Shown here: piece by piece, positions 1-64,000 of the stretch
Layout of the letters: the number at the start of each line of letters is the position of its first letter
How positions within the stretch are numbered: the stretch's first letter is position 1
Origin: Candidatus Anaerobutyricum avicola
GTDB taxonomy: Bacteria; Bacillota; Clostridia; Lachnospirales; Lachnospiraceae
Direction: 5' to 3'
DNA: 64,000 nucleotides
NCBI GenBank assembly: GCA_019113845.1
Contig: DXGQ01000042.1
Coordinates: 62,001-126,000 of the forward strand
The notes under the pieces: generated by a model
The model's database searches: none
What the model saw: the letters and a program-made list of their open reading frames with translations, nothing else
Told to the model about the DNA's origin: nothing
Translations under genes and position numbers: made by a program

Positions 1-2472
1 GTAGATACCGAAGATATTCCTCGAACTTATACTGTGCAGACTGGAAATATCAGCGCAGCGACAGTTCCAAATATTACCGGATATGATTTTGTCAATGCAA
101 CTGTCAGCACAGAGGGAGGAGATATCGAAATAGAGTCAGTGGGTATGCTGCCCCATGAAGATAAAACGTACATTTTCTACACCACAGAAGGTTCCTCCAC
201 TGGTCTTGCGGCCATGGTTTTAGGTGAAAATGAAAAAATCACACTGCACTATGAAGTGTCTCGGGGTACATACGAGATTGAGTATCAGGTGCAGGGAGGA
301 GAACCGGGTGATGCGACAGATGTCGATGACATTTACGGCACCGACCACCCGACGACCGTAAAAGAGGGGGACGACTACGCATTCCGTGTAAATATTCCGA
401 GAGGATATACAGCGACGGTGTTGGTAAATGGAGTTGAACAGGGAAAACTGGGTGTTGAGCCGACGTATGGCATCAAAGAGGATAGTGCGAATGTAATTGA
501 AACCAAAGGGGAGCCGTCAACACTGACTTTGAGTGGAATTTATGAGATAAAAAATGTCAAGGCAGCACAGACAGTCAAGGTAGTATTGACAAAGCGTACA
601 GCTTATTCTTTTAAAGCAAGTTTATGGATAGAGACTGAATATGCAAGGGGAAGGGCAGACTTTGGAAGAGATTTATCAAACATTCAGGCAGATCAAATAG
701 AAGGTGCCGAATCACATGAAATCTGGAGGTTTACAACAAATACGGGATCTGGAAGTGATAGACGAAGCTGGATTTTGGACAGTCTTCAGATTAATGGGAC
801 AAAGCTGAATCTTCCTTATGGAAATTACAGATCGGATTTTCAACCGGTCAGTGCGGAAACCATATTGCCAAGCGGAACGGTAGTAACAGTGACACTAGAA
901 GACATAGTTAAAGAAACGGGTAGTTATGATAGAAGAACCTATTCTCTTTCTGTTTCTAATTGCTATGAAGATATCACAATTACCGGTGGAAACCTGTTTT
1001 CCAGCACCACATGGCAGGAAATTATTGCTGACCGGCTGACTGGTGTGGAATTCCAGATTAATGATAGACAGGTAGCTGATGGTGAATCTTGGAAAGAGCC
1101 GGACGAAGAGGATTGGACTACCATGGAACAGTCACAGCCGTTTGGAGTGGGTGAACCCGGAAAAACAGAATGGATTTCAACGGGAATGTTTCCATGGCAA
1201 GGATATGAGGATTGGACCTACGAAAAAGGCAAAAACTACTTATTAGGCGAGGATATGCGTTTCAGGCTGGATACAGGTTATGTGAATCCTAAGGTATCGT
1301 ATGGAACGGCAGGCGGTATTGGGGAAGGAAGTAATGGTGATTTATCTGAATATCTCAGCGAGGTGAGTGGACCGGATAATGAAGGCTGGTATAAGTTCAG
1401 TGTCAGCAGTCAGGATGGAAATTCTATTACGTTGCTCCGTATCGAAGCGGAACTTGGGGAATATAACGTAGCCTATGATAAAGGAAATATTCCTTCAGAG
1501 TCAGTAAGTGAGACAAACCCGACTCTCCCGGATCCCGATAACGGTCAGTACAACATCGTCGACAAGAACCAGATCATCGTTTCCAGCACCATTCCGACAG
1601 ACAGTACAGATAAATATGCATTCCAATACTGGACGTTAGACGGATATGTTGACAGAGACGGAAATTCCATTCAGATTCGTCCGAATCAGGTACTGGATTT
1701 AAAAACGGTATTGGAGACGATGGAACAGAACGGTCAGACCCCAGGAGAGACTTTAACGCTGAAAGCTCATTGGGAAGAAGTTGCAGATGCAGATCAGATC
1801 ACTTATACCGTTCAATTTATCAAAGATGATGATGAAACAGATCCTGCATGGAGTGAGAGTTATCAGGCGCCGTCCGGTACTACGATTATTTTGGACTTGG
1901 ATTCTGACGAAGTGAACACATTCCTGGATAATAATCCGGGATATGTGGTGGATGAAACTAGAACCGAGCTAGTTTATGAAAATATCGGGTCGGGAGCTGA
2001 GCTTAAAGTTTACTTTATCAAAAACACCACGACCGTAACCCTCAAGAAGGTTGTCACCGGAAATATGGGAGATAAAGATCAACAATTTGATTTTGATGTC
2101 TCTATTGATGATGCAGATCAGGGCGAGATTAAATTATCAAATAACCAGACAAAAACCTTCACCGCAACCATCGGCTCCACCTTCAAATTTAAAGAAACCG
2201 ATGCGCAGGGCTACGACACAACAGTTACCTATACGGACAGTAAAAATACCACACCACAGTCACTGACTGATACTGACGGTGACGACTATTATACAGTCAC
2301 CGTAACAGACGGTATGTATATCACTGTCACCAATGAGAAACAGGTCAACCCACCGATGGGACTTTCCGGCGGCAGTGATTCCTGGATGATTCTTCTGGGA
2401 GCGGCAGCGATTCTGGCGGTGACATCCGGCGGATTCTATCTGAGACGCAGAAAGACAGGAGCCCATGATTAG
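1..2472 (+). CDS. Large pilus-associated adhesin, locus A (5' end outside window)
   Basis: The reading frame is open from base 1, so the N-terminus and signal peptide lie outside the window; about 823 residues are visible. It should be a surface protein anchored by a sortase, probably the pilus tip or an adhesin. Around residues 490-600 there is a Listeria-Bacteroides (InlB-like) repeat-type segment ending in 'LTLKAHWEE'. Residues about 680-785 form a pilin-type beta domain ('TVTLKKVVTGNMGDKDQQF' to 'ITVTNEKQ') also found in the pilins of this window. The C-terminus is a cell-wall sorting signal: PPMGL, a hydrophobic stretch, then RRRK. The stop overlaps the start of the next gene by 8 bases, which suggests one operon. 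The ligand is unknown. Confidence 0.85.
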   Translation, partial: VDTEDIPRTYTVQTGNISAATVPNITGYDFVNATVSTEGGDIEIESVGMLPHEDKTYIFYTTEGSSTGLAAMVLGENEKITLHYEVSRGTYEIEYQVQGGEPGDATDVDDIYGTDHPTTVKEGDDYAFRVNIPRGYTATVLVNGVEQGKLGVEPTYGIKEDSANVIETKGEPSTLTLSGIYEIKNVKAAQTVKVVLTKRTAYSFKASLWIETEYARGRADFGRDLSNIQADQIEGAESHEIWRFTTNTGSGSDRRSWILDSLQINGTKLNLPYGNYRSDFQPVSAETILPSGTVVTVTLEDIVKETGSYDRRTYSLSVSNCYEDITITGGNLFSSTTWQEIIADRLTGVEFQINDRQVADGESWKEPDEEDWTTMEQSQPFGVGEPGKTEWISTGMFPWQGYEDWTYEKGKNYLLGEDMRFRLDTGYVNPKVSYGTAGGIGEGSNGDLSEYLSEVSGPDNEGWYKFSVSSQDGNSITLLRIEAELGEYNVAYDKGNIPSESVSETNPTLPDPDNGQYNIVDKNQIIVSSTIPTDSTDKYAFQYWTLDGYVDRDGNSIQIRPNQVLDLKTVLETMEQNGQTPGETLTLKAHWEEVADADQITYTVQFIKDDDETDPAWSESYQAPSGTTIILDLDSDEVNTFLDNNPGYVVDETRTELVYENIGSGAELKVYFIKNTTTVTLKKVVTGNMGDKDQQFDFDVSIDDADQGEIKLSNNQTKTFTATIGSTFKFKETDAQGYDTTVTYTDSKNTTPQSLTDTDGDDYYTVTVTDGMYITVTNEKQVNPPMGLSGGSDSWMILLGAAAILAVTSGGFYLRRRKTGAHD

Positions 2473-3088
2473 GCGAAAGTCCCGAAAACAGACGCAGAAA
2501 ACAGAGCAGACAGTCTCCGCTGCCGCCGGGCAGTCGGCAGGGCAGCAGACGCCGCCGATGCGGGAACTCTCCCCGGAGGAGAGAAGACGGCGGAGAAATA
2601 AGGAAGAGATAAAATCCTTCTTCTTCCGGCTCATCATTCTGATTCTGTTCCTGTGGCTCATGTTCGGCGTATGTTTCGGCATCGCCCCGGTCAAAAACGG
2701 AGACATGTTTCCGCGCATCAATGCGGGAGACCTGATGCTCTACTACCGGCTGGAGCGCGATTACAACAGTCAGGATGTCATCGTCTACGAAGCAGACAGA
2801 GAACAGCGGGTTGGCAGAGTCATCGCTCATGAGGGTGACACGGTGGAGATCACCGGAGATGGCGAACTGCACATCAACGACAGCATCGTCATGGAAAACA
2901 ATATTTTCTACGACACGTATCCCTATGAGGGAGAAAATGTGACGTATCCCCTCACCCTCGCTGATGGAGAGGTCTTCGTCCTGGGAGACTTCCGGCAGGG
3001 CGCACGGGACAGCCGTTACTACGGAGCCATCGCGTCCGGCGAGATAAAAGGGAAGGTCATTACCATCCTGCGGCGTTCTGAACTGTAA
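2465..3088 (+). CDS. SipA-like pseudo signal peptidase I, locus A
   Basis: This 207-residue protein has the signal peptidase I (S26) fold markers: an N-terminal charged tail, one membrane helix (about residues 52-72), the 'GDMFPRINAGD' segment, the 'VGRVIAHEGD' segment and 'VLGDFRQGARDSRYYG'. The usual catalytic serine of the S-M-x-P motif is Asp here, and the lysine expected before R-V-I is Gly. The same two changes are known in Streptococcus pyogenes SipA, a non-catalytic protein needed for pilus assembly. It is therefore more likely a pilus assembly factor than an active peptidase. It overlaps the adhesin gene and precedes the pilin gene. Confidence 0.85.
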   Translation: MIRRKSRKQTQKTEQTVSAAAGQSAGQQTPPMRELSPEERRRRRNKEEIKSFFFRLIILILFLWLMFGVCFGIAPVKNGDMFPRINAGDLMLYYRLERDYNSQDVIVYEADREQRVGRVIAHEGDTVEITGDGELHINDSIVMENNIFYDTYPYEGENVTYPLTLADGEVFVLGDFRQGARDSRYYGAIASGEIKGKVITILRRSEL

Positions 3089-3130
3089 ACGCAGCCGAAT
3101 CGGAACACACATACTACATAACGTTATCTG

Positions 3131-3170
3131 GCGAAACCGGATAAAACAAAACACAACCATCCGGTTTCGC
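3131..3170 (+). promoter_or_regulatory. 12-bp perfect stem-loop ahead of pilin A
   Basis: GCGAAACCGGAT (3131-3142) and ATCCGGTTTCGC (3159-3170) are perfect inverted repeats around a 16-base A/C-rich loop. It lies between the SipA-like gene and the pilin start at 3242. There is no U-run, so it could be an RNA stabiliser, a processing site or a partial attenuator that raises pilin output relative to upstream genes. Confidence 0.6.
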
Positions 3171-3241
3171 TTGATAGGGGAGACAACCATCCCCAGGCTA
3201 TAAAACACACAAACAAAACACAAGAAAGAGAGGACAAATTC

Positions 3242-4309
3242 ATGAAGAAAAATGCAGGAAGATTATCCAAAAAGTTATTTGCAGCCATGATGGCAGGAAC
3301 AATGATGACCGCAATGATCGGCGCAAACGTGTATGCGACAGGTGGCGGAAGCACGGCAAATCCCCAGCAGAATGTCACTATCACTAAGAAGATCACTAAG
3401 GAAGCAAATGTATATACTCCAAGTACATCATTTACTTTTACAGTAGAACCGGCAACAGGAACATTACCGGAAGGAATTACGGCAGGACCAGAAGGTGGTG
3501 TTACATTTGCCAGTGGTGCGGGTACAATCACATCAACCCCAATCTTAACAGACGGAACCAGTAATATAAATACAACGGTAGGAACAACGAATCTTACTGT
3601 CCATGAAGATGCATTTAGCAAAGATAATCCTGGCGTATATCGTTATGTGGTAACAGAGACAGAGGGTGACTATGAAGGTATCACATATGATACGAGTGAG
3701 AAATATTTTGATGTCTTTGTAAATAATACAACAGGTGTATATGCTTATACATTTACCAATGCAAACGGAACAGAAAAGGCAGACGGTACATTCACCAACG
3801 ACTATACAAATAATGGTGCAGGCAGTGCAACTCATGATATCACTCTGGAAAAAATAGTAAAAGGTGATCAGGGTGATTTGGATGCTGACTTTGAGTTTCA
3901 GATTACAATTAATGGAGCAACAGGTGAACAGTATCAGGTAGTATTTAGTGATCCTACAAAAAAAGCTATTACTTTAACAAGCGGTACACAGGCTACCATC
4001 GCTTTAGGACATAATGATACAGCTACCATCTACGGTTTATCTGCAAGTGATACATATACAATCACCGAGACTGCTGCAAACCAGGATGGTTATGATACTG
4101 AAATCGTAGTTGGAAGTGGTACTGCAGATAAAGATGGTACTGTATCTGGAACTATCTCTGCTGATACAAACATCACAGTAACAAACACCAGAAACGCTTC
4201 CGCTCCTACCGGTATTGCTATGACCTACGGCCCTTATGCTCTGATGGTTGCTTTAGCAGGCGGCATGGCGGTTCTCTTCCTTCGCAGAAGAAATCGTGAG
4301 GATTACTAA
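3242..4309 (+). CDS. FctA/Spy0128-type major pilin, locus A
   Basis: A 355-residue secreted pilin subunit that a sortase should polymerise or anchor on the cell surface. The start follows a GAGAGGA ribosome site. Residues 1-32 are a signal peptide (KKNAGRLSKK, hydrophobic core, NVYAT). Residues about 45-190 match the FctA isopeptide-linked pilin domain ('SFTFTVEPATG', 'NPGVYRYVVTETEG', 'TYDTSEKYFDVFV'). Residues about 195-315 form a second beta domain ('ITLEKIVKGDQGDLDADF'). The C-terminus is a sorting signal: APTGI, hydrophobic stretch, RRRNRED. The canonical LPXTG leucine is absent. It is flanked by stem-loops and followed by a class B sortase gene. Confidence 0.9.
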   Translation: MKKNAGRLSKKLFAAMMAGTMMTAMIGANVYATGGGSTANPQQNVTITKKITKEANVYTPSTSFTFTVEPATGTLPEGITAGPEGGVTFASGAGTITSTPILTDGTSNINTTVGTTNLTVHEDAFSKDNPGVYRYVVTETEGDYEGITYDTSEKYFDVFVNNTTGVYAYTFTNANGTEKADGTFTNDYTNNGAGSATHDITLEKIVKGDQGDLDADFEFQITINGATGEQYQVVFSDPTKKAITLTSGTQATIALGHNDTATIYGLSASDTYTITETAANQDGYDTEIVVGSGTADKDGTVSGTISADTNITVTNTRNASAPTGIAMTYGPYALMVALAGGMAVLFLRRRNREDY

Positions 4310-4375
4310 AAAACAGTGACTGACAGGTTAACTGAACTTTTGACAGTGAATACAAACTGTAGATATACGTAAGCA

Positions 4376-4400
4376 GCATCCTGCCCGGATGGCGGGATGC
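4376..4400 (+). promoter_or_regulatory. Stem-loop between pilin A and sortase A genes
   Basis: GCATCCTGCC and GGCGGGATGC pair across a short loop just before the sortase ribosome site. No U-run follows. A comparable hairpin sits in the same place in locus B (15024-15079), which suggests an attenuator that lowers sortase expression below pilin expression. Confidence 0.5.
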
Positions 4401-4423
4401 GTTACACAAAGGAGGAACCTCAT

Positions 4424-5155
4424 TTGGAGATAGCAGCACAGGCCGCTCGTGTCGGCAATCGGATTTTGAACATCATCGTAGGCATCCTGACATTGATTCT
4501 GTTCCTTTACGGAGCGTACTGTCTCTGGGATACCTATGTGACTGCCCGCGGCGCTTTTATCTCCGATGACCTCCTGGAGTATAAGCCCATCCCCGGGCAG
4601 GAGGAGAATCCGACTCTCGATGAGCTCATGGCGATCAATCTGGATGTGGTGGGCTGGTTGACGGTCGATGACACGCACATTGACTATCCGGTCGTGCAGG
4701 GCGAGAACGACATGGAATACATTAACAAAGATGTATACGGAGAATTTGCTCTCCCCGGTTCCATCTTCCTTTCCTGCGTCAACAGCCGGGATTTCTCCGA
4801 CCCGTACAGCCTTGTGTACGGGCATCACATGGCAAATGGCGCCATGTTTGGGGATATTGTCGAGTTTGTCAATAAAGACTATTTTGATACGCATACCACG
4901 GGCACACTGTATCTTCCGGATGAGACATAGGGGATTACCCTCTTTGCCTGCATGCAGACTTCCGCCACAGACACGGTAGTTTACAATCCGAAAGCGCAGC
5001 AGGAGGATGTGTCAGGACTTTTATCCTATCTGGAAGAAAATGCAGTGCAGTACCGGGATATAGGCGTGAAAAAAAGTGACCGGATCATTGGTCTGTCCAC
5101 CTGTGCGGAAGCAGAGACGAATGGACGGGTCATTGTGTTCGGGAGATTAGAATAA
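4424..5155 (+). pseudogene. Class B sortase, locus A, interrupted by an in-frame amber codon
   Basis: The product resembles the intact class B sortase of locus B. It has an N-terminal membrane anchor, 'IDYPVVQGENDMEYIN', 'ALPGSIFLS' and the catalytic-His segment 'SLVYGHHMANGAMFGD'. A TAG stop at 4928-4930 breaks the frame after 'LYLPDE'. The same frame continues without a shift through 'GLSTC' (catalytic Cys) and 'GRVIVFGRLE' (probable Arg) to 5155. His and Cys are thus on opposite sides of the stop, so a terminated product cannot be active. The start is probably TTG at 4424, which sits behind AAAGGAGG (4408-4415); an in-frame ATG at 4397 lies upstream of that site. Readthrough or a sequencing error are alternatives to a true null. 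Confidence 0.8.
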
Positions 5156-5225
5156 CACACATCATTGGAAAAAGTGTCTGGACATGAAGGAGGCCGGACA
5201 GAAGAAGGAGGTGTCTTGATAAGAA

Positions 5226-6046
5226 ATGAATAGAAAGAAACGCAGATGGGAGAACCTGCTGGCGGCTCCTCTTCTGACGCTCATATTGCTGGCAGTGACA
5301 TTTCTGCCGGTAGGAAATGTACAGGCAGCGGAAACGGCGGATGCTTACCGCTGTTCCATCACCATTCCGATGCAGGTAAATGTAACGGGAGACACGGCGC
5401 CGCAGGAAAACTATACATTTACAATAGAAGCAGAGACAGCAGGCGCTCCGTTGCCTGCAGATCAGTCCCTCGTCATAACCGGCAGCGGAAGTGCATCCTT
5501 CGGAACCATAGAATACACAGAGCCGGATGACTATGTTTACCGAATTCGCCAGACAGCAGGCCAGACCAAAGGAATGACCTACGACAGCGCTTCCTATCAG
5601 GTGACAGTCCGCGTTGTCAACGCGGGAGAACCCTGGCGGCTGAGATCTGGGCGGTAAAAAATGATTCCAATCAGAAAGTAGATTCCATCAGTTTTAATAA
5701 CCAGTATGACAACGGACAGGCTCCGGCTGTCACGCCGACAGCGCCGGGAAGCGGCGCCGACAACAATGTCGACAACAATGCCGGCAATACGGTGGATACA
5801 GGCAGAGGAAATGATGGCAAGAGCGGCGGCGACACCGGTTCCGGCACCGGCTCTGACAGAGCCGGCAGAAGTGATCGCAACAGTAGTTCTGACCCGGGTT
5901 CTTCCGGAAGCAGCAGTTCCTCCAGAGCAGCCAAAACCGGAGATACCAGCCAGATTTACCTGTACAGTGGTCTGATGGCAGCATCTCTTCTGTGCTGCGC
6001 TCTGTTCCTGTTGGCAGGACGCAGAAAAAGAAGAAAATCAGCATAA
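5226..6046 (+). pseudogene. Accessory pilin with KTGD anchor, locus A, frameshifted
   Basis: The first part (5226-5657) encodes a signal peptide ending 'GNVQAAE' and an FctA-like domain ('YTFTIEAETAG', 'YVYRIRQTAGQTKGMTYDS') and stops at 5655-5657. The continuation is in another frame: from about 5634 it reads 'AAEIWAVKNDSNQ', then a Gly/Asn/Ser-rich linker, the sorting signal AAKTGD, a membrane helix and RRKRRK, ending at 6046. The intact paralogue at 15941-16729 has this same layout in one frame. Adding one base near 5625-5635 would restore the frame, so one base seems to be missing. Together with the amber codon in the preceding sortase gene this suggests locus A is decaying. Confidence 0.8.
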
Positions 6047-6060
6047 AAAAGAAATATCAT

Positions 6061-6100
6061 AACCGGCAGGTCGGGCTACGTTCTGACCGCCGGTTTTTTT
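6061..6100 (+). terminator. Rho-independent terminator of pilus locus A
   Basis: AACCGGC and GCCGGTT bracket a hairpin (with inner GGTC and GACC also able to pair), followed by seven T. It lies just after the accessory pilin gene. Confidence 0.75.
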
Positions 6101-6116
6101 GAAAGGAAAAAATCCA

Positions 6117-6653
6117 ATGATAAAAACACAGACAACAAAAGAACAGCCGAAAAGTTTCACCCACCCCGTCTACAGCCGCACCTGGCGCACCTCCGTCCTC
6201 ATCATCACCTTCCGGAAATATGACCTGGTCCCGGAAGGAGAGATCTTTAACATCCACATCCCCCACGGCATCTCCTTTTGTGGCCTCGGCGACCTGATGA
6301 TGAAGATGGACCGCATCTACGACCTGCTGGACTACCCCCAGGCAGAGCTCCGGATCCGCTGCTGGAACGACGTAGAACACTGGAAAGGTACCCCGCTGGA
6401 GAGCGATGCGGGCTGGAACTACAGCGAGGACGCCGCACAGCAGTTCCATGACAAGATTGCTACCGGCGGCAGCCCGTCCGTCTACGTGGAGACCCGCTTC
6501 CGCCGCTACGGGAGCTGGCAGGGCATCCTGCAGGCAGGAAAGAAAAAAGCCTCCTACCGGAGCGCACTGGAATTCCTCCACTACCTCACGGAGTATATTT
6601 CCGACAAAAAAACGAAAAATAGAACAAATTTCTATTTTTATCTTGAAATATGA
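6117..6653 (+). CDS. Protein of unknown function, copy 1 (downstream of pilus locus A)
   Basis: I do not recognise this family. The 178-residue product is soluble with no signal peptide. It is rich in aromatic and charged residues ('RTWRTSVLIITFRKYDLVPEGE', 'MMKMDRIYDLLDYP', 'HWKGTPLESDAGWNYSEDA', 'ETRFRRYGSWQGILQAGK'). ATG at 6117 is preferred because AAAGGA precedes it. A nearly identical gene sits at 16840 behind pilus locus B, and both are followed by Rpn nuclease sequence, so the pair behaves as a mobile or duplicated module. The last residues differ from copy 2 because an indel near the end moves the stop codon. Confidence 0.7.
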   Translation: MIKTQTTKEQPKSFTHPVYSRTWRTSVLIITFRKYDLVPEGEIFNIHIPHGISFCGLGDLMMKMDRIYDLLDYPQAELRIRCWNDVEHWKGTPLESDAGWNYSEDAAQQFHDKIATGGSPSVYVETRFRRYGSWQGILQAGKKKASYRSALEFLHYLTEYISDKKTKNRTNFYFYLEI

Positions 6654-6709
6654 CATTATTTTACATATAATAGAATTACAATTGCAATTGTGATCTTATA
6701 TGATGTGAG

Positions 6710-7705
6710 GTGATGCTCTTGACTCAGCGGCGTTCCCGAAAGAACAGCCACGAGAAAAAAGAATCCCAAAACACCACATCGATAAAAATGGAAAAAGAAG
6801 CGACATCAAAGCACGTTACCACAGGCGGCGAAGAGCCGTCCGGACCTGCGGATCTCGAAGATGAGGCGACGCCAAAACATACGATCAAAGACAGCGTGTT
6901 CCGGCATCTGTTCTCTGACCCCCGGTACGGGCTGCAGCTCTACCGGGTCCTGCACCCGGAAGACACAGAGACCACCGAAAAAGATATCACATACCTGACG
7001 ATCATCCGGGAAATCACCAACGGGATCCGGAACGACCTGGGGATGTACATAGGAGGGCGGTACCTGATCCTTATCGAGGCCCAGACGACCTGGAGCGTGA
7101 ACATCCTCGTCCGCATGTTCATCTATCTGGCGGAGACCTGGAAGAATTATATCGCACGGGAAGAACTGGACGTATTTTCCAGCAGAGAACTGAACCTGCC
7201 GGTACCGGAATTCTATGTCGTATATACCGGCAGCCGGAAGAAAAGACCGGAGATCCTGCGCCTGTCGGAAGATCTTTTCCACGGCAGGTGCAAAAACATT
7301 GAACTGGTCATCCGGATGCTCTATAATGGAGAAAACGAAGGAGATATCCTGAGCCAGTACGTAGCCTTTACGGAACAGGCCAGCCACTTTTACAAGACAT
7401 ACGGCAGGACAAGAGAGACAGCGGAAAAACTGCTGGCATACTGTATAGAACACGACATACTAAAAGAATACCTGAGCAGCAGGAAGGAGGAAGTGATGAG
7501 CATGCAGGGAGTGATCTTTGACGATACCATTCACAGAAAGAAAATAATGGAGAAAGTAGAAGCCCGGGGGAGAATCAAAGGTGAACTTAAGCAAGCACAG
7601 GAGACAGCGTTGCGTCTGTATCATATGGGATATGATGCAGCAACCATATCTGAAATTGTGGATATACCAGTAGAGAAAGTAGAAAAATGGTTGTCGAAAG
7701 TGTAA
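6710..7705 (+). CDS. Rpn-family PD-(D/E)XK nuclease / putative transposase
   Basis: A 331-residue protein resembling the Rpn (recombination-promoting nuclease, 'PD-(D/E)XK nuclease family transposase') group. Residues about 60-75 carry the typical start 'TIKDSVFRHLFSDPRYGLQLYRVL'. The nuclease core is 'IRNDLGMYIGGRYLILIEAQ', with the acidic residue and the E-x-Q pair in the expected places. The C-terminus has 'KGELKQAQETALRLYHMGYD' and a helix-turn-helix-like tail ('ATISEIVDIPVEKVEKWL'). The start is uncertain: GTG 6710, ATG 6713 or TTG 6719 all sit near a GAGGTG site. A truncated relative lies at 17391-17686. Confidence 0.75.
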   Translation: MMLLTQRRSRKNSHEKKESQNTTSIKMEKEATSKHVTTGGEEPSGPADLEDEATPKHTIKDSVFRHLFSDPRYGLQLYRVLHPEDTETTEKDITYLTIIREITNGIRNDLGMYIGGRYLILIEAQTTWSVNILVRMFIYLAETWKNYIAREELDVFSSRELNLPVPEFYVVYTGSRKKRPEILRLSEDLFHGRCKNIELVIRMLYNGENEGDILSQYVAFTEQASHFYKTYGRTRETAEKLLAYCIEHDILKEYLSSRKEEVMSMQGVIFDDTIHRKKIMEKVEARGRIKGELKQAQETALRLYHMGYDAATISEIVDIPVEKVEKWLSKV

Positions 7706-7763
7706 TCAAAAGAAAAGGTATAGCTATAACACGTACAGATTAAATTTATATAAGTAAAAAATC

Positions 7764-7809
7764 AGCCAGTTAGCAAGAGATAAAGTCTTGTTAGCTGGCT
7801 TTTTTTTTG
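7764..7809 (+). terminator. Terminator after the Rpn gene
   Basis: AGCCAGTTAGCAAGA pairs with TCTTGTTAGCTGGCT across a short loop and runs into nine T. This is a strong Rho-independent terminator. Confidence 0.85.
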
Positions 7810-7834
7810 CGAAAAAGTATAATGAAATATATAA

Positions 7835-7859
7835 ATATTTCGTAGAGCTGAAAGCTCTA
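7835..7859. repeat. Recombinase site candidate 1 (palindrome left of integrase)
   Basis: ATATTTCG is followed by TAGAGCT-GAA-AGCTCTA, a perfect 7-bp inverted repeat around three bases. A second copy lies at 9283-9307, with the same ATATTTCG flank in the same orientation and the central triplet TTC instead of GAA. The two copies bracket the tyrosine recombinase gene, so they are candidate recombination sites. Confidence 0.5.
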
Positions 7860-8087
7860 TGCAGATAATTTTATCACTATTTTATTAATTATACAAGTAA
7901 AAAAATAGATAAATATACAGCTTCACAATAAATATTCAGTTGAAAATGCATTTAAAGACAAATTTAAATGAAAAACAAAAGAATAGTATTTCCGTCGGAA
8001 TATCATTGCCGTCAAAATTGCCGTCAGAAGAGTTTTTGGCGCGAGGGCAAAAAGGATATCGCGGCGGCCAAAAAGGAGGTACGTGCT

Positions 8088-9203
8088 ATGAGCAAAAAAG
8101 GAGAAAATATTTACAAAAGAAAAGATGGACGGTGGGAAGCCAGGTATATCCGAAGTTATGGCGCTGAGGGGACTGCCCGGTATGGATATTGTTATGGAAA
8201 GACTTATCAAGAGGCAAAAGAAAAAGTGACAAGAGCCCGGGCGGCTATGATTTTTCAGATTCCAACGGAAGAAACAGGAAGAAAAAAGAGATTTGCCCTG
8301 TATTGTGACGAATGGCTCTTATTGAAGAGAAGCCAGGTAAAAGAATCTACTTATATGAAATATGAAACAATTTTAAATAAGCATATGAAACTTGCATTGG
8401 GAGGATATGCGGTAGATGCGCTCACGGAAATAAAAGTGGAAGAATTCAGTTTTTCGCTTCTGCATAAAGAGAAACTTTCTCCGAAAACGGTAAAAGATAT
8501 TCTTTCGGTATTGCGTGCTGTTCTGAATTATACGCTAAAGCAAAATCCATCCCTCCGCTCGATAGAAGTGATCTATCCAAAAACAGAAAAAAAGGAAATG
8601 CGAGTGCTCTCATGGGAAGAGCAGAAACATTTTACAGAATATCTTTTTGAGGAAATGGATGCATGTAAATTTGGTGTGCTGCTGGCTCTCCTAACGGGAT
8701 TGCGGATTGGGGAGATCTGTGCTCTCCGCTGGGCAGATATTTCCGAACAAAAAAAGGTCATTTATGTCAGGCAGACTATGCAGCGCCTTCAGGATAAGAA
8801 TAATACGGAGGGCAGGAAAACAAAAATACTGATCAGTTACCCGAAGAGTAACAAATCTGCCCGCATAATCCCTCTGAATGAAGAGACAGCACAACTTTGT
8901 GAACAATGGAGAAAGCCTGATCCGGATGCGTACATTTTAACAGGAAGAGCAAACCGATATATGGAGCCACGTACACTGCAGTATCGTATGGAGCGCTATA
9001 CGCGGGAATGTGGTCTGACCGGTGTGCATTTCCATACACTGCGGCATAGTTTTGCTACACGCTGTGTGGAGGTGGGTTTTGAGATAAAAAGCCTGTCGGA
9101 AATTCTTGGGCATTCCAGCCCAAAGATTACCCTGGAACGTTATGTACATTCTTCTTTAGAACTCAAACGCAAAAATATGGAAAAGCTCCCTGTGAGATAT
9201 TAA
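8088..9203 (+). CDS. Tyrosine recombinase / phage-type integrase between the pilus loci
   Basis: The 371-residue product is a site-specific tyrosine recombinase. An N-terminal arm-binding-like region ('NIYKRKDGRWEARYIRSYG') is followed by a SAM-like core-binding domain (about 60-160). The catalytic domain contains 'LLTGLRIGEICALRW' (first Arg), 'HFHTLRHSFATRC' (HxLRH) and 'GHSSPKITLERYVH' (Tyr nucleophile). The start at 8088 has AAGGAGGT at 8073-8080; the frame is open further upstream to 7968, but without such a site. It is flanked by paired palindromes at 7835-7859 and 9283-9307. It may act on these sites or be the remnant of an integrated element. Confidence 0.9.
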   Translation: MSKKGENIYKRKDGRWEARYIRSYGAEGTARYGYCYGKTYQEAKEKVTRARAAMIFQIPTEETGRKKRFALYCDEWLLLKRSQVKESTYMKYETILNKHMKLALGGYAVDALTEIKVEEFSFSLLHKEKLSPKTVKDILSVLRAVLNYTLKQNPSLRSIEVIYPKTEKKEMRVLSWEEQKHFTEYLFEEMDACKFGVLLALLTGLRIGEICALRWADISEQKKVIYVRQTMQRLQDKNNTEGRKTKILISYPKSNKSARIIPLNEETAQLCEQWRKPDPDAYILTGRANRYMEPRTLQYRMERYTRECGLTGVHFHTLRHSFATRCVEVGFEIKSLSEILGHSSPKITLERYVHSSLELKRKNMEKLPVRY

Positions 9204-9282
9204 AACTATTTGATGAACAAATAGTAGAGCGTTATCGCCGTCAAATGATAGAAAAATGAGTATGCCTTAGGGAAATGAAAAG

Positions 9283-9307
9283 ATATTTCGCAGAGCTTTC
9301 AGCTCTG
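9283..9307. repeat. Recombinase site candidate 2 (palindrome right of integrase)
   Basis: ATATTTCG is followed by CAGAGCT-TTC-AGCTCTG. The flank matches site 1 (7835-7859) directly, while the 15-base core AGAGCTTTCAGCTCT is the exact reverse complement of the site 1 core. It lies about 135 bases upstream of the locus B adhesin start. Confidence 0.5.
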
Positions 9308-9441
9308 TGAAAAGCCATTTGGAGGCGCCGTATTCTTATCATAACCAAAAATCAGAAAATTATTGCTAAGAAACAGGAAAAGATTTGAACATTTTCCAAC
9401 AGGCAGCCCCCATGTACAAAACGATAAGGAGGGTTAGAGGT

Positions 9442-12400
9442 ATGATTCATTCATCTGGAAAACGCAGACGGTATAAGCGATATCTGTCAATGCTCATCGC
9501 TTTTATCATGGTTTGCAGCGTCTTCCTCCCCGCCTTTGCGGAAAATGCGGGAGGAAAGGCAGATGGTGAAGCGTCAGGCAAAGCGGTGGCAGTCACCACC
9601 TATGAATTCTACGCAGACGGCAGCCTGCACGACAGCCAGACCGTAAAAGACGGCGAGACGCTCAAAGAACCATCAGAGCCCAAAAAAGACGGAAGTACTT
9701 TTAAGGGCTGGTACACAGAAAAGGACGGCGGCTCCAAATTTACAGACTTCTCCAGGCAGACAGTGACGGAAGATAAGACCGTAAAACTGTATGCAGGCTG
9801 GCAGGAGAACGAAGAGCCAGAGGAAGCGAAGCAGCTGGACGAGAAATCCGATGAGACCAAAGAGACCGATATCGAAGAGACGGAGACGGTGGAATCGGAA
9901 GAACAGGGCAAAGCCGATGATCAGAACAGCGGCGACATCGGAGAAGACACAGAAGAGACTGTGCCAGACGAAAACGATTCATCCGAAAAAGAGGACGTTG
10001 TCAACGAGGAAGAAACTGACGCGGAAACCTCAGTGGAAGACAGCGAGGAAGCGGACGAGACAGATACCGACAAAGAAAATGTATCTGCCGACCAGTCAGA
10101 AAATGTTGCTTCTGAAACGGACAAGACAGAGGTATCAGAAACGTCAGAATCTTCCGACGTGAAAAAAGAAGATGTAGCGGAAGACGATACGGAAAAGTCA
10201 GAAGAGGAATCTGACAAGGAGAAGAATGACACAGAAAATGTGACAGACGAAAAGTCAGAAGCTGCGGACTCTTCCGACATTGCCGACACTTCGGACGACG
10301 TAGCGCAGAAAAAAGAAAATGTTACAAATGTACAGCCGCAGCTTTCACTCAATACCGGAATCTCACCGTTGGCTATCAGCGGGCCGGGAATAGTTAAAGT
10401 AGGCGAGACGATTGAATTAGTGGGAGGCGGGAATATTTTCAATTCCCATTCGTGGTCTGTTATATCAGGAGACGGAAGAGTTACTCTGACAAGTCAAAAT
10501 AGTCAGTCAGTAACTGTGATAGGTGAAAAAGCGGGAGAAATAAGATTACAACATATATATTCCGGAATGTTTTGGACGGAGATAGAATACTACACCATCA
10601 CTGTCACCGAGGCTTCTTCTTCTCAATGCTATGACCTGTACATGTATACCCTGATTCCGGGAAAAACGTTGAATTCAACGGGAACTCCGGATCAGACTTG
10701 GAACGGTATGGGTGTTGGAACCATTTCCAATGTTCTTCCGCCATCTTCCTATAATAATTCAGAAATTATAGATCCTGGAGATGGCAGTACCGGTGCTGTA
10801 ATTGTTGATACAGACAAAAATAATAGACCATATCCAGATATCCGTGTCGTAGAGGGCGGTGTAGAAAAAATATACCAATACGCAGAGACAGAAGAGGAGA
10901 AAATGAAGGAAGGCTACTACACCATAGACTGGATACGAGTTATTGTTGCTTCTGGAGCCAATGCGGGCAATAATCAGTGGAACCCGACAGTTTCTGATAA
11001 AACACCTACATTCCATCTGGACGGCATAGTGACTTTAAATGAAGAGAATGTTTACACGGTAAACTTTGCTTTGAAAGATGCAGGGGAAGAATGGTTTATT
11101 CCAGATGAACATTTTGCTACTCGGGTAAACGCCGGATACAAGGCAAGTGATCTTAAACGTCCGGATAAAGATAAAGCCCTGGATACAAGCGGAAAACCTA
11201 TAGAAGGATATCCTTATTCAGAGAATAAAGTAGTAAACGGCATCACCTACACTTTCGATGGCTGGTATACGGATGAAACCTGTACAACAAAGGTAGATTT
11301 TAACGACGAAAACTATAAGATCAATGAAAATACCACCTTCTACGCCCGGTATATTCCGGAAACACAGGATATCACGGTTGAAAAACAGGTAATAGGAACT
11401 ACTCAGGAAGATGCCACGAGGGAGTTTACATTTAACTGTGAGTATACAGATGCCTCGGGAGAGTCTCAGACGACAACACTGAATCTGAGTGACGATGAAA
11501 CAGGAACCATAGCAAATGTCCCGGTCGGCGCAGAGCTTACACTGACAGAGACGAATGCCAGTGGTTATGATACATCAGCGGAATATAGTGGCGAAACCAT
11601 TGAAGCGACTGAGACAACCGGTGACACAAGAACGATGACTGTCCAAACAACGAACGACAACCGTACAATTGTTGTCACCAATCGCAAGCAGGCTCCTACG
11701 ATTGGAGAGGATGAGAACTTTATCATCGTTGAGAAGAAGTTCACTGGTATCACTGAAGAACAGATTCCGGATAATTTCCAGATTACGGTGTCGGGCAGTG
11801 GACAGAATTATACATTAACGAAGAGCAACTACAATTGGAGCGAGACGATCAATGACGATGGTTCCATTGTCTGGCGTTGGAAGATCAGTGGAGTTGGAAC
11901 TGGCCAATATACCGTCAGCGAAGATAATCAAGAGATTGCTGACTACACTGTTACAACGACAGGCATCGGTGACAATGTTACCGTAAAAGCTTCGGATGTA
12001 ACGATTAATGAAGAAGAGTATGAAAACACATGCAGTAAAACAGAGTGGCCGGTTGGCGTAGAAGGAAATAAGAATTTTCTGTTCGCAGCGGCGCTGACGG
12101 GATCGAGTGGATGCATTGTGATTTCCTCAGAACCATTATCTGCGTCTGTGAGAGCTGCGGTAACAGCCAAAGTGACGACATATGGAAGTTGGCATGAACC
12201 GGTACAGTTTTATAGCGTTTCAGAAGATGGCCAGGAATATTCCATTGATGGGAAGATATTTAGATATGATGAAGCAAACGGTCAAATCATCATTGGTCAA
12301 ACAAGCGATTGGAAGCATGTCGCTTCTCTGAGCTACGATGTCACCGAGGCCAGCAACCCGGAGATTGCCATTACCAACTCTTACGAGAAGAACACTTCCA

Positions 12401-12837
12401 GCATTGAGGTTAAGAAGCTTGTCACCGGTAACCTGAGCGATTACGATAAAAAATTTGCATTTACCGCCAGCTGGCTGAGCAGCGATGGAACACAGAAAAC
12501 TGAGAACTTTTCATTAAGCCATAACGACAGTAAAACATTAAATGACTTACCAGTCGGCACGCAGGTAACCATCAGCGAGAACCGGGATGATTATGATTTG
12601 GTAAGCATTAAGCAGGGAAGTGCTGAACTGTCAGACAGTGAGATAACCTCAGATGGCACAAACAGTTCCTGCACCGTGACCGTCATAAATGAGCCGATGA
12701 CGATTACATTTACCAATGAGAAAGAAGCCATCGTTGACGTTGGTATCCGTATGGACAACCTGCCGTACATCCTTATGCTTGCCCTTGTGGCGGGAGGCGC
12801 AGCAGCGGCAGTGATTCTTCGCCGTCGCCGTGGCTAA
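9442..12837 (+). CDS. Large sortase-anchored adhesin / pilus tip protein, locus B
   Basis: A 1131-residue surface protein. ATG 9442 is chosen because AAGGAGGG lies 8 bases upstream and a signal peptide follows (KRRRYKRY, hydrophobic core, 'VFLPAFAEN'). Domains in order: an InlB-type (Listeria-Bacteroides) repeat at about 45-125 ('FKGWYTEKDGGSKF'); a highly acidic Glu/Asp/Ser/Thr segment at about 125-300; an Ig-like segment at about 315-385; a second InlB-type repeat near 600-650 ('FDGWYTDETCTTKVDF'); then at least three pilin-type beta domains ('ITVEKQVIGTTQEDATREF', 'IIVEKKFTGITEEQIPDNF', 'IEVKKLVTGNLSDYDKKF'). The C-terminus is a sorting signal (VDVGI, hydrophobic stretch, RRRRG) without Leu or Pro. 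It is probably the tip adhesin of pilus B. Confidence 0.9.
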   Translation: MIHSSGKRRRYKRYLSMLIAFIMVCSVFLPAFAENAGGKADGEASGKAVAVTTYEFYADGSLHDSQTVKDGETLKEPSEPKKDGSTFKGWYTEKDGGSKFTDFSRQTVTEDKTVKLYAGWQENEEPEEAKQLDEKSDETKETDIEETETVESEEQGKADDQNSGDIGEDTEETVPDENDSSEKEDVVNEEETDAETSVEDSEEADETDTDKENVSADQSENVASETDKTEVSETSESSDVKKEDVAEDDTEKSEEESDKEKNDTENVTDEKSEAADSSDIADTSDDVAQKKENVTNVQPQLSLNTGISPLAISGPGIVKVGETIELVGGGNIFNSHSWSVISGDGRVTLTSQNSQSVTVIGEKAGEIRLQHIYSGMFWTEIEYYTITVTEASSSQCYDLYMYTLIPGKTLNSTGTPDQTWNGMGVGTISNVLPPSSYNNSEIIDPGDGSTGAVIVDTDKNNRPYPDIRVVEGGVEKIYQYAETEEEKMKEGYYTIDWIRVIVASGANAGNNQWNPTVSDKTPTFHLDGIVTLNEENVYTVNFALKDAGEEWFIPDEHFATRVNAGYKASDLKRPDKDKALDTSGKPIEGYPYSENKVVNGITYTFDGWYTDETCTTKVDFNDENYKINENTTFYARYIPETQDITVEKQVIGTTQEDATREFTFNCEYTDASGESQTTTLNLSDDETGTIANVPVGAELTLTETNASGYDTSAEYSGETIEATETTGDTRTMTVQTTNDNRTIVVTNRKQAPTIGEDENFIIVEKKFTGITEEQIPDNFQITVSGSGQNYTLTKSNYNWSETINDDGSIVWRWKISGVGTGQYTVSEDNQEIADYTVTTTGIGDNVTVKASDVTINEEEYENTCSKTEWPVGVEGNKNFLFAAALTGSSGCIVISSEPLSASVRAAVTAKVTTYGSWHEPVQFYSVSEDGQEYSIDGKIFRYDEANGQIIIGQTSDWKHVASLSYDVTEASNPEIAITNSYEKNTSSIEVKKLVTGNLSDYDKKFAFTASWLSSDGTQKTENFSLSHNDSKTLNDLPVGTQVTISENRDDYDLVSIKQGSAELSDSEITSDGTNSSCTVTVINEPMTITFTNEKEAIVDVGIRMDNLPYILMLALVAGGAAAAVILRRRRG

Positions 12838-12904
12838 AAAAATGTGCAGGCTCCCTTACTGACAGCGACAGACAACAGAAATAAAGAGAAACGAAAGAGA
12901 CAAC

Positions 12905-13213
12905 ATGTCAGGAAAACATATGGAAAAAACACAAAAAAAGCGAAATTCTCAGGCAGAGACAAAACAGGGTTCGCCGGATGCCAGCAGGAAAGCGATAGCG
13001 GAAACGCCATCGGTAAATGCGGAGCATGACAAATTACTCGCATGGTTCCGGACAGTACGCTTTCAGAAAAAGATGTTTGGCGGAGTAGATGAAGTTCATC
13101 TCTGGCGCAAGCTGGAAGAACTGAATCGGCTTTATGAATCAGCCCTTACCGCCGAGCGGGCGAGATACGATGCTTTGCTGGAAATGTACCGGGAAAAAGA
13201 GGTGGAGCAGTGA
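12905..13213 (+). CDS. Small coiled-coil protein of pilus locus B
   Basis: This 102-residue protein has a Lys/Gln-rich N-terminus and a predicted helix or coiled coil at about 45-102 ('FGGVDEVHLWRKLEELNRLY', 'ALTAERARYDALLEMYREKE'). It has no signal peptide or membrane helix, so it should be cytoplasmic. Its stop overlaps the GTG start of the SipA-like gene by four bases, which implies translational coupling. The ribosome site is weak. Locus A has no separate counterpart; its SipA-like protein has a longer charged N-terminus instead. I do not know its function; a cytosolic partner of the SipA-like protein is a guess. Confidence 0.65.
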   Translation: MSGKHMEKTQKKRNSQAETKQGSPDASRKAIAETPSVNAEHDKLLAWFRTVRFQKKMFGGVDEVHLWRKLEELNRLYESALTAERARYDALLEMYREKEVEQ

Positions 13214-13788
13214 AAGCGACAGAAAAAATACCTGCCGGTCAAGCTCCGGCAGAGGAGCTTCCGTCCTGCTCCCATATTATCCGCCGGCGGAGGAACGCCG
13301 CAGAGATTAAAAGCGGCTACATTCGGCTTGCCGCAGATATCGCAGCTCTGGCTGTCATTGGAATCCTGCTTTTCACCCAGGTATTTCTGGTCATGCAGGC
13401 GCCCGGCAACGGCATGTTTCCGGCCATAAAAGACGGCGACCTGATTATCGGTTTCCGTATGCAGGGAGAATATGTCAAAGATGATGTGGTTGTTTATGAA
13501 GCGGACGGTAAGACCCATGTGGGACGGATTATGGGACGCGAGACGGATGTGATCACTATGGATGACACAGGAACGCTCTTTGTGAACGGGACGGTACAGG
13601 GCGGAGAGATTCTGTTCCCCACCTATCCGGAAGACGGCATCGAATATCCATACACCGTACCGGAAGGATGTGTGTTCATTCTGGGGGACTACCGGACACA
13701 GGCTACAGACAGCCGGGAATACGGCAGTATCTCCCTTGAAAATGTAAAGGCCAAAGTCATCACCATCCTTCGCCGCAGGCAGCTGTAG
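13210..13788 (+). CDS. SipA-like pseudo signal peptidase I, locus B
   Basis: A 192-residue signal peptidase I homologue with one membrane helix (about 37-60) and the conserved blocks 'GNGMFPAIKDGDLIIGF', 'THVGRIMGRETD' and 'FILGDYRTQATDSREYG'. The serine of S-M-x-P is Gly and the general-base lysine is Gly, so both catalytic residues are missing. The locus A paralogue has Asp and Gly at these places. A non-catalytic role in pilus biogenesis, like S. pyogenes SipA, is the best inference. The start is GTG, inside the preceding gene's stop region, and the pilin gene follows. Confidence 0.85.
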   Translation: MKATEKIPAGQAPAEELPSCSHIIRRRRNAAEIKSGYIRLAADIAALAVIGILLFTQVFLVMQAPGNGMFPAIKDGDLIIGFRMQGEYVKDDVVVYEADGKTHVGRIMGRETDVITMDDTGTLFVNGTVQGGEILFPTYPEDGIEYPYTVPEGCVFILGDYRTQATDSREYGSISLENVKAKVITILRRRQL

Positions 13789-13927
13789 ACGGTGAACGAA
13801 AAAGCAGATAATCCGTGACAGGCACATTTGCTAAAAAAGAATCTGCTCAGACACAGTATGGTGCGCTTAAAAAGCGTTTATGACCATAAATAAAAACAAG
13901 AAAAAACACAAAACAGGAGGAAAGACT

Positions 13928-14935
13928 ATGAGAACAATGAAAAAAATGTTAGCAGGCGCGGTAGCGCTCACCATGGCACTGACAATGAACGTAGCAGTAT
14001 TTGCACAGGGAACGCCAGGAAAAGTAACAGAAGGAACTACAAAGACTACAATTACTAAAAAATATCAGACTACGAAAGGTGTAGACGCCACAGTTACACC
14101 GGCAGAAGCACTGACATTTACAGTGACACCAGGAGCGAATCCAGGTACGGATACTATCACTGTTTCCAAAGCAGCAGGCAGTAACAACATTGTGATAGAT
14201 TATAGTGATTTGTCTGATGCAAAAGTTGGTCTGTATACTTATACCGTAACAGAAAAAGTTGGAACTACTCAGGGTGTTACCTATAACACAGAAACTTATA
14301 CAGTAAATGCTATGGTTTCCTGGGCAGATGAATCTCATACACAGAAACGGGTAACTTCTGAGATTGAAAATTCCAATGGAGATAAGATTGGTGGCTCCGA
14401 CGCTCCAATTATCAATACCTTCGATTATGGTTCTCTTGCAGTATCCAAACAGGTTACCGGTAATCTGAGCGATAAGACAGATGAATTCGATGTTATCGTG
14501 ACTTTCACAAGCGAAGAAGGCAAGGTAGTAAACAATGTGATTTCCTATACGGATGGCACAGCACAGAAAACAATTGCAGCAACAGACTGGAGTAATGGTA
14601 CAGCTACAGCAACGATTACTCTGACAAACGATGAAACTGTTACATTTACTGGCATTCCGTCAGGCGTTACATACACAGTTGTTGAGTCTGATTATACTAC
14701 TGGTGATGTAAATACCGATAATTACGGATATGATGATCCAACCTATACATATTCTGATGAAACGAATAAGAAAATCTCCGCAGATGACACTGATACAGTA
14801 CAGATTACCAATAATAAAGGTTCTGAAATCGACACCGGTATCACCACCGACAGCCTGCCATACTTCTTGATTGCAGCAGGCGTTGTAGCCGGAGCAGCTG
14901 TTCTTGTTACAAGAAGACGCAGATTCGACGACTAA
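13928..14935 (+). CDS. FctA/Spy0128-type major pilin, locus B
   Basis: A 335-residue pilin. ATG 13928 has AGGAGG upstream and gives a clean signal peptide (RTMKKMLAGA to 'AVFAQG'). Residues about 30-165 form an FctA-like domain ('ALTFTVTPGANPG', 'VGLYTYTVTEKVGTTQGVTY'). Residues about 175-295 form a second beta domain ('SLAVSKQVTGNLSDKTDEF', 'VQITNNKG'). The sorting signal is IDTGI followed by a hydrophobic stretch and RRRRFDD. Its tail resembles that of the locus B adhesin (DxGI, then D-x-L-P-Y), which suggests both are substrates of the same sortase. Confidence 0.9.
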   Translation: MRTMKKMLAGAVALTMALTMNVAVFAQGTPGKVTEGTTKTTITKKYQTTKGVDATVTPAEALTFTVTPGANPGTDTITVSKAAGSNNIVIDYSDLSDAKVGLYTYTVTEKVGTTQGVTYNTETYTVNAMVSWADESHTQKRVTSEIENSNGDKIGGSDAPIINTFDYGSLAVSKQVTGNLSDKTDEFDVIVTFTSEEGKVVNNVISYTDGTAQKTIAATDWSNGTATATITLTNDETVTFTGIPSGVTYTVVESDYTTGDVNTDNYGYDDPTYTYSDETNKKISADDTDTVQITNNKGSEIDTGITTDSLPYFLIAAGVVAGAAVLVTRRRRFDD

Positions 14936-15023
14936 TTGATATTAGCGTAGTTACAAAAGAAAAGAACAAAAACATTTCGAAGAAGCAACATATAGATTCT
15001 AATAAGCAATAAGCATTTAGAAT

Positions 15024-15079
15024 TTCCGCCGGGTGACAGTATTCTGTGCGTGGTAAATAAGAATATCCATCCGGCGGAA
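15024..15079 (+). promoter_or_regulatory. Stem-loop between pilin B and sortase B genes
   Basis: TTCCGCCGGGTG (15024-15035) pairs with CATCCGGCGGAA (15068-15079) with a single G-U pair, around a 32-base loop. It lies 25 bases ahead of the sortase start and corresponds to the hairpin at 4376-4400 in locus A. Attenuation of sortase relative to pilin is the likely effect. Confidence 0.5.
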
Positions 15080-15104
15080 CAGTTGACAGAAGGGAGGCAG
15101 CAGC

Positions 15105-15893
15105 ATGAATTTTTCCAGACGATTCTTAAAAGCCGCCAATTCCCTCATGACGTTCGTTGTTGTTGTGTTTCTGGCTGTTGCCGGCATTTATTCAGCCTAT
15201 GCCCTGTGGGATAACGCGCAGGTTTACGCCGCTGTGGATGATGTGCAGGATGAATTGCTGAAATTGAAACCGGTTGTGGAAGAAGACGGCGGCGCGTCTT
15301 TTGATGAATTGCGTGCAATCAATCCAGATGTGTGCGCATGGCTGACACTGGACAATACGGAGATTGACTATCCGGTGCTGCAGGGAGAGGATAACCTGAC
15401 TTATATCAATACAGACGTCTATGGTAACTTTGCCCTGGCGGGAAGTATTTTCCTGGACTCTCATTGTGATAATACCTTTCACGATCAGTACAGCCTGATC
15501 TATGGACATCACATGGCCAACAGTAAAATGTTCGGAGATTTGGACTTGTACGAAGATCAGCAGTTTTTTGAGGAGAACAGAACAGGAACTCTGATATTAC
15601 CGGATCGTTCTTACAACCTTGAGATTCTTGCTTGTCTGCGTGTCTCTGCATCGGAGGATGCCATTTTCTCACCGGAACAGTGGGAAGAGAATGTGGGAGG
15701 ACTTTTGACCTTTGCCAAAGAAAATGCATTGTATTTCCACAAAGATATCATGAAAAAGGCTTCGACGGAAGAAAATGAGGGACAGCATCCTCAGATTCTG
15801 GCAATGACCACCTGTTCTTCAGAGTTCACAGATGCACGAACCGTTCTTCTGGCAGTGATGGAACCGAATACAGCAGCAGAAATACATCAATGA
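15105..15893 (+). CDS. Class B sortase, locus B
   Basis: A 262-residue membrane-anchored cysteine transpeptidase. A membrane helix occupies about residues 12-35. The class B pattern is clear: 'IDYPVLQGEDNLTYIN', 'ALAGSIFLDSHC', 'SLIYGHHMANSKMFGD' (catalytic His), 'ILAMTTCSSE' (catalytic Cys) and 'ARTVLLAVM' (Arg). Length is normal for the class. It is the intact counterpart of the interrupted gene in locus A and lies between the pilin and accessory pilin genes, so it should join or anchor the locus B subunits. A GGGAGG ribosome site precedes ATG. Confidence 0.92.
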   Translation: MNFSRRFLKAANSLMTFVVVVFLAVAGIYSAYALWDNAQVYAAVDDVQDELLKLKPVVEEDGGASFDELRAINPDVCAWLTLDNTEIDYPVLQGEDNLTYINTDVYGNFALAGSIFLDSHCDNTFHDQYSLIYGHHMANSKMFGDLDLYEDQQFFEENRTGTLILPDRSYNLEILACLRVSASEDAIFSPEQWEENVGGLLTFAKENALYFHKDIMKKASTEENEGQHPQILAMTTCSSEFTDARTVLLAVMEPNTAAEIHQ

Positions 15894-15940
15894 ACTTGCA
15901 GTAAAAAGAAACCTTATACCTATATGTCTGGGAGGAGGGG

Positions 15941-16729
15941 ATGAAAACGAAAATAAAAAAGACAGCGGCAGCGTTTCTGTTCGCACTTCTGTGTCTGACG
16001 GTTTTTCCAGCGTCGGTTTCGGCAGCAGACAGTGCGGAGAGGACAGCAAGTGTGGCGATTCCGGTCAGTGTGAATCTGTCAGGAGAAGTACCTTCTCCTG
16101 CGGAAACATATACGGTGACGATGCAGGCGGCAGAAGAAGGTACCCCGATGCCATCGGAGAACACGCTGACGATCACGGGAGCCGGAACAGCAGCTTTTCC
16201 GGCAGTCACCTATACGCAGCCCGGTATATATTGTTACACCGTTACACAGCAGGCGGGCAGTCATGCACGCGGACATTATGATAACACGGTATATTATGTC
16301 CGCATCTCCGTGACCAATGGAGAAAACGGCGGACTGGAAGCCGTGGCGGCGGTACATACAGACGCACAGATGACCAGCGTCAAGCAGGAGCTTACATTTA
16401 CGAATACGTATGATCCTGTGCCGCAGCCGTCTACGCAGACCCCTGCGGATACGACGAAAACGGATTCGTCTGATTCCGATACATCGTCGGGGAATCAATC
16501 TGATTCCAACATATCGCCGGATAATAAAGCGAATTCTGATGCAAGATCGGATAATCAATCTGACCCCGGGACAGATACGGGGAAGACCGATTCCGGTACC
16601 CGCTCAGCAAAGACCGGAGACAGTAATAATCCGATGTTATGGATGGGGATGCTCATCATTGCAGGAAGCGGTCTGGCAGCTGTAGCAGGAGATTATTGCC
16701 GGAAGAAACGCAGGAAACAGAATGGCTGA
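15941..16729 (+). CDS. Accessory pilin / wall-anchored base subunit, locus B
   Basis: A 262-residue secreted protein with a signal peptide (KTKIKKTAAA to 'SVSAADS'), one FctA-like domain at about 30-155 ('SPAETYTVTMQAAEEG', 'PGIYCYTVTQQAGSHARGHYD', 'LTFTNTYDP'), then a Ser/Asp/Thr/Asn-rich stalk at about 155-225 with imperfect repeats. The sorting signal is SAKTGD, a membrane helix and RKKRRK. This KTGD type differs from the xxxGI signals of the pilin and adhesin, so it may be anchored by another (housekeeping) sortase and form the pilus base. The locus A counterpart is frameshifted. GGGAGGAGGGG precedes ATG. Confidence 0.85.
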   Translation: MKTKIKKTAAAFLFALLCLTVFPASVSAADSAERTASVAIPVSVNLSGEVPSPAETYTVTMQAAEEGTPMPSENTLTITGAGTAAFPAVTYTQPGIYCYTVTQQAGSHARGHYDNTVYYVRISVTNGENGGLEAVAAVHTDAQMTSVKQELTFTNTYDPVPQPSTQTPADTTKTDSSDSDTSSGNQSDSNISPDNKANSDARSDNQSDPGTDTGKTDSGTRSAKTGDSNNPMLWMGMLIIAGSGLAAVAGDYCRKKRRKQNG

Positions 16730-16773
16730 ATATAACAGATCATTTTGTAAAGTATACAACTGATAACACAAAG

Positions 16774-16813
16774 AAAGCCAGCAGACCAGGTAATTCCGGG
16801 AGCTGGCTTTTTG
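16774..16813 (+). terminator. Terminator of pilus locus B
   Basis: AAAGCCAGC and GCTGGCTTT form a hairpin followed by a T run, right after the accessory pilin gene. Confidence 0.75.
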
Positions 16814-16839
16814 TACGAAGATAATACAGAGGAAAATAT

Positions 16840-17358
16840 ATGCTGAAAAACAAAGTAGATAAAAGAAAAAAGTCCGCATCAGAGATACACCCTCTCCACC
16901 CCGTCTACAACCGCACCTGGCGCACTTCCGTCCTCATCGTCACCTTCCGGAAATGCGACCTGGTCCCGGAAGGAGAGATCTTCAACATCCACATCCCCCA
17001 CGGCATCTCCTTTTATGGCCTCGGCGACCTGATGATGAAGATGGACCGCATCTACGACCTGCTGGACTACCCCCAGGCAGAGCTCCAGACCCGCTGCTGG
17101 AACGACGTAGAACACTGGAAAGGAACCCCGCTGGAGAGCGATGCGGGCTGGAACTACAGCGAAGACGCCGCACAGCAGTTCCATGACAAGATTGCTACCG
17201 GCGGCAGCCCGTCCGTCTACGTGGAGACCCGCTTCCGCCGCTACGGGAGCTGGCAGGGCATCCTGCAGGCAGGAAAGAAAAAAGCTTCCTACCGGAGCGC
17301 ACTGGAATTCCTCCACTACCTCACGGAGTATATTTCCGACAAAAAAACTGAAAAATAG
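16840..17358 (+). CDS. Protein of unknown function, copy 2 (downstream of pilus locus B)
   Basis: The 172-residue product is almost identical to the protein at 6117-6653 except at its N- and C-termini. The DNA match runs from about 16896 to 17389, against 6161 to 6653. No known domain is recognised; the protein is soluble, aromatic-rich and lacks a signal peptide. Its neighbour downstream is only the 3' part of an Rpn nuclease gene, so this copy of the module is truncated. The near-identity of two distant copies points to recent duplication or gene conversion. Confidence 0.7.
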   Translation: MLKNKVDKRKKSASEIHPLHPVYNRTWRTSVLIVTFRKCDLVPEGEIFNIHIPHGISFYGLGDLMMKMDRIYDLLDYPQAELQTRCWNDVEHWKGTPLESDAGWNYSEDAAQQFHDKIATGGSPSVYVETRFRRYGSWQGILQAGKKKASYRSALEFLHYLTEYISDKKTEK

Positions 17359-17390
17359 AATAAATTTCCATTTTTATCTTGAAATATGAT

Positions 17391-17686
17391 AAGAATACCT
17401 GAGCAGCAGGAAGGAGGAAGTGATGAGCATGCAGGGAGTGATCTTTGACGATACCATTCACAGAAAGAAGATAATGGAGAAAGTAGAAGCCCGGGCAGAA
17501 CGCAGAGGAGAGCGCAGAGGAGAAGCCCGAGGGAGAATCAAAGGTGAACTTAAGCAAGCACAGGAGACAGCATTGCGTCTGTATCATAGGGGATACGACA
17601 CAGCCACCATTGCTGAAATCGTAGATATGCCTGCGGAAAAGGTGGACGAATGGCTGTCGGGAGTTTTGGAGAAGGAAAAGGTATAA
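17391..17686 (+). pseudogene. Truncated Rpn nuclease gene (3' remnant)
   Basis: The sequence matches the last ~240 bases of the Rpn gene at 6710-7705: 'MSMQGVIFDDTIHRKKIMEK' and 'KGELKQAQETALRLYH' are shared. An Arg/Glu-rich stretch ('ARAERRGERRGEARG') is expanded by 12 residues. Compared with copy 1, about 810 bases (6654-7463) are absent, joining the unknown gene's end directly to the Rpn tail. The nuclease core is gone, so the fragment should be inactive; a short open frame from 17420 could still be translated. Confidence 0.75.
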
Positions 17687-17706
17687 AACAGGTCTGGTAA
17701 GACCGG

Positions 17707-17753
17707 AATAAGCTGTCATTATGTTCGGGGAACATAGTGGCAGCTTATTTTTG
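17707..17753 (+). terminator. Terminator after the Rpn remnant
   Basis: AATAAGCTG and CAGCTTATT, with inner ATGTTC and GAACAT, form a long hairpin followed by a T run. Confidence 0.75.
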
Positions 17754-18042
17754 TTTTACAGGAAATTTTGCTGGAAAATGTGTCAAAAAACCGTATATTT
17801 CTTCTCGTAATTTTTACACAAAATTTCCATAGAAAATGAATGAAATTTACATTGACTAGCTATACTATTGCCATCCGGTAGAGATTTGAGTGGTATTTCA
17901 CGAAGAAATTTCAGAGAAAACAACAGGATTCGTAGAAAATGTACAAAACAGATGAAACCAGTCAGAAAATCTGCCGGAGACAGGAAAGTCAGAGACAACA
18001 GACAAAGAGAAAAATACACGAGAGAGGGAGGAATGCAGGTTA
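17754..18042. other. Non-coding gap before the alarmone synthetase gene
   Basis: I see no gene here. It is A-rich and should contain the promoter and leader of the downstream RelQ-type gene, but no consensus pair of promoter boxes stands out. Confidence 0.4.
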
Positions 18043-18672
18043 GTGAGGGAAGATTCTTTTGAACAAAAGAGACGACAGCTGGAGCAGGAGCTGGAGGAAA
18101 GTGGTCTGAAAAAGATATATTCGGAGGTGATCTGGGATATCATCCCGGAGATCAACGAGATCAGCCAGCGTCTGTCCATGGAATACGGAAGACAGATCAT
18201 GGATAATATCTCCTGGCGGATCAAGTCGCCGGAGAGCATTGCTTTCAAATTAAAGAGGAAAAACAGGGAGATTTCTCTGGAATGTGCGGTCAGCACCCTC
18301 AATGATATGGCGGGGATCCGGGTGGTCTGCCCGTTTCAGGACGATGTGTATCGGATGGCAAAGGAGATCCGCAGGATACCGGGGCTTACTATTATTAAAG
18401 TAAAGAATTACATTTCCCATCCGAAGAGCAGCGGGTACCGCAGTATTCATGTGATCGCCGAGGCGCTGCACGGTGAAGAAAAGGTGCGGGTGGAGATTCA
18501 GGTCCGCTCCGTTGCCATGAATTACTGGGCAATCCTGGATCATCAGCTCTGTTATAAAAATGAGCGAAAGGAGACGGAGAAGCTCAGGAAAGAACTGAAG
18601 GCCTGCGCCATCGACATTGCGGAGATTGACAAGCGGTTTCTGAAATTGCGGAAGCAGATTGAAAAACTGTGA
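18043..18672 (+). CDS. Small alarmone synthetase (RelQ/YjbM type GTP pyrophosphokinase)
   Basis: A 209-residue single-domain (p)ppGpp synthetase of the RelA/SpoT nucleotidyltransferase family. It should transfer pyrophosphate from ATP to GDP or GTP under stress. Visible motifs: 'SPESIAFKLKRKN', 'LNDMAGIRVVCPFQDDVY' (acidic synthetase site), 'SGYRSIHVIAE' and 'VEIQVRSVAMNYWAILDHQL'. There is no hydrolase, TGS or ACT domain, which separates it from Rel. The start is GTG 18043 behind GGGAGGA (18026-18032). It appears monocistronic. Confidence 0.9.
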   Translation: MREDSFEQKRRQLEQELEESGLKKIYSEVIWDIIPEINEISQRLSMEYGRQIMDNISWRIKSPESIAFKLKRKNREISLECAVSTLNDMAGIRVVCPFQDDVYRMAKEIRRIPGLTIIKVKNYISHPKSSGYRSIHVIAEALHGEEKVRVEIQVRSVAMNYWAILDHQLCYKNERKETEKLRKELKACAIDIAEIDKRFLKLRKQIEKL

Positions 18673-18936
18673 GAATCTGGTATGTGACATTCCGGCGGGG
18701 ATGTCCGGCCGAATTCTTTTTTTCTTTTATCATAAAGTGATGTCCGCGCAGGTATGGCGCTTTTACAGGCAGAGTGCTCTTTTGTATAATTTTAAATTCT
18801 CTCCATATAATAGGATTGTGCTGTGAAATGTACTTTCCGGTCGAAATTCTCTTTTTTCTGCCCGGAACAGGGCGCCGATCTCCTTCAAGATCACATTGTT
18901 CCTGTAGAAATACAAAAATGTAGAGAATGTAAAATG

Positions 18937-18968
18937 TTATACAAAAACTTTTCACAGATTTTACATAA
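18937..18968 (+). promoter_or_regulatory. Possible Pho box upstream of pstS
   Basis: TTATACA, TTTTCACA and TTTTACAT occur in tandem about 10-14 bases apart, similar to the TT(A/C)ACA direct repeats bound by PhoB/PhoP-type regulators. It lies about 120 bases before pstS in an otherwise gene-free stretch (18673-19088). The spacing is only approximate, so this is tentative. Confidence 0.35.
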
Positions 18969-19088
18969 CTCGGGTTTTGGACTTTACAAAAGGGTAATAA
19001 TCTATGGGGGAAGCGCGAGGGAAGCGCTAAGAACAAAGAAAACAAAACAAACAAGTGTAGAAAGAAAGAAGAGAAAGGAAATATCATC

Positions 19089-20030
19089 ATGAGAAAGTTT
19101 TTAAGCACAGCATTAGTAGTAGCATTATCAGCAGCATGCCTGGCAGGCTGTGGCGGAAATAGCAGCGAGGGAAATACTGAGGGCGGCGAAAGCGGCAGCG
19201 CAGGTGCAGGCGGAGCAATCACCGTATTATCCAGAGAAGACGGTTCAGGAACAAGAGGAGCATTTATCGAGCTGTTCGGTATCGAGCAGGAAGATGAGAG
19301 CGGCGAGAAAGTGGATATGACCACAGTTGACGCAACCATCACAAACAGCACAGCCGTTATGATGTCTTCCGTAGCAAACGATACAAACGCAATCGGATAC
19401 ATCTCCCTTGGTTCTTTAAATGATACAGTAAAAGCAGTCAACATTGACGGTGCTGCAGCATCTGTAGAGAACGTAGAGAATGGTTCCTACAAAGTAGTAA
19501 GACCTTTCAACATCGTTGTAAAAGAAGGTAACACCAATCCGGCAATCACCGATTTCACAAACTACATCATGAGCTCTGAAGGACAGGCAGTTGTTGAAGA
19601 GCAGGGATACATCCCGATCGCAGATGCTCCGGCATACGCAGCAGACCCGGCAGCAAGTGGTAACGTTGTTGTAGGTGGTTCTTCCTCCGTATCTCCTGTT
19701 ATGGAAGCAATCATCGAAGCTTACGGCGAGGCTAACCCGAACGTAACCGTTGAACTTCAGACAACAGACAGTACCACAGGCGTTTCCTCCACAGTAGAGG
19801 GCAGCTACGACATCGGTATGGCATCCAGAGAGATCAAAGATGATGAGCTGGCACAGGGTGTGACTCCTACAATGATCGCACAGGATGGTATCGCAGTGAT
19901 CGTAAACAATGACAACGCAGTAAGTGATCTGACCAGCGATCAGGTTAAGAGCATCTTCACCGGCGAGACTACAGACTGGGCAGATGTTTCCACTGGAGCA
20001 GCCGCTGAGACAACTACAGCAGCACAGTAA
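19089..20030 (+). CDS. pstS: Phosphate ABC transporter substrate-binding lipoprotein PstS
   Basis: A 313-residue phosphate-binding lipoprotein with a lipobox (LAGC, Cys about 21) and a Ser/Gly-rich linker. The order of the two halves is unusual. The segment that is usually C-terminal ('SREDGSGTRGAFIELF', 'AIGYISLGSL') comes first, and the usual N-terminal phosphate loop ('VVVGGSSSVSPVMEAIIEAY', 'DIGMASREIKDDEL', 'DGIAVIVNNDNAVSDL') comes second, as in a circular permutation. I believe related Lachnospiraceae proteins share this. All binding-loop motifs are present, so function in high-affinity phosphate uptake is likely. It heads pstSCAB-phoU. Confidence 0.9.
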   Translation: MRKFLSTALVVALSAACLAGCGGNSSEGNTEGGESGSAGAGGAITVLSREDGSGTRGAFIELFGIEQEDESGEKVDMTTVDATITNSTAVMMSSVANDTNAIGYISLGSLNDTVKAVNIDGAAASVENVENGSYKVVRPFNIVVKEGNTNPAITDFTNYIMSSEGQAVVEEQGYIPIADAPAYAADPAASGNVVVGGSSSVSPVMEAIIEAYGEANPNVTVELQTTDSTTGVSSTVEGSYDIGMASREIKDDELAQGVTPTMIAQDGIAVIVNNDNAVSDLTSDQVKSIFTGETTDWADVSTGAAAETTTAAQ

Positions 20031-20052
20031 GATAAAAAGGAGCTAACGACAC

Positions 20053-20907
20053 ATGGCAAAGTATAAAGAGAGAATAATGGAAGTTGTCTTCCTCGTTGCT
20101 GCCTGTGTCTCTATCCTTGCTGTCGCATTAATTTGTATATTCTTATTTGCAAATGGTGTTCCGGCTATGAAGGAAATCGGCTTTGCCGATTTCCTTTTAG
20201 GTAGAGAATGGAGACCGGGAAATGATATCTACGGTATCTTCCCGATGATCATCGGCAGTATTTATGTAACGGCAGGAGCAATCGTGATCGGTGTGCCGAT
20301 TGGACTTCTCACAGCAGTTTTTCTTGCGAAATATTGTCCGGCAGGCATTTATAAAGTAGTAAAACCGGGTGTGGAATTGCTGGCAGGTATCCCGTCCGTT
20401 GTCTATGGATTTTTCGGTATGGTCGTGATCGTACCGATGATCAGAAATACATTTGGAGGAACAGGAAGCAGTATTTTAGCGGCATCCATCCTTCTTGGAA
20501 TGATGATTCTCCCGACCATCATCAGTCAGTCCGAGGCGTCCATTCGTGCCGTGCCGGACAGTTATTACGAAGGTTCTCTGGCATTGGGAGCCACCCACGA
20601 AAGAAGCGTATTCTGCGCGATTCTTCCGGCAGCGAAATCCGGTATTCTCGCTGCGGTCATCCTGGGTGTCGGACGTGCCATCGGTGAGACCATGGCGGTG
20701 ATCATGGTAGCCGGAAACCAGGCGAGAATGCCGGGAAGCATTTTCGAGGGCGTTCGTACCATGACTGCAAATATCGTTATTGAGATGGGATATGCGGAGG
20801 GTCTTCACAGAGAGGCTCTGATCGCGACAGGCGTTGTGCTTTTCGTATTCATCCTGCTTATCAACCTGGCATTTTCCGTTGTGAAGATGCGTGGAGAAAG
20901 GAATTAG
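20053..20907 (+). CDS. pstC: Phosphate ABC transporter permease PstC
   Basis: A 284-residue inner permease with about six membrane helices. The binding-protein-dependent transport signature is 'EGSLALGATHERSVFCAILP', followed by 'AAVILGVGRAIGETMAV', typical of PstC. It pairs with PstA to form the phosphate channel. It begins 22 bases after pstS behind an AAGGAG site and ends three bases before the pstA start. Confidence 0.93.
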   Translation: MAKYKERIMEVVFLVAACVSILAVALICIFLFANGVPAMKEIGFADFLLGREWRPGNDIYGIFPMIIGSIYVTAGAIVIGVPIGLLTAVFLAKYCPAGIYKVVKPGVELLAGIPSVVYGFFGMVVIVPMIRNTFGGTGSSILAASILLGMMILPTIISQSEASIRAVPDSYYEGSLALGATHERSVFCAILPAAKSGILAAVILGVGRAIGETMAVIMVAGNQARMPGSIFEGVRTMTANIVIEMGYAEGLHREALIATGVVLFVFILLINLAFSVVKMRGERN

Positions 20908-20910
20908 GAC

Positions 20911-21831
20911 ATGGCTGTTTTAGATAATGTTGAAGAAAATGTAAAAGAAGTGAATACAGATAATATCGTAGCCATGAACCGTCAGAGTTTAAAGGACCGT
21001 CTTGTTTCCTATACAAGAACACCGGGCTCTCTGATCGTGATGATCCTGGTTCTTCTGGCAGCGGTGATAACGATTGCCGCTCTGTTGTTCCTTCTGGTAT
21101 ATATATTAGTAAATGGTATTCCGTATCTGAATGCGGACTTATTCTCCTGGGAATATACCTCAGAAAATGTATCGGTAGTTCCCGCTATGATCAATACGGT
21201 CATCATGGCTGTAATCTCCCTGATTTTTGCGATTCCTTTCGGAATCGGTTCTGCCATCTATCTGGTAGAGTACGCGAAAAAGGGAAACAAACTGGTAAAG
21301 GTAGTCCGTGTGACTGCCGAGACACTGACAGGTATTCCGTCCATCGTTTACGGTCTGTTCGGTATGCTGTTTTTCGTAACGGCGCTCCACTGGAGATTCT
21401 CCATTCTGGCCGGCGCCTGTACACTGGCGATCATGGTTCTGCCGGTAATCCTGCGAACCACAGAGGAAGCGCTTATGGCAGTGCCGGATTCCTTCCGTGA
21501 AGGAAGCTTCGGTCTTGGAGCCGGAAAGCTCCGTACGATCTTTAAGATCATTCTTCCGTCTGCCGTACCGGGCATCCTCTCCGGCGTGATCCTTTCGATC
21601 GGAAGAATCGTAGGCGAGACAGCGGCGCTGATGTATACAGCAGGTACTGTTGCGGATATTCCGAAGAGTGTGTTCTCTTCAGGAAGAACGCTTGCCGTTC
21701 ACATGTACGTACTTGCCAGCGAAGGTCTCCATGTAGACCAGGCGTATGCAACGGCTGTCGTGTTACTTATACTTGTTGTTGTGATAAATGCGTTATCCTC
21801 TTTCCTGGCAAAGAAGATCCAGAAGTCATAA
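20911..21831 (+). CDS. pstA: Phosphate ABC transporter permease PstA
   Basis: A 306-residue permease with about six membrane helices after a ~35-residue cytosolic N-terminus. The signature block is 'EGSFGLGAGKLRTIFKIILP', followed by 'GRIVGETAALMYTAGT'. It forms the heterodimeric phosphate channel with PstC. The start is three bases after the pstC stop, with GGAAAGGAA overlapping the end of pstC. Confidence 0.93.
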   Translation: MAVLDNVEENVKEVNTDNIVAMNRQSLKDRLVSYTRTPGSLIVMILVLLAAVITIAALLFLLVYILVNGIPYLNADLFSWEYTSENVSVVPAMINTVIMAVISLIFAIPFGIGSAIYLVEYAKKGNKLVKVVRVTAETLTGIPSIVYGLFGMLFFVTALHWRFSILAGACTLAIMVLPVILRTTEEALMAVPDSFREGSFGLGAGKLRTIFKIILPSAVPGILSGVILSIGRIVGETAALMYTAGTVADIPKSVFSSGRTLAVHMYVLASEGLHVDQAYATAVVLLILVVVINALSSFLAKKIQKS

Positions 21832-21863
21832 AGGTAACGTAAGAATTTGGAAGGAGTAGAACT

Positions 21864-22619
21864 TTGAGCACTGCAAAAATGGCGATTGAAGGTCTTGACT
21901 TATATTACGGCCAGTTTCATGCGTTAAAAGATATGTCTTTGGATATCTACGCCAATGAGATCACGGCATTTATCGGACCTTCCGGATGCGGAAAATCTAC
22001 ATTATTAAAATCTTTAAACAGAATGAACGACCTGGTGGAAGGTTGTAAGATTACGGGTAAAGTTACCCTTGATGATACAGACATTTACAGAGATATGGAC
22101 GTAAACCTTTTAAGAAAAAGAGTCGGTATGGTATTCCAGAAACCGAATCCATTCCCGATGAGCGTTTACGATAATATCGCTTACGGGCCAAGAACTCACG
22201 GTATCCGTTCCAAAGCAAAACTGGATACCATCGTGGAGGATTCCCTCCGTAAAGCGGCCATCTGGGATGAGTTAAAGGACAGACTGAAAAAGAGCGCGCT
22301 GGGATTATCCGGTGGACAGCAGCAGAGACTCTGTATCGCCCGCGCCCTGGCCGTACAGCCGGAAGTCCTTCTGATGGACGAGCCTACATCCGCTCTCGAC
22401 CCGATCTCCACGATCAAGATCGAAGAGCTTGCCATGGAACTGAAAAAAGATTACACCATCGTTATGGTTACACATAATATGCAGCAGGCAACCCGTGTTT
22501 CCGACAAAACGGTATTCTTCCTGCTGGGAGAGATTATCGAAACCGGAAAAACAGACGAACTGTTCTCCATGCCGAAAGACAAGAGAACAGAAGACTATAT
22601 TACAGGAAGGTTTGGTTGA
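21864..22619 (+). CDS. pstB: Phosphate ABC transporter ATPase PstB
   Basis: A 251-residue ABC ATPase that powers phosphate import. Walker A is 'GPSGCGKST', the signature '[16 protein letters not shown]', Walker B '[13 protein letters not shown]' and the switch His is in 'VTHNMQQA'. The start is TTG at 21864, behind GGAAGGAG at a normal spacing. Length and motifs are standard for PstB. phoU follows directly. Confidence 0.95.
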
Positions 22620-22621
22620 TT

Positions 22622-23266
22622 ATGCGTATTCATTTTGATGAACAGTTAGAGTTATTAAATAAAGAAATTATCAGTATGGGAACCCTGGTCGAGCAGGCCA
22701 TCGGCAAAGCGATCGAGGCTCTGATCCAGAGAGATGTGGATAAAGCGCATGACGCAATGGAATCCGATGAAGAGATTGATACAAAGGAGAGAACGATCGA
22801 GAGTCTCTGCCTCCATCTTCTTCTGCAGCAGCAGCCAGTCGCAAGAGATCTTCGCACGATTTCCGCAGCGCTTAAGATGATTACAGATATGGAAAGAATC
22901 GGCGATCATGCGACAGATATCTCCGAGCTTGCCATTGTGCTGACAGATATGCCGAATATCGAGCAGCTCACACACATCGAGCGTATGGCAAAAGAGACTA
23001 TGGTCATGCTGATTCAGGGTCTGGAAGCTTATGTGGAGAAAAATTATGACAAGGCAGAAGCGGTTATCGCTCACGATGATATCATCGACAATCTGTTCCT
23101 GCAGGTAAAGGGAGAATTGATTGATATCATTCAGAAAGATTCCAATTGTGCCAACCAGGCGGCAGACCTTTTGATGGTTGCCAAATACTTCGAGAGAATC
23201 GGCGACCATGCCACCAACATTGCTGAGTGGGCGATCTTCTCTATCACCGGCAAACATGAAAACTAA
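22622..23266 (+). CDS. phoU: Phosphate uptake regulator PhoU
   Basis: A 214-residue all-helical protein with two PhoU three-helix repeats. Each repeat has the metal-binding E/D-x-x-x-D pattern: 'ITDMERIGDHATDISELA' (repeat 1) and 'AKYFERIGDHATNIAEWA' (repeat 2). PhoU links PstB activity to the PhoR sensor and restrains phosphate uptake. ATG 22622 is used; an in-frame TTG at 22616 overlaps the pstB stop. A weak stem (CGCAG/CTGCG, about 23278-23300) follows the gene. Confidence 0.93.
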   Translation: MRIHFDEQLELLNKEIISMGTLVEQAIGKAIEALIQRDVDKAHDAMESDEEIDTKERTIESLCLHLLLQQQPVARDLRTISAALKMITDMERIGDHATDISELAIVLTDMPNIEQLTHIERMAKETMVMLIQGLEAYVEKNYDKAEAVIAHDDIIDNLFLQVKGELIDIIQKDSNCANQAADLLMVAKYFERIGDHATNIAEWAIFSITGKHEN

Positions 23267-23448
23267 AAGGATTTCACGCAGACCCTGTAAAGGGCTGCGG
23301 CGATATTGCGGGGGACTGATGTGACTGCGGTCATTCAGTCTTCTTGTGTTATAATGAGAAAAAAGGCGGTCTGGCAAAGATTCTTGCCATGGCGCATTTA
23401 TCAGGATATAATGAGCAAAGAAAACCGGTATGGAAGAGGGATGAGATT

Positions 23449-24120
23449 ATGGCAATCATTTATGTAGTGGAAGATGATACAAATATTCAGGAGATTGAGG
23501 CGATCGCATTAAAAAACAGCGGTCATAAAGTATACACGTTTGATGACGCGGCACATTTTTATAAAAAGATCAAAGAGAAGGTGCCGGATCTGGCGATTCT
23601 TGACGTCATGCTGCCGGACGAGGACGGCTACGAGATCGTGAAGAAGATCCGGCAGAACCCGATCACAAAGAAGATGCCGGTCATCATGGTGACGGCGAAG
23701 ACGTCGGAGATCGACATGGTAAGAGGGCTCGATATCGGCGCCGACGACTATATCAAGAAACCGTTCTCCATCATCGAGTTTATCACCCGGGTGAAGGCGG
23801 TGCTGCGCCGTACCGTGGAACAGTCGGAGAATAAGTTCCTCACGATCGGGGACGTCTTCTTAGATGATGAGCGTCACATGGCCTACTCCCAGAATGAGGC
23901 GGTGGAGCTTACCTATAAAGAATATGAACTGTTAAAGCTTCTCATGCGAAACGCCGGCATCGTCATGACAAGAGAGATGATCATGCAGCGGGTGTGGGAT
24001 ACGGAGTTTGAGGGCGAGTCCCGGACGGTGGACATGCACATCAAGACTCTCAGGAAGAAGCTTGGAGAAAACGGCGCGCATATCAAGACGGTCCGCAACG
24101 TCGGGTATGTCATGGAATAA
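23449..24120 (+). CDS. PhoB-type response regulator
   Basis: A 223-residue OmpR/PhoB-family regulator. The receiver domain (1-120) has the acidic pair 'VVEDD', the phosphoacceptor Asp in 'LAILDVMLPDEDGYE', the Thr in 'MVTAKTSE' and the Lys in 'IKKPFS'. The C-terminal winged helix has 'VELTYKEYELLKLLM' and 'RTVDMHIKTLRKKLGE'. ATG 23449 behind GAGGGATGAG is preferred over upstream in-frame starts; TATAAT lies about 100 bases upstream. Its place after pst-phoU and before a sensor kinase suggests control of phosphate genes. Confidence 0.92.
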   Translation: MAIIYVVEDDTNIQEIEAIALKNSGHKVYTFDDAAHFYKKIKEKVPDLAILDVMLPDEDGYEIVKKIRQNPITKKMPVIMVTAKTSEIDMVRGLDIGADDYIKKPFSIIEFITRVKAVLRRTVEQSENKFLTIGDVFLDDERHMAYSQNEAVELTYKEYELLKLLMRNAGIVMTREMIMQRVWDTEFEGESRTVDMHIKTLRKKLGENGAHIKTVRNVGYVME

Positions 24121-24195
24121 GTAGCTGAATAAAAAGAAAAAGTCGGACAGGCGGGGAAAGGCGTCCCCTAAAAATAACATGTATGGAGTAGTTGT

Positions 24196-25512
24196 ATGAA
24201 AAGAAAGATTAATCTGCAGCTCATCGGCATCTCTGTCATGGCGATCGTCGCCACGGTGCTGGTGATGTTTACGATATTTTATGATGTGTACCGGGGACAG
24301 GTGAAAGAAGACCTGGAGACGGTGGCGGATACGTTAAAAGATACGCACATTTTCCAGGAAGGAAATCAGACCGGTTACTATTTTGATTCGGATAATCTCC
24401 GCGTCACCTGGGTGGGCGCGGACGGAAAGGTGCTTTACGACAACAGTGCGGACGAGACGAATATGGAAAATCACGCGCAGCGCCCGGAGATCCAGGAGGC
24501 CTTCCGCACCGGCCACGGCGAATCCATCCGGGAGTCGGAGACGCTCAATCAGAGCACGTATTATTACGCCCTGCGGCTGGATGACGGTTCCGTGCTCCGG
24601 GTGTCAAAAGACGAAGAAAATGTCTGGAGTATCGCCAACAGCATGATCCCCGCCGTGGCGGGCATGATGGTACTCATGGTAGTGGTCTGCATCATTCTGG
24701 CGAGATTCCTCACAAAGAGCATCATCGGGCCGATCGAGGAGATGGCGGTAAATATTGACGACTACAGCGTGGTGCCGGCCTACAAGGAGCTGGTGCCTTT
24801 TGCGAACCTCATACGGAAGCAGCACACGGACATACTGGGAGCCGCCAAGATGCGGCAGGACTTTACCGCCAATGTATCCCATGAATTAAAGACGCCGTTG
24901 ACCGCCATTTCCGGCTACGCAGAACTGATAGAAAACGGTATGGTGGGACAGGACGAGATCGTTTCCTTTTCCGCAAAAATCCGCGAAAATGTGGAGAGAC
25001 TGCTCTCCCTCATCAATGATACCATCCGGCTTTCCGAGCTGGACAACGGCGCGGCGCAGGATAACACCATGGAAACCTTTGACTTAAATGAGATGGCGGA
25101 GAGATGTGTGGAGAATCTGAAAATGTACGCCCGCAAGCATGAGGTGAACATCGCCTGCATCGGCGTCTCCACCTGCATCACCGCCAACCGGGGAATGATC
25201 AGCGAGCTGATCGACAACCTCTGCAACAACGCCATCCGCTACAACAACAAAATCGGAAGCGTTCTGGTGGAAGTCGGCGCGAGAGAAGGCCACGCCTTCC
25301 TGCGCGTAAAAGACACGGGCATCGGCATCCCGAAAGAACATCAGGAGAGAGTGTTCGAGAGGTTTTATCGGGTGGATAAGAGCCGTTCCAAGCAGACCGG
25401 CGGCACCGGCCTCGGCCTGGCCATCGTGAAACATATCGTGGCCATCCACGGCGCCACCCTCCACCTCGAGAGTGAGGAAGGAAAGGGAACGGAGATTACG
25501 GTGACGTTCTGA
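24196..25512 (+). CDS. PhoR-type sensor histidine kinase
   Basis: A 438-residue membrane sensor kinase. Membrane helices lie at about 8-28 and 152-175, with an extracellular sensory region between them. A HAMP-like linker ('SIIGPIEEMAVNID') follows. The H box is 'FTANVSHELKTPLTAISGYAE' (His autophosphorylated), the N box 'LIDNLCNNAIRYNNK', and the G boxes 'VKDTGIGIP' and 'GGTGLGLAIVK'. The partner is the regulator directly upstream. The start follows a GGAG site. Confidence 0.92.
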   Translation: MKRKINLQLIGISVMAIVATVLVMFTIFYDVYRGQVKEDLETVADTLKDTHIFQEGNQTGYYFDSDNLRVTWVGADGKVLYDNSADETNMENHAQRPEIQEAFRTGHGESIRESETLNQSTYYYALRLDDGSVLRVSKDEENVWSIANSMIPAVAGMMVLMVVVCIILARFLTKSIIGPIEEMAVNIDDYSVVPAYKELVPFANLIRKQHTDILGAAKMRQDFTANVSHELKTPLTAISGYAELIENGMVGQDEIVSFSAKIRENVERLLSLINDTIRLSELDNGAAQDNTMETFDLNEMAERCVENLKMYARKHEVNIACIGVSTCITANRGMISELIDNLCNNAIRYNNKIGSVLVEVGAREGHAFLRVKDTGIGIPKEHQERVFERFYRVDKSRSKQTGGTGLGLAIVKHIVAIHGATLHLESEEGKGTEITVTF

Positions 25513-25585
25513 AGGTAACGGAGATATTGGTCTATCCCCGATTACCCAGACGGAAACACAGTGTAAGATGATTTACAAGTTACAC

Positions 25586-25624
25586 GGCTATCCTCTGTTT
25601 GCAGCAGAGGATAGCCCTTTTTTT
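25586..25624 (+). terminator. Terminator of the pst-pho cluster
   Basis: GGCTATCCTCTG pairs perfectly with CAGAGGATAGCC around a 7-base loop and is followed by a T run. Confidence 0.92.
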
Positions 25625-25818
25625 ATTGCCGAAAATGGATTTTGCAACTTTTCGCTGTTTATCCTGCAAAAATGTTTGCTTTGTATGTGGAAATCTGTTA
25701 GTATAAACCCATATATGTTCTGTTTTCTGCTCTGTTACGCAGAAAACAGGGGAAAAACAGATATATACAAAGATGAGAAGCAATCAACCATTAGATTTAC
25801 ACAAGAAGGAGAAGAGGT

Positions 25819-26676
25819 ATGAAGAAGAAATTATTAAGTTTGGTTCTTGCAGCTTCCATGGTCATTGGCCTTGCAGGCTGCGGTGGTTCCGGGGACAATG
25901 CGGCAGAATCCACAGGAGAGGATGGAAGCAAAACGCTCACGGTTGCCATGGAGTGTGGCTACGCTCCGTATAACTGGACACAGTCCGATGATTCCAACGG
26001 TGCGGTTCCGATCAAGGACAGCAACGATTATGCATACGGGTACGATGTTATGATGGCAAAGAAGATCGCCGAGGAGCTGGGATATGATCTGGAGATCGTG
26101 AAGCTTGACTGGGATTCCCTGGTTCCGGCTGTGCAGTCCGGCAGCGTGGACTGTGTCATCGCGGGACAGTCCATCACATCCGAGCGTCTGCAGATGGTGG
26201 ATTTCACGGAGCCATATTATTACGCATCTATTATTACTCTCGTAAAGAATGACGGTCCGTATGCCAATGCACAGGGAGTGGCTGATCTTGCCGGAGCGAC
26301 CTGTACCTCCCAGCTTGGGACGATCTGGTATGACGTATGTCTTCCGCAGATTCCGGATGCCAACATCCAGCCGGCGCAGGAGTCCGCGCCATCCATGCTT
26401 GTCGCACTGGACAGCGGACGTACCGACGTTGTTGTCACCGATATGCCGACCGGTATGGCGGCCCTCGTCGCTTACCCGGATTTTAAAATGCTGGATTTCG
26501 CGGGAACAGACGATGATTTCCAGGTTTCCGAGGAGGAGATCAATATCGGTATCTCCGTACAGAAAGGTAATACGGAGCTGTTAGATCAGATTAATTCTGT
26601 ACTTGATAACATGACGACAGAAGATTTTGACACAATGATGCAGGAGGCCATCTCCGTGCAGCCATTGTCTGAGTAA
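25819..26676 (+). CDS. Polar amino acid ABC transporter substrate-binding lipoprotein
   Basis: A 285-residue lipoprotein (lipobox LAGC) of the family 3 solute-binding proteins. Motifs: 'VAMECGYAPYNW', 'YGYDVMMAKKIAEELGYDLE', 'VIAGQSITSERLQMVDFTEPYYYA' and 'GISVQKGN'. It binds an amino acid outside the cell and feeds the permease and ATPase encoded downstream; the exact substrate cannot be read from the sequence. An AAGGAGAAGAGG site precedes ATG. A probable promoter (TTTGTA, 16 bases, TATAAA) lies near 25680-25715. Confidence 0.9.
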   Translation: MKKKLLSLVLAASMVIGLAGCGGSGDNAAESTGEDGSKTLTVAMECGYAPYNWTQSDDSNGAVPIKDSNDYAYGYDVMMAKKIAEELGYDLEIVKLDWDSLVPAVQSGSVDCVIAGQSITSERLQMVDFTEPYYYASIITLVKNDGPYANAQGVADLAGATCTSQLGTIWYDVCLPQIPDANIQPAQESAPSMLVALDSGRTDVVVTDMPTGMAALVAYPDFKMLDFAGTDDDFQVSEEEINIGISVQKGNTELLDQINSVLDNMTTEDFDTMMQEAISVQPLSE

Positions 26677-26763
26677 GTAATCTGTCAGTAGCTTGCTTCA
26701 CGGAAGAAGAAACCGCAAAGCGGCGGGTGATCCGTGAAAAGGTACGGGATGCATGTCAGGTAT

Positions 26764-26787
26764 CGGGGGCAGCGGATTTTGCCCCCG
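26764..26787 (+). promoter_or_regulatory. GC hairpin between binding protein and permease genes
   Basis: CGGGGGC and GCCCCCG pair around a 10-base loop, followed by CATTTTG. It is a likely attenuator or RNA-stabilising hairpin that keeps binding-protein mRNA in excess over the permease. Confidence 0.55.
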
Positions 26788-26815
26788 CATTTTGTGTAAG
26801 AGAAAGGACGAAAGC

Positions 26816-27601
26816 ATGATTTCCGAAATGAACTTTCTGGAGAGGATCCTCTATCTTCTCCAGAATTATGGTATGTCGTTTCTGCAGGGAGCCGGCACAA
26901 CGCTGGCAATCGCCATCGTGTCCACTATCATCGGATGCGTCATCGGCTTTGCCGTGGGTGTGGTTCAGACGATTCCCGTGGATAAAAAGAGAGACGGTCT
27001 GCCAAAGCGATTTATTTTAAAACTGGTAAAGATTATATTGAAGGCTTATGTGGAACTGTTCCGCGGCACGCCGATGATCGTGCAGGCGGTATTTATCTAT
27101 TACGGCGCGGCGCAGGTGTTTAATATCCATCTGGGTATGTGGCAGTCGGCGTTCCTTGTTGTCTCCATCAACACCGGAGCGTATATGGCGGAATCCGTCC
27201 GGGGTGGTATCATTTCCGTGGACCCGGGGCAGATGGAAGGCGCGAAAGCCATCGGTATGACTCATGTGCAGGCGATGCTGTATGTGATCCTGCCGCAGGC
27301 GATCCGAAATATCATCCCGCAGATCGGGAACAACTTTATCATCAATATCAAGGACTCTTCCGTGTTGTCCGTGATCGGCATCGTGGATCTGTTCTTCGTA
27401 CATAAGAGTGTGGCGGGCGCGCTGTATACGTTCTTTGAATCGGCGACCATCGTCATGTGTATCTATCTGGTGATGACCGTCATTTCTTCCCGGCTTCTGC
27501 TGTTGTGGGAGAAAAAGATGGACGGCAGCGATAACTATGAACTGGTGGACGCCATGGGCGTGGGAACTCAGTTCGGACAGGAAGGAAAGGGGAGATTATA
27601 A
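26816..27601 (+). CDS. Polar amino acid ABC transporter permease (His/Glu/Gln/Arg family)
   Basis: A 261-residue permease with about five membrane helices. Family signatures: 'ELFRGTPMIVQAVFIYYG', 'NTGAYMAESVRGGIISVDPG' and 'QMEGAKAIGMTHVQAMLYVILP' (ATPase-coupling loop), then 'NNFIINIKDSSVLSVIG'. ATG 26816 with AGAAAGGA upstream is preferred. It acts with the lipoprotein upstream and the ATPase whose start is adjacent to its stop. Confidence 0.92.
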   Translation: MISEMNFLERILYLLQNYGMSFLQGAGTTLAIAIVSTIIGCVIGFAVGVVQTIPVDKKRDGLPKRFILKLVKIILKAYVELFRGTPMIVQAVFIYYGAAQVFNIHLGMWQSAFLVVSINTGAYMAESVRGGIISVDPGQMEGAKAIGMTHVQAMLYVILPQAIRNIIPQIGNNFIINIKDSSVLSVIGIVDLFFVHKSVAGALYTFFESATIVMCIYLVMTVISSRLLLLWEKKMDGSDNYELVDAMGVGTQFGQEGKGRL

Positions 27602-28348
27602 ATGGATCAGACAAACAATATTCTGGAGGTCTCCCATCTGATGAAAAGTTTCGGCTCCCATGAGGTGCTCAAGGATATCGACTTTTCTGTGAAGAAGGGA
27701 GACGTCATCTCCATTATCGGCGCTTCCGGCTCCGGTAAATCCACGATGCTTCGCTGTATCAATCTGCTGGAGACGCCGACCGGCGGCAGCATCTATTATC
27801 ACGGCGAAGATATCACCGATCCGAAGATGTCCGTGCCGGCATACCGGGAGAAGGTTGGCATGGTGTTCCAGAGCTTTAACCTGTTTAATAATCTGACCGT
27901 GCTGGAAAACTGTATGATCGGTCCGGAAAAGGTGGCAAAGAAAGATAAGGAGACTGCCCGCAGCCTTGCTATGCAGTTTCTTGAAAAAGTCGGCATGGAG
28001 CAGTTTATCAACGCCAAACCGCGGCAGCTTTCCGGCGGTCAGAAACAGAGGGTGGCAATCGCCAGAGCCCTTGCCATGGAACCGGAGGTTCTGCTTTTTG
28101 ACGAGCCGACATCCGCTCTTGACCCGCAGATGGTCGGCGAGGTGTTAAATGTCATGAGCAAGCTTGCCGAGGAAGGCATGACCATGCTCATCGTGACGCA
28201 CGAGATGGCCTTTGCCAGAGATATTTCCAGCCACATCATTTTCATGGCGGACGGCGTCATTGAGGAAGAAGGCACCAGCGAGGAGATCTTCGGCAATCCG
28301 AAGAAAGAGAAAACAAAAGAATTCCTGAGTCGTTTCAGGAATCTGTGA
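27602..28348 (+). CDS. Polar amino acid ABC transporter ATPase (GlnQ/HisP type)
   Basis: A 248-residue ABC ATPase with Walker A 'GASGSGKST', signature '[16 protein letters not shown]', Walker B '[13 protein letters not shown]' and switch '[10 protein letters not shown]'. It energises the amino acid importer encoded just upstream. The start is adjacent to the permease stop, with GGAAAGGGGAG as ribosome site. Confidence 0.94.
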
Positions 28349-28353
28349 TAGAT

Positions 28354-28416
28354 GACGGCGGCGCATCGGTATTTTGTCCGGCAACCATTCCGGCGGTGCG
28401 CTGCCGTTGTTTTTTA
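28354..28416 (+). terminator. Terminator of the amino acid transporter operon
   Basis: ACGGCGGCGCA pairs with TGCGCTGCCGT (one G-U) over a ~32-base loop and is followed by TGTTTTTT. Confidence 0.6.
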
Positions 28417-28425
28417 TTGTATAGG

Positions 28426-28465
28426 AAAAAAGCTGCCGCATCCGTCGATGCCGCAGCTCTTTTTG
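28426..28465. terminator. Second, bidirectional terminator
   Basis: AGCTGCCGCATC and GATGCCGCAGCT form a stem with one mismatch, flanked by an A run on the left and a T run on the right, so it can work on both strands. From here to the end of the feoB fragment (28466-28665) I see no gene. Confidence 0.65.
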
Positions 28466-28665
28466 AAGAGAGAAAAGTATGAAAAAATCTATGACTATCA
28501 AAAACAGCTTTTGCTGTTTTGACGATGTCAGTATACACTATGTTTGTATAATCTGTGTCAAATTTTCCGCACGATATTCTGACGATTGCCGTAAGAATTT
28601 CGTAAGATTTATCGGGTGAGGAAAGATGCCCGGGCGAGGTTTAGCGGAGCTGTGAGAATAAAAAA

Positions 28666-29508
28666 TCATAATAACGTGCTGATAAGGTGAATGAGCATGC
28701 AGCAGAGGATGCCAAGGGAAGTCGGAAGGATGGCGGAGAGAGCGGTCCATCGCCAGCTTCCCGTTTCTTTTCGGATAGTCAGCAGGGTTGTGGAGCAGGG
28801 CCAGTGCATGAGGGAGAAGGCCATCGTGCAGAGCGCAGTGCTCAGGCTCCAGCCGTTGGCGGTAAAGAGCGTTTTCATTTCCATGAGACTTCCCGTCCCG
28901 GAGAGGCTGCCTTCTGCCAGGTAAGTCATGACGATGATGGGAAGGACAATCTCGTTGGCCGGGAATCCGAGGATGAAGGCCAGGAGGATGACGCCGTCAA
29001 GTCCCATGAGTCTCGCGAAAGGGTCCAGAAAATCAGAACAGAGGGCAAGAAGGCTTTCTCCTCCCGCCGTTACATTTGCCAGGAGCCAGAGCAACATGCC
29101 TGCCGGAGCGGCAACAGCGGCAGCCCGACCGAGGACAAACAGCGTGCGCTCCAGGATGGAGCGGAGGATGATCTTTCCAAACTGCGGGCGGCGGTAAGGC
29201 GGCAGTTCCAGCACAAAGGTGGAGGGAGCGCCTTTCAGAACGGTGGCTGACAGCAGGCGGGTCGCAAAAAAGGTGACGGCGATGCCGAAGAGGATGACGC
29301 CCGTAAGCAGAACTGCCGACAGAAGAGAAGCCGAAACAGTTCCCTCTGTCCCCACGAAAAACATGGTGATCAGTGCGATGAGAGTCGGAAATCGTCCGTT
29401 GCACGGTACGAAAGTATTTGTCAGGATGGCGAGCAGCCGTTCCCGCGGCGAGTCGATGATCCGGCAGCCGATGACTCCGGCGGCGTTGCATCCGAACCCC
29501 ATGCACAT
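28666..29508 (-). pseudogene. feoB: FeoB C-terminal fragment (separated by an inserted element)
   Basis: The 280-codon frame starts at the ATG of the conserved FeoB gate motif 'MCMGFGCNAAGVIG' and continues through the second gate and C-terminal membrane helices ('AAPAGMLLWLLANV', 'GFPANEIVLPIIVMTYLAEG', 'CTMAFSLMHWPCSTTL') to a normal end. The rest of FeoB is at 32205-33524. Precise removal of the 2,717-bp insertion would join the parts in frame into about 713 residues, normal for FeoB. As it stands the fragment has no ribosome site of its own. The upstream recombinase gene ends 15 bases before the ATG on the same strand, so reinitiation is conceivable. Confidence 0.88.
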
Positions 29509-29521
29509 GGGCTTCGGGTTA
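29487..29521. other. Left attachment site of the feoB element
   Basis: The crossover dinucleotide is CA on the + strand at 29504-29505, flanked by CATG on each side. On the element side, CATGGGCTTCGGGT (29506-29519) is the 14-base arm; on the feoB side the arm is the imperfect gene sequence. It shares 13 identical bases (CCATGTGCATGGG on the minus strand) with the right site. Confidence 0.8.
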
Positions 29522-29523
29522 TC

Positions 29524-30846
29524 TCAGAAAATGTCCCGGAGCAGGATGGTGATTTCCTCATCTTCCACGTAGATCCTGTCGACGAGGAGCGCCAGGCAGG
29601 CGCGCTGTCCGGAGAGAGGCGGCTGCGTCAGCAGGCGGCGTAGATCTGCGCCGGCAGAAGGAGCGTCTGTTGCCGAAGATTGCTGTGGCGCTGGCGGAGC
29701 CGAAGAACCTTCTGTGTGGAGCTTTTCAAACGGAATCTTGCAGAGGGCATCGATGACACAGGCATCAAGAAGCGTGATCTTCCATTTTTTATTTTGGCAG
29801 CGCGAAGAATCCGGGCCGCTTTTGTCACTGACGGGCGCTTTCCCGCTGCGACAGAAATGCTTGCTGCCGTGGATGGTCCCAACGCAGTGGGCATCTTTCC
29901 TGTCGCGGCCGTGGATTTTTCCGCTGCAGCTGTAGTTCCCGTGTCCTCCGTAGAACCGGGCGCCGCATTTGCCGCAGTACAGAAGACCGGAGAGCAGCGT
30001 CCGGGGAACGAACGGATGTCTTGCCGGAAGGCGGGGGTCCTGTGCGGCGGCCTGTTTTTTTGCGAGAGATTCCCTGCGTTTCCGGAAGATTTCCTGCACT
30101 TCATAGAATAACGATTCCGGTATGATGGGAGTGTGGCAGCCGGGATATGTCTGATTTTGAAACTTTACTTTTCCGATATACACTTCATTTTGGAGTACAT
30201 TTCTTATGAGCGTATCGCTCTTCCAGTTTCCGTATTTGGTCGTATAGTGCGCCTGCATGTAGCGCTGGCAGTCGCAGACAGAATGTCCCTGACGGAACCG
30301 CTCGAAAAGTTCGCGTACCTGTGCGGCTTCCGATTCGTTGACGATGAGGCGGCCGTCCCTGTAATCGTAGCCGGTGGGAGCAGTGGGACCGCCGTGGTAA
30401 TAGCCGTTTTTTGCCCGGGCAAGCCGTCCCATGGTGAAACGCTCGGTGATCTGCTCCTTTTCCAGCTGGGCAAACACTGAGAGCATGCCGATCATTGCGC
30501 GCCCCAGAGGGGTGGAAGTGTCAAAGTTTTCGCAGACGGAGATAAAATCCACCTGTTTTGCAAGAAAATAATCTTCAATGAGCAACAGCGTATCCTTCTG
30601 GCTCCGGGACAGACGGTCCAGCTTGTAGACGATGACGACGTCGTATTCCGGGAGATGGGACAGCATATCCTGCAGTGCCGGACGGCGCAGGGTGCCTCCG
30701 GAGTAGCCGCCATCGGTGTAAATGCGGCCGATGGTGATATCCTTTGCCGCACAGAAGGCGGTGAGGCGGTCGGTCTGCTCCGCGATACTGTAATTTTCTC
30801 TCTGATGTTCTGTGGAGACCCGTACATAGCAGGCGGCGGTAGGCAT
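29524..30846 (-). CDS. Large serine recombinase of the feoB element
   Basis: A 440-residue site-specific recombinase. The N-terminal resolvase domain has the catalytic Ser in 'YVRVSTEHQ', then 'DGGYSGGTLRRPALQDML', 'VIVYKLDRLSRSQKD' and 'GRAMIGMLSVFAQLEKE'. A recombinase domain (about 165-270: 'APTGYDYRDG', 'RNVLQNEVYIGKV') and a zinc ribbon ('CGKCGARFYGG' with later Cys residues) follow. The C-terminus is Ala/Pro/Gln-rich with no obvious long coiled coil. Its stop lies a few bases from the left attachment site. It is expected to integrate and, perhaps with a directionality factor, excise the element. Confidence 0.93.
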   Translation of the reverse strand: MPTAACYVRVSTEHQRENYSIAEQTDRLTAFCAAKDITIGRIYTDGGYSGGTLRRPALQDMLSHLPEYDVVIVYKLDRLSRSQKDTLLLIEDYFLAKQVDFISVCENFDTSTPLGRAMIGMLSVFAQLEKEQITERFTMGRLARAKNGYYHGGPTAPTGYDYRDGRLIVNESEAAQVRELFERFRQGHSVCDCQRYMQAHYTTKYGNWKSDTLIRNVLQNEVYIGKVKFQNQTYPGCHTPIIPESLFYEVQEIFRKRRESLAKKQAAAQDPRLPARHPFVPRTLLSGLLYCGKCGARFYGGHGNYSCSGKIHGRDRKDAHCVGTIHGSKHFCRSGKAPVSDKSGPDSSRCQNKKWKITLLDACVIDALCKIPFEKLHTEGSSAPPAPQQSSATDAPSAGADLRRLLTQPPLSGQRACLALLVDRIYVEDEEITILLRDIF

Positions 30847-31054
30847 GAGAGGTTCCTCCCTGTCAGTAAAATGCAGTGTTCCTTATATGCCTATGTGCTG
30901 TTTTTGCATTTATGTGACAGAGCAGATGTCTGGTATCGGTTACATTTTTCATAAGAATCTGCCTGTGTTTCCGGCTGTCGCGGGAGAGTCGCGCGGACCG
31001 GGAGAGAACCGGGACAACCCTGCCTGCATAAGTATACAGGGAGGGGGGAGCAAT
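30847..31054. promoter_or_regulatory. Divergent intergenic region of the feoB element
   Basis: These 208 bases separate the recombinase (minus) from the lysis genes (plus) and should hold both promoters. Consensus boxes are not clear to me. No repressor gene was found in the element. Confidence 0.4.
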
Positions 31055-31213
31055 ATGAGTAAGGTGATCATCCGGCTGCCGGATCATACGGTGGTAAATC
31101 CGGAAGATATCACAGTCAGACGAAACTGGAAAAGTGAAGAGCTGTACCGGCTGTTGGAGGAAGCGGCGGCCGGGGAAGCTGTGAAGGAGGAAAATGATGC
31201 AGATAAGCAGTAA
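31055..31213 (+). CDS. Small 52-residue protein of the feoB element
   Basis: ATG 31055 follows a GGGAGGGGGGAG ribosome site. The product ('MSKVIIRLPDHTVV' to 'EENDADKQ') is acidic at its C-terminus and has no membrane helix. It overlaps the holin start by 20 bases. In Firmicute prophages small proteins of this size often precede the holin; it could also be a recombination directionality factor for the serine recombinase. Neither role can be shown from sequence alone. Confidence 0.65.
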   Translation: MSKVIIRLPDHTVVNPEDITVRRNWKSEELYRLLEEAAAGEAVKEENDADKQ

Positions 31214-31415
31214 AACAAAAAATTGGCTGAAATGTGCCGGGATCCGCGCGGCGAGAACTGTGGCACAGACGGCGGTGGCGGCGATCGGTACGGCGACCGT
31301 GTTTGCCGAAGTGGATACGGTGATGACCATCTCGACGGCGCTTCTTGCCGGTGTGGTTTCTCTGCTCACGTCGATAGCGGGACTGCCGGAATGTAAGGAG
31401 GAGAGAGATGAGTGA
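31194..31415 (+). CDS. Phage-type holin
   Basis: A 73-residue protein resembling the r1t-like phage holins of Clostridia: 'WLKCAGIRAARTVAQTAV', two hydrophobic helices (about 17-38 and 44-63) and the family-like end 'SLLTSIAGLPECKEE'. It should oligomerise in the membrane and release the endolysin. GAAGGAGG precedes the start (ATG 31194 or 31197). It overlaps the endolysin start by 8 bases. Confidence 0.8.
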   Translation: MMQISSKTKNWLKCAGIRAARTVAQTAVAAIGTATVFAEVDTVMTISTALLAGVVSLLTSIAGLPECKEERDE

Positions 31416-32199
31416 CTATTACCCGGATATTTCTCACCATCATACAGTGGCTGACTGGGCGAAGGTGGAGAAAAACTGTCCGTTTATGATCACAAAAGCG
31501 ACGCAGGGAACTTCGTTTGTGGACAGCGCCATGGCGGGGATCGTAAAACAGTGTGAAAAAAGGGGGATCCCCTACTGGCTGTATGCCTATCTCAATAAGG
31601 GGGACGAACTGGCGCAGGCGAAGTTTCTGGTAAAGACCTGTAAAGATAGGATCGGAAAACATTTCATGGGATATGTGCTGGACGTGGAGGCGGGAAACGC
31701 TGCCTCCGGCGTGCAGAAAGCCATGGATTATCTGAAGACACTTGAGTATAAAATGATGTTGTACACCATGTACGCACAGTATGATAAGTATAAAAATATC
31801 ATCGCCATGCGTCCGGGCAAATGTGCCTGGTGGGAGGCGCGGTATGGGCAAAACAACGGAAAATATGACCCGGATTATCCCTGCCACGTCGGCGCGGATC
31901 TGCATCAGTACACGTCCAATGGTTCCTGTCCGGGTTTTGATGAGAAGGTTGACCTGAACCGGATCACCGGCCAGGGCAAAAAGGAGAAATGGTTTATCAC
32001 CCCGAAAAAGAAACCTCCGAAAGGGATCACAGAGTATCTGCACAATCTGGGAGTGGGTGCGGGGGAGAAAAATATGTCCAGAATCGCAGCGGCAAACTGT
32101 CAGGCGAAAGAAGTGCGAAAAGCGCTGTTTGCTCTGGCGGAAGAAGAGAAGCTGATTCTGCCGACGGATCTGAATCCGTGGGAAGAAACGGAACAGTAA
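31408..32199 (+). CDS. GH25 lysozyme endolysin
   Basis: A 263-residue peptidoglycan muramidase of glycoside hydrolase family 25. Visible motifs are 'YYPDISHHHTVADW' (Asp), 'PFMITKATQGTSFVD', 'GYVLDVEAG' (catalytic D-x-E) and 'WEARYGQNN' with 'DLHQYTSNG'. Residues about 200-263 form a C-terminal region of the kind that binds cell wall. There is no signal peptide, so release would depend on the holin encoded just upstream. The strong GGAGGAGAG site fits high expression. The stop is only 7 bases from the right attachment arm. Confidence 0.92.
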   Translation: MSDYYPDISHHHTVADWAKVEKNCPFMITKATQGTSFVDSAMAGIVKQCEKRGIPYWLYAYLNKGDELAQAKFLVKTCKDRIGKHFMGYVLDVEAGNAASGVQKAMDYLKTLEYKMMLYTMYAQYDKYKNIIAMRPGKCAWWEARYGQNNGKYDPDYPCHVGADLHQYTSNGSCPGFDEKVDLNRITGQGKKEKWFITPKKKPPKGITEYLHNLGVGAGEKNMSRIAAANCQAKEVRKALFALAEEEKLILPTDLNPWEETEQ

Positions 32200-33524
32200 A
32201 CGCGACACCCGAAGCCCATGCACATGGTCAGCGCCTGTTTCCCGCAGGCGCGGCAGCATTGGAAGGGTTTATCTAGATTGTAGGCGATCCGGGGCAGAAA
32301 ACCGATGTCCTCCAGGATAGTAAAAAGAGGAAAGAAGATCGCCATCGGCGGCAGCATGACGGAGACGACCCATGCCAGTACACGGTAAAGTCCCAGAACC
32401 AGAAGGCCGTGCAGCCAGGCGGGGGCGTGGAGCCGGAAAAAGAGGCTGGTCAGGCAGTCCTCGATATAGAACAGTCCGTCAGACAGAAGGGCAGACGGAT
32501 AGTTTGCGCCGCTGATCGTGATCCAGAAGATCACTGCCAGCAACAGAAGCATCAGCGGAAAGCCGGTGATCCGGCTGGTAAGAAGGCGGTCTATCTTAAA
32601 ATCGGTCCTGCGGTAAGAAGGATTTTCCAGGGTGATGACGCCCCGGCAGAGCCTCTCCGCTGTGGAGACGATGGAACTGACGACAGCGTCCTCCCACTGT
32701 CCGGTATCCGGATACTCCCGCAGGAGTTGTTTTTTTGCCAGAGCGAGACCGCGCAGAAGTTCCGGATCCCTGAGAAAATCTTCTCCCAGACTGCCGGATA
32801 ATTCCCGCAGCAGAGAGGAATCCTGATTCAGAAGCCGGAGGCTTAACCAGCGGCTGTCCGGCTGTCCGCCGGTTTTTTCTTCCAGAAGCGGCTCTACCAT
32901 ATGGATGGCGTACTCCATGGCTTCCGGGTAGCGGATCTTAACGGGAGTTGCCGGACAGGAGGAAGCTGTCACCTGATCTAAAGCGTTAAGAAGAGGCGCA
33001 AGCGTCTCTTTTTTGCGGGCGCAGACGCCGATGACCGGAACACCCAGCCGGCGGGACAGGAGAGGCAGGTCCAGCCGAATCTGTTTCTTTTCTGCCTCGT
33101 CCATCAGGTTGACGCAAACGATGACCCGGGAAGAGATCTCCATCGTCTGTAAGACCAGATTCAGATTTCTTTCCAGACAGGTGGCGTCGCAGACGACGAC
33201 AACAGCGTCCGGTTTTCCGAAGCAGAGGAAGTTTCTGGCAATCTCCTCCTCCGCAGAGTGTGCCAGCAGAGAGTACGTGCCGGGAATGTCCACCAGCACG
33301 TAAGAGTTTTCGGAAGAATGACAATACCCCTGCGCGTTCGCCACGGTCTTGCCCGGCCAGTTTCCTGTGTGCTGATTCATGCCGGTCAGAGCGTTGAAAA
33401 TGGTGCTTTTTCCCACGTTTGGATTGCCTGCGAGGGCGATGACCTTATCTTCGGGATGCTGGCGGATGATGTGCAGTCCGGAATCCAGAGCGTGGATGCC
33501 GACAGAACGGTTAGTCAGACCCAT
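32100..33524 (-). pseudogene. feoB: FeoB N-terminal fragment (GTPase and first membrane helices)
   Basis: Residues 1-440 (to 32205) are genuine FeoB, the ferrous iron transporter. The G1 motif is 'GNPNVGKST', G3 'DIPGTYSL' and G4 'NLMDEAEKK', with the helical insertion domain to about residue 270 and then the first membrane helices ('FPLMLLLLAVIFWITISG', 'GLLVLGLYRVLAWVVSVMLPP'). It ends in 'LTMCMGFGC'. The last 34 codons (to 32100) are read into the element antisense to the endolysin gene and are foreign. The start overlaps the feoA stop, with GGAGGA upstream. Without the C-terminal half, transport should be lost. Confidence 0.88.
32205..32236. other. Right attachment site of the feoB element
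   Basis: ACCCGAAGCCCATG (32207-32220) is the element-side arm, CA at 32221-32222 the crossover, and CATGGTCAGCG the feoB side. The element-side arm is the exact reverse complement of the left element arm (29506-29519). Confidence 0.8.
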
Positions 33525-33994
33525 GGCAGTTCCTCCGACGTCTGTGGTTTTTGCTGTTCCCGTCTGTGCCGGCGATGGTTCCGATGGTTTTTGTTGTTTC
33601 TGTCTGTGCCGGCGATGGTTCCGATGGTTTTTGCTGTTTCTGTCTGTGCCGGTGATTGTTCCGATGGTTTGTCTGTGTCAGCACTTTCGCCCGTAATCAG
33701 AATCTGGCGACAGTCTTTGCGGCGCAGAGCGATTACAGCGCCCCGGACAAGATAGGCGGAAGGGTCGCCCAGAGGGCTTCTTCCGATACAGACCACTCTG
33801 GTGCCGGGAATCATGCCAAGGTCCAGAAGACGGCGGCGTATACTGCCGGAGCAAAGAAGAGCGGAGACGGCGGCGTGCCTCCCGGGCGTCATGGCGTCGA
33901 GCGTGTCGGTTTCTGTGCCGGTGCGGCGGGTTCTATGGAAACGGGCGCAATCCGCGCCGCAGTTTTTGTCCCTGTGCCTGAAAAAAGGATACAT
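33515..33994 (-). CDS. feoA: FeoA-like protein with a repeat-derived C-terminal tail
   Basis: A 159-residue protein; FeoA is usually about 75-85. The SH3-like FeoA core covers about residues 35-100 ('HAAVSALLCSGSIRRRLLDL', 'GMIPGTRVVCIGRSPLGDPS', 'YLVRGAVIALRRKDCRQILI'). A ~55-residue tail follows, encoded by a 40-bp tandem repeat. As 40 is not a multiple of 3, successive repeats are read in different frames ('TAKTIGTIAGTDR', then 'NKNHRNHRRHRR'). The tail runs into the feoB start, so the stop overlaps feoB by 10 bases and couples the two. FeoA is thought to interact with FeoB. A GAGGAGG site precedes ATG 33994. Confidence 0.8.
   Translation of the reverse strand: MYPFFRHRDKNCGADCARFHRTRRTGTETDTLDAMTPGRHAAVSALLCSGSIRRRLLDLGMIPGTRVVCIGRSPLGDPSAYLVRGAVIALRRKDCRQILITGESADTDKPSEQSPAQTETAKTIGTIAGTDRNNKNHRNHRRHRREQQKPQTSEELPWV
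33562..33680. repeat. 40-bp tandem repeat at the 3' end of feoA
   Basis: Two nearly identical 40-bp units (33562-33601 and 33602-33641), starting GTCTGTGCCGGCGATGG, are followed by a diverged partial third unit. Only one base differs between the first two, so the expansion is recent. It lies inside the feoA coding tail. Confidence 0.85.
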
Positions 33995-34210
33995 GTTTCT
34001 GCCTCCTCGTAGAAGTTTCCTGTTTTATGATATGATGTCAGGAGAAAAAGGTTAAAATGTCGTGCATGATCGCGGGACAGGTATGCGGCGTTTGTGAACC
34101 AGGGGGATATTTTGGAAACCTGGTGATTACAAAGCCGGTGGATTCATGTATAATAAAAGAAACAATATCACGCCGGCAGATATGGCGGGCAAAAGAAAGG
34201 GGTTTATACT

Positions 34211-34681
34211 ATGGCACAGGAAACGATTACTTTGACGATTGAGAAACAAAAGAATATTGCGCTGATCGCCCATGACAATAAGAAAGAGGAGCTCATTCAG
34301 TGGTGCGATAAGAATCAGGAGATTCTGAAGAAACATTTTCTCTGCGGAACCGGAACCACTGCCCGGCTGATCACAGAGAGAACCTCGCTGCCGGTAAAAG
34401 GATATAACAGTGGTCCGCTGGGCGGAGACCAGCAGATCGGAGCGAAGATCGTGGAAGGAAAGGTAGACTTCCTTATCTTCTTTTCCGACCCGCTGACCGC
34501 ACAGCCGCATGACCCGGACGTCAAGGCGCTTCTCCGTATCGCGCAGGTATATGACATCCCGATCGCCAACAATAAGGCAACGGCAGACTTTATGATTCAT
34601 TCCACCCTGATGGATCAGACGTATGACCATGAAGTGATGAACTTTAAGAAAAATGTAGAGAGACGCGCCAACAAGTTTTAG
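34211..34681 (+). CDS. mgsA: Methylglyoxal synthase
   Basis: A 156-residue enzyme that converts dihydroxyacetone phosphate to methylglyoxal and phosphate, a bypass of lower glycolysis. Motifs: 'IALIAHDNKKEELIQWC', 'CGTGTTARLI', 'GPLGGDQQIGAKI' (catalytic Asp) and 'FFSDPLTAQPHDPDVKALLR'. AAAGGGG lies upstream of ATG; TATAAT at about 34149 may be its -10 box. It stands alone between feoA (divergent) and the convergent DUF4097 gene. Confidence 0.95.
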   Translation: MAQETITLTIEKQKNIALIAHDNKKEELIQWCDKNQEILKKHFLCGTGTTARLITERTSLPVKGYNSGPLGGDQQIGAKIVEGKVDFLIFFSDPLTAQPHDPDVKALLRIAQVYDIPIANNKATADFMIHSTLMDQTYDHEVMNFKKNVERRANKF

Positions 34682-34683
34682 GA

Positions 34684-35697
34684 TTACCGGATCAGGATAT
34701 CTCCGTCGTCACATTCCACAGTGAGGAGATCCTCCGGGGCTGTTCCGGTTCTCTGATAGCTTTGGACGTCCTCGTCCTCATATCCGATGGAAGCGCCGTC
34801 CGGAATATCCCGGTAGACAGAGATCTCTCCGTAGCTGGTCTTTAAGTCAAAGGAGAGGGCAGATTTCTGGCTGCCTTCCAGGCAGAAATCCGCATCCCCG
34901 TAGGAGAGAGTGAACTGACAGTCGCCGTGAAAGACCGTGTTATCGCAGGAGAAGTCTCCGTCCCCGGCGTGAAACGACACATTTTCCAGGGAGGAATCCC
35001 GCACGGAAACGTCTCCGTAGGAAGCGTCGAGATCCATCTGTTTCAGAGTGAGGCCATCCGCCTGGATATCGCCGTCGCCGAGCGTAAAGTTTCCGCTGTC
35101 CGCCTGTACGCCGGAGAGAGTCAGGTCACCGTAGGAAGCTTCCACAGAGAGCTGTCCGGCAGAAAGCCCGGAAAGGTCGATATCGCCGTCGCCGCCGGAG
35201 ATGACCACGGAGGAAAGCATTTTGTCTGCCGGCATCCAGAGAGTCAGCTGGTCAGGTTCCATATGGTTGTCGGAAGTATCAGTGACGACACGGCCGTCGG
35301 CAAGTTCTGCAAGGAAGCTGTAGTCGATGCCGATAAAGAAGCCGGATTCCGCGGAGAGATCTTCCTTAACAGAAAGAACGCCGTTTTCGATATGATACTG
35401 AAACGGATTCTTCCGGTCATTTCCGGAAAGATTGTACGCCAGATAGCAGGCGTCGTCCTCTGACGGAAGGATATGGATATCCATATAGGACACATCAATG
35501 TTCAGACTGTCAAAGTCATCAAGTTTCGTCTTTTCCATCTGATATTCTTTCATGGAGCCGGAAGAAGGCAGGTTCTGCACCCCGGCGGAGGCGAGATCGC
35601 GGATACCTCCGGTACAGGCGCCGATGGCAAAAAGAATGATGCCGAGGACGCAGAGCGCCACTGCCAGCAGTAATGTACGTTTGGAAAGTTTATTCAT
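34684..35697 (-). CDS. DUF4097-type beta-strand repeat protein, membrane anchored
   Basis: A 337-residue protein with one N-terminal membrane helix (about 8-28, 'TLLLAVALCVLGIILFAIGA') and a long region of short repeated beta strands ('ASYGDLTLSGV', 'GDGDIQADGLTL', 'ASYGDVSVRDSSL', 'LSYGDADFCLEG', 'TSYGEISVYR'), the DUF4097 putative-adhesin solenoid. It is translationally coupled to the DUF1700 gene by a 4-base overlap. PadR-DUF1700-DUF4097 clusters are common in Firmicutes, with a presumed envelope-related role; the function is not established. Confidence 0.85.
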   Translation of the reverse strand: MNKLSKRTLLLAVALCVLGIILFAIGACTGGIRDLASAGVQNLPSSGSMKEYQMEKTKLDDFDSLNIDVSYMDIHILPSEDDACYLAYNLSGNDRKNPFQYHIENGVLSVKEDLSAESGFFIGIDYSFLAELADGRVVTDTSDNHMEPDQLTLWMPADKMLSSVVISGGDGDIDLSGLSAGQLSVEASYGDLTLSGVQADSGNFTLGDGDIQADGLTLKQMDLDASYGDVSVRDSSLENVSFHAGDGDFSCDNTVFHGDCQFTLSYGDADFCLEGSQKSALSFDLKTSYGEISVYRDIPDGASIGYEDEDVQSYQRTGTAPEDLLTVECDDGDILIR

Positions 35698-36371
35698 CGT
35701 TTTTCCCTCCTTTCATCAATTCGCTTCTGGATAAAGCGTGCCAGCGCGACGACAAGCCATCTGCAGAAGAAAGCGCCGGCGACAAAAAACAGAATCCCAA
35801 ATCCTGTGGAAAGCAGGCCGGCTCCGGCGATGACCAGAAAGCCGGAGACAGAAGCCGGCAGCAGATGAAAGGCGGTGAATACGGAATATACACCGGCGAT
35901 CACTGCCGATATGCTGCACACAAAAATGCACAGGATCACGGCAAGGACCACGATGACGCCTGCCAGCAGCATCATAAGAGCGGCGATCGCCAGCGGAGCC
36001 GCGATGGGAGCGGCGCAGATGGATAAGATCACGATGAGCAGGATGGAAAGCGGCGAGCTTTTCTTTCCGTTTTCCGGAATGGGATCGCCGGCACGGTATC
36101 TTCTGCTCTGTGTTTTGCTGTTTTGGTGGTCTGCATCCCCGGCCACCTCACTGGAGAGAGCGGTGGACGCCGTCTTCTCGCGGAGAAGTGCCGACAAAAG
36201 TTCTGCAGCCGCTTCTTTTGGCGTGCCCAGTTCCCTGATCACTTCCGCCTCATGGTCTTCTCCGGCATCTTCAAAATATTCTGTAAAATATTCCATGGCA
36301 TTTTCATAATCTTCTTTTGGCAGACGCCTCAGATAGCGCTGCAATTCTTTCAAATACTGTTCCCGGTTCAT
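35694..36371 (-). CDS. DUF1700-family membrane protein
   Basis: A 225-residue protein. The N-terminal helical segment 'MNREQYLKELQRYLRRLP' to 'VIRELGTPKEAAAELLSAL' is the DUF1700 hallmark; a linker and then four or so membrane helices (about 105-215) follow. ATG 36371 behind GGGGAGG is preferred over a longer start. It overlaps both the PadR gene before it and the DUF4097 gene after it by four bases, so the three are one translationally coupled operon. Confidence 0.85.
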   Translation of the reverse strand: MNREQYLKELQRYLRRLPKEDYENAMEYFTEYFEDAGEDHEAEVIRELGTPKEAAAELLSALLREKTASTALSSEVAGDADHQNSKTQSRRYRAGDPIPENGKKSSPLSILLIVILSICAAPIAAPLAIAALMMLLAGVIVVLAVILCIFVCSISAVIAGVYSVFTAFHLLPASVSGFLVIAGAGLLSTGFGILFFVAGAFFCRWLVVALARFIQKRIDERREKR

Positions 36372-36685
36372 TTCTTCAACCTCCCCTCGATAATACCGTC
36401 TATGGTTTCCTTGTAGACATTCCATTCTTCTTTCAGATAAAGAAGCTGTTCTTTTCCCTGTTCTGTGATGGAATAATATTTGCGGTTTCTGCCCTGAAAT
36501 TCCTGATTGTAGGTGCTCAGGTAGCCATTCTGTTCCAGCTTCCGGAGGATCGGATAGAGCGAGGACTCCTTGATGCTGGCGGCCAGCTTGACCGTCTGGC
36601 TGATCTCATATCCGTACGAATCCTGACAAGCGACGATGGAAAGAATCAGGCACTCGATCAATACCGATGAGACGGGGTAATACAT
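36368..36685 (-). CDS. PadR-family transcriptional regulator
   Basis: A 105-residue winged-helix regulator with the PadR pattern 'ILSIVACQDSYGYEISQTV', 'ESSLYPILRKLEQNGYLS' and 'GRNRKYYSITEQGKEQLLYL', and a short C-terminal helix for dimerisation. ATG 36685 follows AAAGGAG. It probably represses its own DUF1700-DUF4097 operon. The AT-rich upstream stretch (36690-36780) should carry the promoter. Confidence 0.9.
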   Translation of the reverse strand: MYYPVSSVLIECLILSIVACQDSYGYEISQTVKLAASIKESSLYPILRKLEQNGYLSTYNQEFQGRNRKYYSITEQGKEQLLYLKEEWNVYKETIDGIIEGRLKK

Positions 36686-36835
36686 GGCAGTCACTCCTTT
36701 CTGTGTTTTTTTGCATATATAAAATTTTTATATATCAAATATTACAGCATATATAAATAAATGTCAATACATTTTTTTCGAGGAGCGTTTTTTGTTTCAC
36801 AGGAACGTAATTTCCCAGGAATGTTTTGCAGTAAA

Positions 36836-36888
36836 CAAAAAGGGGGCTGACGCCTCTATGATGATATGTCCATAGAGGCGTCAGCCCC
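36836..36888 (-). terminator. 18-bp perfect hairpin terminator after the PepSY gene
   Basis: GGGGCTGACGCCTCTATG (36843-36860) and CATAGAGGCGTCAGCCCC (36871-36888) are perfect inverted repeats around a 10-base loop. On the minus strand the stem runs into TTTTTG, so it ends the PepSY transcript. Confidence 0.85.
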
Positions 36889-36985
36889 AAAGAAAGATGT
36901 TTATATATTTGTCAGTCATCCCTGTCTGAGAGTCGGGAAGATGCGAGTCGATAAATCAGGAGAAATCGGTGTCCGATCGCCGCCA

Positions 36986-37735
36986 TCAGTCATCGTAAAT
37001 GGATTCGCTGCTCCAGTCGATGATATCGCCGGTCTGCGCGTCGATCTCAAAGTCGTACTCCATTTCGTTGTATACGATGGTTCCTTCGTAAACCGTTCTG
37101 CCGTCATCGTTGTCCTGATGGATGCGGATGTCATTTTCCGTTGCGCCGGACACCTGGTCAAGGGCGATGTTTCTTGCTTTCTTCTCAGAAATCAGATCGC
37201 CGTTGTTGCCTGCGTTGCTGCTGCCATTGTTCCAGTCGTCGTCTTCCATCTCGCTGCTCCAGTCAATGATCGCGCCGCTTGCCGCGTCAATCTCAAAATC
37301 GTATTCCACACCGTCGTGGTAGATGGAACCTTCATAAATGTTTCTGCCGTCATCGTTATCTTTATGGATGCGAAGTTCCTCTGCGGTCGCTCCACTTACT
37401 TCTGCCAGAGCGATGGAGGAAGCTTCCTCCTCGGAGATATAACCATCGTCGTTGTTCTGTGCGCCGGAAGCGGTGGTCGCTGCCGCTGTGCTGCCGCCGT
37501 CATCCGCGTTGTCGTCGCCAGCCTGACCGGTGCCTACTACGGTGTTCACACTGCTCTCTGTGGCGCTTGCCGCGTTATCGTCCGCATTGTCGTCTGCAAC
37601 ATTCTGATTATCGGTCTGTGTTACCACATTGGCGTTGTCGTCAGACTGTGCTGTGCCGGAATTATCAGAACATCCGGTCATGATCCCGAGAGAGAGAATG
37701 GATGCGGTTAATAAAAACATAATTTTCTTTGTCAT
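36986..37735 (-). CDS. PepSY-domain lipoprotein
   Basis: A 249-residue lipoprotein (lipobox MTGC, Cys about 22). An Asp/Asn/Ala-rich linker (25-95) is followed by two homologous PepSY domains (about 97-165 and 180-249). Each has a start such as 'ISEEEASSIALAEVSGATAEE', a central 'HKDNDDGRNIYEGSIYHDGVEYDFEID' type block (split here by species of residue) and the ending 'GDIIDWSSE'. PepSY domains often inhibit peptidases or bind metal outside the cell. It is monocistronic. Confidence 0.88.
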   Translation of the reverse strand: MTKKIMFLLTASILSLGIMTGCSDNSGTAQSDDNANVVTQTDNQNVADDNADDNAASATESSVNTVVGTGQAGDDNADDGGSTAAATTASGAQNNDDGYISEEEASSIALAEVSGATAEELRIHKDNDDGRNIYEGSIYHDGVEYDFEIDAASGAIIDWSSEMEDDDWNNGSSNAGNNGDLISEKKARNIALDQVSGATENDIRIHQDNDDGRTVYEGTIVYNEMEYDFEIDAQTGDIIDWSSESIYDD

Positions 37736-37938
37736 AGTAAAGTCCTCCTTTTTTAAATCCTGTATGTTGTTTTGCTCTGTTGTTTTGTCTATGGCTATAT
37801 ATTATCAGCCATTTTTAAATTAAAAATAAACATATCTTATGTTTTTTGAAAAATTTTTCTCAGCAAATCTTATATTTCCGGGATTTTAAGAGAAAATATG
37901 GAAAAATGCGGAAAAAATGAAAGGCGAAAAAGAATCGG

Positions 37939-37994
37939 TTGACAAATCCGGGCGGAATAAGTATACTAAGTGTACTAATAGTGCTAATACACTT
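37939..37994 (+). promoter_or_regulatory. Consensus promoter with inverted-repeat operator for the GntR-ABC operon
   Basis: TTGACA (37939-37944) and TATACT (37962-37967) are 17 bases apart. Directly downstream, AAGTGTACTA (37968-37977) and TAATACACTT (37985-37994) form an inverted repeat over the expected start of transcription. YtrA-type GntR regulators bind operators of this kind and repress their own operon, so autoregulation is likely. Confidence 0.75.
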
Positions 37995-38104
37995 GTGGAA
38001 CTGTGGACCGATATATGCATGTGTGTAACTATCTGGAGAGATCAATACAAGCGTATGTGCGGATCATGCATTTCTATCATATATTTTTATAAGGAGGCGG
38101 GCAT

Positions 38105-38539
38105 GTGATTATCCTTGATTACAACGATAAGCGCCCCATCTATGAGCAGATTGTGGATAAGATGCAGAGGCTCATTGCCGGCGGCGCGCTGGAACCGGAT
38201 GAGAAGCTTCCCTCGGTGCGCTCGCTGGCGGTGGAGCTGTCCATCAACCCCAATACCATACAGCGGGCGTACAGCGAACTGGAGAGAAGCGGATTCATTT
38301 ATTCCGTAAAGGGCCGCGGCAATTTTGTCCGGGCCGATGAACATCTGAAAGAGAAACAGCAGCGAAAGCTCCTGGATGCGCTGGAGAAACAGTTGATATC
38401 CTGCCGGGAGCAGGGGATAACGAGGGAAAATATCCTCGCCAGTGTGGATAACATTTATCCGGCGGAAGAAGATTCCCGGGCGGGCGCCGCGCTCGACGGG
38501 GAAGAGAGGCAGGAGCCAAAAAGAGGAGGTGTCCAATGA
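38105..38539 (+). CDS. GntR-family (YtrA-like) transcriptional regulator
   Basis: A 144-residue regulator. The N-terminal winged helix is typical: 'PIYEQIVDKMQRLIAGGAL', 'LPSVRSLAVELSINPNTIQR', 'YSELERSGFIYSVKGRGNFV'. The C-terminus is a short helical effector region (about 80-144), as in the YtrA subfamily. The start is GTG 38105 behind AAGGAGGCGG. Its stop overlaps the ABC ATPase start. A well-placed operator lies upstream. Confidence 0.9.
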   Translation: MIILDYNDKRPIYEQIVDKMQRLIAGGALEPDEKLPSVRSLAVELSINPNTIQRAYSELERSGFIYSVKGRGNFVRADEHLKEKQQRKLLDALEKQLISCREQGITRENILASVDNIYPAEEDSRAGAALDGEERQEPKRGGVQ

Positions 38540-39435
38540 TCGAGATTAAAAATGTCAGCAAACGTTTTGGAGATATCGAGGCGGTCTCCAATGTCAGTCT
38601 GACATGGAAAGATAACAATGTATTCGGCCTGCTGGGGACGAACGGCGCGGGAAAAAGTACCCTGCTTCGGATGATGGCGGGCGTACTTGCGCCTGACGGG
38701 GGCGAGATTCTCATCGACGGAGAAAATGTGTGGGATAACCCGGAGGCAAAGAGGAAGATTTTTTACATTTCCGACGACCAGTTCTTCTTTCCGCACACCA
38801 CGGCGGAAAAGATGGCGGAAGTGTACGGCGTCTACTATCCGGAGTTTGACCGGAGGAGGTTCCGGAAGTTTCTGCTGCGGTTCGGCCTTGATGGGGAGCG
38901 GAAGATCCAGACCTATTCCAAGGGAATGAAAAAACAGCTCTCCCTGATCTTAGGTCTCTGTGCCAACGTGCCGTATCTGCTCTGCGACGAGACATTTGAC
39001 GGGCTTGACCCGGTGATGCGTCAGGGGATTAAGGGAATCCTGGCAAGAGAGATCGACGAGAAGGGGCTGACCCCGGTCATCGCCTCCCACAACCTGCGGG
39101 AGCTGGAGGATATCTGCGATCACATCGGTCTGCTCCACAGGGGCGGCGTTCTTCTCTCAAAAGATCTGGAAGATCTGAAATGGAATCTCCATAAGATCCA
39201 GTGTGTATTGCCGGAGGAGATGGACGGAGGACTGAAAGCTTCTCTGGACATTCTGACGATGGAGCGGAGAGGAAAGCTTCTCACTCTCACCGTGCGGGGC
39301 GGAGAGGAAGAGATCCTCGCGAAGATCGGGGAGCTGCAACCGGCCTTTATGGAAGTGCTCCCGCTTTCTCTGGAAGAAATCTTTATCAGCGAAACGGAGG
39401 TAGTCGGTTATGACATCAAAAATATCATTTTCTAA
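38536..39435 (+). CDS. ABC transporter ATPase (YtrB-like)
   Basis: A 299-residue ABC ATPase. Walker A is 'GTNGAGKST', the signature region is 'TYSKGMKKQLSLILGLC' (a degenerate signature common in ABC-2 exporters), the Walker B region is 'YLLCDETFDGLDP' and the switch is 'IASHNLRELE'. Residues about 215-299 form the C-terminal domain. It overlaps the regulator and the membrane partner, which indicates one operon for an exporter or an envelope-stress module. The substrate is unknown. Confidence 0.9.
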   Translation: MIEIKNVSKRFGDIEAVSNVSLTWKDNNVFGLLGTNGAGKSTLLRMMAGVLAPDGGEILIDGENVWDNPEAKRKIFYISDDQFFFPHTTAEKMAEVYGVYYPEFDRRRFRKFLLRFGLDGERKIQTYSKGMKKQLSLILGLCANVPYLLCDETFDGLDPVMRQGIKGILAREIDEKGLTPVIASHNLRELEDICDHIGLLHRGGVLLSKDLEDLKWNLHKIQCVLPEEMDGGLKASLDILTMERRGKLLTLTVRGGEEEILAKIGELQPAFMEVLPLSLEEIFISETEVVGYDIKNIIF

Positions 39436-41461
39436 ATGTATGAAGGAAAATATGCGCCACCGGCTTGCCATCAATGTGGTGACGCTGCTTTATTTTCTGT
39501 TCACCCTGCTTTACTTTGTAGTTGTGATCCAAAATGCCATGGCGTACGACGGATGGACCAGGCAGGAGGTGTACGGCTCCATCCTCTCCGCCGCGGGACC
39601 GAACGAATTATTATTCCTGTGCGCCGCGCTGGGGGCAGTCACCGCGTTTTGCGGATTTTCGTATCTGCATTCCCGGACGAAGACAGATTTTTATCACTCC
39701 CTGCCGGTGCGAAGAAGAGACCTCTTCTGGACGGTGACGGCCAACAGCTTTCTGGTGTTTGCGGTTCTGCTCCTGGCTGCCTCCGTGGTAGAAGCGGTGA
39801 TCGCCGCCGTTCTTGGCTATGTTACTTTGGAATTACTGGGGTACCTGCTCTTAGCTGTTCTCTGCAACATGCTGGCGTTCGGTTCCGCCTTTTTTACGGC
39901 AGCCCTCGCCATGATCATGACGGGACACATCGTGGTGGGGATTCTCGGAACGGCGGTGTTTATCACCTGGGCGCCAATGATCATAAAATATATGTTCATT
40001 GAACTGCAGCAGATATTTTTTGCATCCTATGTGGAACCATCCGAAGTGTTTAAGCTCTTTGATTACGGCTCGCCGGTGTATCTTTCCGTCTGTCTGTGCC
40101 CGACGCAGGAAGGATGGCAGTGGGAGGACAAGGGGCCGGTGTTGCTTGCCGTCGTCATCTGGCTTGTTGTTCTGGCAGCGCTTTGTCAGTTCCTTTTTGA
40201 CCGGCGGCCGTCGGAGGCTGCGGGAAAATCCATGGCGTTTCCGAAGATCAATCCGCTGATCAGGGTGCTTTTAGTCATCCCGGCGGCGGTCTATACCGGT
40301 TCCTACCTTTACAGCATCACGCTGGGCGCTTCCAGACTCTGGGTGTTCCTCGGCGCGATCCTCGGAACGATACTTTTCCACGGTATCATAGAATGTATCT
40401 ACCAGTTTGATATCCGCGGCATGTGGAGCCACAAAAAACAGATGGCGCTGACTCTGGCGGCGGTGCTTTGTCTGACGCTGTCTTTCTATCTGGATGTATA
40501 CGGCTATGATCGCTTTATCCCTTCCGCCGGCGGTGTGGAAAGCGTGGCAGTAAAAGATGATGTGGCGACCATGAGAGAAATCTATTACTGGGGCAAAGAA
40601 GAAAAAGGAGTCACCGGCGAACAGAAAGAAAAACTCCTTACTCTTTTAAAGACCGCGCTGCAGGAGAACGCCGGAGACAGCACGGCAGAAGAGAGCGGAA
40701 CTTTTTCGGGATTCTATGATACCACGACCGGCCGCAGTATCTTTGAGGAAGGGAAAAAGAGTATCCAAGTCATTTATTATATGAAGAACGGGAGAGAGAT
40801 CAAGAGAAACTTTGCCCTGGCAGAAGATCAGGCAGACGACATGATGGAGAAAGCCTATGCCATGAAAGACCAGCGGGCCAGCGTCTACTCCCTCTACACG
40901 GCGGACTGGGACGCCATATCGGATATCTCCTGTAATGATATGCTGGAAGACCAACCCCTGCGTCTGACCGAGGAAGAGAGGGATCAGTTCCTGACGACGT
41001 ACCTCTCGGAGCTTGACACCCTGACATATGACGATATGCGAAATGTGATCCCGACAGCGGAACTTACCCTGAACCACGAAGATAAGAAAATCCAGGGATA
41101 CATGGAAGACTATTATTACATTTACCCGTCCTTTACAAAGACGATCGCTTTCCTTCAAGGCAAAGGATATGACATCACGAAAACCCTTGCCGACGTCAAC
41201 ATCACAGGCGTCGAGATCGCCCGTTACGATGCCGACGGGGAGAAACACTGGACGGTGACGGACCCGGCAGTGATACAGCCGGTCAAAGAGAAACTTATCC
41301 TGAATGAGAGCAATTTCTCCTTTTACGCGACAGGATACGAGGGCGAGGCGGCGGCGTCCGACTATGATCTGATCGTCTATTTCAACGACGGGTACGGCGA
41401 GAAATCCGTGTACGCATGGGCCGACGACGAGACTATAAAAATGCTCACAGCCGAAGAATAA
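39410..41461 (+). CDS. Membrane subunit of the GntR-controlled ABC transporter
   Basis: A 683-residue protein. The first ~360 residues carry about seven or eight membrane helices in the style of ABC-2 permeases ('NVVTLLYFLFTLLYFVVVIQ', 'FSYLHSRTKTDFYHSLPVRR', 'LLGYLLLAVLCNMLAFGSAF'). 'FYHSLPVRR' is typical of the large permeases next to YtrA-type regulators. The remaining ~300 residues are a soluble, probably extracytoplasmic domain rich in Asp, Glu and Tyr. The gene overlaps the ATPase gene by 26 bases. The transported molecule cannot be inferred. Confidence 0.85.
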   Translation: MTSKISFSKCMKENMRHRLAINVVTLLYFLFTLLYFVVVIQNAMAYDGWTRQEVYGSILSAAGPNELLFLCAALGAVTAFCGFSYLHSRTKTDFYHSLPVRRRDLFWTVTANSFLVFAVLLLAASVVEAVIAAVLGYVTLELLGYLLLAVLCNMLAFGSAFFTAALAMIMTGHIVVGILGTAVFITWAPMIIKYMFIELQQIFFASYVEPSEVFKLFDYGSPVYLSVCLCPTQEGWQWEDKGPVLLAVVIWLVVLAALCQFLFDRRPSEAAGKSMAFPKINPLIRVLLVIPAAVYTGSYLYSITLGASRLWVFLGAILGTILFHGIIECIYQFDIRGMWSHKKQMALTLAAVLCLTLSFYLDVYGYDRFIPSAGGVESVAVKDDVATMREIYYWGKEEKGVTGEQKEKLLTLLKTALQENAGDSTAEESGTFSGFYDTTTGRSIFEEGKKSIQVIYYMKNGREIKRNFALAEDQADDMMEKAYAMKDQRASVYSLYTADWDAISDISCNDMLEDQPLRLTEEERDQFLTTYLSELDTLTYDDMRNVIPTAELTLNHEDKKIQGYMEDYYYIYPSFTKTIAFLQGKGYDITKTLADVNITGVEIARYDADGEKHWTVTDPAVIQPVKEKLILNESNFSFYATGYEGEAAASDYDLIVYFNDGYGEKSVYAWADDETIKMLTAEE

Positions 41462-41598
41462 CGGGAAACAGAAAATACAGTGCGCCCACTTCGACAAGCC
41501 GCCGCCTTTGAAAAATCTGCAGTTACCCGTGGCGAAGTATCCCCGGTTGTGCTACACTGTAAAGCAGCAGAGAAAAGAAAGGGAGGTATCTTTTTACC

Positions 41599-42156
41599 AT
41601 GGACAGACTGAATGATTTTATGAGCGTGTTGACGGGTCATTTTAACAATAAAGAACAGTATGAGCGATTAAAAACGGAGAATGAAAAGTTCCCATATGCA
41701 AGACATGTCAACACCATCTGCAACGATAAGATTCGCAATCTTCCGGAAGACTTTGCCGGTTACTTTATGGTGGAAGAGAGTTATTACACGATCGGCGGCA
41801 AGACCCACGGTTCTCCGCACCTGTTTTTATTCACAGAAGAAAAAGAAGGAGTCAGACTGACTTCCTATGAGACGCCGGAAGGCTATGATCAGAATTCCTT
41901 TACTTATGACAATATGAAGGAGATTGATTATACCGCACTCAAACCGTCGGAAAAATTCGTTCCGGCCCTTTATGTAAAGAAAGATGGCGTCTGGGAGGGA
42001 GGCAGTGTGAGCATGTTTTCACCGGTGTTAAAATTCACCTTGTGGGAACGCTTTTCCGAAGAAGGTCTGGAAGTCACCGAGACGATGGAAGTCAATGGAA
42101 AGAGAACGTTTGGGTACGATGTGCCGATTCTGTACCGGAAAGAGGATAGAAGATGA
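41599..42156 (+). CDS. Unknown protein, possibly CpcT/CpeT-like fold
   Basis: A 185-residue soluble protein without signal peptide ('MDRLNDFMSVLTGHFNNKEQ', 'ARHVNTICNDKIRNLPEDFA', 'GYFMVEESYYTIGGKTHGSP', 'LWERFSEEGLEVTETMEVNG'). The 'L-x-G-x-F-x-N-x-x-Q' start followed by a 'Y-x-x-x-E-S-Y' segment resembles the CpcT/CpeT beta-barrel family, but I am unsure and there are no phycobiliproteins here. AAAGGGAGG precedes ATG. It is a single gene ending in a hairpin at 42175-42198. Confidence 0.65.
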   Translation: MDRLNDFMSVLTGHFNNKEQYERLKTENEKFPYARHVNTICNDKIRNLPEDFAGYFMVEESYYTIGGKTHGSPHLFLFTEEKEGVRLTSYETPEGYDQNSFTYDNMKEIDYTALKPSEKFVPALYVKKDGVWEGGSVSMFSPVLKFTLWERFSEEGLEVTETMEVNGKRTFGYDVPILYRKEDRR

Positions 42157-42174
42157 AATAATATCACACAGCAC

Positions 42175-42198
42175 GGGTCCGGATTTTTATCCGGACCC
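42175..42198. terminator. Hairpin between convergent small genes
   Basis: GGGTCCGGAT and ATCCGGACCC pair perfectly around TTTT. The following sequence is AT-rich without a clean T run; it probably ends transcription from both sides. Confidence 0.6.
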
Positions 42199-42262
42199 GA
42201 AGTATATTTAAGAAGTAAGAAGTACGTCCGGGAAATATGTCCAGGAAGTACGTACTCTATAT

Positions 42263-42649
42263 TTATGCCAGTTGTGTTATCACGCCGAGGATGACACAGG
42301 CTGCCGCCACCGCCAGAGCAATCCCGATCTTCTTCCAGGAAAAGCTGTAGAGCATATCCGGTTTCAGGGCGTCATAGCGGATCGTGATCTTTGTTCCGAC
42401 TTCCGCGCTCATGGGAACCTGAATCCGGTTATAGGAAATGTATCTTTTGCCGTTCACCTTGTAGGTGATTTTGGCCCACTTAGAATTGCGGAAACGCGTC
42501 TTCTCCGGTCCCGGCGTCCAGATGGAATACACGGTTCCTTCAGTGACGCTGCACCGGGCGCGCTTGACAAAGAAACCGTAGGCGTTGCCGAGGGCGTAGG
42601 CGACAGCAAGCGCGGCGATGATATAAAGGAAAATACTGTCATTATTCAT
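42263..42649 (-). CDS. Small membrane protein, DUF3592-like
   Basis: A 128-residue protein with a membrane helix at each end (about 5-24 and 105-125) and a soluble beta region between them ('ARCSVTEGTVYSIWTPGPEK', 'KITYKVNGKRYISYNRIQVP', 'KITIRYDALKPDMLYSF'). The middle part resembles DUF3592-type domains, but no function is known. ATG 42649 has GGAGG upstream and fits better than a longer start. Confidence 0.65.
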   Translation of the reverse strand: MNNDSIFLYIIAALAVAYALGNAYGFFVKRARCSVTEGTVYSIWTPGPEKTRFRNSKWAKITYKVNGKRYISYNRIQVPMSAEVGTKITIRYDALKPDMLYSFSWKKIGIALAVAAACVILGVITQLA

Positions 42650-42780
42650 AGTGAAAACCTCCGATATAATGTTTATAATGATACGGCCGGGTCTAAGGCG
42701 GCCTGTACCAGGATAACATGATAAATGTACCACAAATCGCTTGGTGTACGGCGCCAATGAGGCGATCATCTAAACTGTTC

Positions 42781-43317
42781 TTACATCTCGTAATCCATAT
42801 AGTCCGCCAGATACCCTTTTGCCCGTAGCGCTTCCTCGATCTCATCGAGGATCTGTTCGCTGTCCGCGCGTATCGTGTGGTAGTGGTAGCCGGAGGTAGC
42901 GCTTGAGAGCAGAGAAGACTTGCTGGAAGCGAGTTCTTCCTTAAAGTTGTGGGTGTCCCGGCGGCTTTTGATATTTAAGGGGGCGGAAACTTTGCCGTAA
43001 ACCCGGTGGTTGATACTCACGTCCACGATACAGCCACCCAGATCCACGATCGTCTGAAGTTCATCTTCCACCTGCGCGTCAGTGTGACAGACCTTGACGA
43101 CCCGGGTACAGCCCGGCGTACCGTTTAACAGATATCCCCGCCCCGTGGAAAGGATGGGATAGCCGGCGGTGCGAAGGAGAGCGATATCCTGTACGACCAC
43201 CTGGCGGCTGACACCGGTTTCCTTCCCCAGTCTGGTTCCGGAAAGGGGAACGTCAGACTGGGAAAGCAGGGTGAGCAGGGTTTTTCTTCTGCTGCTTCCG
43301 TCTGATTCTTTTTTCAT
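42781..43317 (-). CDS. niaR: NiaR-type niacin-responsive repressor
   Basis: A 178-residue repressor. An N-terminal helix-turn-helix ('TLLTLLSQSDVPLSGTRLGK', 'VSRQVVVQDIALLRTAGYPI') is followed by the 3H ligand domain with its three conserved His blocks ('KVCHTDAQVEDEL', 'SINHRVYGKV', 'TSGYHYHTIRAD'). NiaR represses NAD synthesis genes when nicotinic acid is present. Its place directly after nadA-nadB-nadC on the same strand fits. ATG 43317 behind AAAGGAG is preferred. Confidence 0.9.
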   Translation of the reverse strand: MKKESDGSSRRKTLLTLLSQSDVPLSGTRLGKETGVSRQVVVQDIALLRTAGYPILSTGRGYLLNGTPGCTRVVKVCHTDAQVEDELQTIVDLGGCIVDVSINHRVYGKVSAPLNIKSRRDTHNFKEELASSKSSLLSSATSGYHYHTIRADSEQILDEIEEALRAKGYLADYMDYEM

Positions 43318-43413
43318 AACAACTGTCTCCTTTTTGGACCGATTCATGTACATGAGGATCTGTCTCCCGGAAACAGTATCTGTCCGGGGAGAACAGGCTC
43401 GTTCGGAGTCTTA

Positions 43414-44289
43414 CTATTCATCCAGAACCTTCAGATGCTTTAAGCTGATGTCCAGAATTGGCGCGGAGTGAGTCAGAGCGCCGCTGGAAATGTAATCCAC
43501 ACCGAGCGAGGTGATGGTCTCAATGTTCTCTTTTGTGATGTTGCCGGAACATTCGGTCTCGGCACGGCCGTCGATGATACGGATGGCTTCCGCCACCATT
43601 TCCGGACTCATATTGTCAAGCATGATGATGTCGGCGCCGGCTTCCACAGCCTCCCGTACCATGTCCAGATCCTCGGTTTCCACTTCGATCTTCAGAACAA
43701 ACGGAGCGTAGGCCCGGGCAGCCTCGATGGCCTGCCGCACGCCTCCGGCAGCGTCAATGTGATTATCCTTTAAGAGAACGCCGTCGGAGAGATTGTAACG
43801 ATGGTTATGACCGCCTCCGATGCGGACTGCATATTTTTCAAAAATACGCATGCCCGGCGAAGTTTTTCTCGTATCAAGAAGTTTGGTCTTGCTGCCCTTT
43901 AACATGTCGGCAAGATTGCGGGTGTAGGTGGCGATGCCGGAGAGACGCTGCAGATAGTTGAGCGCGGTGCGCTCTCCGGACAGCAGGACGCGGACGTCAC
44001 CGGTGACGACAGCCAGTGCCTGTCCGGCTTCCACAGGATCTCCGTCCTGGATTGTCCGGCCGTTAGTCTCGATAAAAGTCACTTCTGTGTTTTCGTCGAG
44101 AAGTTTGAATACCCGCTCAAAAATCTGAAGACCGGCGATGATGCCGTCTTCTTTGGCAAAGAGGTAAACTTCTCCTTTTTTGTATTCCGGCATCACGGCG
44201 TTGGTGGAAACGTCTTCGCTGTGGATATCTTCTTCCAGTGCCAGTTTTATGTATTTATCGGCCACAAGCCGCAAAGTAATCGGATTCAT
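43414..44289 (-). CDS. nadC: Nicotinate-nucleotide pyrophosphorylase (quinolinate phosphoribosyltransferase)
   Basis: A 291-residue enzyme that makes nicotinate mononucleotide from quinolinate and PRPP. Motifs: 'LALEEDIHSEDVSTNAV', 'SGERTALNYLQRLSGIATYT', 'LDTRKTSPGMRIFEKYAVRI', 'GGGHNHRYNLSDGVLLKDNH' and 'EVETEDLDMVREAVEAGADI'. It is the third gene of nadABC. The start has GGAAA upstream and lies 54 bases after nadB. Confidence 0.95.
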   Translation of the reverse strand: MNPITLRLVADKYIKLALEEDIHSEDVSTNAVMPEYKKGEVYLFAKEDGIIAGLQIFERVFKLLDENTEVTFIETNGRTIQDGDPVEAGQALAVVTGDVRVLLSGERTALNYLQRLSGIATYTRNLADMLKGSKTKLLDTRKTSPGMRIFEKYAVRIGGGHNHRYNLSDGVLLKDNHIDAAGGVRQAIEAARAYAPFVLKIEVETEDLDMVREAVEAGADIIMLDNMSPEMVAEAIRIIDGRAETECSGNITKENIETITSLGVDYISSGALTHSAPILDISLKHLKVLDE

Positions 44290-44343
44290 GATGTGTTTCC
44301 TTTCTGTTGTTCTTGTCAGGTGTGCAGTGCCTGTCCGGATCGA

Positions 44344-45555
44344 TCAGACATTCTGCTCCTGTTCTTTCGGGTTCTTTTGTTCTGATTCACAGGAAGCCGC
44401 GATGTGCTGTGCGGCCCGCTTTGCAAATACAAGACTTTCCAGCAGACTGTTGCTGGCAAGACGGTTTTTTCCGTGGACGCCGTTGCAGCTCGTCTCGCCC
44501 ACAGCATACAGATGAGGCATGGTAGTCTCAGAATTACTGTCTACATGAATACCTCCCATAAAATAATGCTGTGCAGGGACGATCGGGATCGGTTCCTTTA
44601 ATATGTCATATCCGTGTTCCAGGCAGAATTCGTAAATATGAGGGAAATGATGAAGAATCGTCTCCTTTGGTACATTTGCAAAGGAGAGAAACTCATATTC
44701 CACTCCCTCTTTTTTCATCTCCGCATGGATGGCGGCGGATACCACATCTCGCGGTTCCAGCTCGTTGGTGAAGCGCTCCCCCTTATGATTCAGGAGGACG
44801 GCGCCTTCCCCGCGCGCAGACTCGGAGATGAGAAACTGCCGGCCCGGCTCTTCCGTATAAAAGCTGGTCGGATGGATCTGCACATAATCCATATGCTCCA
44901 GCGCAACGCCGTGTTTCTCTGCAATCCGGCAGCCGTCTCCGGTGAGGATCGGGTAGTTGGTGGAGTGTTTGTACAGTCCGCCGATACCGCCGGTGGCGAA
45001 AACCGTATCCCTGCAGGAAATGTACAGGACATCCCCGTCCGCCGTCTCGGCGGTGATACCGGTGCAGACGCCGTCTTCAGTAAGAATATCGGTCATGGTG
45101 GTGTAATCCATGATGGTGACATTGGGAAGAGTCTGCACCGTGCGCAGAAGAACGGTGGTGATTTCCTTGCCGGTCACATCTTCATGGAAGCAGATGCGGG
45201 GCCGGGAGTGCGCGCCCTCCTTTGTATATAGAAGAGAGCCGTCCGGATTGGTGGCGAAGCGAACGCCGAGGGCGATCAGATGATTGATGACGGCGCGGCT
45301 TCCCCGGATCATGATGTCAACGCTCTCCCGCCGGTTCTCATAGTGGCCGGCCCGCATAGTATCTTCAAAATAAGAATCGTAGTCATCGTCATCCCGCAGG
45401 ACGCAGATTCCTCCCTGCGCCAGCATGGAATCACAGGTTTCCAGACTGTCCTTGGAAAGCAGCAGGACCTTTTTGTCCGGCGGCAGATGAATCGCCGTGT
45501 ATAATCCGGCGACGCCGCAGCCGGCGATGACCACATCATAGTATAAGTCTTTCAT
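44344..45555 (-). CDS. nadB: L-aspartate oxidase (short form)
   Basis: A 403-residue FAD enzyme that oxidises L-aspartate to iminoaspartate. The FAD-binding motif is 'DVVIAGCGVAGLYTAIHLPP', with 'DSMLAQGGICVLRDDDD', 'TVFATGGIGGLYKHSTNYPI', 'ALEHMDYVQIHPTSF' and 'VGETSCNGVHGKNRLASNSL'. It is shorter than the E. coli enzyme (about 540) because the C-terminal helical domain is missing, which I recall from other Clostridia. It is the second gene of nadABC. Confidence 0.93.
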   Translation of the reverse strand: MKDLYYDVVIAGCGVAGLYTAIHLPPDKKVLLLSKDSLETCDSMLAQGGICVLRDDDDYDSYFEDTMRAGHYENRRESVDIMIRGSRAVINHLIALGVRFATNPDGSLLYTKEGAHSRPRICFHEDVTGKEITTVLLRTVQTLPNVTIMDYTTMTDILTEDGVCTGITAETADGDVLYISCRDTVFATGGIGGLYKHSTNYPILTGDGCRIAEKHGVALEHMDYVQIHPTSFYTEEPGRQFLISESARGEGAVLLNHKGERFTNELEPRDVVSAAIHAEMKKEGVEYEFLSFANVPKETILHHFPHIYEFCLEHGYDILKEPIPIVPAQHYFMGGIHVDSNSETTMPHLYAVGETSCNGVHGKNRLASNSLLESLVFAKRAAQHIAASCESEQKNPKEQEQNV

Positions 45556-45657
45556 AAATCTTGTTCTCCATTGTAAATAGTTAGGACTGCCAAAGTAGAA
45601 GATGTCTGTCTGTGGCAGGTAAAGGATGCCGGCAGTTTTCCTGTCTTCTCCGGCTGC

Positions 45658-46572
45658 CTATTGCGCCAGTTTAAGCATCTGTTCCAGCGTATGTTTCGCC
45701 TGTGCGCTTACCGTTTCCGGCGGCAGAGCCACTGCATTTTCTCCGGTCTCAAGAACGTGAGCAACCTGTTCCAGCGTGATCTGCTCCATGTCCTGACAGG
45801 ACGGACGTGTTTTCGGGAAATAGAACTGCGCGTCCGGGCGACTTTCTTTCAGCTTGTAGATGACGCCGGAAACGGTGCCGATGATGAACTCCCGGCAGTC
45901 GGTATGTTCTCCGGCATAATGGATGATACCGCTGGTGGAACCGATGTAATCGGCCATAGCAGTGATCGCGCTGTTGCATTCCGGATGGACGAGAATCTGT
46001 GCCGCCGGATGTTCCTCTTTCAGGGCGGCAATCTCCTCTGCGGACATGAATTCATGGCGCGGGCAGTATCCTTCATTATAGAGGAAATGTTTCTCCGGCA
46101 CCTGCTCTGCCACAAAATGTCCCAGGTTACGGTCCGGGATAAATAAAATATGCTGATTCGGCAGCCGGCGTACGATCTTTACCGCGTTGGCGGAGGTGAC
46201 ACAGACGTCAGACCAGGACTTGATCTGCGCGGTGGAGTTCACATAGCAGACAACAGCCAGATCATCGTACTGCGCCCGGGCGGCGTCGATCACGGACTTG
46301 TCCACCATATGCGCCATCGGGCAGTCGGCGGAGGCGTCCGGCATGAGAACGGTTTTCTCCGGATTCAGGAGTTTGGCGCTCTCGCCCATGAAAGATACCC
46401 CGCAGAACACGAGAACCGGATTGTCAAGCTTCACCGCCAGCTTGCTTAGATAAAAGGAGTCGCCGATATAATCGGCAATCTCCTGGACTTCCGGCGGCGC
46501 GTAGTAATGTGCCAGGATAACGGCATTTTTTTCTTCTTTTAACTGTTGGATTCGTTCTTTTAATGTATTCAT
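45658..46572 (-). CDS. nadA: Quinolinate synthase
   Basis: A 304-residue iron-sulfur enzyme that condenses iminoaspartate with dihydroxyacetone phosphate to quinolinate. Motifs: 'ILAHYYAPPEVQEIADYIGD', 'VFCGVSFMGESAKLLNP' (Cys), 'HPECNSAI' (Cys) and 'TRPSCQDMEQIT' (Cys), the three cluster ligands. It is the first gene of nadABC, with a promoter and probable NiaR operator about 115 bases upstream. Confidence 0.95.
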   Translation of the reverse strand: MNTLKERIQQLKEEKNAVILAHYYAPPEVQEIADYIGDSFYLSKLAVKLDNPVLVFCGVSFMGESAKLLNPEKTVLMPDASADCPMAHMVDKSVIDAARAQYDDLAVVCYVNSTAQIKSWSDVCVTSANAVKIVRRLPNQHILFIPDRNLGHFVAEQVPEKHFLYNEGYCPRHEFMSAEEIAALKEEHPAAQILVHPECNSAITAMADYIGSTSGIIHYAGEHTDCREFIIGTVSGVIYKLKESRPDAQFYFPKTRPSCQDMEQITLEQVAHVLETGENAVALPPETVSAQAKHTLEQMLKLAQ

Positions 46573-46688
46573 AATTCCTTCCCCATATAAATGTACTGAT
46601 CACGGGTTTCTTTTCCGTGAAAGACCGCCGGATATATTTTCCGCCTGACTGCGGGCAAAATCCGGCGCGTCCTATCGCAATCTTTAAG

Positions 46689-46726
46689 AGTATACCATGT
46701 GTTTTGGCAGGTGACAAGACATATGT
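46689..46726 (-). promoter_or_regulatory. nadABC promoter with probable NiaR operator
   Basis: On the minus strand TTGTCA (46717-46712) and TATACT (46694-46689) are 17 bases apart. The sequence GCAGGTGACAAGACATATGT (46707-46726, + strand) overlaps the -35 box and is an imperfect inverted repeat with a GACA-x-x-TGT half-site, as I recall for NiaR operators. Confidence 0.55.
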
Positions 46727-46859
46727 AAAGAAAAATGTAGAGATACACGAAGGAAATTTTTTTGGGAGGATGAGTGTGAATGCACTGGAATTTAATTCTT
46801 ATCCGTAAATGGCCGGATGATAAAAATTCGGGAATGAGGGATAGTACCATAGGTTATAT

Positions 46860-46899
46860 ATTGACAGGAAGTAAGACTGTGTTGTAGACTGGGGGGGGG
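46860..46899 (+). promoter_or_regulatory. Promoter and 9-G tract upstream of the CPBP gene
   Basis: TTGACA at 46860-46865 is followed after 16-18 bases by a weak -10 box (TGTAGA or TAGACT). Nine consecutive G (46891-46899) lie at or just past the expected transcription start, about 48 bases before ATG. Such tracts change length by slipped-strand mispairing. Confidence 0.5.
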
Positions 46900-46946
46900 T
46901 AAGACGGACGCCGGCAAACGGCGTCTGCACAGGGAGGATTAAAAAA

Positions 46947-47978
46947 ATGTACACAAAAACGGAAAAGAAACAGTTCATCATTTTCCTGCTGCTGGCCTAT
47001 GGCCTTACCTATGTGATGGGTCTTCTGATGTGGTATGGCAACGCATCCGGCATGGATGTCAGCGCCTTTCCCAACGCGCAGATGATGTACCCGGCGGCGG
47101 GCGTGGCGCTGGCTTACCTTATCACAGGTAAGAAAGAGCAGAAACTGCCGAAGGGATTTTATGCCGTATTTTTTATATTGACGGTCATCATGGCAGCGAT
47201 CGCGGTGGTTTCCACTTTTGTGAAGCTGCCGACTATGGGAACAGCGGAAGCGTCCATTTCCGCCTGGACATTACTCATACAGGGTATGCTGATCATCGGC
47301 AGCATCCTCTGCTGGATCGCCTTGATCGCTTCGGGGAAAGAAAGACGGAAGAATGGCGGCCTGCGGTGGAAGAACACCGGGGCTTCCGTTGTCTGCGTGC
47401 TGCTGTTTTTTATCATCTACATGCTGCGCAACGCCATTTCCTATGCGCTCAGCGGACAGATCGGAACCTTGCTTAACGTATTTGCTCAGCCATATACCTG
47501 GATCAATCTGGCGGCGCTCATTCCGAACTTTTTCCTCGTCTTCATCGCATTTTTCGGCGAGGAATACGGATGGAGATATTATATGCAGCCATACCTTCAA
47601 AGGAAGTTCGGTCTGCGGGGCGGCGTGATTCTCCTGGGCATTGTGTGGGGACTCTGGCATCTGCCTGTAGATTTCTTCTATTATACGACGCCGGATATGG
47701 GGCTGATTATGGCGGCTTCCCAGCAGGTGACCTGTATTTTCCTTGGCATCTTTCTGGCGTACGCCTACATGAAGACCAACAATATCTGGGTGCCGGTCAT
47801 CATTCATTTTTTGAATAACAACCTGATACCGATCCTCTCCGCCGACTACTCCGCGGATGTGCTGGAGAATCAGCAGGTGACCTGGGCCGGCGTATTTTTC
47901 AGCCTGATCCTGAACGCGCTCTGTTTCGGCTGGTTCCTGCTGTCAAAGCAGTTTAGCCAAAAACAAATACATATCTAA
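46947..47978 (+). CDS. CPBP-family intramembrane metalloprotease
   Basis: A 343-residue protein with about eight membrane helices. The Abi/CPBP motifs are 'FFGEEYGWRYYMQ' (E-E-x-x-x-R), 'GIVWGLWHLPVDFF' (His) and 'VIIHFLNNNLIP' (His and Asn). The family includes CAAX prenyl proteases and bacteriocin self-immunity proteins; which role applies here is not visible, and no bacteriocin gene is next to it. GGGAGGA precedes ATG. Expression might vary with the G tract in the leader. Confidence 0.88.
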   Translation: MYTKTEKKQFIIFLLLAYGLTYVMGLLMWYGNASGMDVSAFPNAQMMYPAAGVALAYLITGKKEQKLPKGFYAVFFILTVIMAAIAVVSTFVKLPTMGTAEASISAWTLLIQGMLIIGSILCWIALIASGKERRKNGGLRWKNTGASVVCVLLFFIIYMLRNAISYALSGQIGTLLNVFAQPYTWINLAALIPNFFLVFIAFFGEEYGWRYYMQPYLQRKFGLRGGVILLGIVWGLWHLPVDFFYYTTPDMGLIMAASQQVTCIFLGIFLAYAYMKTNNIWVPVIIHFLNNNLIPILSADYSADVLENQQVTWAGVFFSLILNALCFGWFLLSKQFSQKQIHI

Positions 47979-47987
47979 AGACAAAAA

Positions 47988-48044
47988 CCCCCGGTTTCCT
48001 GAGAGTATCTTATAATCTTACTCATGGAAACCAGGGGATTTTTT
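47988..48044. terminator. Bidirectional terminator between convergent genes
   Basis: CCCCCGGTTTCC and GGAAACCAGGGG pair with one bulge around a 26-base loop, with a T run on the right and an A run on the left. Confidence 0.75.
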
Positions 48045-48065
48045 ATGTGTGTCCTGCATCCTGCC

Positions 48066-49148
48066 TTAGATTTTTGCAGTGAGGAAATGAACAAAATCCG
48101 AAAAATGAACCAGTTTCTTCAATGCTTCGATGACCATGGAAAGAAGAACAGTGATCACCAGAAGCACCAGCACATTTAACCAGGCGTTGCCGAAGCTGTA
48201 GGAGAAATCCTGGAAAAATGTCGTGCGTATCAGCGTGTGGGTCAGGAACATGTTCATGGAGTGTTTGCCCAGGAACATAAGTACCTGACACAGTCCCCGG
48301 AGCCGGAACAGGTAGAGGCGCCCGAAGTAAGCAATGTAAACCGGAATGATGCCGTCAAAAACTTCCAGCAGCCCCTGTCCGGCGTCGCTCTGTCGGAATA
48401 CGACGAGGGCGGCGAGCAGCAGAAGGTGGAAGAGGAAGAGAAGGATCTTCGGTATTTTGCGAAGTCTTGTCTCCTCAAAGTTCTTCCATCGGCTGAAAAG
48501 GTCGCTCTCGGCGCAGTACATGCCAAGCGCCATGGCAAGGGTGTAGTGGAGCAGGTTGGTATTTACGACCCGCAGATTGAGAAAACGGGGCAGGAGCATC
48601 ACCGCGAACAAGAACGCCCAGCGGTACTCCCGGTACAGTTTCACAAACAGCGGGAACAGGACGACCAGTACGATGGCAAGGCTCATGTACCACCAGGTGC
48701 CCACATAAGACGGCGTTTTAAACAATTTTGCCAGTCCGAACATATCCACCAGCACATAGAGGATGGAGGAGCCGGAGCGACCGTAGATCTCAAAAAAGCG
48801 GCCCGTTGGAAAGCTGACGAGGATGACCAGCAGATACACAAATATAAAGTTGGACAGCAGAGAGACAAGCCGGTGTCTCGTGTAGGAGAGCATGTCTGTG
48901 GAAGAAGGACGGAGATTCGGGTGCTTCTGCTTTAAAGACTGTGTCATACCATATCCGGTGATAAAGACGAAGACGCAGACGCAGGTCTTTAAAAATTCGG
49001 CCAGATAGACAGTCATGCTCTCTGTCAGAGGAAAAAAGTCCACGGTGTAACCGGCCCAGCGTTCGGGACTTAAATAAAAATGATGGACGTACATCATGAG
49101 AATCGCGATTCCCTTCAGGGCGAGGGAATCTTTTTTTGTAAAATCCAT
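48066..49148 (-). CDS. Acyltransferase-3 family membrane protein
   Basis: A 360-residue protein with about ten membrane helices. The start is typical: 'DSLALKGIAILMMYVHHFYL', with the family His in 'YVHHF', then 'FVFITGYGMTQSLK'. Proteins of this family transfer acetyl or other acyl groups to polysaccharides or peptidoglycan at the membrane. It is transcribed away from the O-antigen-ligase-like gene at 49318. The acceptor is unknown. Confidence 0.85.
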   Translation of the reverse strand: MDFTKKDSLALKGIAILMMYVHHFYLSPERWAGYTVDFFPLTESMTVYLAEFLKTCVCVFVFITGYGMTQSLKQKHPNLRPSSTDMLSYTRHRLVSLLSNFIFVYLLVILVSFPTGRFFEIYGRSGSSILYVLVDMFGLAKLFKTPSYVGTWWYMSLAIVLVVLFPLFVKLYREYRWAFLFAVMLLPRFLNLRVVNTNLLHYTLAMALGMYCAESDLFSRWKNFEETRLRKIPKILLFLFHLLLLAALVVFRQSDAGQGLLEVFDGIIPVYIAYFGRLYLFRLRGLCQVLMFLGKHSMNMFLTHTLIRTTFFQDFSYSFGNAWLNVLVLLVITVLLSMVIEALKKLVHFSDFVHFLTAKI

Positions 49149-49317
49149 AAGTGTTCTCTCCTTTGCTATAGTATTATTAAGTGTAGCAACAGAGAAACGA
49201 TTTTACAAGAGATTTTGACAGGAAAAATGGCCCCGGCCCGACATTTCCGGTTAGACATTTCCGGGAAGATAGGATATAATCAGCAATAGTAAACGACAAG
49301 AAAGCAGGAGGTAAGAG

Positions 49318-50709
49318 ATGAAAGGTCTTGCGAAACAGGCTCCGGGAAAGAGAGCCCGGAAAGGAAACGGCCCTGTCAGTGGAAAAGTGGATTATCCGGA
49401 CACGGCGGCTTCCCTTTTTATGAAACTGATGCTGCTGGTGGCGCTGTTTTGTCCTGCCAGCACAACAATGGCGGGAAACCGGCATCCGCAGTATTATCAG
49501 GAATTTCTGCTGGTAAATGCGGCGGCTGTCCTCTTTTTATTTTTCTATATGCTCACAACCATCTGGCACAGGAGATGGAACAGGGAGAATCTTGTATTTT
49601 GTATCAAGTTTCTTTTTGTGATGGTCTGCTATGTGCTTTTTTATTATCTGATGCTGGATGCGATCCAGTGGAAATGGCAGGGGATCAACTGTGTCATCAG
49701 CTTCGGCTTTTTCCTGCTGCTGATGTGCGGAAGGAATCAGGAGTGGTTTGAGAGACATCACATCATCGAGTTTGCCAACCGCAGCATCGTCATCTCCAAT
49801 CTGGTTGGGATCGTCGTATATCTGCTTGGTTATGCTTCTGTGTACTGGTATGATTTTCAGCTCAAGTTTATGCCTCCGCAGGATTTTTACGGGGAGAAAC
49901 GGTTTGAGTGGATCTATTATCATAAGTCCCAGTATGCGTTTATGCTGCTCTTGAGTCTTGCGTTCATCCTCGTGTACCGGAAAAAGTTTAAAAATAAACT
50001 GACTTTCGGGATAAGCCTGGTCATTCTCGTGGCCTGTCTGTACATTTCCCACGTCAATACAGCCATCGTGGGCGGCGGACTGATTCTCGGAAGTTTCTGT
50101 GTGGACTGGCTTGTCCGGAACTTTAAGAAGATCAAGCTGTGGATCCGTGTGGTGGTCATTCCTCTGTTCAGTGTGGGAGTCATCGGCGCCTGCGTGATTG
50201 CTTTTCGAAAAATAGCGGCGGAGCGCTCCGTCCTGACGCTGGGACACCGGACATACATCTGGCAGGAGGCTGTCAACCTGATCCTGGACCGGCCGGAAGG
50301 TCTCGGACTGCGCTTTTCCTTTAAGAAGCTGCACCTGGAGGCGCTGGGTGATGTGACGACCAACAACGGGCATAACATTTTCCTGAATGAGATCCTGCGG
50401 CTGTCCATTCCGGTGGGCATCTGTTTTATCATTCTTTTTGTGCTGATCATCGTCTATGCGATGGAAAAGAAGTTTTCGTTCTTTACCCTGGGTATCTGGG
50501 GCGCTCTGTTCATGTCCATGATGATGGATTATGCGGTGATGAGTGCCGGCTGGACGCTGATGGTATTTTTCTTCTATATGATCTTCTTCCTTGACGTGGG
50601 TACGCAAAAGCGGGAACTGGCGGCCGGCGCAGGAGGAGAACCCGGAGAGCCGGGCAGTGACGCCGCAGTCCCGCCGGAACCGGCAGAGGGGGAGAATGCG
50701 GCAGAATGA
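49318..50709 (+). CDS. O-antigen ligase/polymerase-like membrane protein
   Basis: A 463-residue protein with about ten to twelve membrane helices. A large extracellular loop (about 290-345) contains 'LGHRTYIWQEAVNLILDRPE', 'GLGLRFSFKKLHLEALGDVT' and 'TNNGHNIFLNEILRLSIPVG', the W-x-x-A, G-x-G and H-N-x-F/x pattern of the Wzy/WaaL ligase superfamily. The C-terminal ~35 residues are Gly/Pro/Glu-rich and unstructured. It may polymerise or attach surface glycan; the acyltransferase gene next to it would fit a surface polysaccharide role. GCAGGAGG precedes ATG. Confidence 0.8.
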   Translation: MKGLAKQAPGKRARKGNGPVSGKVDYPDTAASLFMKLMLLVALFCPASTTMAGNRHPQYYQEFLLVNAAAVLFLFFYMLTTIWHRRWNRENLVFCIKFLFVMVCYVLFYYLMLDAIQWKWQGINCVISFGFFLLLMCGRNQEWFERHHIIEFANRSIVISNLVGIVVYLLGYASVYWYDFQLKFMPPQDFYGEKRFEWIYYHKSQYAFMLLLSLAFILVYRKKFKNKLTFGISLVILVACLYISHVNTAIVGGGLILGSFCVDWLVRNFKKIKLWIRVVVIPLFSVGVIGACVIAFRKIAAERSVLTLGHRTYIWQEAVNLILDRPEGLGLRFSFKKLHLEALGDVTTNNGHNIFLNEILRLSIPVGICFIILFVLIIVYAMEKKFSFFTLGIWGALFMSMMMDYAVMSAGWTLMVFFFYMIFFLDVGTQKRELAAGAGGEPGEPGSDAAVPPEPAEGENAAE

Positions 50710-50833
50710 CAGCACGGCAAGTCCGGACAGTGCGGCAGTTCTGGCGATGACAAGAGATGTTTATGAAAAGTATATGTTAAGTGAGAAGAATAAAGTATGT
50801 ATGATATAGAAAGAAGACGGGGAGAAAAGTGAA

Positions 50834-51307
50834 ATGTCAATAGAACGGGTAAAAGCATATTTTCGTCAGTATGGGATGGAAGATAAGATTCTGGAATTTG
50901 ACGTGTCGAGCGCCACAGTAGAGCTGGCGGCGCAGGCGCTGCACTGTGAGCCGAAACGAATCGCGAAGACGCTGTCGTTTAAGGTGGGCGACGGGGCAAT
51001 CCTCGTGGTGGCAGCTGGTGACGCCAAGGTCAATAACGGCAAGTACAAGGCGCAGTTTGGCACAAAAGCGAAGATGCTCTCTCCGGACGAGGTGGAGGAG
51101 ATGGTCGGCCATGCGGTGGGCGGCGTCTGTCCGTTTGGGATCAATGAGGGCGTGAAGGTGTATCTGGATGAGTCCCTGAAACGTTTTGAGACTGTTTTCC
51201 CGGCCTGCGGGAGCAGCAACAGCGCCATTGAGATGACCATGGAAGATCTGGAAAAGTATTCCGGGTATGAGCAGTGGGTGGATGTGTGCAAGCTGCCGGA
51301 AGTGTGA
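50834..51307 (+). CDS. YbaK/EbsC-type aminoacyl-tRNA deacylase
   Basis: A 157-residue single-domain protein of the YbaK/ProX family, which hydrolyses mischarged tRNA. Motifs: 'SATVELAAQALHCEPKRIAK', 'TLSFKVGDGAILVVAAGDAK', 'EMVGHAVGGVCPFGI' and 'VFPACGSSNSAIEMTMEDLE'. The conserved Lys is in 'RIAKTLSF'. It is monocistronic. Confidence 0.92.
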   Translation: MSIERVKAYFRQYGMEDKILEFDVSSATVELAAQALHCEPKRIAKTLSFKVGDGAILVVAAGDAKVNNGKYKAQFGTKAKMLSPDEVEEMVGHAVGGVCPFGINEGVKVYLDESLKRFETVFPACGSSNSAIEMTMEDLEKYSGYEQWVDVCKLPEV

Positions 51308-51433
51308 GGCGGGCGACAGGTTCCCTTGCCCCGGCCGACCTGATCTGTCGTCGGATATGTTTTGATTTTTGCAGAAAATCTTTATTTATTTTTGTATAAA
51401 ATGTCACAAAATGAATCAATCGGGCAAAATGAC

Positions 51434-51461
51434 TTGTGATTTTTTTATTTTCCGATATAAT
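51434..51461 (+). promoter_or_regulatory. Probable carB promoter
   Basis: TTGTGA (51434-51439) and TATAAT (51456-51461) are 16 bases apart, about 80 bases before the carB start. The leader shows no clear attenuator. Confidence 0.6.
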
Positions 51462-51540
51462 TATTTATCAGAAATGCAGGAATAAGAGGGGAAGGTTCCC
51501 GTCTTTTTTAACACACAAAAAGTAACAGGAGGGTGAATTT

Positions 51541-54500
51541 ATGCCAAAGAGAACAGATATCCATAAGGTATTAATTATCGGATCAGGTCCGATCATCATC
51601 GGGCAGGCCTGCGAGTTTGACTATTCCGGTACGCAGGCATGTAAGGCGCTTCGGAAGCTGGGATATGAGATCGTGCTGGTCAATTCCAACCCGGCGACGA
51701 TCATGACAGACCCGGAGACAGCGGACGTTACCTACATTGAGCCTTTGAACGCGGAGCGTCTGGAACAGATCATCGCGAAGGAGCGCCCGGATGCCCTCCT
51801 GCCGAATCTGGGCGGACAGTCCGGACTGAATCTCTGTGAGGAGCTTTACAAAAAAGGAATCCTGGACAAGTATAATGTAAAAGTCATCGGCGTGCAGGTG
51901 GACGCCATCGAGCGCGGCGAAGACCGGATCGAGTTTAAGAAGACGATGAACAAGCTTGGCATTGAGATGGCGAGAAGCGAGGTTGCCTACAGCGTGGAGG
52001 ACGGTCTTGCCATCGCGGAGAAGCTGGGTTATCCGGTGGTTCTGCGTCCGGCTTACACCATGGGCGGCGCCGGCGGCGGTCTTGTATATAACAAGGAAGA
52101 GTTAAAGACCGTCATGGCGAGGGGCCTGCAGGCCAGCCTGGTGGGACAGGTTCTTGTGGAGGAGTCCATCCTCGGCTGGGAAGAGCTGGAGCTGGAAGTG
52201 GTCCGCGACGTGGAAGGCAACATGATCACGGTCTGCTTTATCGAGAATATCGACCCGCTGGGCGTGCACACCGGAGACTCTTTCTGTTCCGCTCCGATGC
52301 TGACCATCTCGGAGGAATGTCAGAAGCGGATGCAGGAACAGGCGTACAAGATCGTGGAATCCGTGCAAGTGATCGGTGGAACTAACGTACAGTTCGCCCA
52401 CGACCCGGTTTCCGACCGTATTGTGGTGATCGAGATCAATCCGCGTACTTCCCGTTCTTCTGCCCTGGCGTCCAAGGCGACCGGTTTTCCGATCGCGCTG
52501 GTATCCGCCATGCTGGCGACCGGTCTTACGCTCAAAGATATCCCGTGCGGCAAGTACGGAACCCTCGATAAATATGTGCCGGACGGCGACTATGTGGTCA
52601 TTAAGTTTGCCCGCTGGGCTTTTGAGAAGTTCAAAGGCGTGGAAGATAAACTGGGAACGCAGATGCGTGCCGTCGGTGAAGTCATGAGTATCGGCAAGAC
52701 CTACAAGGAAGCGTTCCAGAAGGCCATCCGCAGTCTGGAGATCGGACGCTACGGTCTGGGCAATGCGAAGAATTTCGGTTCCATGACAAAAGAACAGCTC
52801 CTACAGCTTTTAGTCACTCCGTCCAGTGAGAGACATTTCATCATGTACGAAGCGCTCAGAAAAGGAGCGACCGTGGAGGAGATTTTTGAGATTACCAAAG
52901 TAAAAACGTACTTTATCGAGCAGATGAAAGAACTGGTGGAAGAGGAAGAAGCGATTCTTGCCTGCAAGGGCGGCCTGCCTTCCGACGAGCTGCTGATCGC
53001 TACCAAGAAGGACGGTTTCTCGGATAAGTATTTAAGCCAGCTTCTGGAGATTCCGGAAGATGAGGTGCGGGACAGAAGAATTGCCCTCGGCGTGGAAGAA
53101 GCCTGGGAGGGCGTGCATGTCAGCGGCACCGAGGACAGCGCTTATTATTACTCCACGTACAATGCGCCGGATAAGAATCCGGTATCCAATGACAAGCCGA
53201 AGATCATGATCCTCGGCGGCGGCCCGAACCGGATCGGTCAGGGTATTGAGTTTGACTACTGTTGTGTTCATGCGTCCCAGGCTTTGAAGAAGATGGGCTT
53301 TGAGACAATCATCGTAAACTGTAATCCGGAGACGGTATCCACCGACTACGATACTTCGGATAAATTATATTTTGAGCCGCTCACACTGGAAGATGTGCTG
53401 AGCATTTACAAGAAAGAAAAACCGCTCGGCGTCATCGCGCAGTTTGGCGGACAGACACCGCTTAATCTGGCGGCAGACCTGGAGAAGAACGGCGTGAAGA
53501 TTCTCGGCACTTCCCCTTCTGTCATTGACCTGGCGGAAGACAGAGATTTATTCCGCGAGATGATGGAGAAGCTGGAGATTCCGATGCCGGAGTCCGGCAT
53601 GGCTTCCACTGTGGAAGAGGCGCTGGCTGTGGCTGAAAAGATCGGTTATCCGGTCATGGTTCGCCCGTCCTATGTGCTGGGCGGCCGCGGCATGGAGGTC
53701 GTTTACGACGAAGAATCCATGGTCGGCTACATGAAGGCGGCTGTCGGCGTGACACCGGACCGTCCGATCCTCATCGACCGTTTCTTAAATCATGCCATGG
53801 AATGTGAGGCAGACGCCATCAGCGACGGTACCCACGCTTTTGTTCCGGCTGTGATGGAGCACATCGAGCTGGCCGGCGTACATTCCGGCGACTCGGCATG
53901 TATCCTGCCGTCCGTGCACATTTCCGAGAAAAATGTGGAGACGATCAAAGAGTACACGAGAAAGATCGCGGAAGAAATGCATGTCAAAGGTCTGATGAAC
54001 ATGCAGTACGCCATCGAGAACGACAAAGTATATGTGCTGGAAGCAAACCCTCGTGCGTCCCGTACCGTGCCGCTGGTATCCAAGGTATGTAACATCCGTA
54101 TGGTGCCGCTGGCGACGGAGATCATCACGGCGGAGATCACCGGCAAAGAATCCCCGATTCCTTCTCTGAAGGAGAAGAATATCCCGTATTACGGTGTGAA
54201 AGAGGCGGCCTTCCCGTTCAACATGTTCCAGGAAGTCGACCCGGTTCTGGGACCGGAGATGCGTTCCACCGGAGAGGTTCTGGGATTATCCCACTCCTAT
54301 GGCGAGGCATTTATCAAGGCGCAGGAGGCAGTGCAGGCGAAACCGCCGCTGTCCGGAACCGTTCTGATCTCTGTCAACAGAAAGGATAAAGACGAGGTAG
54401 TCGACGTGGCGAAGATGTTTGCGGATAACGGTTTTCACATCCTTGCCACCAAACATACCTGCGAGCTGATCAAGAGCGCCGGCATCCCGGCAGAGCAGGT

Positions 54501-54765
54501 GAAGAAGCTCTACGAGGGCCGTCCGAATATCCTTGACCTGATCACCAACGGAAAGATCGACATCGTCGTGAACTCTCCGGTCGGAAAAGACAGCGTGCAT
54601 GACGACAGCTACCTGCGTAAAGCGGCGATCAAAGCGAGAGTGCCGTATTACACCACCATCGCGGCGGCGAAGGCGGCAGTGGAAGGAATCCACTATATCA
54701 AGACACACAGCAGCAGCGAAGTGGAATCCCTGCAGGACTACCACGCAGAGATCACAGACAAATAG
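51541..54765 (+). CDS. carB: Carbamoyl-phosphate synthase large subunit
   Basis: A 1074-residue enzyme, full length. It makes carbamoyl phosphate from bicarbonate, ammonia and ATP for pyrimidine and arginine synthesis. Two homologous ATP-grasp halves are visible (N half: '[20 protein letters not shown]', '[13 protein letters not shown]'; C half: '[20 protein letters not shown]', '[18 protein letters not shown]'), followed by the methylglyoxal-synthase-like allosteric domain from about 935. The small subunit gene carA is not adjacent and is not elsewhere in the window. GGAGGGTG precedes ATG. Confidence 0.97.
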   Translation: [1074 protein letters not shown]

Positions 54766-54782
54766 ATTTTGGAGAGAACACG

Positions 54783-54816
54783 AAAAAGGGTATTGCGTTA
54801 CGCGATGCCCTTTTTC
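54783..54816 (+). terminator. carB terminator
   Basis: AAAAAGGGTATTGCG and CGCGATGCCCTTTTT form a hairpin with a T tail directly after carB. Confidence 0.85.
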
Positions 54817-54932
54817 TTAAAGGGAATAAATCAGTTTTTCTACAGATCATGACGTGCAAAATCTGTATGGAGAAACTGTGTTGACGGAATACTCTTCCGT
54901 ACAGTACCGATAAGAGAAACAGGAGAAAAAAT

Positions 54933-55472
54933 ATGACATGGCTTATTAATATAGATGCATCCATTCTGCTCTGGATACAGGAAAATCTGCGGGCAGATTT
55001 CTGGACACCGTTCTGGAAGGCGGTGACCGCGCTGGGGAACGGGGGCTGGTTCTGGGTTGTGCTGGCAATCAGTCTGCTCTGTTTTAAAAGTACCAGGAAA
55101 GCCGGACTGATGAGTCTTCTTTCCATGGGGCTGGGAGCGCTCATCACCAACCTGATCCTGAAACCGGGAATCGCGCGCATCCGACCCTACGAGGTAGTGG
55201 ACGGGCTCACCCGGCTGATCGGGAAACCTTCTGATTATTCCTTCCCGTCGGGACATACCTGCGCAGCCTTTGCCTGCGCCCTGATCTTGTGGAGAGTGCT
55301 GCCGGGAAGAAAAGGGCTGCCCGCTCTGATCCTGGCGGTGCTTGTGGCATTTTCCAGACTGTATCTGGGTGTGCATTATCCGAGCGATGTGCTGGGAGGA
55401 TTTCTGGTGGCATGGTTTAGCAGCACGGTTGTCTGCCTGGCAGTGCGGTATTACGAGAGAGAAAAGAGGTGA
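54933..55472 (+). CDS. PAP2-family phosphatase (undecaprenyl-diphosphatase-like)
   Basis: A 179-residue membrane phosphatase with about five helices. The three catalytic blocks are present: 'KPGIARIRPYE' (K-x6-R-P), 'FPSGHTCAAFACAL' (P-S-G-H) and 'SRLYLGVHYPSDVLGG' (S-R-x5-H-x3-D). It probably recycles undecaprenyl pyrophosphate or acts on other lipid phosphates. It ends four bases before the Rrf2 regulator start. Confidence 0.9.
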   Translation: MTWLINIDASILLWIQENLRADFWTPFWKAVTALGNGGWFWVVLAISLLCFKSTRKAGLMSLLSMGLGALITNLILKPGIARIRPYEVVDGLTRLIGKPSDYSFPSGHTCAAFACALILWRVLPGRKGLPALILAVLVAFSRLYLGVHYPSDVLGGFLVAWFSSTVVCLAVRYYEREKR

Positions 55473-55476
55473 CAAT

Positions 55477-55887
55477 ATGATCGTATCGTCGAGAGGAAGA
55501 TACGCTCTGCGCGTGATGATCGACCTGGCGCAGCATAACGATGGAGAGCTGATCTCGTTAAAGGATATCGCCGAACGGCAGGGCATCTCCATGAAATATC
55601 TGGAACTGATCGTTGGGACACTGAATAAGGGTGGAATGCTTATAAGCGGCAGAGGAAAGAAGGGCGGCTACCGCTTAAAATACCGTCCGGAAGAGTATTC
55701 CATCGGCTCTATTTTGAAACTGACTGAAAAGACACTGGCGCCGGTGTCCTGCCCGGAGCTGGAAAAAGAATGTTGTGAGCGGGCAGGGCAGTGTATCACG
55801 CTGCCGCTGTGGAAAAAACTGGATGAGATGATCGGGCAATATCTGGACAAAGTCACTCTGAAAGATCTGATGGACGGAAATATATAA
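55477..55887 (+). CDS. Rrf2-family regulator, IscR-like
   Basis: A 136-residue Rrf2 protein. The winged helix reads 'SRGRYALRVMIDLAQHNDGE', 'ISLKDIAERQGISMKYLELI' and 'GRGKKGGYRLKY'. The Cys cluster 'SCPELEKECCERAGQC' is placed where IscR binds its 2Fe-2S cluster. It most likely senses Fe-S status and controls the iscS-iscU unit downstream, whose promoter lies over a palindrome right after this gene. ATG 55477 with AAGAGGTG upstream is preferred. Confidence 0.92.
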   Translation: MIVSSRGRYALRVMIDLAQHNDGELISLKDIAERQGISMKYLELIVGTLNKGGMLISGRGKKGGYRLKYRPEEYSIGSILKLTEKTLAPVSCPELEKECCERAGQCITLPLWKKLDEMIGQYLDKVTLKDLMDGNI

Positions 55888-55923
55888 ATTCCTATTGACA
55901 AAATAGGAATTTGTGATTATAAT
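55887..55923 (+). promoter_or_regulatory. iscS-iscU promoter overlapped by a 10-bp palindromic operator
   Basis: TTGACA (55895-55900) and TATAAT (55918-55923) are 17 bases apart, a consensus promoter. AATTCCTATT (55887-55896), five bases GACAA, and AATAGGAATT (55902-55911) form a perfect inverted repeat over the -35 box. A further half-site ATAGGAATT lies near 55937-55945. Repression by the Rrf2 protein encoded upstream is the natural inference. Confidence 0.85.
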
Positions 55924-56113
55924 CCATATTATAAAGATAGGAATTAAAAAGAAAAAAATAGATATACTATTTCCGGAACACTGGCAAAACTGAAAATCAG
56001 ACAGACGATACATGACAGACAATGCCATGGAAGATGATACCATGGATGGAAATGCAGGCAGGTCATTGGAAGAAGGTCAGTGTATGGATAGAATAAGAAA
56101 AGAGGGTGACGAA

Positions 56114-57301
56114 ATGTACATTTATGCAGATAACGCGGCAACGACAAAAATACATCCGGCGGCTCTGGAAGCCATGACAAAGTGCATGGAGGAGGCATAC
56201 GGCAACCCGTCCAGCCTTCACAGTGTCGGGCAGAAGGCGGCGGAAGTGATGCAGAAGGCGCGGGAGGAGATTGCCGGGCTGATCGGTGCGGATTTCCGGG
56301 AGATTTATTTTACCTCCGGGGGAACGGAGGCGGATAATCAGGCGATCCGCTCTGCGGCGGACTTCGGAGCCAGAAAAGGGAAAAAGCATATCATCTCTTC
56401 TGCCATTGAGCATCACGCGGTGCTCCATACGTTGGAGCGGCTGGAAAAGGAAGGCTTCGAGATCACTCTTCTTCCGGTGGGTGAGAAGGGGATCGTCAAC
56501 CCGGAAGATCTGCGGCAGGCAATCCGGGAGGACACGGCGCTGGTGACGATCATGTACGCCAACAATGAGATTGGGACGATGCAGCCGGTGGACGAGATCG
56601 CAGCCATCTGCCGGGAGAAGAAGGCCATCTTCCACACGGACGCCGTGCAGGCAGTGGGACATGTGCCGATTCATGTGCATGAGCAGAACATTGACATGCT
56701 CTCTCTTTCCGCCCACAAGTTCCACGGACCGCGGGGCATCGGCGTCCTGTATGTGAGAAAAGGGGTACCGCTCTTTAATCTGATGGAGGGTGGCGCTCAG
56801 GAGAGGGGCAGAAGACCGGGAACGGAAAACCTGCCGGCCATCGTCGGCATGGCAGCGGCGCTCCGGGAAGCCGTCGCCCATATGAACGCGTCCGGAAAAA
56901 AGGTGAGCGTCCTTCGGGATATGCTCATAGAAGGACTGTCAAAGATTCCGCACGCCAGACTGAACGGCGATGCAAGGAAGAGACTGCCGGGAAATGTGAA
57001 TTTCTGTTTTGAGGGCATAGAGGGAGAATCCCTGCTTTTGCTCCTTGACCACAGAGGAATCGCCGCTTCCTCGGGAAGCGCCTGCACCTCCGGCTCCCTG
57101 GACCCGAGTCATGTGCTGCTGGCGCTGGGACTGCCTCATGAGGTGGCGCACGGCTCCCTGCGTCTGTCTTTGAGCGAAGAAAATACAGAAGAAGAAATGA
57201 AGCATATCATAGATTCGGTCCGGGAGGTTGTGGAGTACCTTCGCAACATGTCCCCGGTCTGGGAAGATCTTGAGAAAGGAGAAAAAGAACATGTTATATA
57301 G
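56114..57301 (+). CDS. iscS: Cysteine desulfurase (NifS/IscS)
   Basis: A 395-residue PLP enzyme that takes sulfur from cysteine for Fe-S assembly. Motifs: '[18 protein letters not shown]', '[14 protein letters not shown]', '[16 protein letters not shown]', '[20 protein letters not shown]' (PLP-binding Lys) and '[20 protein letters not shown]' (active Cys on the mobile loop). ATG 56114 behind GAGGGTGACG gives the standard N-terminus; upstream in-frame starts would add an unlikely 34-residue extension. It overlaps iscU by 11 bases. Confidence 0.95.
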
Positions 57302-57716
57302 TGAGAAAGTGATGGATCATTTCCAGAATCCGAGAAATCTCGGAAAGATGGAAGACGCCGACGGTATCGGCGAGGTTGGCAACGCAAAATGCGGCGATAT
57401 TATGAAAATGTATATAAAAGTGAAGGACGGCGTCATCTCCGATGTGAAGTTTAATACCTTCGGCTGTGGCTCCGCCATTGCCACCAGCTCCATGGCGACA
57501 GAGATGATCAAGGGCAAGCCGGTCGAAGAAGCGCTCAAGCTGTCCAATCAGGCGGTGGTGGAAGCCCTCGACGGCCTTCCGACCCACAAGATTCACTGCT
57601 CTGTGCTGGCGGAAGAGGCGGTCAGGGCAGCAGTAAAAGACTACTACGATAAAAATAACATTTCCTATGACCCGGCACTCTTCGCGGAGGGAGACTGCCC
57701 GCACTGTCACGCGTAA
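57291..57716 (+). CDS. iscU: Fe-S cluster scaffold protein (IscU/NifU N-type)
   Basis: A 141-residue scaffold on which Fe-S clusters are assembled. Motifs: '[20 protein letters not shown]', '[19 protein letters not shown]' (first Cys), '[20 protein letters not shown]' (second Cys) and '[20 protein letters not shown]' (third Cys). A CxxC-like 'CPHCHA' ends the protein. GAAAGGAG precedes ATG inside the end of iscS. Confidence 0.95.
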
Positions 57717-57816
57717 GATTTTGTATGGCAAAGCTCTTTTCCAGAGAGAGTATCACAAAAAGAATATTTCACAAAAAGAATATCGGAAAAGAAACTGATC
57801 TCAAAAAGTCAGAACA

Positions 57817-57847
57817 GAAAAACTGATTTTTGGAGGTCAGTTTTTTC
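57817..57847 (+). terminator. Terminator after iscU
   Basis: AAAAACTGA pairs with TCAGTTTTT around a short loop, followed by further T. Confidence 0.7.
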
Positions 57848-57925
57848 TTTACATTTTCCCGAAGCGTATTATAATAGGAGAGACTTTGGAAACATACGCA
57901 AAAGACGAAAGGGAGGATGTGGAAA

Positions 57926-58603
57926 ATGACAGAAATACAGACATCGGAAACCTTGAAGATCGGAATTCTGCTTGCCTTAAGCGGCGGTTTCATGGACGCC
58001 TATTCTTATCTCTGCCGGGGAGAAGTATTCGCCAACGCGCAGACGGGAAATATGCTCCTGCTCGGAGTCAACCTTTCCTCCGGCCAGTGGCAGGCGGCGG
58101 CCCGCTATGCGCTGCCGGTCTGTGCCTTTGCCACAGGGATTGCGCTGGCGGAGTTTATCCGCTTTGGGATGAAAGATAAAAATACACTGCACTGGAGACA
58201 GATGACCGTATTTCTGGAGGCGCTCATCCTGTTTGGAGTGGCATTCATTCCACTCACACAGAATCTGCTCGCCAACTCCCTCACCTCCCTCGCCTGCGGA
58301 ATGCAGGTGGAGAGTTTCAGAAAGATACACGGTAACGGCATTGCCACGACCATGTGCATCGGTAATCTGCGGACCGGCACACAGAATTTCTGCGAGTTTG
58401 TGGAAAAAAGAGAGTGGAAACACCTGAAAAAGAGCTTTTTATATTACGGTATCATCTTGTTCTTCGTCATCGGCGCCATCATCGGCAATCAGGTCATTCA
58501 GTGGCAGGGACAGATGGCGATCATCGTATCGTCCTTCCTCCTTGCCGTTGCATTTCTTCTGATGTTTGCCGACGGGAGCCGGGAACAGCAGAGCGAAGAA
58601 TAA
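57926..58603 (+). CDS. DUF1275 (YoaK-like) membrane protein
   Basis: A 225-residue protein with about six membrane helices. The DUF1275 features are 'LALSGGFMDAYSYLCRGEVF', 'ANAQTGNMLLLGVNL' and 'GMQVESFRKIHGNGIATTMC'. The role of the family is not established; transport is often proposed. ATG 57926 with GGGAGG at 10 bases is preferred. Confidence 0.85.
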   Translation: MTEIQTSETLKIGILLALSGGFMDAYSYLCRGEVFANAQTGNMLLLGVNLSSGQWQAAARYALPVCAFATGIALAEFIRFGMKDKNTLHWRQMTVFLEALILFGVAFIPLTQNLLANSLTSLACGMQVESFRKIHGNGIATTMCIGNLRTGTQNFCEFVEKREWKHLKKSFLYYGIILFFVIGAIIGNQVIQWQGQMAIIVSSFLLAVAFLLMFADGSREQQSEE

Positions 58604-58619
58604 GAGAAAGTGACAAAAG

Positions 58620-60002
58620 ATGGGGAGCGCACAGAGAACAATGAAAACGGATAGAACTATAAGAAGAGAGAGAGAACAAAGAAACGGCAGAAATGCCTTT
58701 GCAAAAAACGAACCGCCACGGACGTACAATAAACCGTCTCAGACGAAAAAAGCAAAAGAAAACATTGAAGCGAAAACTGCCGGAAAGACAGAATTAAAAT
58801 GCACAGTAAAGAAAAAAGAAGAAACCGGTAAAAAGATAGTAACAGGTGAACAGGCAGAAAAGAAAAGAAGAGTCTGCCCGTATGAGAAAAAATGCGGCGG
58901 CTGCCAGTACGTCCACCTTCCGTATAAAAAGCAGCTGGAGAGGAAGCAGCAGCGGGAAAAAGCGCTTCTTGGTTCCTTTGGGAAGGTACAGCCGATCATC
59001 GGCATGAAAGACCCGTTTCACTATCGCAACAAAGTACACGGCGTGGTGGCGACGGACCGGAAGGGCAACGGCTACACGGGCATCTACGAGGAAAAAAGCC
59101 ACAGGATCGTCCGGGTGGATTCCTGTCTCATAGAAAATGAGAAGGCAGACGCCATCATGCAGTCGGTGGCCGGACTGATGAAGTCCTTTAAGATGCGAGC
59201 GTATAACGAGGATACCGGGTACGGATTTCTGCGTCATATCCTGATTCGGACGGGATATCATACGGGACAGATCATGGTAGTCCTCGTGACCGCTTCCCCG
59301 GTCTTTCCATCGAAAAACAACTTTGTGAAAGCACTCCGAAAACTGCACCCGGAGATTACCACCATCGTCGCCAATGTCAACGACCGGAACACCAGCATGA
59401 TTCTCGGCGATAAACAGCAGGTGCTCTACGGCAAAGGATATATCGAGGATATTTTGTGTGGAAAGCGATTCCGGATCTCACCGAAATCCTTCTATCAGGT
59501 GAACCCGGTGCAGACCGAGATCCTCTATGACAAAGCGATGGAATACGCGGAACTGACCGGAAAAGAAACTGTCATCGACGCCTACAGCGGCATCGGAACC
59601 ATAGGAATGGTCGCCAGTGACAGAGCAAAAGAAGTCATCAGTGTGGAAGTCAACGGCGACGCCGTCCGGGACGCCATCGCCAACGCGAAAATGAACAAAA
59701 TCAAAAACGTACATTTTTATAAAGCCGACGCCGGAGAGTTTATGGTAAAAATGGCAGCGGCCGGCCAGAAAGCCGACGTTGTCTTCATGGACCCGCCCCG
59801 CGCCGGTAGCGACCGGAAGTTCTTAAACTCCCTGCTGCGCCTGAAACCCCGGAAAGTGGTGTACATTTCCTGCAACCCGGAGACGCTGAAACGCGACCTC
59901 GGCTACCTGACAGGAAACGGCTACCGGGTAAAAAAGATACAGCCGGTTGACATGTTCCCGATGACAGAGGGGATAGAAACCGTGAGCCTCTTAAGCAGGT
60001 GA
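58620..60002 (+). CDS. 23S rRNA (uracil-5)-methyltransferase RlmD/RumA-like
   Basis: A 460-residue SAM-dependent RNA m5U methyltransferase. The first ~80 residues are a Lys/Arg-rich extension. A Fe-S-type Cys cluster follows ('CPYEKKCGGCQY'), then the catalytic domain: 'FRISPKSFYQVNPVQTEILY', 'DAYSGIGTIGM' (SAM), 'VFMDPPRAGSDRKFLNSL' and 'VVYISCNPETLKRDLGYL' (catalytic Cys). The N-terminal TRAM domain seems to be missing. Genes of this type are common integration targets in Clostridia, but this copy is intact. Confidence 0.92.
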   Translation: MGSAQRTMKTDRTIRREREQRNGRNAFAKNEPPRTYNKPSQTKKAKENIEAKTAGKTELKCTVKKKEETGKKIVTGEQAEKKRRVCPYEKKCGGCQYVHLPYKKQLERKQQREKALLGSFGKVQPIIGMKDPFHYRNKVHGVVATDRKGNGYTGIYEEKSHRIVRVDSCLIENEKADAIMQSVAGLMKSFKMRAYNEDTGYGFLRHILIRTGYHTGQIMVVLVTASPVFPSKNNFVKALRKLHPEITTIVANVNDRNTSMILGDKQQVLYGKGYIEDILCGKRFRISPKSFYQVNPVQTEILYDKAMEYAELTGKETVIDAYSGIGTIGMVASDRAKEVISVEVNGDAVRDAIANAKMNKIKNVHFYKADAGEFMVKMAAAGQKADVVFMDPPRAGSDRKFLNSLLRLKPRKVVYISCNPETLKRDLGYLTGNGYRVKKIQPVDMFPMTEGIETVSLLSR

Positions 60003-60478
60003 GAAACCATCTTATTCTCCTGAAAGAAAATGGGGATTTGTAAAGGTGACAACAGATTTCTCATATAACAGACGATGCCATTCACTCTCATACAGTTCCT
60101 CCCGATTCGACCCTCACTCGGACTACTGACGTTTTTGATCGGCAGGGAGAAACCGCAAAGCGGTTTCAGCTACGCTTTACATTTCATGAAGAAGGTGTAA
60201 GCAGAATGAATATTTTGATATACAAGGCAGTCTAAGTTCCCTGTATGTTACCCGTCGAAGCAAAATCGGCGGGTTATTTTTTGCTTTTTTGAAGGAGGAT
60301 AAAATATCAGAGCTTTTTTTACCTGTGATATGAGTTGGGAGATACTCACCAGAAAACAGGTCTGGGAATTTCCTCTGGAATTTGGTAAGATATACGGAAG
60401 ATAAATAATGATTTTCCAAACAGCAGGGAATCTCACAGAGAAATGTGAGAAAATACGGGAGAGAAAGGGAGAAAAATC
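60003..60478. other. 476-base intergenic stretch with two hairpins, no gene
   Basis: GAAACCGC-AAA-GCGGTTTC (60149-60167) is a perfect 8-bp hairpin. ACCCGTCG and CGGCGGGT (60250-60274), followed by TATTTTTTG, form a terminator. I see no convincing gene or riboswitch; the right part should carry the azlC promoter. Confidence 0.55.
60250..60282 (+). terminator. Terminator upstream of azlC
   Basis: ACCCGTCG and CGGCGGGT form an 8-bp stem (one G-U) followed by a T run. Confidence 0.65.
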
Positions 60479-61285
60479 ATGCATACAGAATCCTGTATAC
60501 AAACAGAGAAGAGATCCGCCGTGATGAAAAAAGCGTTCGCAGCGGCATTTCCGTATACGATACCGATTTTTGCCGGTTTCTGGTTTCTGGGGCTGACCTA
60601 TGGCATTTATATGAATGTTTCTGGGTTCAGCTTCTGGTATCCGATGCTCATGAGCATCACGATCTTTGCCGGTTCCGTGGAATTTGTCACCGTCAATATG
60701 TTACTGGGGGCGTTTAATCCCCTGCAGGCGTTGGTCATGACGTTGATGATCAACGCCCGTCATCTGTTTTACGGCATTTCCATGCTGGAAAAGTACCGGG
60801 GAACCGGATGGAAGAAAGTCTATCTGATCTTTGGCATGTGCGATGAGAGCTTTTCCATCAATTATACCGCTGATATCCCGGAGGATGTGGACCGGGGATG
60901 GTTCATGTTTTTTGTGACGCTGCTCAACCATTTTTACTGGTTCTTCGGAGCGACCCTTGGCGGAATCTTCGGTTCTCTTATTCATTTTAATACGGAAGGA
61001 CTTGATTTTGTCATGACTGCCATGTTTGTGGTCATTTTCCTGGAACAGTGGCTGAAAGAAAAACAGCACACCAGCGCGTTCGTGGGGATTGGACTGTCGC
61101 TGCTCTGCCTGTTGGCCTTTGGCGCAGATAATTTCATCATTCCGTCGATGTTCGCCATGCTTGGCGTATTGACTCTCCTGCGCGGTTCCATAGAGAGGAA
61201 GCAGGATGAGACAGAGATGACCGACAGAGAAGAGGAACCGTTGCCGGAGGGCAGGATTGCAGAGAAAGGGGGAAGCCAGCTATGA
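60479..61285 (+). CDS. azlC: Branched-chain amino acid exporter subunit AzlC
   Basis: A 268-residue membrane protein with about seven helices. AzlC features: '[20 protein letters not shown]', '[20 protein letters not shown]', '[20 protein letters not shown]' and '[20 protein letters not shown]'. With AzlD it forms a branched-chain amino acid exporter. The last residues are charged and cytosolic. The gene overlaps azlD by four bases. Confidence 0.92.
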
Positions 61286-61608
61286 CGCTTTTACAGCAGA
61301 TCATTACCATCGCCATGGTCGTTCTCGGAACAGCCATCACACGATTTTTGCCGTTTCTTATTTTTCCGGCGGATAAGCCGGTGCCAAAATATGTGCAGTA
61401 TCTGGGAAAGGCGCTGCCGTCCGCGGTCTTTGGGCTTCTGGTCATCTACTGTCTGCGGAATGTGAGCATCTTCAGTGGCAGTCATGGAATCCCGGAACTG
61501 ATCTCCATTGTTCTGGTCATCGGACTCCATCTCTGGAAAAGGCAGATGCTCTTGTCCATAGCGGGCGGGACTATCTGTTATATGCTGCTGGTACAGATGG
61601 TGTTTTAA
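61282..61608 (+). CDS. azlD: Branched-chain amino acid exporter subunit AzlD
   Basis: A 108-residue protein with about four membrane helices ('[20 protein letters not shown]', '[20 protein letters not shown]', '[19 protein letters not shown]'). It is the small partner of AzlC, with the coding regions overlapping. 'RFLPFLIFP' and 'YLGKALPSA' are typical of the family. Confidence 0.92.
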
Positions 61609-61711
61609 GTTAAAAATAGTAAGATGTAATCCGTAAAATAGTGGAAAATCCGTAAAAAATTGATATAATGTGTAAAAATGAGCATATAATATATAAGGGG
61701 GTGCCATAATC

Positions 61712-62376
61712 ATGTTAGTACAATTTATGTTAAAAAATGTTTTGTCTTTTAAAGAGGAAACAAGATTGGATTTGACAGCCATCAATGCTTATAAAGAGCA
61801 CCGGGAGAATCTGATTGATATAGGGATGAAAGAGAAATTTGTTAAGGTGGCAGCGATTTATGGCGCCAATGCCAGTGGAAAGTCAAATTTGCATCTGGCA
61901 ATGTATTATTTTCAGAGAATTGTTGCGGAATCCATGAACAATGTTGACGAAAATCATCAGACTGCCATTAGAGAGTATTTGCAGAGTCAGAAGGAACACT
62001 TAGAAGCATTTTAATTTATATTAATGCCAGAAGTGCGGTTCTGTTGAATAAATGTATGTTTGTGGATGAACTTAATATTAAACTGCACCCATTACTTCTG
62101 AAGTTTATTATTGATTTGTTTTATGAGAAAGAATCGGCATCTCAGTTAATTTATACAACTCACGATACAACATTGATGGATAAAAAGTTCTTCCGCAGAG
62201 ACCAAATCTGGTTTGTCCAAAAGGATGAATTTGGATATTCGGAATTATTTGCTTTATCTGATTTTAAAGTACGCTCCGATGCTTCTTTTGAAAAAGATTA
62301 TCTGGCCGGGGTGTACGGTGGAATACCACTTCTTAAGGAATTTGAAATCGGGGGACGAACAAATGGGAACGGATGA
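61712..62376 (+). pseudogene. Degraded AAA15-family ATPase (RloA-like)
   Basis: The 5' part (61712-62014) encodes the start of an AAA15/OLD-like ATPase: 'MLVQFMLKNVLSFKEETRLD' and Walker A 'IYGANASGKSNLHLAM'. It then stops. The 3' part (about 62020-62376) is in another frame and holds the C-terminal region with the Walker B-like 'FVDELNIKLHPLLLKFIIDL' and 'QLIYTTHDTTLMDKKFFRRD'. The intact family is usually about 400 residues, so roughly half is missing. Next to it is an RloB-like remnant, so this is probably a decayed AAA15-RloB pair, which is linked to phage defence. Confidence 0.8.
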
Positions 62377-62615
62377 TCTTTTTAAAAAACGAAGAGCAGC
62401 GAGGAAGCAGCGCAGATATGAATATAAAACACCCAGAGCCAATTCTTTTCTTATTGTTACAGAAGGGGAGAGGACAGAACCGTTATATTTTCAGGATTTT
62501 GATATGGCAATCAGCGAAGGTGAAAAAAGAGGCTATCAGATTGCGTGGAGCAATCAAACATGCAAAACGTCGCATGGCAGAGTTTAATTCTGATAAAGAT
62601 AAACATATGTTTTAA
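62363..62615 (+). pseudogene. Degraded RloB-like gene
   Basis: ATG 62363 begins an RloB-type N-terminus: 'FKKRRAARKQRRYEYKTPRA', then 'FLIVTEGERTEPLYFQDF' (Toprim-like acidic motif). After about 40 residues the sequence jumps to 'YQIAWSNQ', which belongs near the C-terminal third of RloB, and then shifts to another frame ('HAKRRMAEFNSDKDKH'), ending near 62615. RloB proteins are usually about 200 residues, so a large internal part is lost. Confidence 0.7.
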
Positions 62616-62746
62616 TTATACCGGGTAGAAAATGTTCACATATGTGCGGATATGAAAATGTATTCGCTGCCCTCTTGATTATTTTCTTCATCTGTGCCAT
62701 AATATTATCGACATATGTCGTAAATAAAGCGAACGGAGGTGACCGG

Positions 62747-63601
62747 ATGGCAAGACCCAGCCGCTGTCGGCGTGTGTGCGAGGAACCGGTTTATGACAGC
62801 TTTGCCCCCTGTGGAAGAGCTCAGACGGAGACCGTTACGCTGACGGTAGATGAATACGAGGTCATACGCCTGGTGGATTATGAGAAGAAGACCCACGGGC
62901 AGTGTGCCTCGCAGATGGATATTTCCCGGACGACGGTGACGGAGATGTATGAGAGAGCCCGCTATAAGATTGCGGACTGTCTGATCAACGGAAAATTGCT
63001 GCGCATCAGCGGCGGCAACTATCAGGTCTGTCGGGGCCGGGCGGCCGGAGAGCGGGGCTGCGGACGGCGCTGCCGGTGGATGCAGCCAAAGTTCCCGGAT
63101 GGAGAGACGGAAACAGCGAAGAGAGAGAAAGGAGCGCATACTATGAGAATCGCAGTAACTTATGAAGATGGAAATGTATATCAGCATTTTGGTCACACCA
63201 GCCAGATGAAGCTGTACGATGTGGAAGATAATAAAGTAGTGCATGAGGAAGTGGTGGATACTGCCGGAAACGGCCACGGCGCGCTGGCAGGATTTCTTGC
63301 CGGTCTGAAAGTGGATATGCTGATCTGCGGCGGGATCGGAGGCGGCGCACGAACAGCTCTTGCCGAAGCAGGCATCGAACTGTATCCGGGCGTGAGTGGA
63401 AATGCAGACGCCGCAGTGGAAGCATTTCTTGCCGGAAACCTCGATTATGACCCGGACACCCTTTGCAGCCATCACGGCCATGAGCACCACGGAGAAGGCG
63501 GTCATTGCGGCGATCACGAGCATCACGGGGAAGGCGGCAGCTGTGGCGGACATGGGCATCATGGCGGAGAAAGTCACTGCGGCAGTCATGGATGCCACTA
63601 G
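62747..63601 (+). CDS. Fusion of DUF134 DNA-binding domain with NifX/NifB-like domain and His-rich tail
   Basis: A 284-residue protein. Residues about 1-100 are DUF134 ('MARPSRCRRVCEEPVYDSFA', 'LTVDEYEVIRLVDYEKKTHG', 'QMDISRTTVTEMYERARYKI'), a helix-turn-helix family. Residues about 133-240 are a dinitrogenase iron-molybdenum cofactor (NifX/NafY) domain ('MRIAVTYEDGNVYQHFGHTS', 'VVDTAGNGHGALAGFLAGLK', 'LICGGIGGGARTALAEAGIE'). The last ~40 residues are His/Gly/Cys-rich ('HGHEHHGEGGHCGDHEHH'), suited to metal binding. ATG 62747 follows GGAGGTG. An internal ATG at 63143 with AAAGGAG (63128-63134) could also yield the NifX part alone (152 residues). Confidence 0.88.
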   Translation: MARPSRCRRVCEEPVYDSFAPCGRAQTETVTLTVDEYEVIRLVDYEKKTHGQCASQMDISRTTVTEMYERARYKIADCLINGKLLRISGGNYQVCRGRAAGERGCGRRCRWMQPKFPDGETETAKREKGAHTMRIAVTYEDGNVYQHFGHTSQMKLYDVEDNKVVHEEVVDTAGNGHGALAGFLAGLKVDMLICGGIGGGARTALAEAGIELYPGVSGNADAAVEAFLAGNLDYDPDTLCSHHGHEHHGEGGHCGDHEHHGEGGSCGGHGHHGGESHCGSHGCH

Positions 63602-63655
63602 TGTACTGACCCGTTCATTTTCGCTATCATGCGAAATGTGTGCAGGTCAGTACAC
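63601..63655. terminator. Long inverted repeat after the DUF134-NifX gene
   Basis: GTGTACTGACC (63601-63611) and GGTCAGTACAC (63645-63655) pair perfectly, and the inner CATTTTCGC/GCGAAATG can extend the stem. It lies between convergent genes and lacks a T run; a terminator is likely but a protein-binding palindrome is possible. Confidence 0.5.
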
Positions 63656-63671
63656 CAGGAGAGCGGCGGAT

Positions 63672-64000
63672 TTATTTTATTGAGTGAAGACCGTCGGCGT
63701 CGTAGGAACCTTCTGCGTAGAAACAGCAGGTATTTTGCGCATCTTCAAAAATCAGATGCAGATGACGGTTGCCGGACTCTGCGGCGGAGAAATCACGGAT
63801 CTCGCCTCTGACGAGATAGGAGGAGCCTGTCTGACCGGACAATTGAAGCTCAAGGAGAGCAAAGGCGCCCTGTTCATGGTGAATCGTTCCGTGGGCGCGG
63901 TATTGATCTTCTCCGTTTATGGCTTCCACGGACAGATTCAACTGGATAACGCTTTCCTGTGAATCGGAAGTTTCCCAGCCGGTTCCGCTGATCTGGTAGG
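63672..64000 (-). CDS. C-terminal part of an unknown protein (5' end outside window)
   Basis: The minus-strand frame is open from the window's right edge to a stop at 63672-63674, giving about 108 residues ('YQISGTGWETSDSQESVIQL' to 'AEGSYDADGLHSIK'). The pattern of alternating polar and hydrophobic residues suggests a beta-rich domain. I do not recognise the family. It is convergent with the DUF134-NifX gene. Confidence 0.5.
   Translation of the reverse strand, partial: YQISGTGWETSDSQESVIQLNLSVEAINGEDQYRAHGTIHHEQGAFALLELQLSGQTGSSYLVRGEIRDFSAAESGNRHLHLIFEDAQNTCCFYAEGSYDADGLHSIK

Follow-up and report, generated by a model that had tools for sequence, protein, structure and literature searches.

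A serine-integrase mini-element carrying a holin-muramidase pair interrupts feoB in four related species of one Lachnospiraceae genus

An element of four genes splits feoB

In the stretch of DNA analysed here (the window; 64,000 nucleotides from Candidatus Anaerobutyricum avicola), the ferrous iron transporter gene feoB is interrupted by a 2,717-bp element coding for a serine integrase, a small open reading frame (orfS), an r1t-type holin and a GH25 lysin. The features are, in window coordinates:

28666..29508, minus strand: 3' part of feoB, with Gate and FeoB_C (Pfam); 280 aa if counted from an internal ATG
29498..29510: core repeat of 13 bp on the attR side, with the CA/TG crossover dinucleotide at 29504-29505
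29506..29519: attP half-site CATGGGCTTCGGGT, 14 bp, the perfect inverse of 32207-32220
29524..30846, minus strand (that of feoB): serine integrase of 440 aa lacking the coiled-coil motif; Resolvase and Recombinase domains; phrog_95
30847..31054: divergent promoter region; an AC-N17-CATA begins 47 nt before orfS
31055..31213, plus strand: the 52-aa orfS, a candidate recombination directionality factor (RDF)
31194..31415, plus strand: r1t-type holin, 73 aa (Pfam, PHROG)
31408..32199, plus strand: endolysin-like GH25 muramidase of 263 aa, whose C-terminal extension belongs to no known family
32100..33524, minus strand: 5' part of feoB, a 474-aa ORF running on into the element, with FeoB_N, FeoB_Cyto and part of Gate (Pfam)
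32207..32220: other attP half-site ACCCGAAGCCCATG, 14 bp (plus-strand coordinates)
32215..32227: core repeat of 13 bp on the attL side, with the CA/TG crossover dinucleotide at 32221-32222
33515..33994, minus strand: feoA, overlapping the feoB start

A sequence-only reading of the locus had described feoB as cut by an element with direct repeats, and the 13-bp exact repeat CCATGTGCATGGG (feoB strand) is indeed found at 29498-29510 and 32215-32227, with a spacing of 2,717 bp. Two further predictions of that reading were reproduced, 14-base perfect arms around a TG when the element ends are joined and an in-frame FeoB of about 713 residues when the gene ends are joined. The circle joint built in silico has a TG flanked by the 14-bp perfect arms ACCCGAAGCCCATG and CATGGGCTTCGGGT, and the flanks joined in silico form a single 713-aa FeoB frame through ...QALTMCMGFGCNAAG...; precise excision thus restores an open frame in silico, as in active lysogeny. 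Five bases per arm (CCATG/CATGG) are symmetric beforehand in attB, so that attP gains 9 per arm, a gain reached by none of 200,000 random arm pairs drawn from the window. The shared non-palindromic TG overlap, the 14-bp arms of attP and the 5-bp arms of attB are as expected for sites of a large serine integrase. The assembly holds attL and attR only, with no excised joint or empty site, and an Rfam scan of the window gave no match at the gathering threshold.

Four ORFs between the sites were taken as genes (the 440-aa integrase, the 52-aa orfS, the r1t holin and the GH25 lysin), and Pfam and PHROG revealed no replication, packaging, structural or repressor gene among them. On this gene content a complete temperate phage was rejected, as was a PICI-type phage satellite, there being no replication, packaging or capsid-redirecting gene among the four ORFs. 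The element had been called self-contained, which is apt as far as recombination and lysis genes go but does not extend to replication, packaging or structure.

The integrase has no coiled-coil motif

The integrase of the window's genome (G000) matches PF00239 (7e-38) and PF07508 (6e-13), and the RVST around its nucleophile is invariant in 8/8 alignment rows. The zinc ribbon PF13408 scores 20.9 bits against a cut-off of 25.3, and cysteines C291, C294, C307 and C350 are invariant in the 8 rows. Identity to the A118 and EFC-1/phiFC1 integrases is 38-43%. The earlier assignment to the serine recombinases was therefore right, but the coiled-coil motif of the large serine integrases is absent. This directionality motif is missing from all four mini-element integrases (G000, G009, G014 and G021) and was found in all 32 other loci checked, a count that leaves out six more distant integrases (G052, G054, G058, G194, G209 and G254). 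It is present in 10/10 rows of alignment A4 and in the second ORF of the broken integrase of G007. It is also present, judged by eye on the tails, in 27/27 full-length IMG/VR relatives (20/27 by regular expression), some of which are near-copies and 6 of which are also in A4; L183 is truncated. Aligned to the A118 integrase 4kis, the G000 enzyme reaches residue 299 only, whereas the G248 enzyme spans the coiled coil. Low-confidence AlphaFold models (mean pLDDT 66 and 68, used for helix versus coil alone) place helices at 354-373 and 378-400 of the G248 enzyme and show coil in the G000 enzyme.

The integrases of A118, LI, phiFC1 and EFC-1 share with the mini-element enzyme the order of catalytic, recombinase and zinc-ribbon domains, as well as att sites that are short inverted repeats around a 2-bp overlap. 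In contrast to them, the mini-element has no coiled coil, 12-14-bp arms in three species, one attB-like half and no surrounding phage. The integrase falls far below the NCBIfam Ccr cut-offs, CcrB being its top match. TnpX, TndX and CcrA/B are RDF-independent serine recombinases; two-way recombination of this kind is expected of the mini-element also, although its integrase belongs to the feoB-site clade.

As reported in PMC10754689, LI integrase minus its coiled coil performed attB x attP at 1.6% and attL x attR at 2.2%, about equally, and deletion of the coiled coil greatly lowered the activity of LI integrase and abolished that of phiC31. Since such a deletion cripples the one enzyme and abolishes the activity of the other, the mini-element enzyme may be weak or dead. 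If it is active, the lack of a coiled coil would leave attL x attR not strongly blocked, and therefore excision and reinsertion would both be possible at a low rate. Alternatively, orfS may stimulate excision.

Distribution of the element in relatives

The same gene set, in the same orientation and at the same feoB codon, occurs in four species, G000, G009, G014 and G021. They form one clade (98/97), the nearest rpoB clade, in an rpoB tree of 14 of the 24 genus genomes, and the element is present in every species of this clade. The same four cluster in the integrase tree (98/95), with G007 next, and nine feoB-site integrases form a single clade; the agreement of the trees is limited in that four taxa allow few topologies. 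The tree of the feoB 5' half did not resolve the four species as a clade. Among the four species, dS is 0.88-1.88 for integrase, holin and lysin, where defined, and 1.17-1.68 for the feoB halves, a similarity that is weak evidence of co-inheritance because synonymous sites are near saturation.

The holin-lysin set adjoins the integrase only in these four species among the 24 genus genomes. Of 397 genomes drawn from the larger family, 7 have an integrase at E <= 1e-60, and among these 7 the holin-lysin set occurs in G000 only. Recent insertions of a circulating mini-element, independently in each species, would find a ready target, for the MCMG codons of feoB are a hotspot entered by at least two integrase groups. 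Such insertions are nevertheless highly unlikely, since the integrase tree follows the host clade, the dS of the element is like that of feoB, and the holin-lysin set has the narrow distribution just described.

The sequence-only reading had named the same split with a decayed recombinase and sites in close relatives as evidence against itself. Of the four genus relatives, G007 alone is such a case, with a split feoB, an integrase bearing an in-frame stop, 7-bp arms, no holin or lysin beside the integrase, and both feoB halves open. In G009 and G021, however, the integrase is still open and the arms are perfect over 12 bp. In G014 the integrase is open, attP symmetry is weak (the arms match for 5 bp from the centre) and the feoB 5' part evolves faster; this genome is 89% complete with 7% contamination. 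In G008, which branches near the four species, feoB is uninterrupted, and the element was therefore lost there or arrived later. In G210, of another genus, feoB_C is truncated beside an integrase.

In IMG/VR, a single-sequence integrase search found no relatives and a search with alignment A1 found 28. Two phage contigs with related integrases, L162 and L163, have an uncut attP carrying the feoB core; IMG/VR contains no exact match to the 20-bp attP core that G000, G009 and G021 have in common. No feoB-splitting prophage appeared among the literature matches listed.

Selection and the two halves of feoB

Among the four species dN/dS is 0.13-0.24 for the integrase, 0.03-0.14 for the holin, 0.05-0.11 for the lysin and 0.06-0.19 for the feoB halves, ratios which indicate that purifying selection acts on the integrase, the holin, the lysin and both separated halves of feoB. 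The matched part of both halves has no stop in 5/5 split genomes of the genus (in G009, FeoB_C is cut by a contig end, leaving 227 of 280); neutral drift at 0.3 changes per site would be expected to give about 13 stops (minimum 3 in 200 runs). Such constraint, and the 12-14-bp symmetric arms of three species, argue against a slowly decaying, functionless prophage relic in which feoB is a lost third paralogue. That history is unlikely, although it would suit the broken integrase of G007 with no lysis genes beside it, the weak att symmetry and fast-evolving 5' half in G014, the truncated feoB_C of G210 and the two further, intact feoB paralogues of the window's genome.

Those paralogues also bear on the proposal of the sequence-only reading that excision turns ferrous iron uptake on and off. 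Because both are intact, total ferrous iron uptake would not be turned on or off by excision, and this part of the earlier interpretation is weakened; its other elements, a coherent attP, a restorable feoB and selection on the integrase and feoB halves, stand. A narrower form, in which excision and reinsertion answer iron or oxygen and tune FeoB, would draw on the in-frame restoration seen in silico and on the two-way recombination that loss of the coiled coil predicts. It too has the paralogues against it, as well as the lack of any Fur-type site before feoA (searched with a crude pattern) and the circle, which has no replication gene and would tend to be lost on repeated switching. We regard it as quite unlikely.

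Possibly, FeoB works as two polypeptides, so that the split is tolerated and excision unnecessary. The halves are open in 5/5 split genus genomes, including G007 with its broken integrase, and are constrained among the four species; the 3' half, which closely follows the integrase gene on one strand with it, starts with an ATG. However, no clear Shine-Dalgarno sequence was seen by eye just upstream of this internal ATG in five species, the ATG sits inside the attR hairpin in the three species folded, and the tails with which the 5'-half ORF closes are unrelated among G000, G021 and G007. A two-polypeptide FeoB is thus very unlikely. In any event, open feoB halves do not by themselves prove excision, because those of G007 are open even though its integrase is broken and the lysis genes are missing.

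A lysis pair linked to the recombination unit

The holin and lysin genes, passed over in the sequence-only reading, are the slowest-evolving genes of the element. They were considered as a mere leftover of the feoB phage, a view left unsupported by the other lysis genes carried by the feoB-core phage L162 (read by eye) and by the feoB-site remnant L109 (an ELLD lysin and Phage_holin_4_1). A GH25 homologue was found in 4/78 r1t-holin loci, a set that includes the window's own and some near-copies; apart from the window itself, three loci have such a homologue, at 24-33% identity. Closer muramidases are encoded by chromosomal genes within the same genus, and the lysin search in IMG/VR found no relatives.

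No family in Pfam, PHROG or NCBIfam was found for orfS. Other feoB-site elements have homologues, as do some phages whose integrases are related; orfS was not found in L162, L163 and L164, all of which bear the feoB core, and the feoB core was not seen in the orfS-bearing phages L156-L160 and L177. Conservation of orfS is loose, with 29-59% amino acid identity among the four species and a dN/dS of 0.17-0.31 for four pairs, the other two being saturated.

Discussion

We consider it probable that the element represents a domesticated mini-prophage of four genes, inherited vertically, still excisable and derived from a feoB-specific temperate phage. Its recombination unit (integrase, att sites and orfS) would come from that phage and is accompanied by a holin-muramidase lysis pair. 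The integrase would still excise a 2.7-kb circle, restoring feoB in some cells, and the integrated form would pass down the germ line; feoB may be undecayed because excision restores it in those cells. Excision would most likely be tied to cells about to lyse, since orfS is the first gene of the holin-muramidase operon and the circle lacks a gene for replication. Vertical descent, a part of this reading, is favoured by the agreement of the integrase tree with the rpoB clade and by the similar dS of element and feoB. Counting against the reading as a whole are the assembly without an excised joint, the decay in G007, the weak att symmetry in G014, the uninterrupted feoB of G008, the loose conservation of orfS and the two feoB paralogues. 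More tentatively, a one-way integrase may have been turned two-way by loss of its coiled coil and by collapse of its att sites to short, attB-like symmetric sites, yielding a gene switch that is self-sufficient, kept by the host, tied to a holin-muramidase pair and inherited through speciation.

Developmental excision in a terminal cell, of the skin or SPbeta-spsM type, would be a special form of the mini-prophage reading. A sporulation sigma factor would turn on orfS, holin and muramidase in the mother cell; orfS and the integrase would excise the element there, FeoB would be made, the lysis genes would aid release of the spore, and the spore would keep the integrated form. This would account for vertical inheritance, the lysis genes and the missing replication genes. 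AC-N17-CATA stands upstream of orfS in 4/4 mini-elements and is close to the sigma-K form; in the window, 2% of 75-bp stretches contain AC-N16/17-CATA. However, CATA also lies within 62 nt before orfS in 7/7 loci outside the genus and may belong to an old phage promoter, and the fuller AC-N16/17-CATA is found in only 2/7 of these (L157 and L177 have no match by eye). Genes of sigmaK/sigmaE type were found in 14/24 genus genomes, including all four (best E <= 1e-80), although all 24 results fall under the curated cut-off, as does the B. subtilis control. As reported in PMC4191935, SPbeta requires the 58-aa sprB for excision, and the mother-cell promoter of this gene has its start 20 nt before the start codon. 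With no consistent sigma-E/K-like site before feoA and no evident need for FeoB in the mother cell, we hold developmental excision to be somewhat unlikely.

The gene-splitting elements skin, SPbeta and comK are far larger than the mini-element, those in comK of Listeria being larger prophages. With skin (sigK) and SPbeta (spsM), the mini-element shares a serine recombinase, a split host gene whose parts can be rejoined in frame, a small RDF-like ORF and probable vertical inheritance; it differs from them in having four genes, an iron transporter as target, and a holin and muramidase. The comK prophages likewise carry an integrase and split a gene that excision restores, in active lysogeny as mentioned in PMC6957869, whereas none of the four ORFs of the mini-element is a structural, replication or repressor gene.

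Gene-splitting prophages are thus known, and what is new here is a version of four genes at one feoB codon in at least four species. The MCMGFG codons of feoB emerge as an integration hotspot, and a conserved lysis pair is linked to a recombination unit in the absence of a virus. An integrase without the motif shown in vitro to enforce direction would permit a direct test of natural reversibility, and may yield a compact two-way recombinase.

Structure of the element

The feoA and feoB genes lie on the minus strand, and feoB is broken within the codons for M-C-M-G-F-G by an element bounded by repeats, as the sequence-only reading had described:

13-bp repeat CCATGTGCATGGG, 29498-29510 and 32215-32227
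Serine integrase, 440 aa, 29524-30846, same direction as feoB
orfS (52 aa), r1t-type holin (73 aa) and GH25 muramidase (263 aa), divergent from the integrase, ends overlapping

The two crossover dinucleotides are 2,717 bp apart, and four ORFs between them were taken as genes. Both joints proposed in that reading were reproduced: a scripted join of the outer flanks yields an in-frame FeoB of 713 aa (about 713 residues had been claimed), and joining the element ends in silico yields 14-bp perfect arms around TG. The joined feoB flanks (attB) are already symmetric over 5 bases per arm; a further 9 symmetric bases per arm were reached by 0 of 200,000 random arm pairs. Only attL and attR, the integrated ends, were found in the assembly. 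At its 3' end, immediately ahead of feoB, feoA contains a 40-bp unit in 3.2 copies (33545-33670; 93% match), and a 36-bp tandem repeat, also of 3.2 copies, lies at 63475-63590.

The element in relatives

The four-gene element is found at the identical codon and in the same orientation in three other genomes of the genus, G009 (L017), G014 (L019) and G021 (L018), which with the window genome, G000, make up the mini-element species. By local tblastn, the integrase is 52-64% identical to that of the window, the muramidase 73-74% (G009, G021) or 82% over residues 1-209 (G014), the holin 80-94% and the feoB halves 63-83%. Of the 24 genus genomes, 8 have an feoB orthologue, with a best E at or below 1.1e-115 (next genome 1.6e-23); it is split in the four mini-element species and in G007 and, in answer to the earlier suggestion that relatives be searched for an uninterrupted gene, whole in G008, G004 and G006. 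A split feoB with a degraded recombinase, named in the same reading as the refuting case, is represented by G007, whose integrase has an in-frame stop, while the other split relatives keep all four genes. G007 has orfS and lacks holin and muramidase; its integrase and feoB 3' half are separated by some 3 kb of other genes. At 9530-12669 of its locus L020, an ATPase-like gene, so named by eye, and others adjoin this integrase.

In the rpoB tree, which covers 14 of the 24 genomes, the four mini-element species form one clade (98/97), and their nearest neighbours are G007 and G008; the integrase tree likewise places the four together (98/95), then G007 (100/99), and a single branch (100/99) separates all nine feoB-site integrases from the rest. 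For feoB itself, the four come out together in the tree of the 3' half (81/87), and in that of the 5' half they are not resolved from G007 and G008. Nei-Gojobori estimates for pairs among the four species, one genome each, gave these dN/dS values: integrase 0.13-0.24, holin 0.03-0.14, muramidase 0.05-0.11 (with one pair saturated), feoB 5' half 0.08-0.19 and 3' half 0.06-0.15; orfS is more loosely conserved (29-59% identity; four pairs at 0.17-0.31, two saturated). Values of dS were 0.88-1.88 for integrase, holin and muramidase versus 1.17-1.68 for feoB, 0.65-2.4 for flanking host genes where defined and 0.48-0.58 for rpoB; with synonymous sites nearly saturated, the values are a better guide to constraint than to age. 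Neutral drift at 0.3 changes per site would be expected to leave about 13 stops in the feoB halves, and the matched part holds none in all five split genomes of the genus (the G009 3' half is cut, 227/280). Branches of the 5' half measure 0.05-0.12 in G000, G009 and G021, 0.36 in G007 and 0.59 in G014; for the uninterrupted genes of G004, G006 and G008 the lengths are 0.5-0.9.

An integrase without a coiled coil

Alignment A1 reveals a gap of about 50-70 residues downstream of the zinc ribbon in the four mini-element integrases, ahead of a C-terminal end (RACL...I) that is retained; linkers of varying length, long and of low complexity in G014, take their place. Comparison identifies the missing part as the coiled coil. 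Against the A118 integrase (4kis), the G248 enzyme, a feoB-site integrase from outside the genus, aligned through the coiled coil, and the alignment of the window enzyme ends at residue 299. The coiled coil is seen in all ten rows of alignment A4, in the second ORF of G007 and, by eye on sequence tails, in 27/27 full-length IMG/VR relatives (6 also in A4, several near-copies; the incomplete L183 is outside the count), of which a regular expression found 20, also missing L110. Altogether the motif is present in 32 loci and absent in 4, a count that excludes six more distant integrases. Low-confidence structure models (mean pLDDT 66 and 68) predict two long helices for the G248 enzyme and coil for the window protein. 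According to PMC10754689, LI integrase without its coiled coil has low, equal activity (attB x attP 1.6%, attL x attR 2.2%), and removal abolishes the activity of phiC31 integrase. By analogy, a two-way but weak enzyme would be expected; possibly it is dead.

Perfect arms of attP, the joined element ends, extend from the centre over 14 bp in G000, 12 in G021 and in G009, 5 in G014 and 7 in G007. Two metagenomic phage contigs, L162 (11427) and L163 (11400), carry an uncut attP for the feoB core beside a related integrase with a coiled coil. Their symmetry extends outward for 19 and 21 bp, with interruptions close to the core (matches at 17 and 19 of 28 positions), and G248 and G289 have long arms akin to these, read by eye. 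In the mini-elements about 9-16 bp at the start of the element are similar to the right half of attB, and the sites look shortened and made alike, as would fit a loss of direction. The joined site can also form a hairpin, which in G021 and G009 has A and T tracts and resembles a bidirectional terminator; in the integrated state 2.7 kb separates the two halves, so that the symmetry is more simply explained by integrase recognition.

orfS and the lysis pair

A profile built from five orfS proteins and searched against the ORFs of all collected loci (E <= 2e-11) found homologues beyond the genus in L109, L110 and L111, where feoB is split, and, in IMG/VR, in L156, L157, L158 (near-copies L159, L160) and L177, with L161 marginal. 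L156-L160 and L177 have related integrases and no feoB core in the stretch examined; L162, L163 and L164 gave no match, although they show the core. In L157, L158, L177 and L109 orfS lies on the strand opposite a nearby HTH gene, repressor-like by eye, a gene absent from the four mini-element ORFs. The first lytic genes usually occupy this position, which makes orfS a candidate directionality factor.

In the mini-elements orfS heads the holin-muramidase operon and is preceded in 4/4 by AC-N17-CATA (twice in G014, by tandem duplication), which is close to the sigma-K promoter form. This motif is not present before orfS in G007; AC-N16/17-CATA occurs in 2/7 loci outside the genus (none in L157 or L177, by eye) and in 2% of the window's 75-bp stretches, and CATA alone in 7/7. 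Genes of sigmaK/E type (E <= 1e-80) were found in 14/24 genus genomes, all under the curated cut-off, as was the B. subtilis control. The motif may belong to a sporulation promoter or to an old promoter of phage origin. Known parallels are sprB of SPbeta (PMC4191935), the attL-int-rdf-attR order of skin-type units (PMC6957869) and the C. difficile skin factor (PMC5025042).

An IMG/VR search gave no relative of the muramidase. Its nearest kin outside the mini-elements (207-233 aa, 58-65% identity) are in G005, G008, G018 and G007, with no phage genes among their neighbours by eye; weaker matches are in G022 (51%), G004 (43%) and five other family genomes (51-57%). The G008 gene (L150, 8870-10131; chromosomal GH25, 65% identical) adjoins a regulator, presumably Fur/PerR-like. 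Because the muramidase kin are chromosomal, r1t-type holins are common (52/397 family genomes, E <= 1e-8) and L109 and, by eye, L162 have other lysis genes, the pair may have been assembled rather than left over.

The feoB site and iron uptake

An feoB orthologue (E <= 1e-80) is present in 68/397 family genomes. Among ten of the short-frame loci, G248, G289, G357, G101 and G142 clearly carry an insertion (8.6-15 kb) at the codons that are split in the window; G369, G024, G321 and G249 have none there. In G252 (L116, 16417-18080) feoB is split by a 1.7-kb remnant with serine recombinase pieces and, besides these, a gene 68% identical to a neighbour in the window that we take to be MgsA-like. 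The G357 and G142 integrases are only 28% identical to the window's, and that of G101 gave no match to it at E 1e-4. Recombinases of another group at the same codons (L113, L114 and L120, from G357, G101 and G142) point to a hotspot for distantly related integrases.

The proposal that excision reversibly switches ferrous iron uptake stands on sound observations and is only partly supported as an interpretation: the genome has two further intact feoB genes (open frames of 748 and 676 aa), and total control of iron uptake is unlikely for that reason. Excision, if it takes place, may switch feoB back and forth or be confined to doomed cells. As judged from sequence comparison, the element is likely a mini-prophage that has been domesticated and passed on vertically, and its integrase is unusual.
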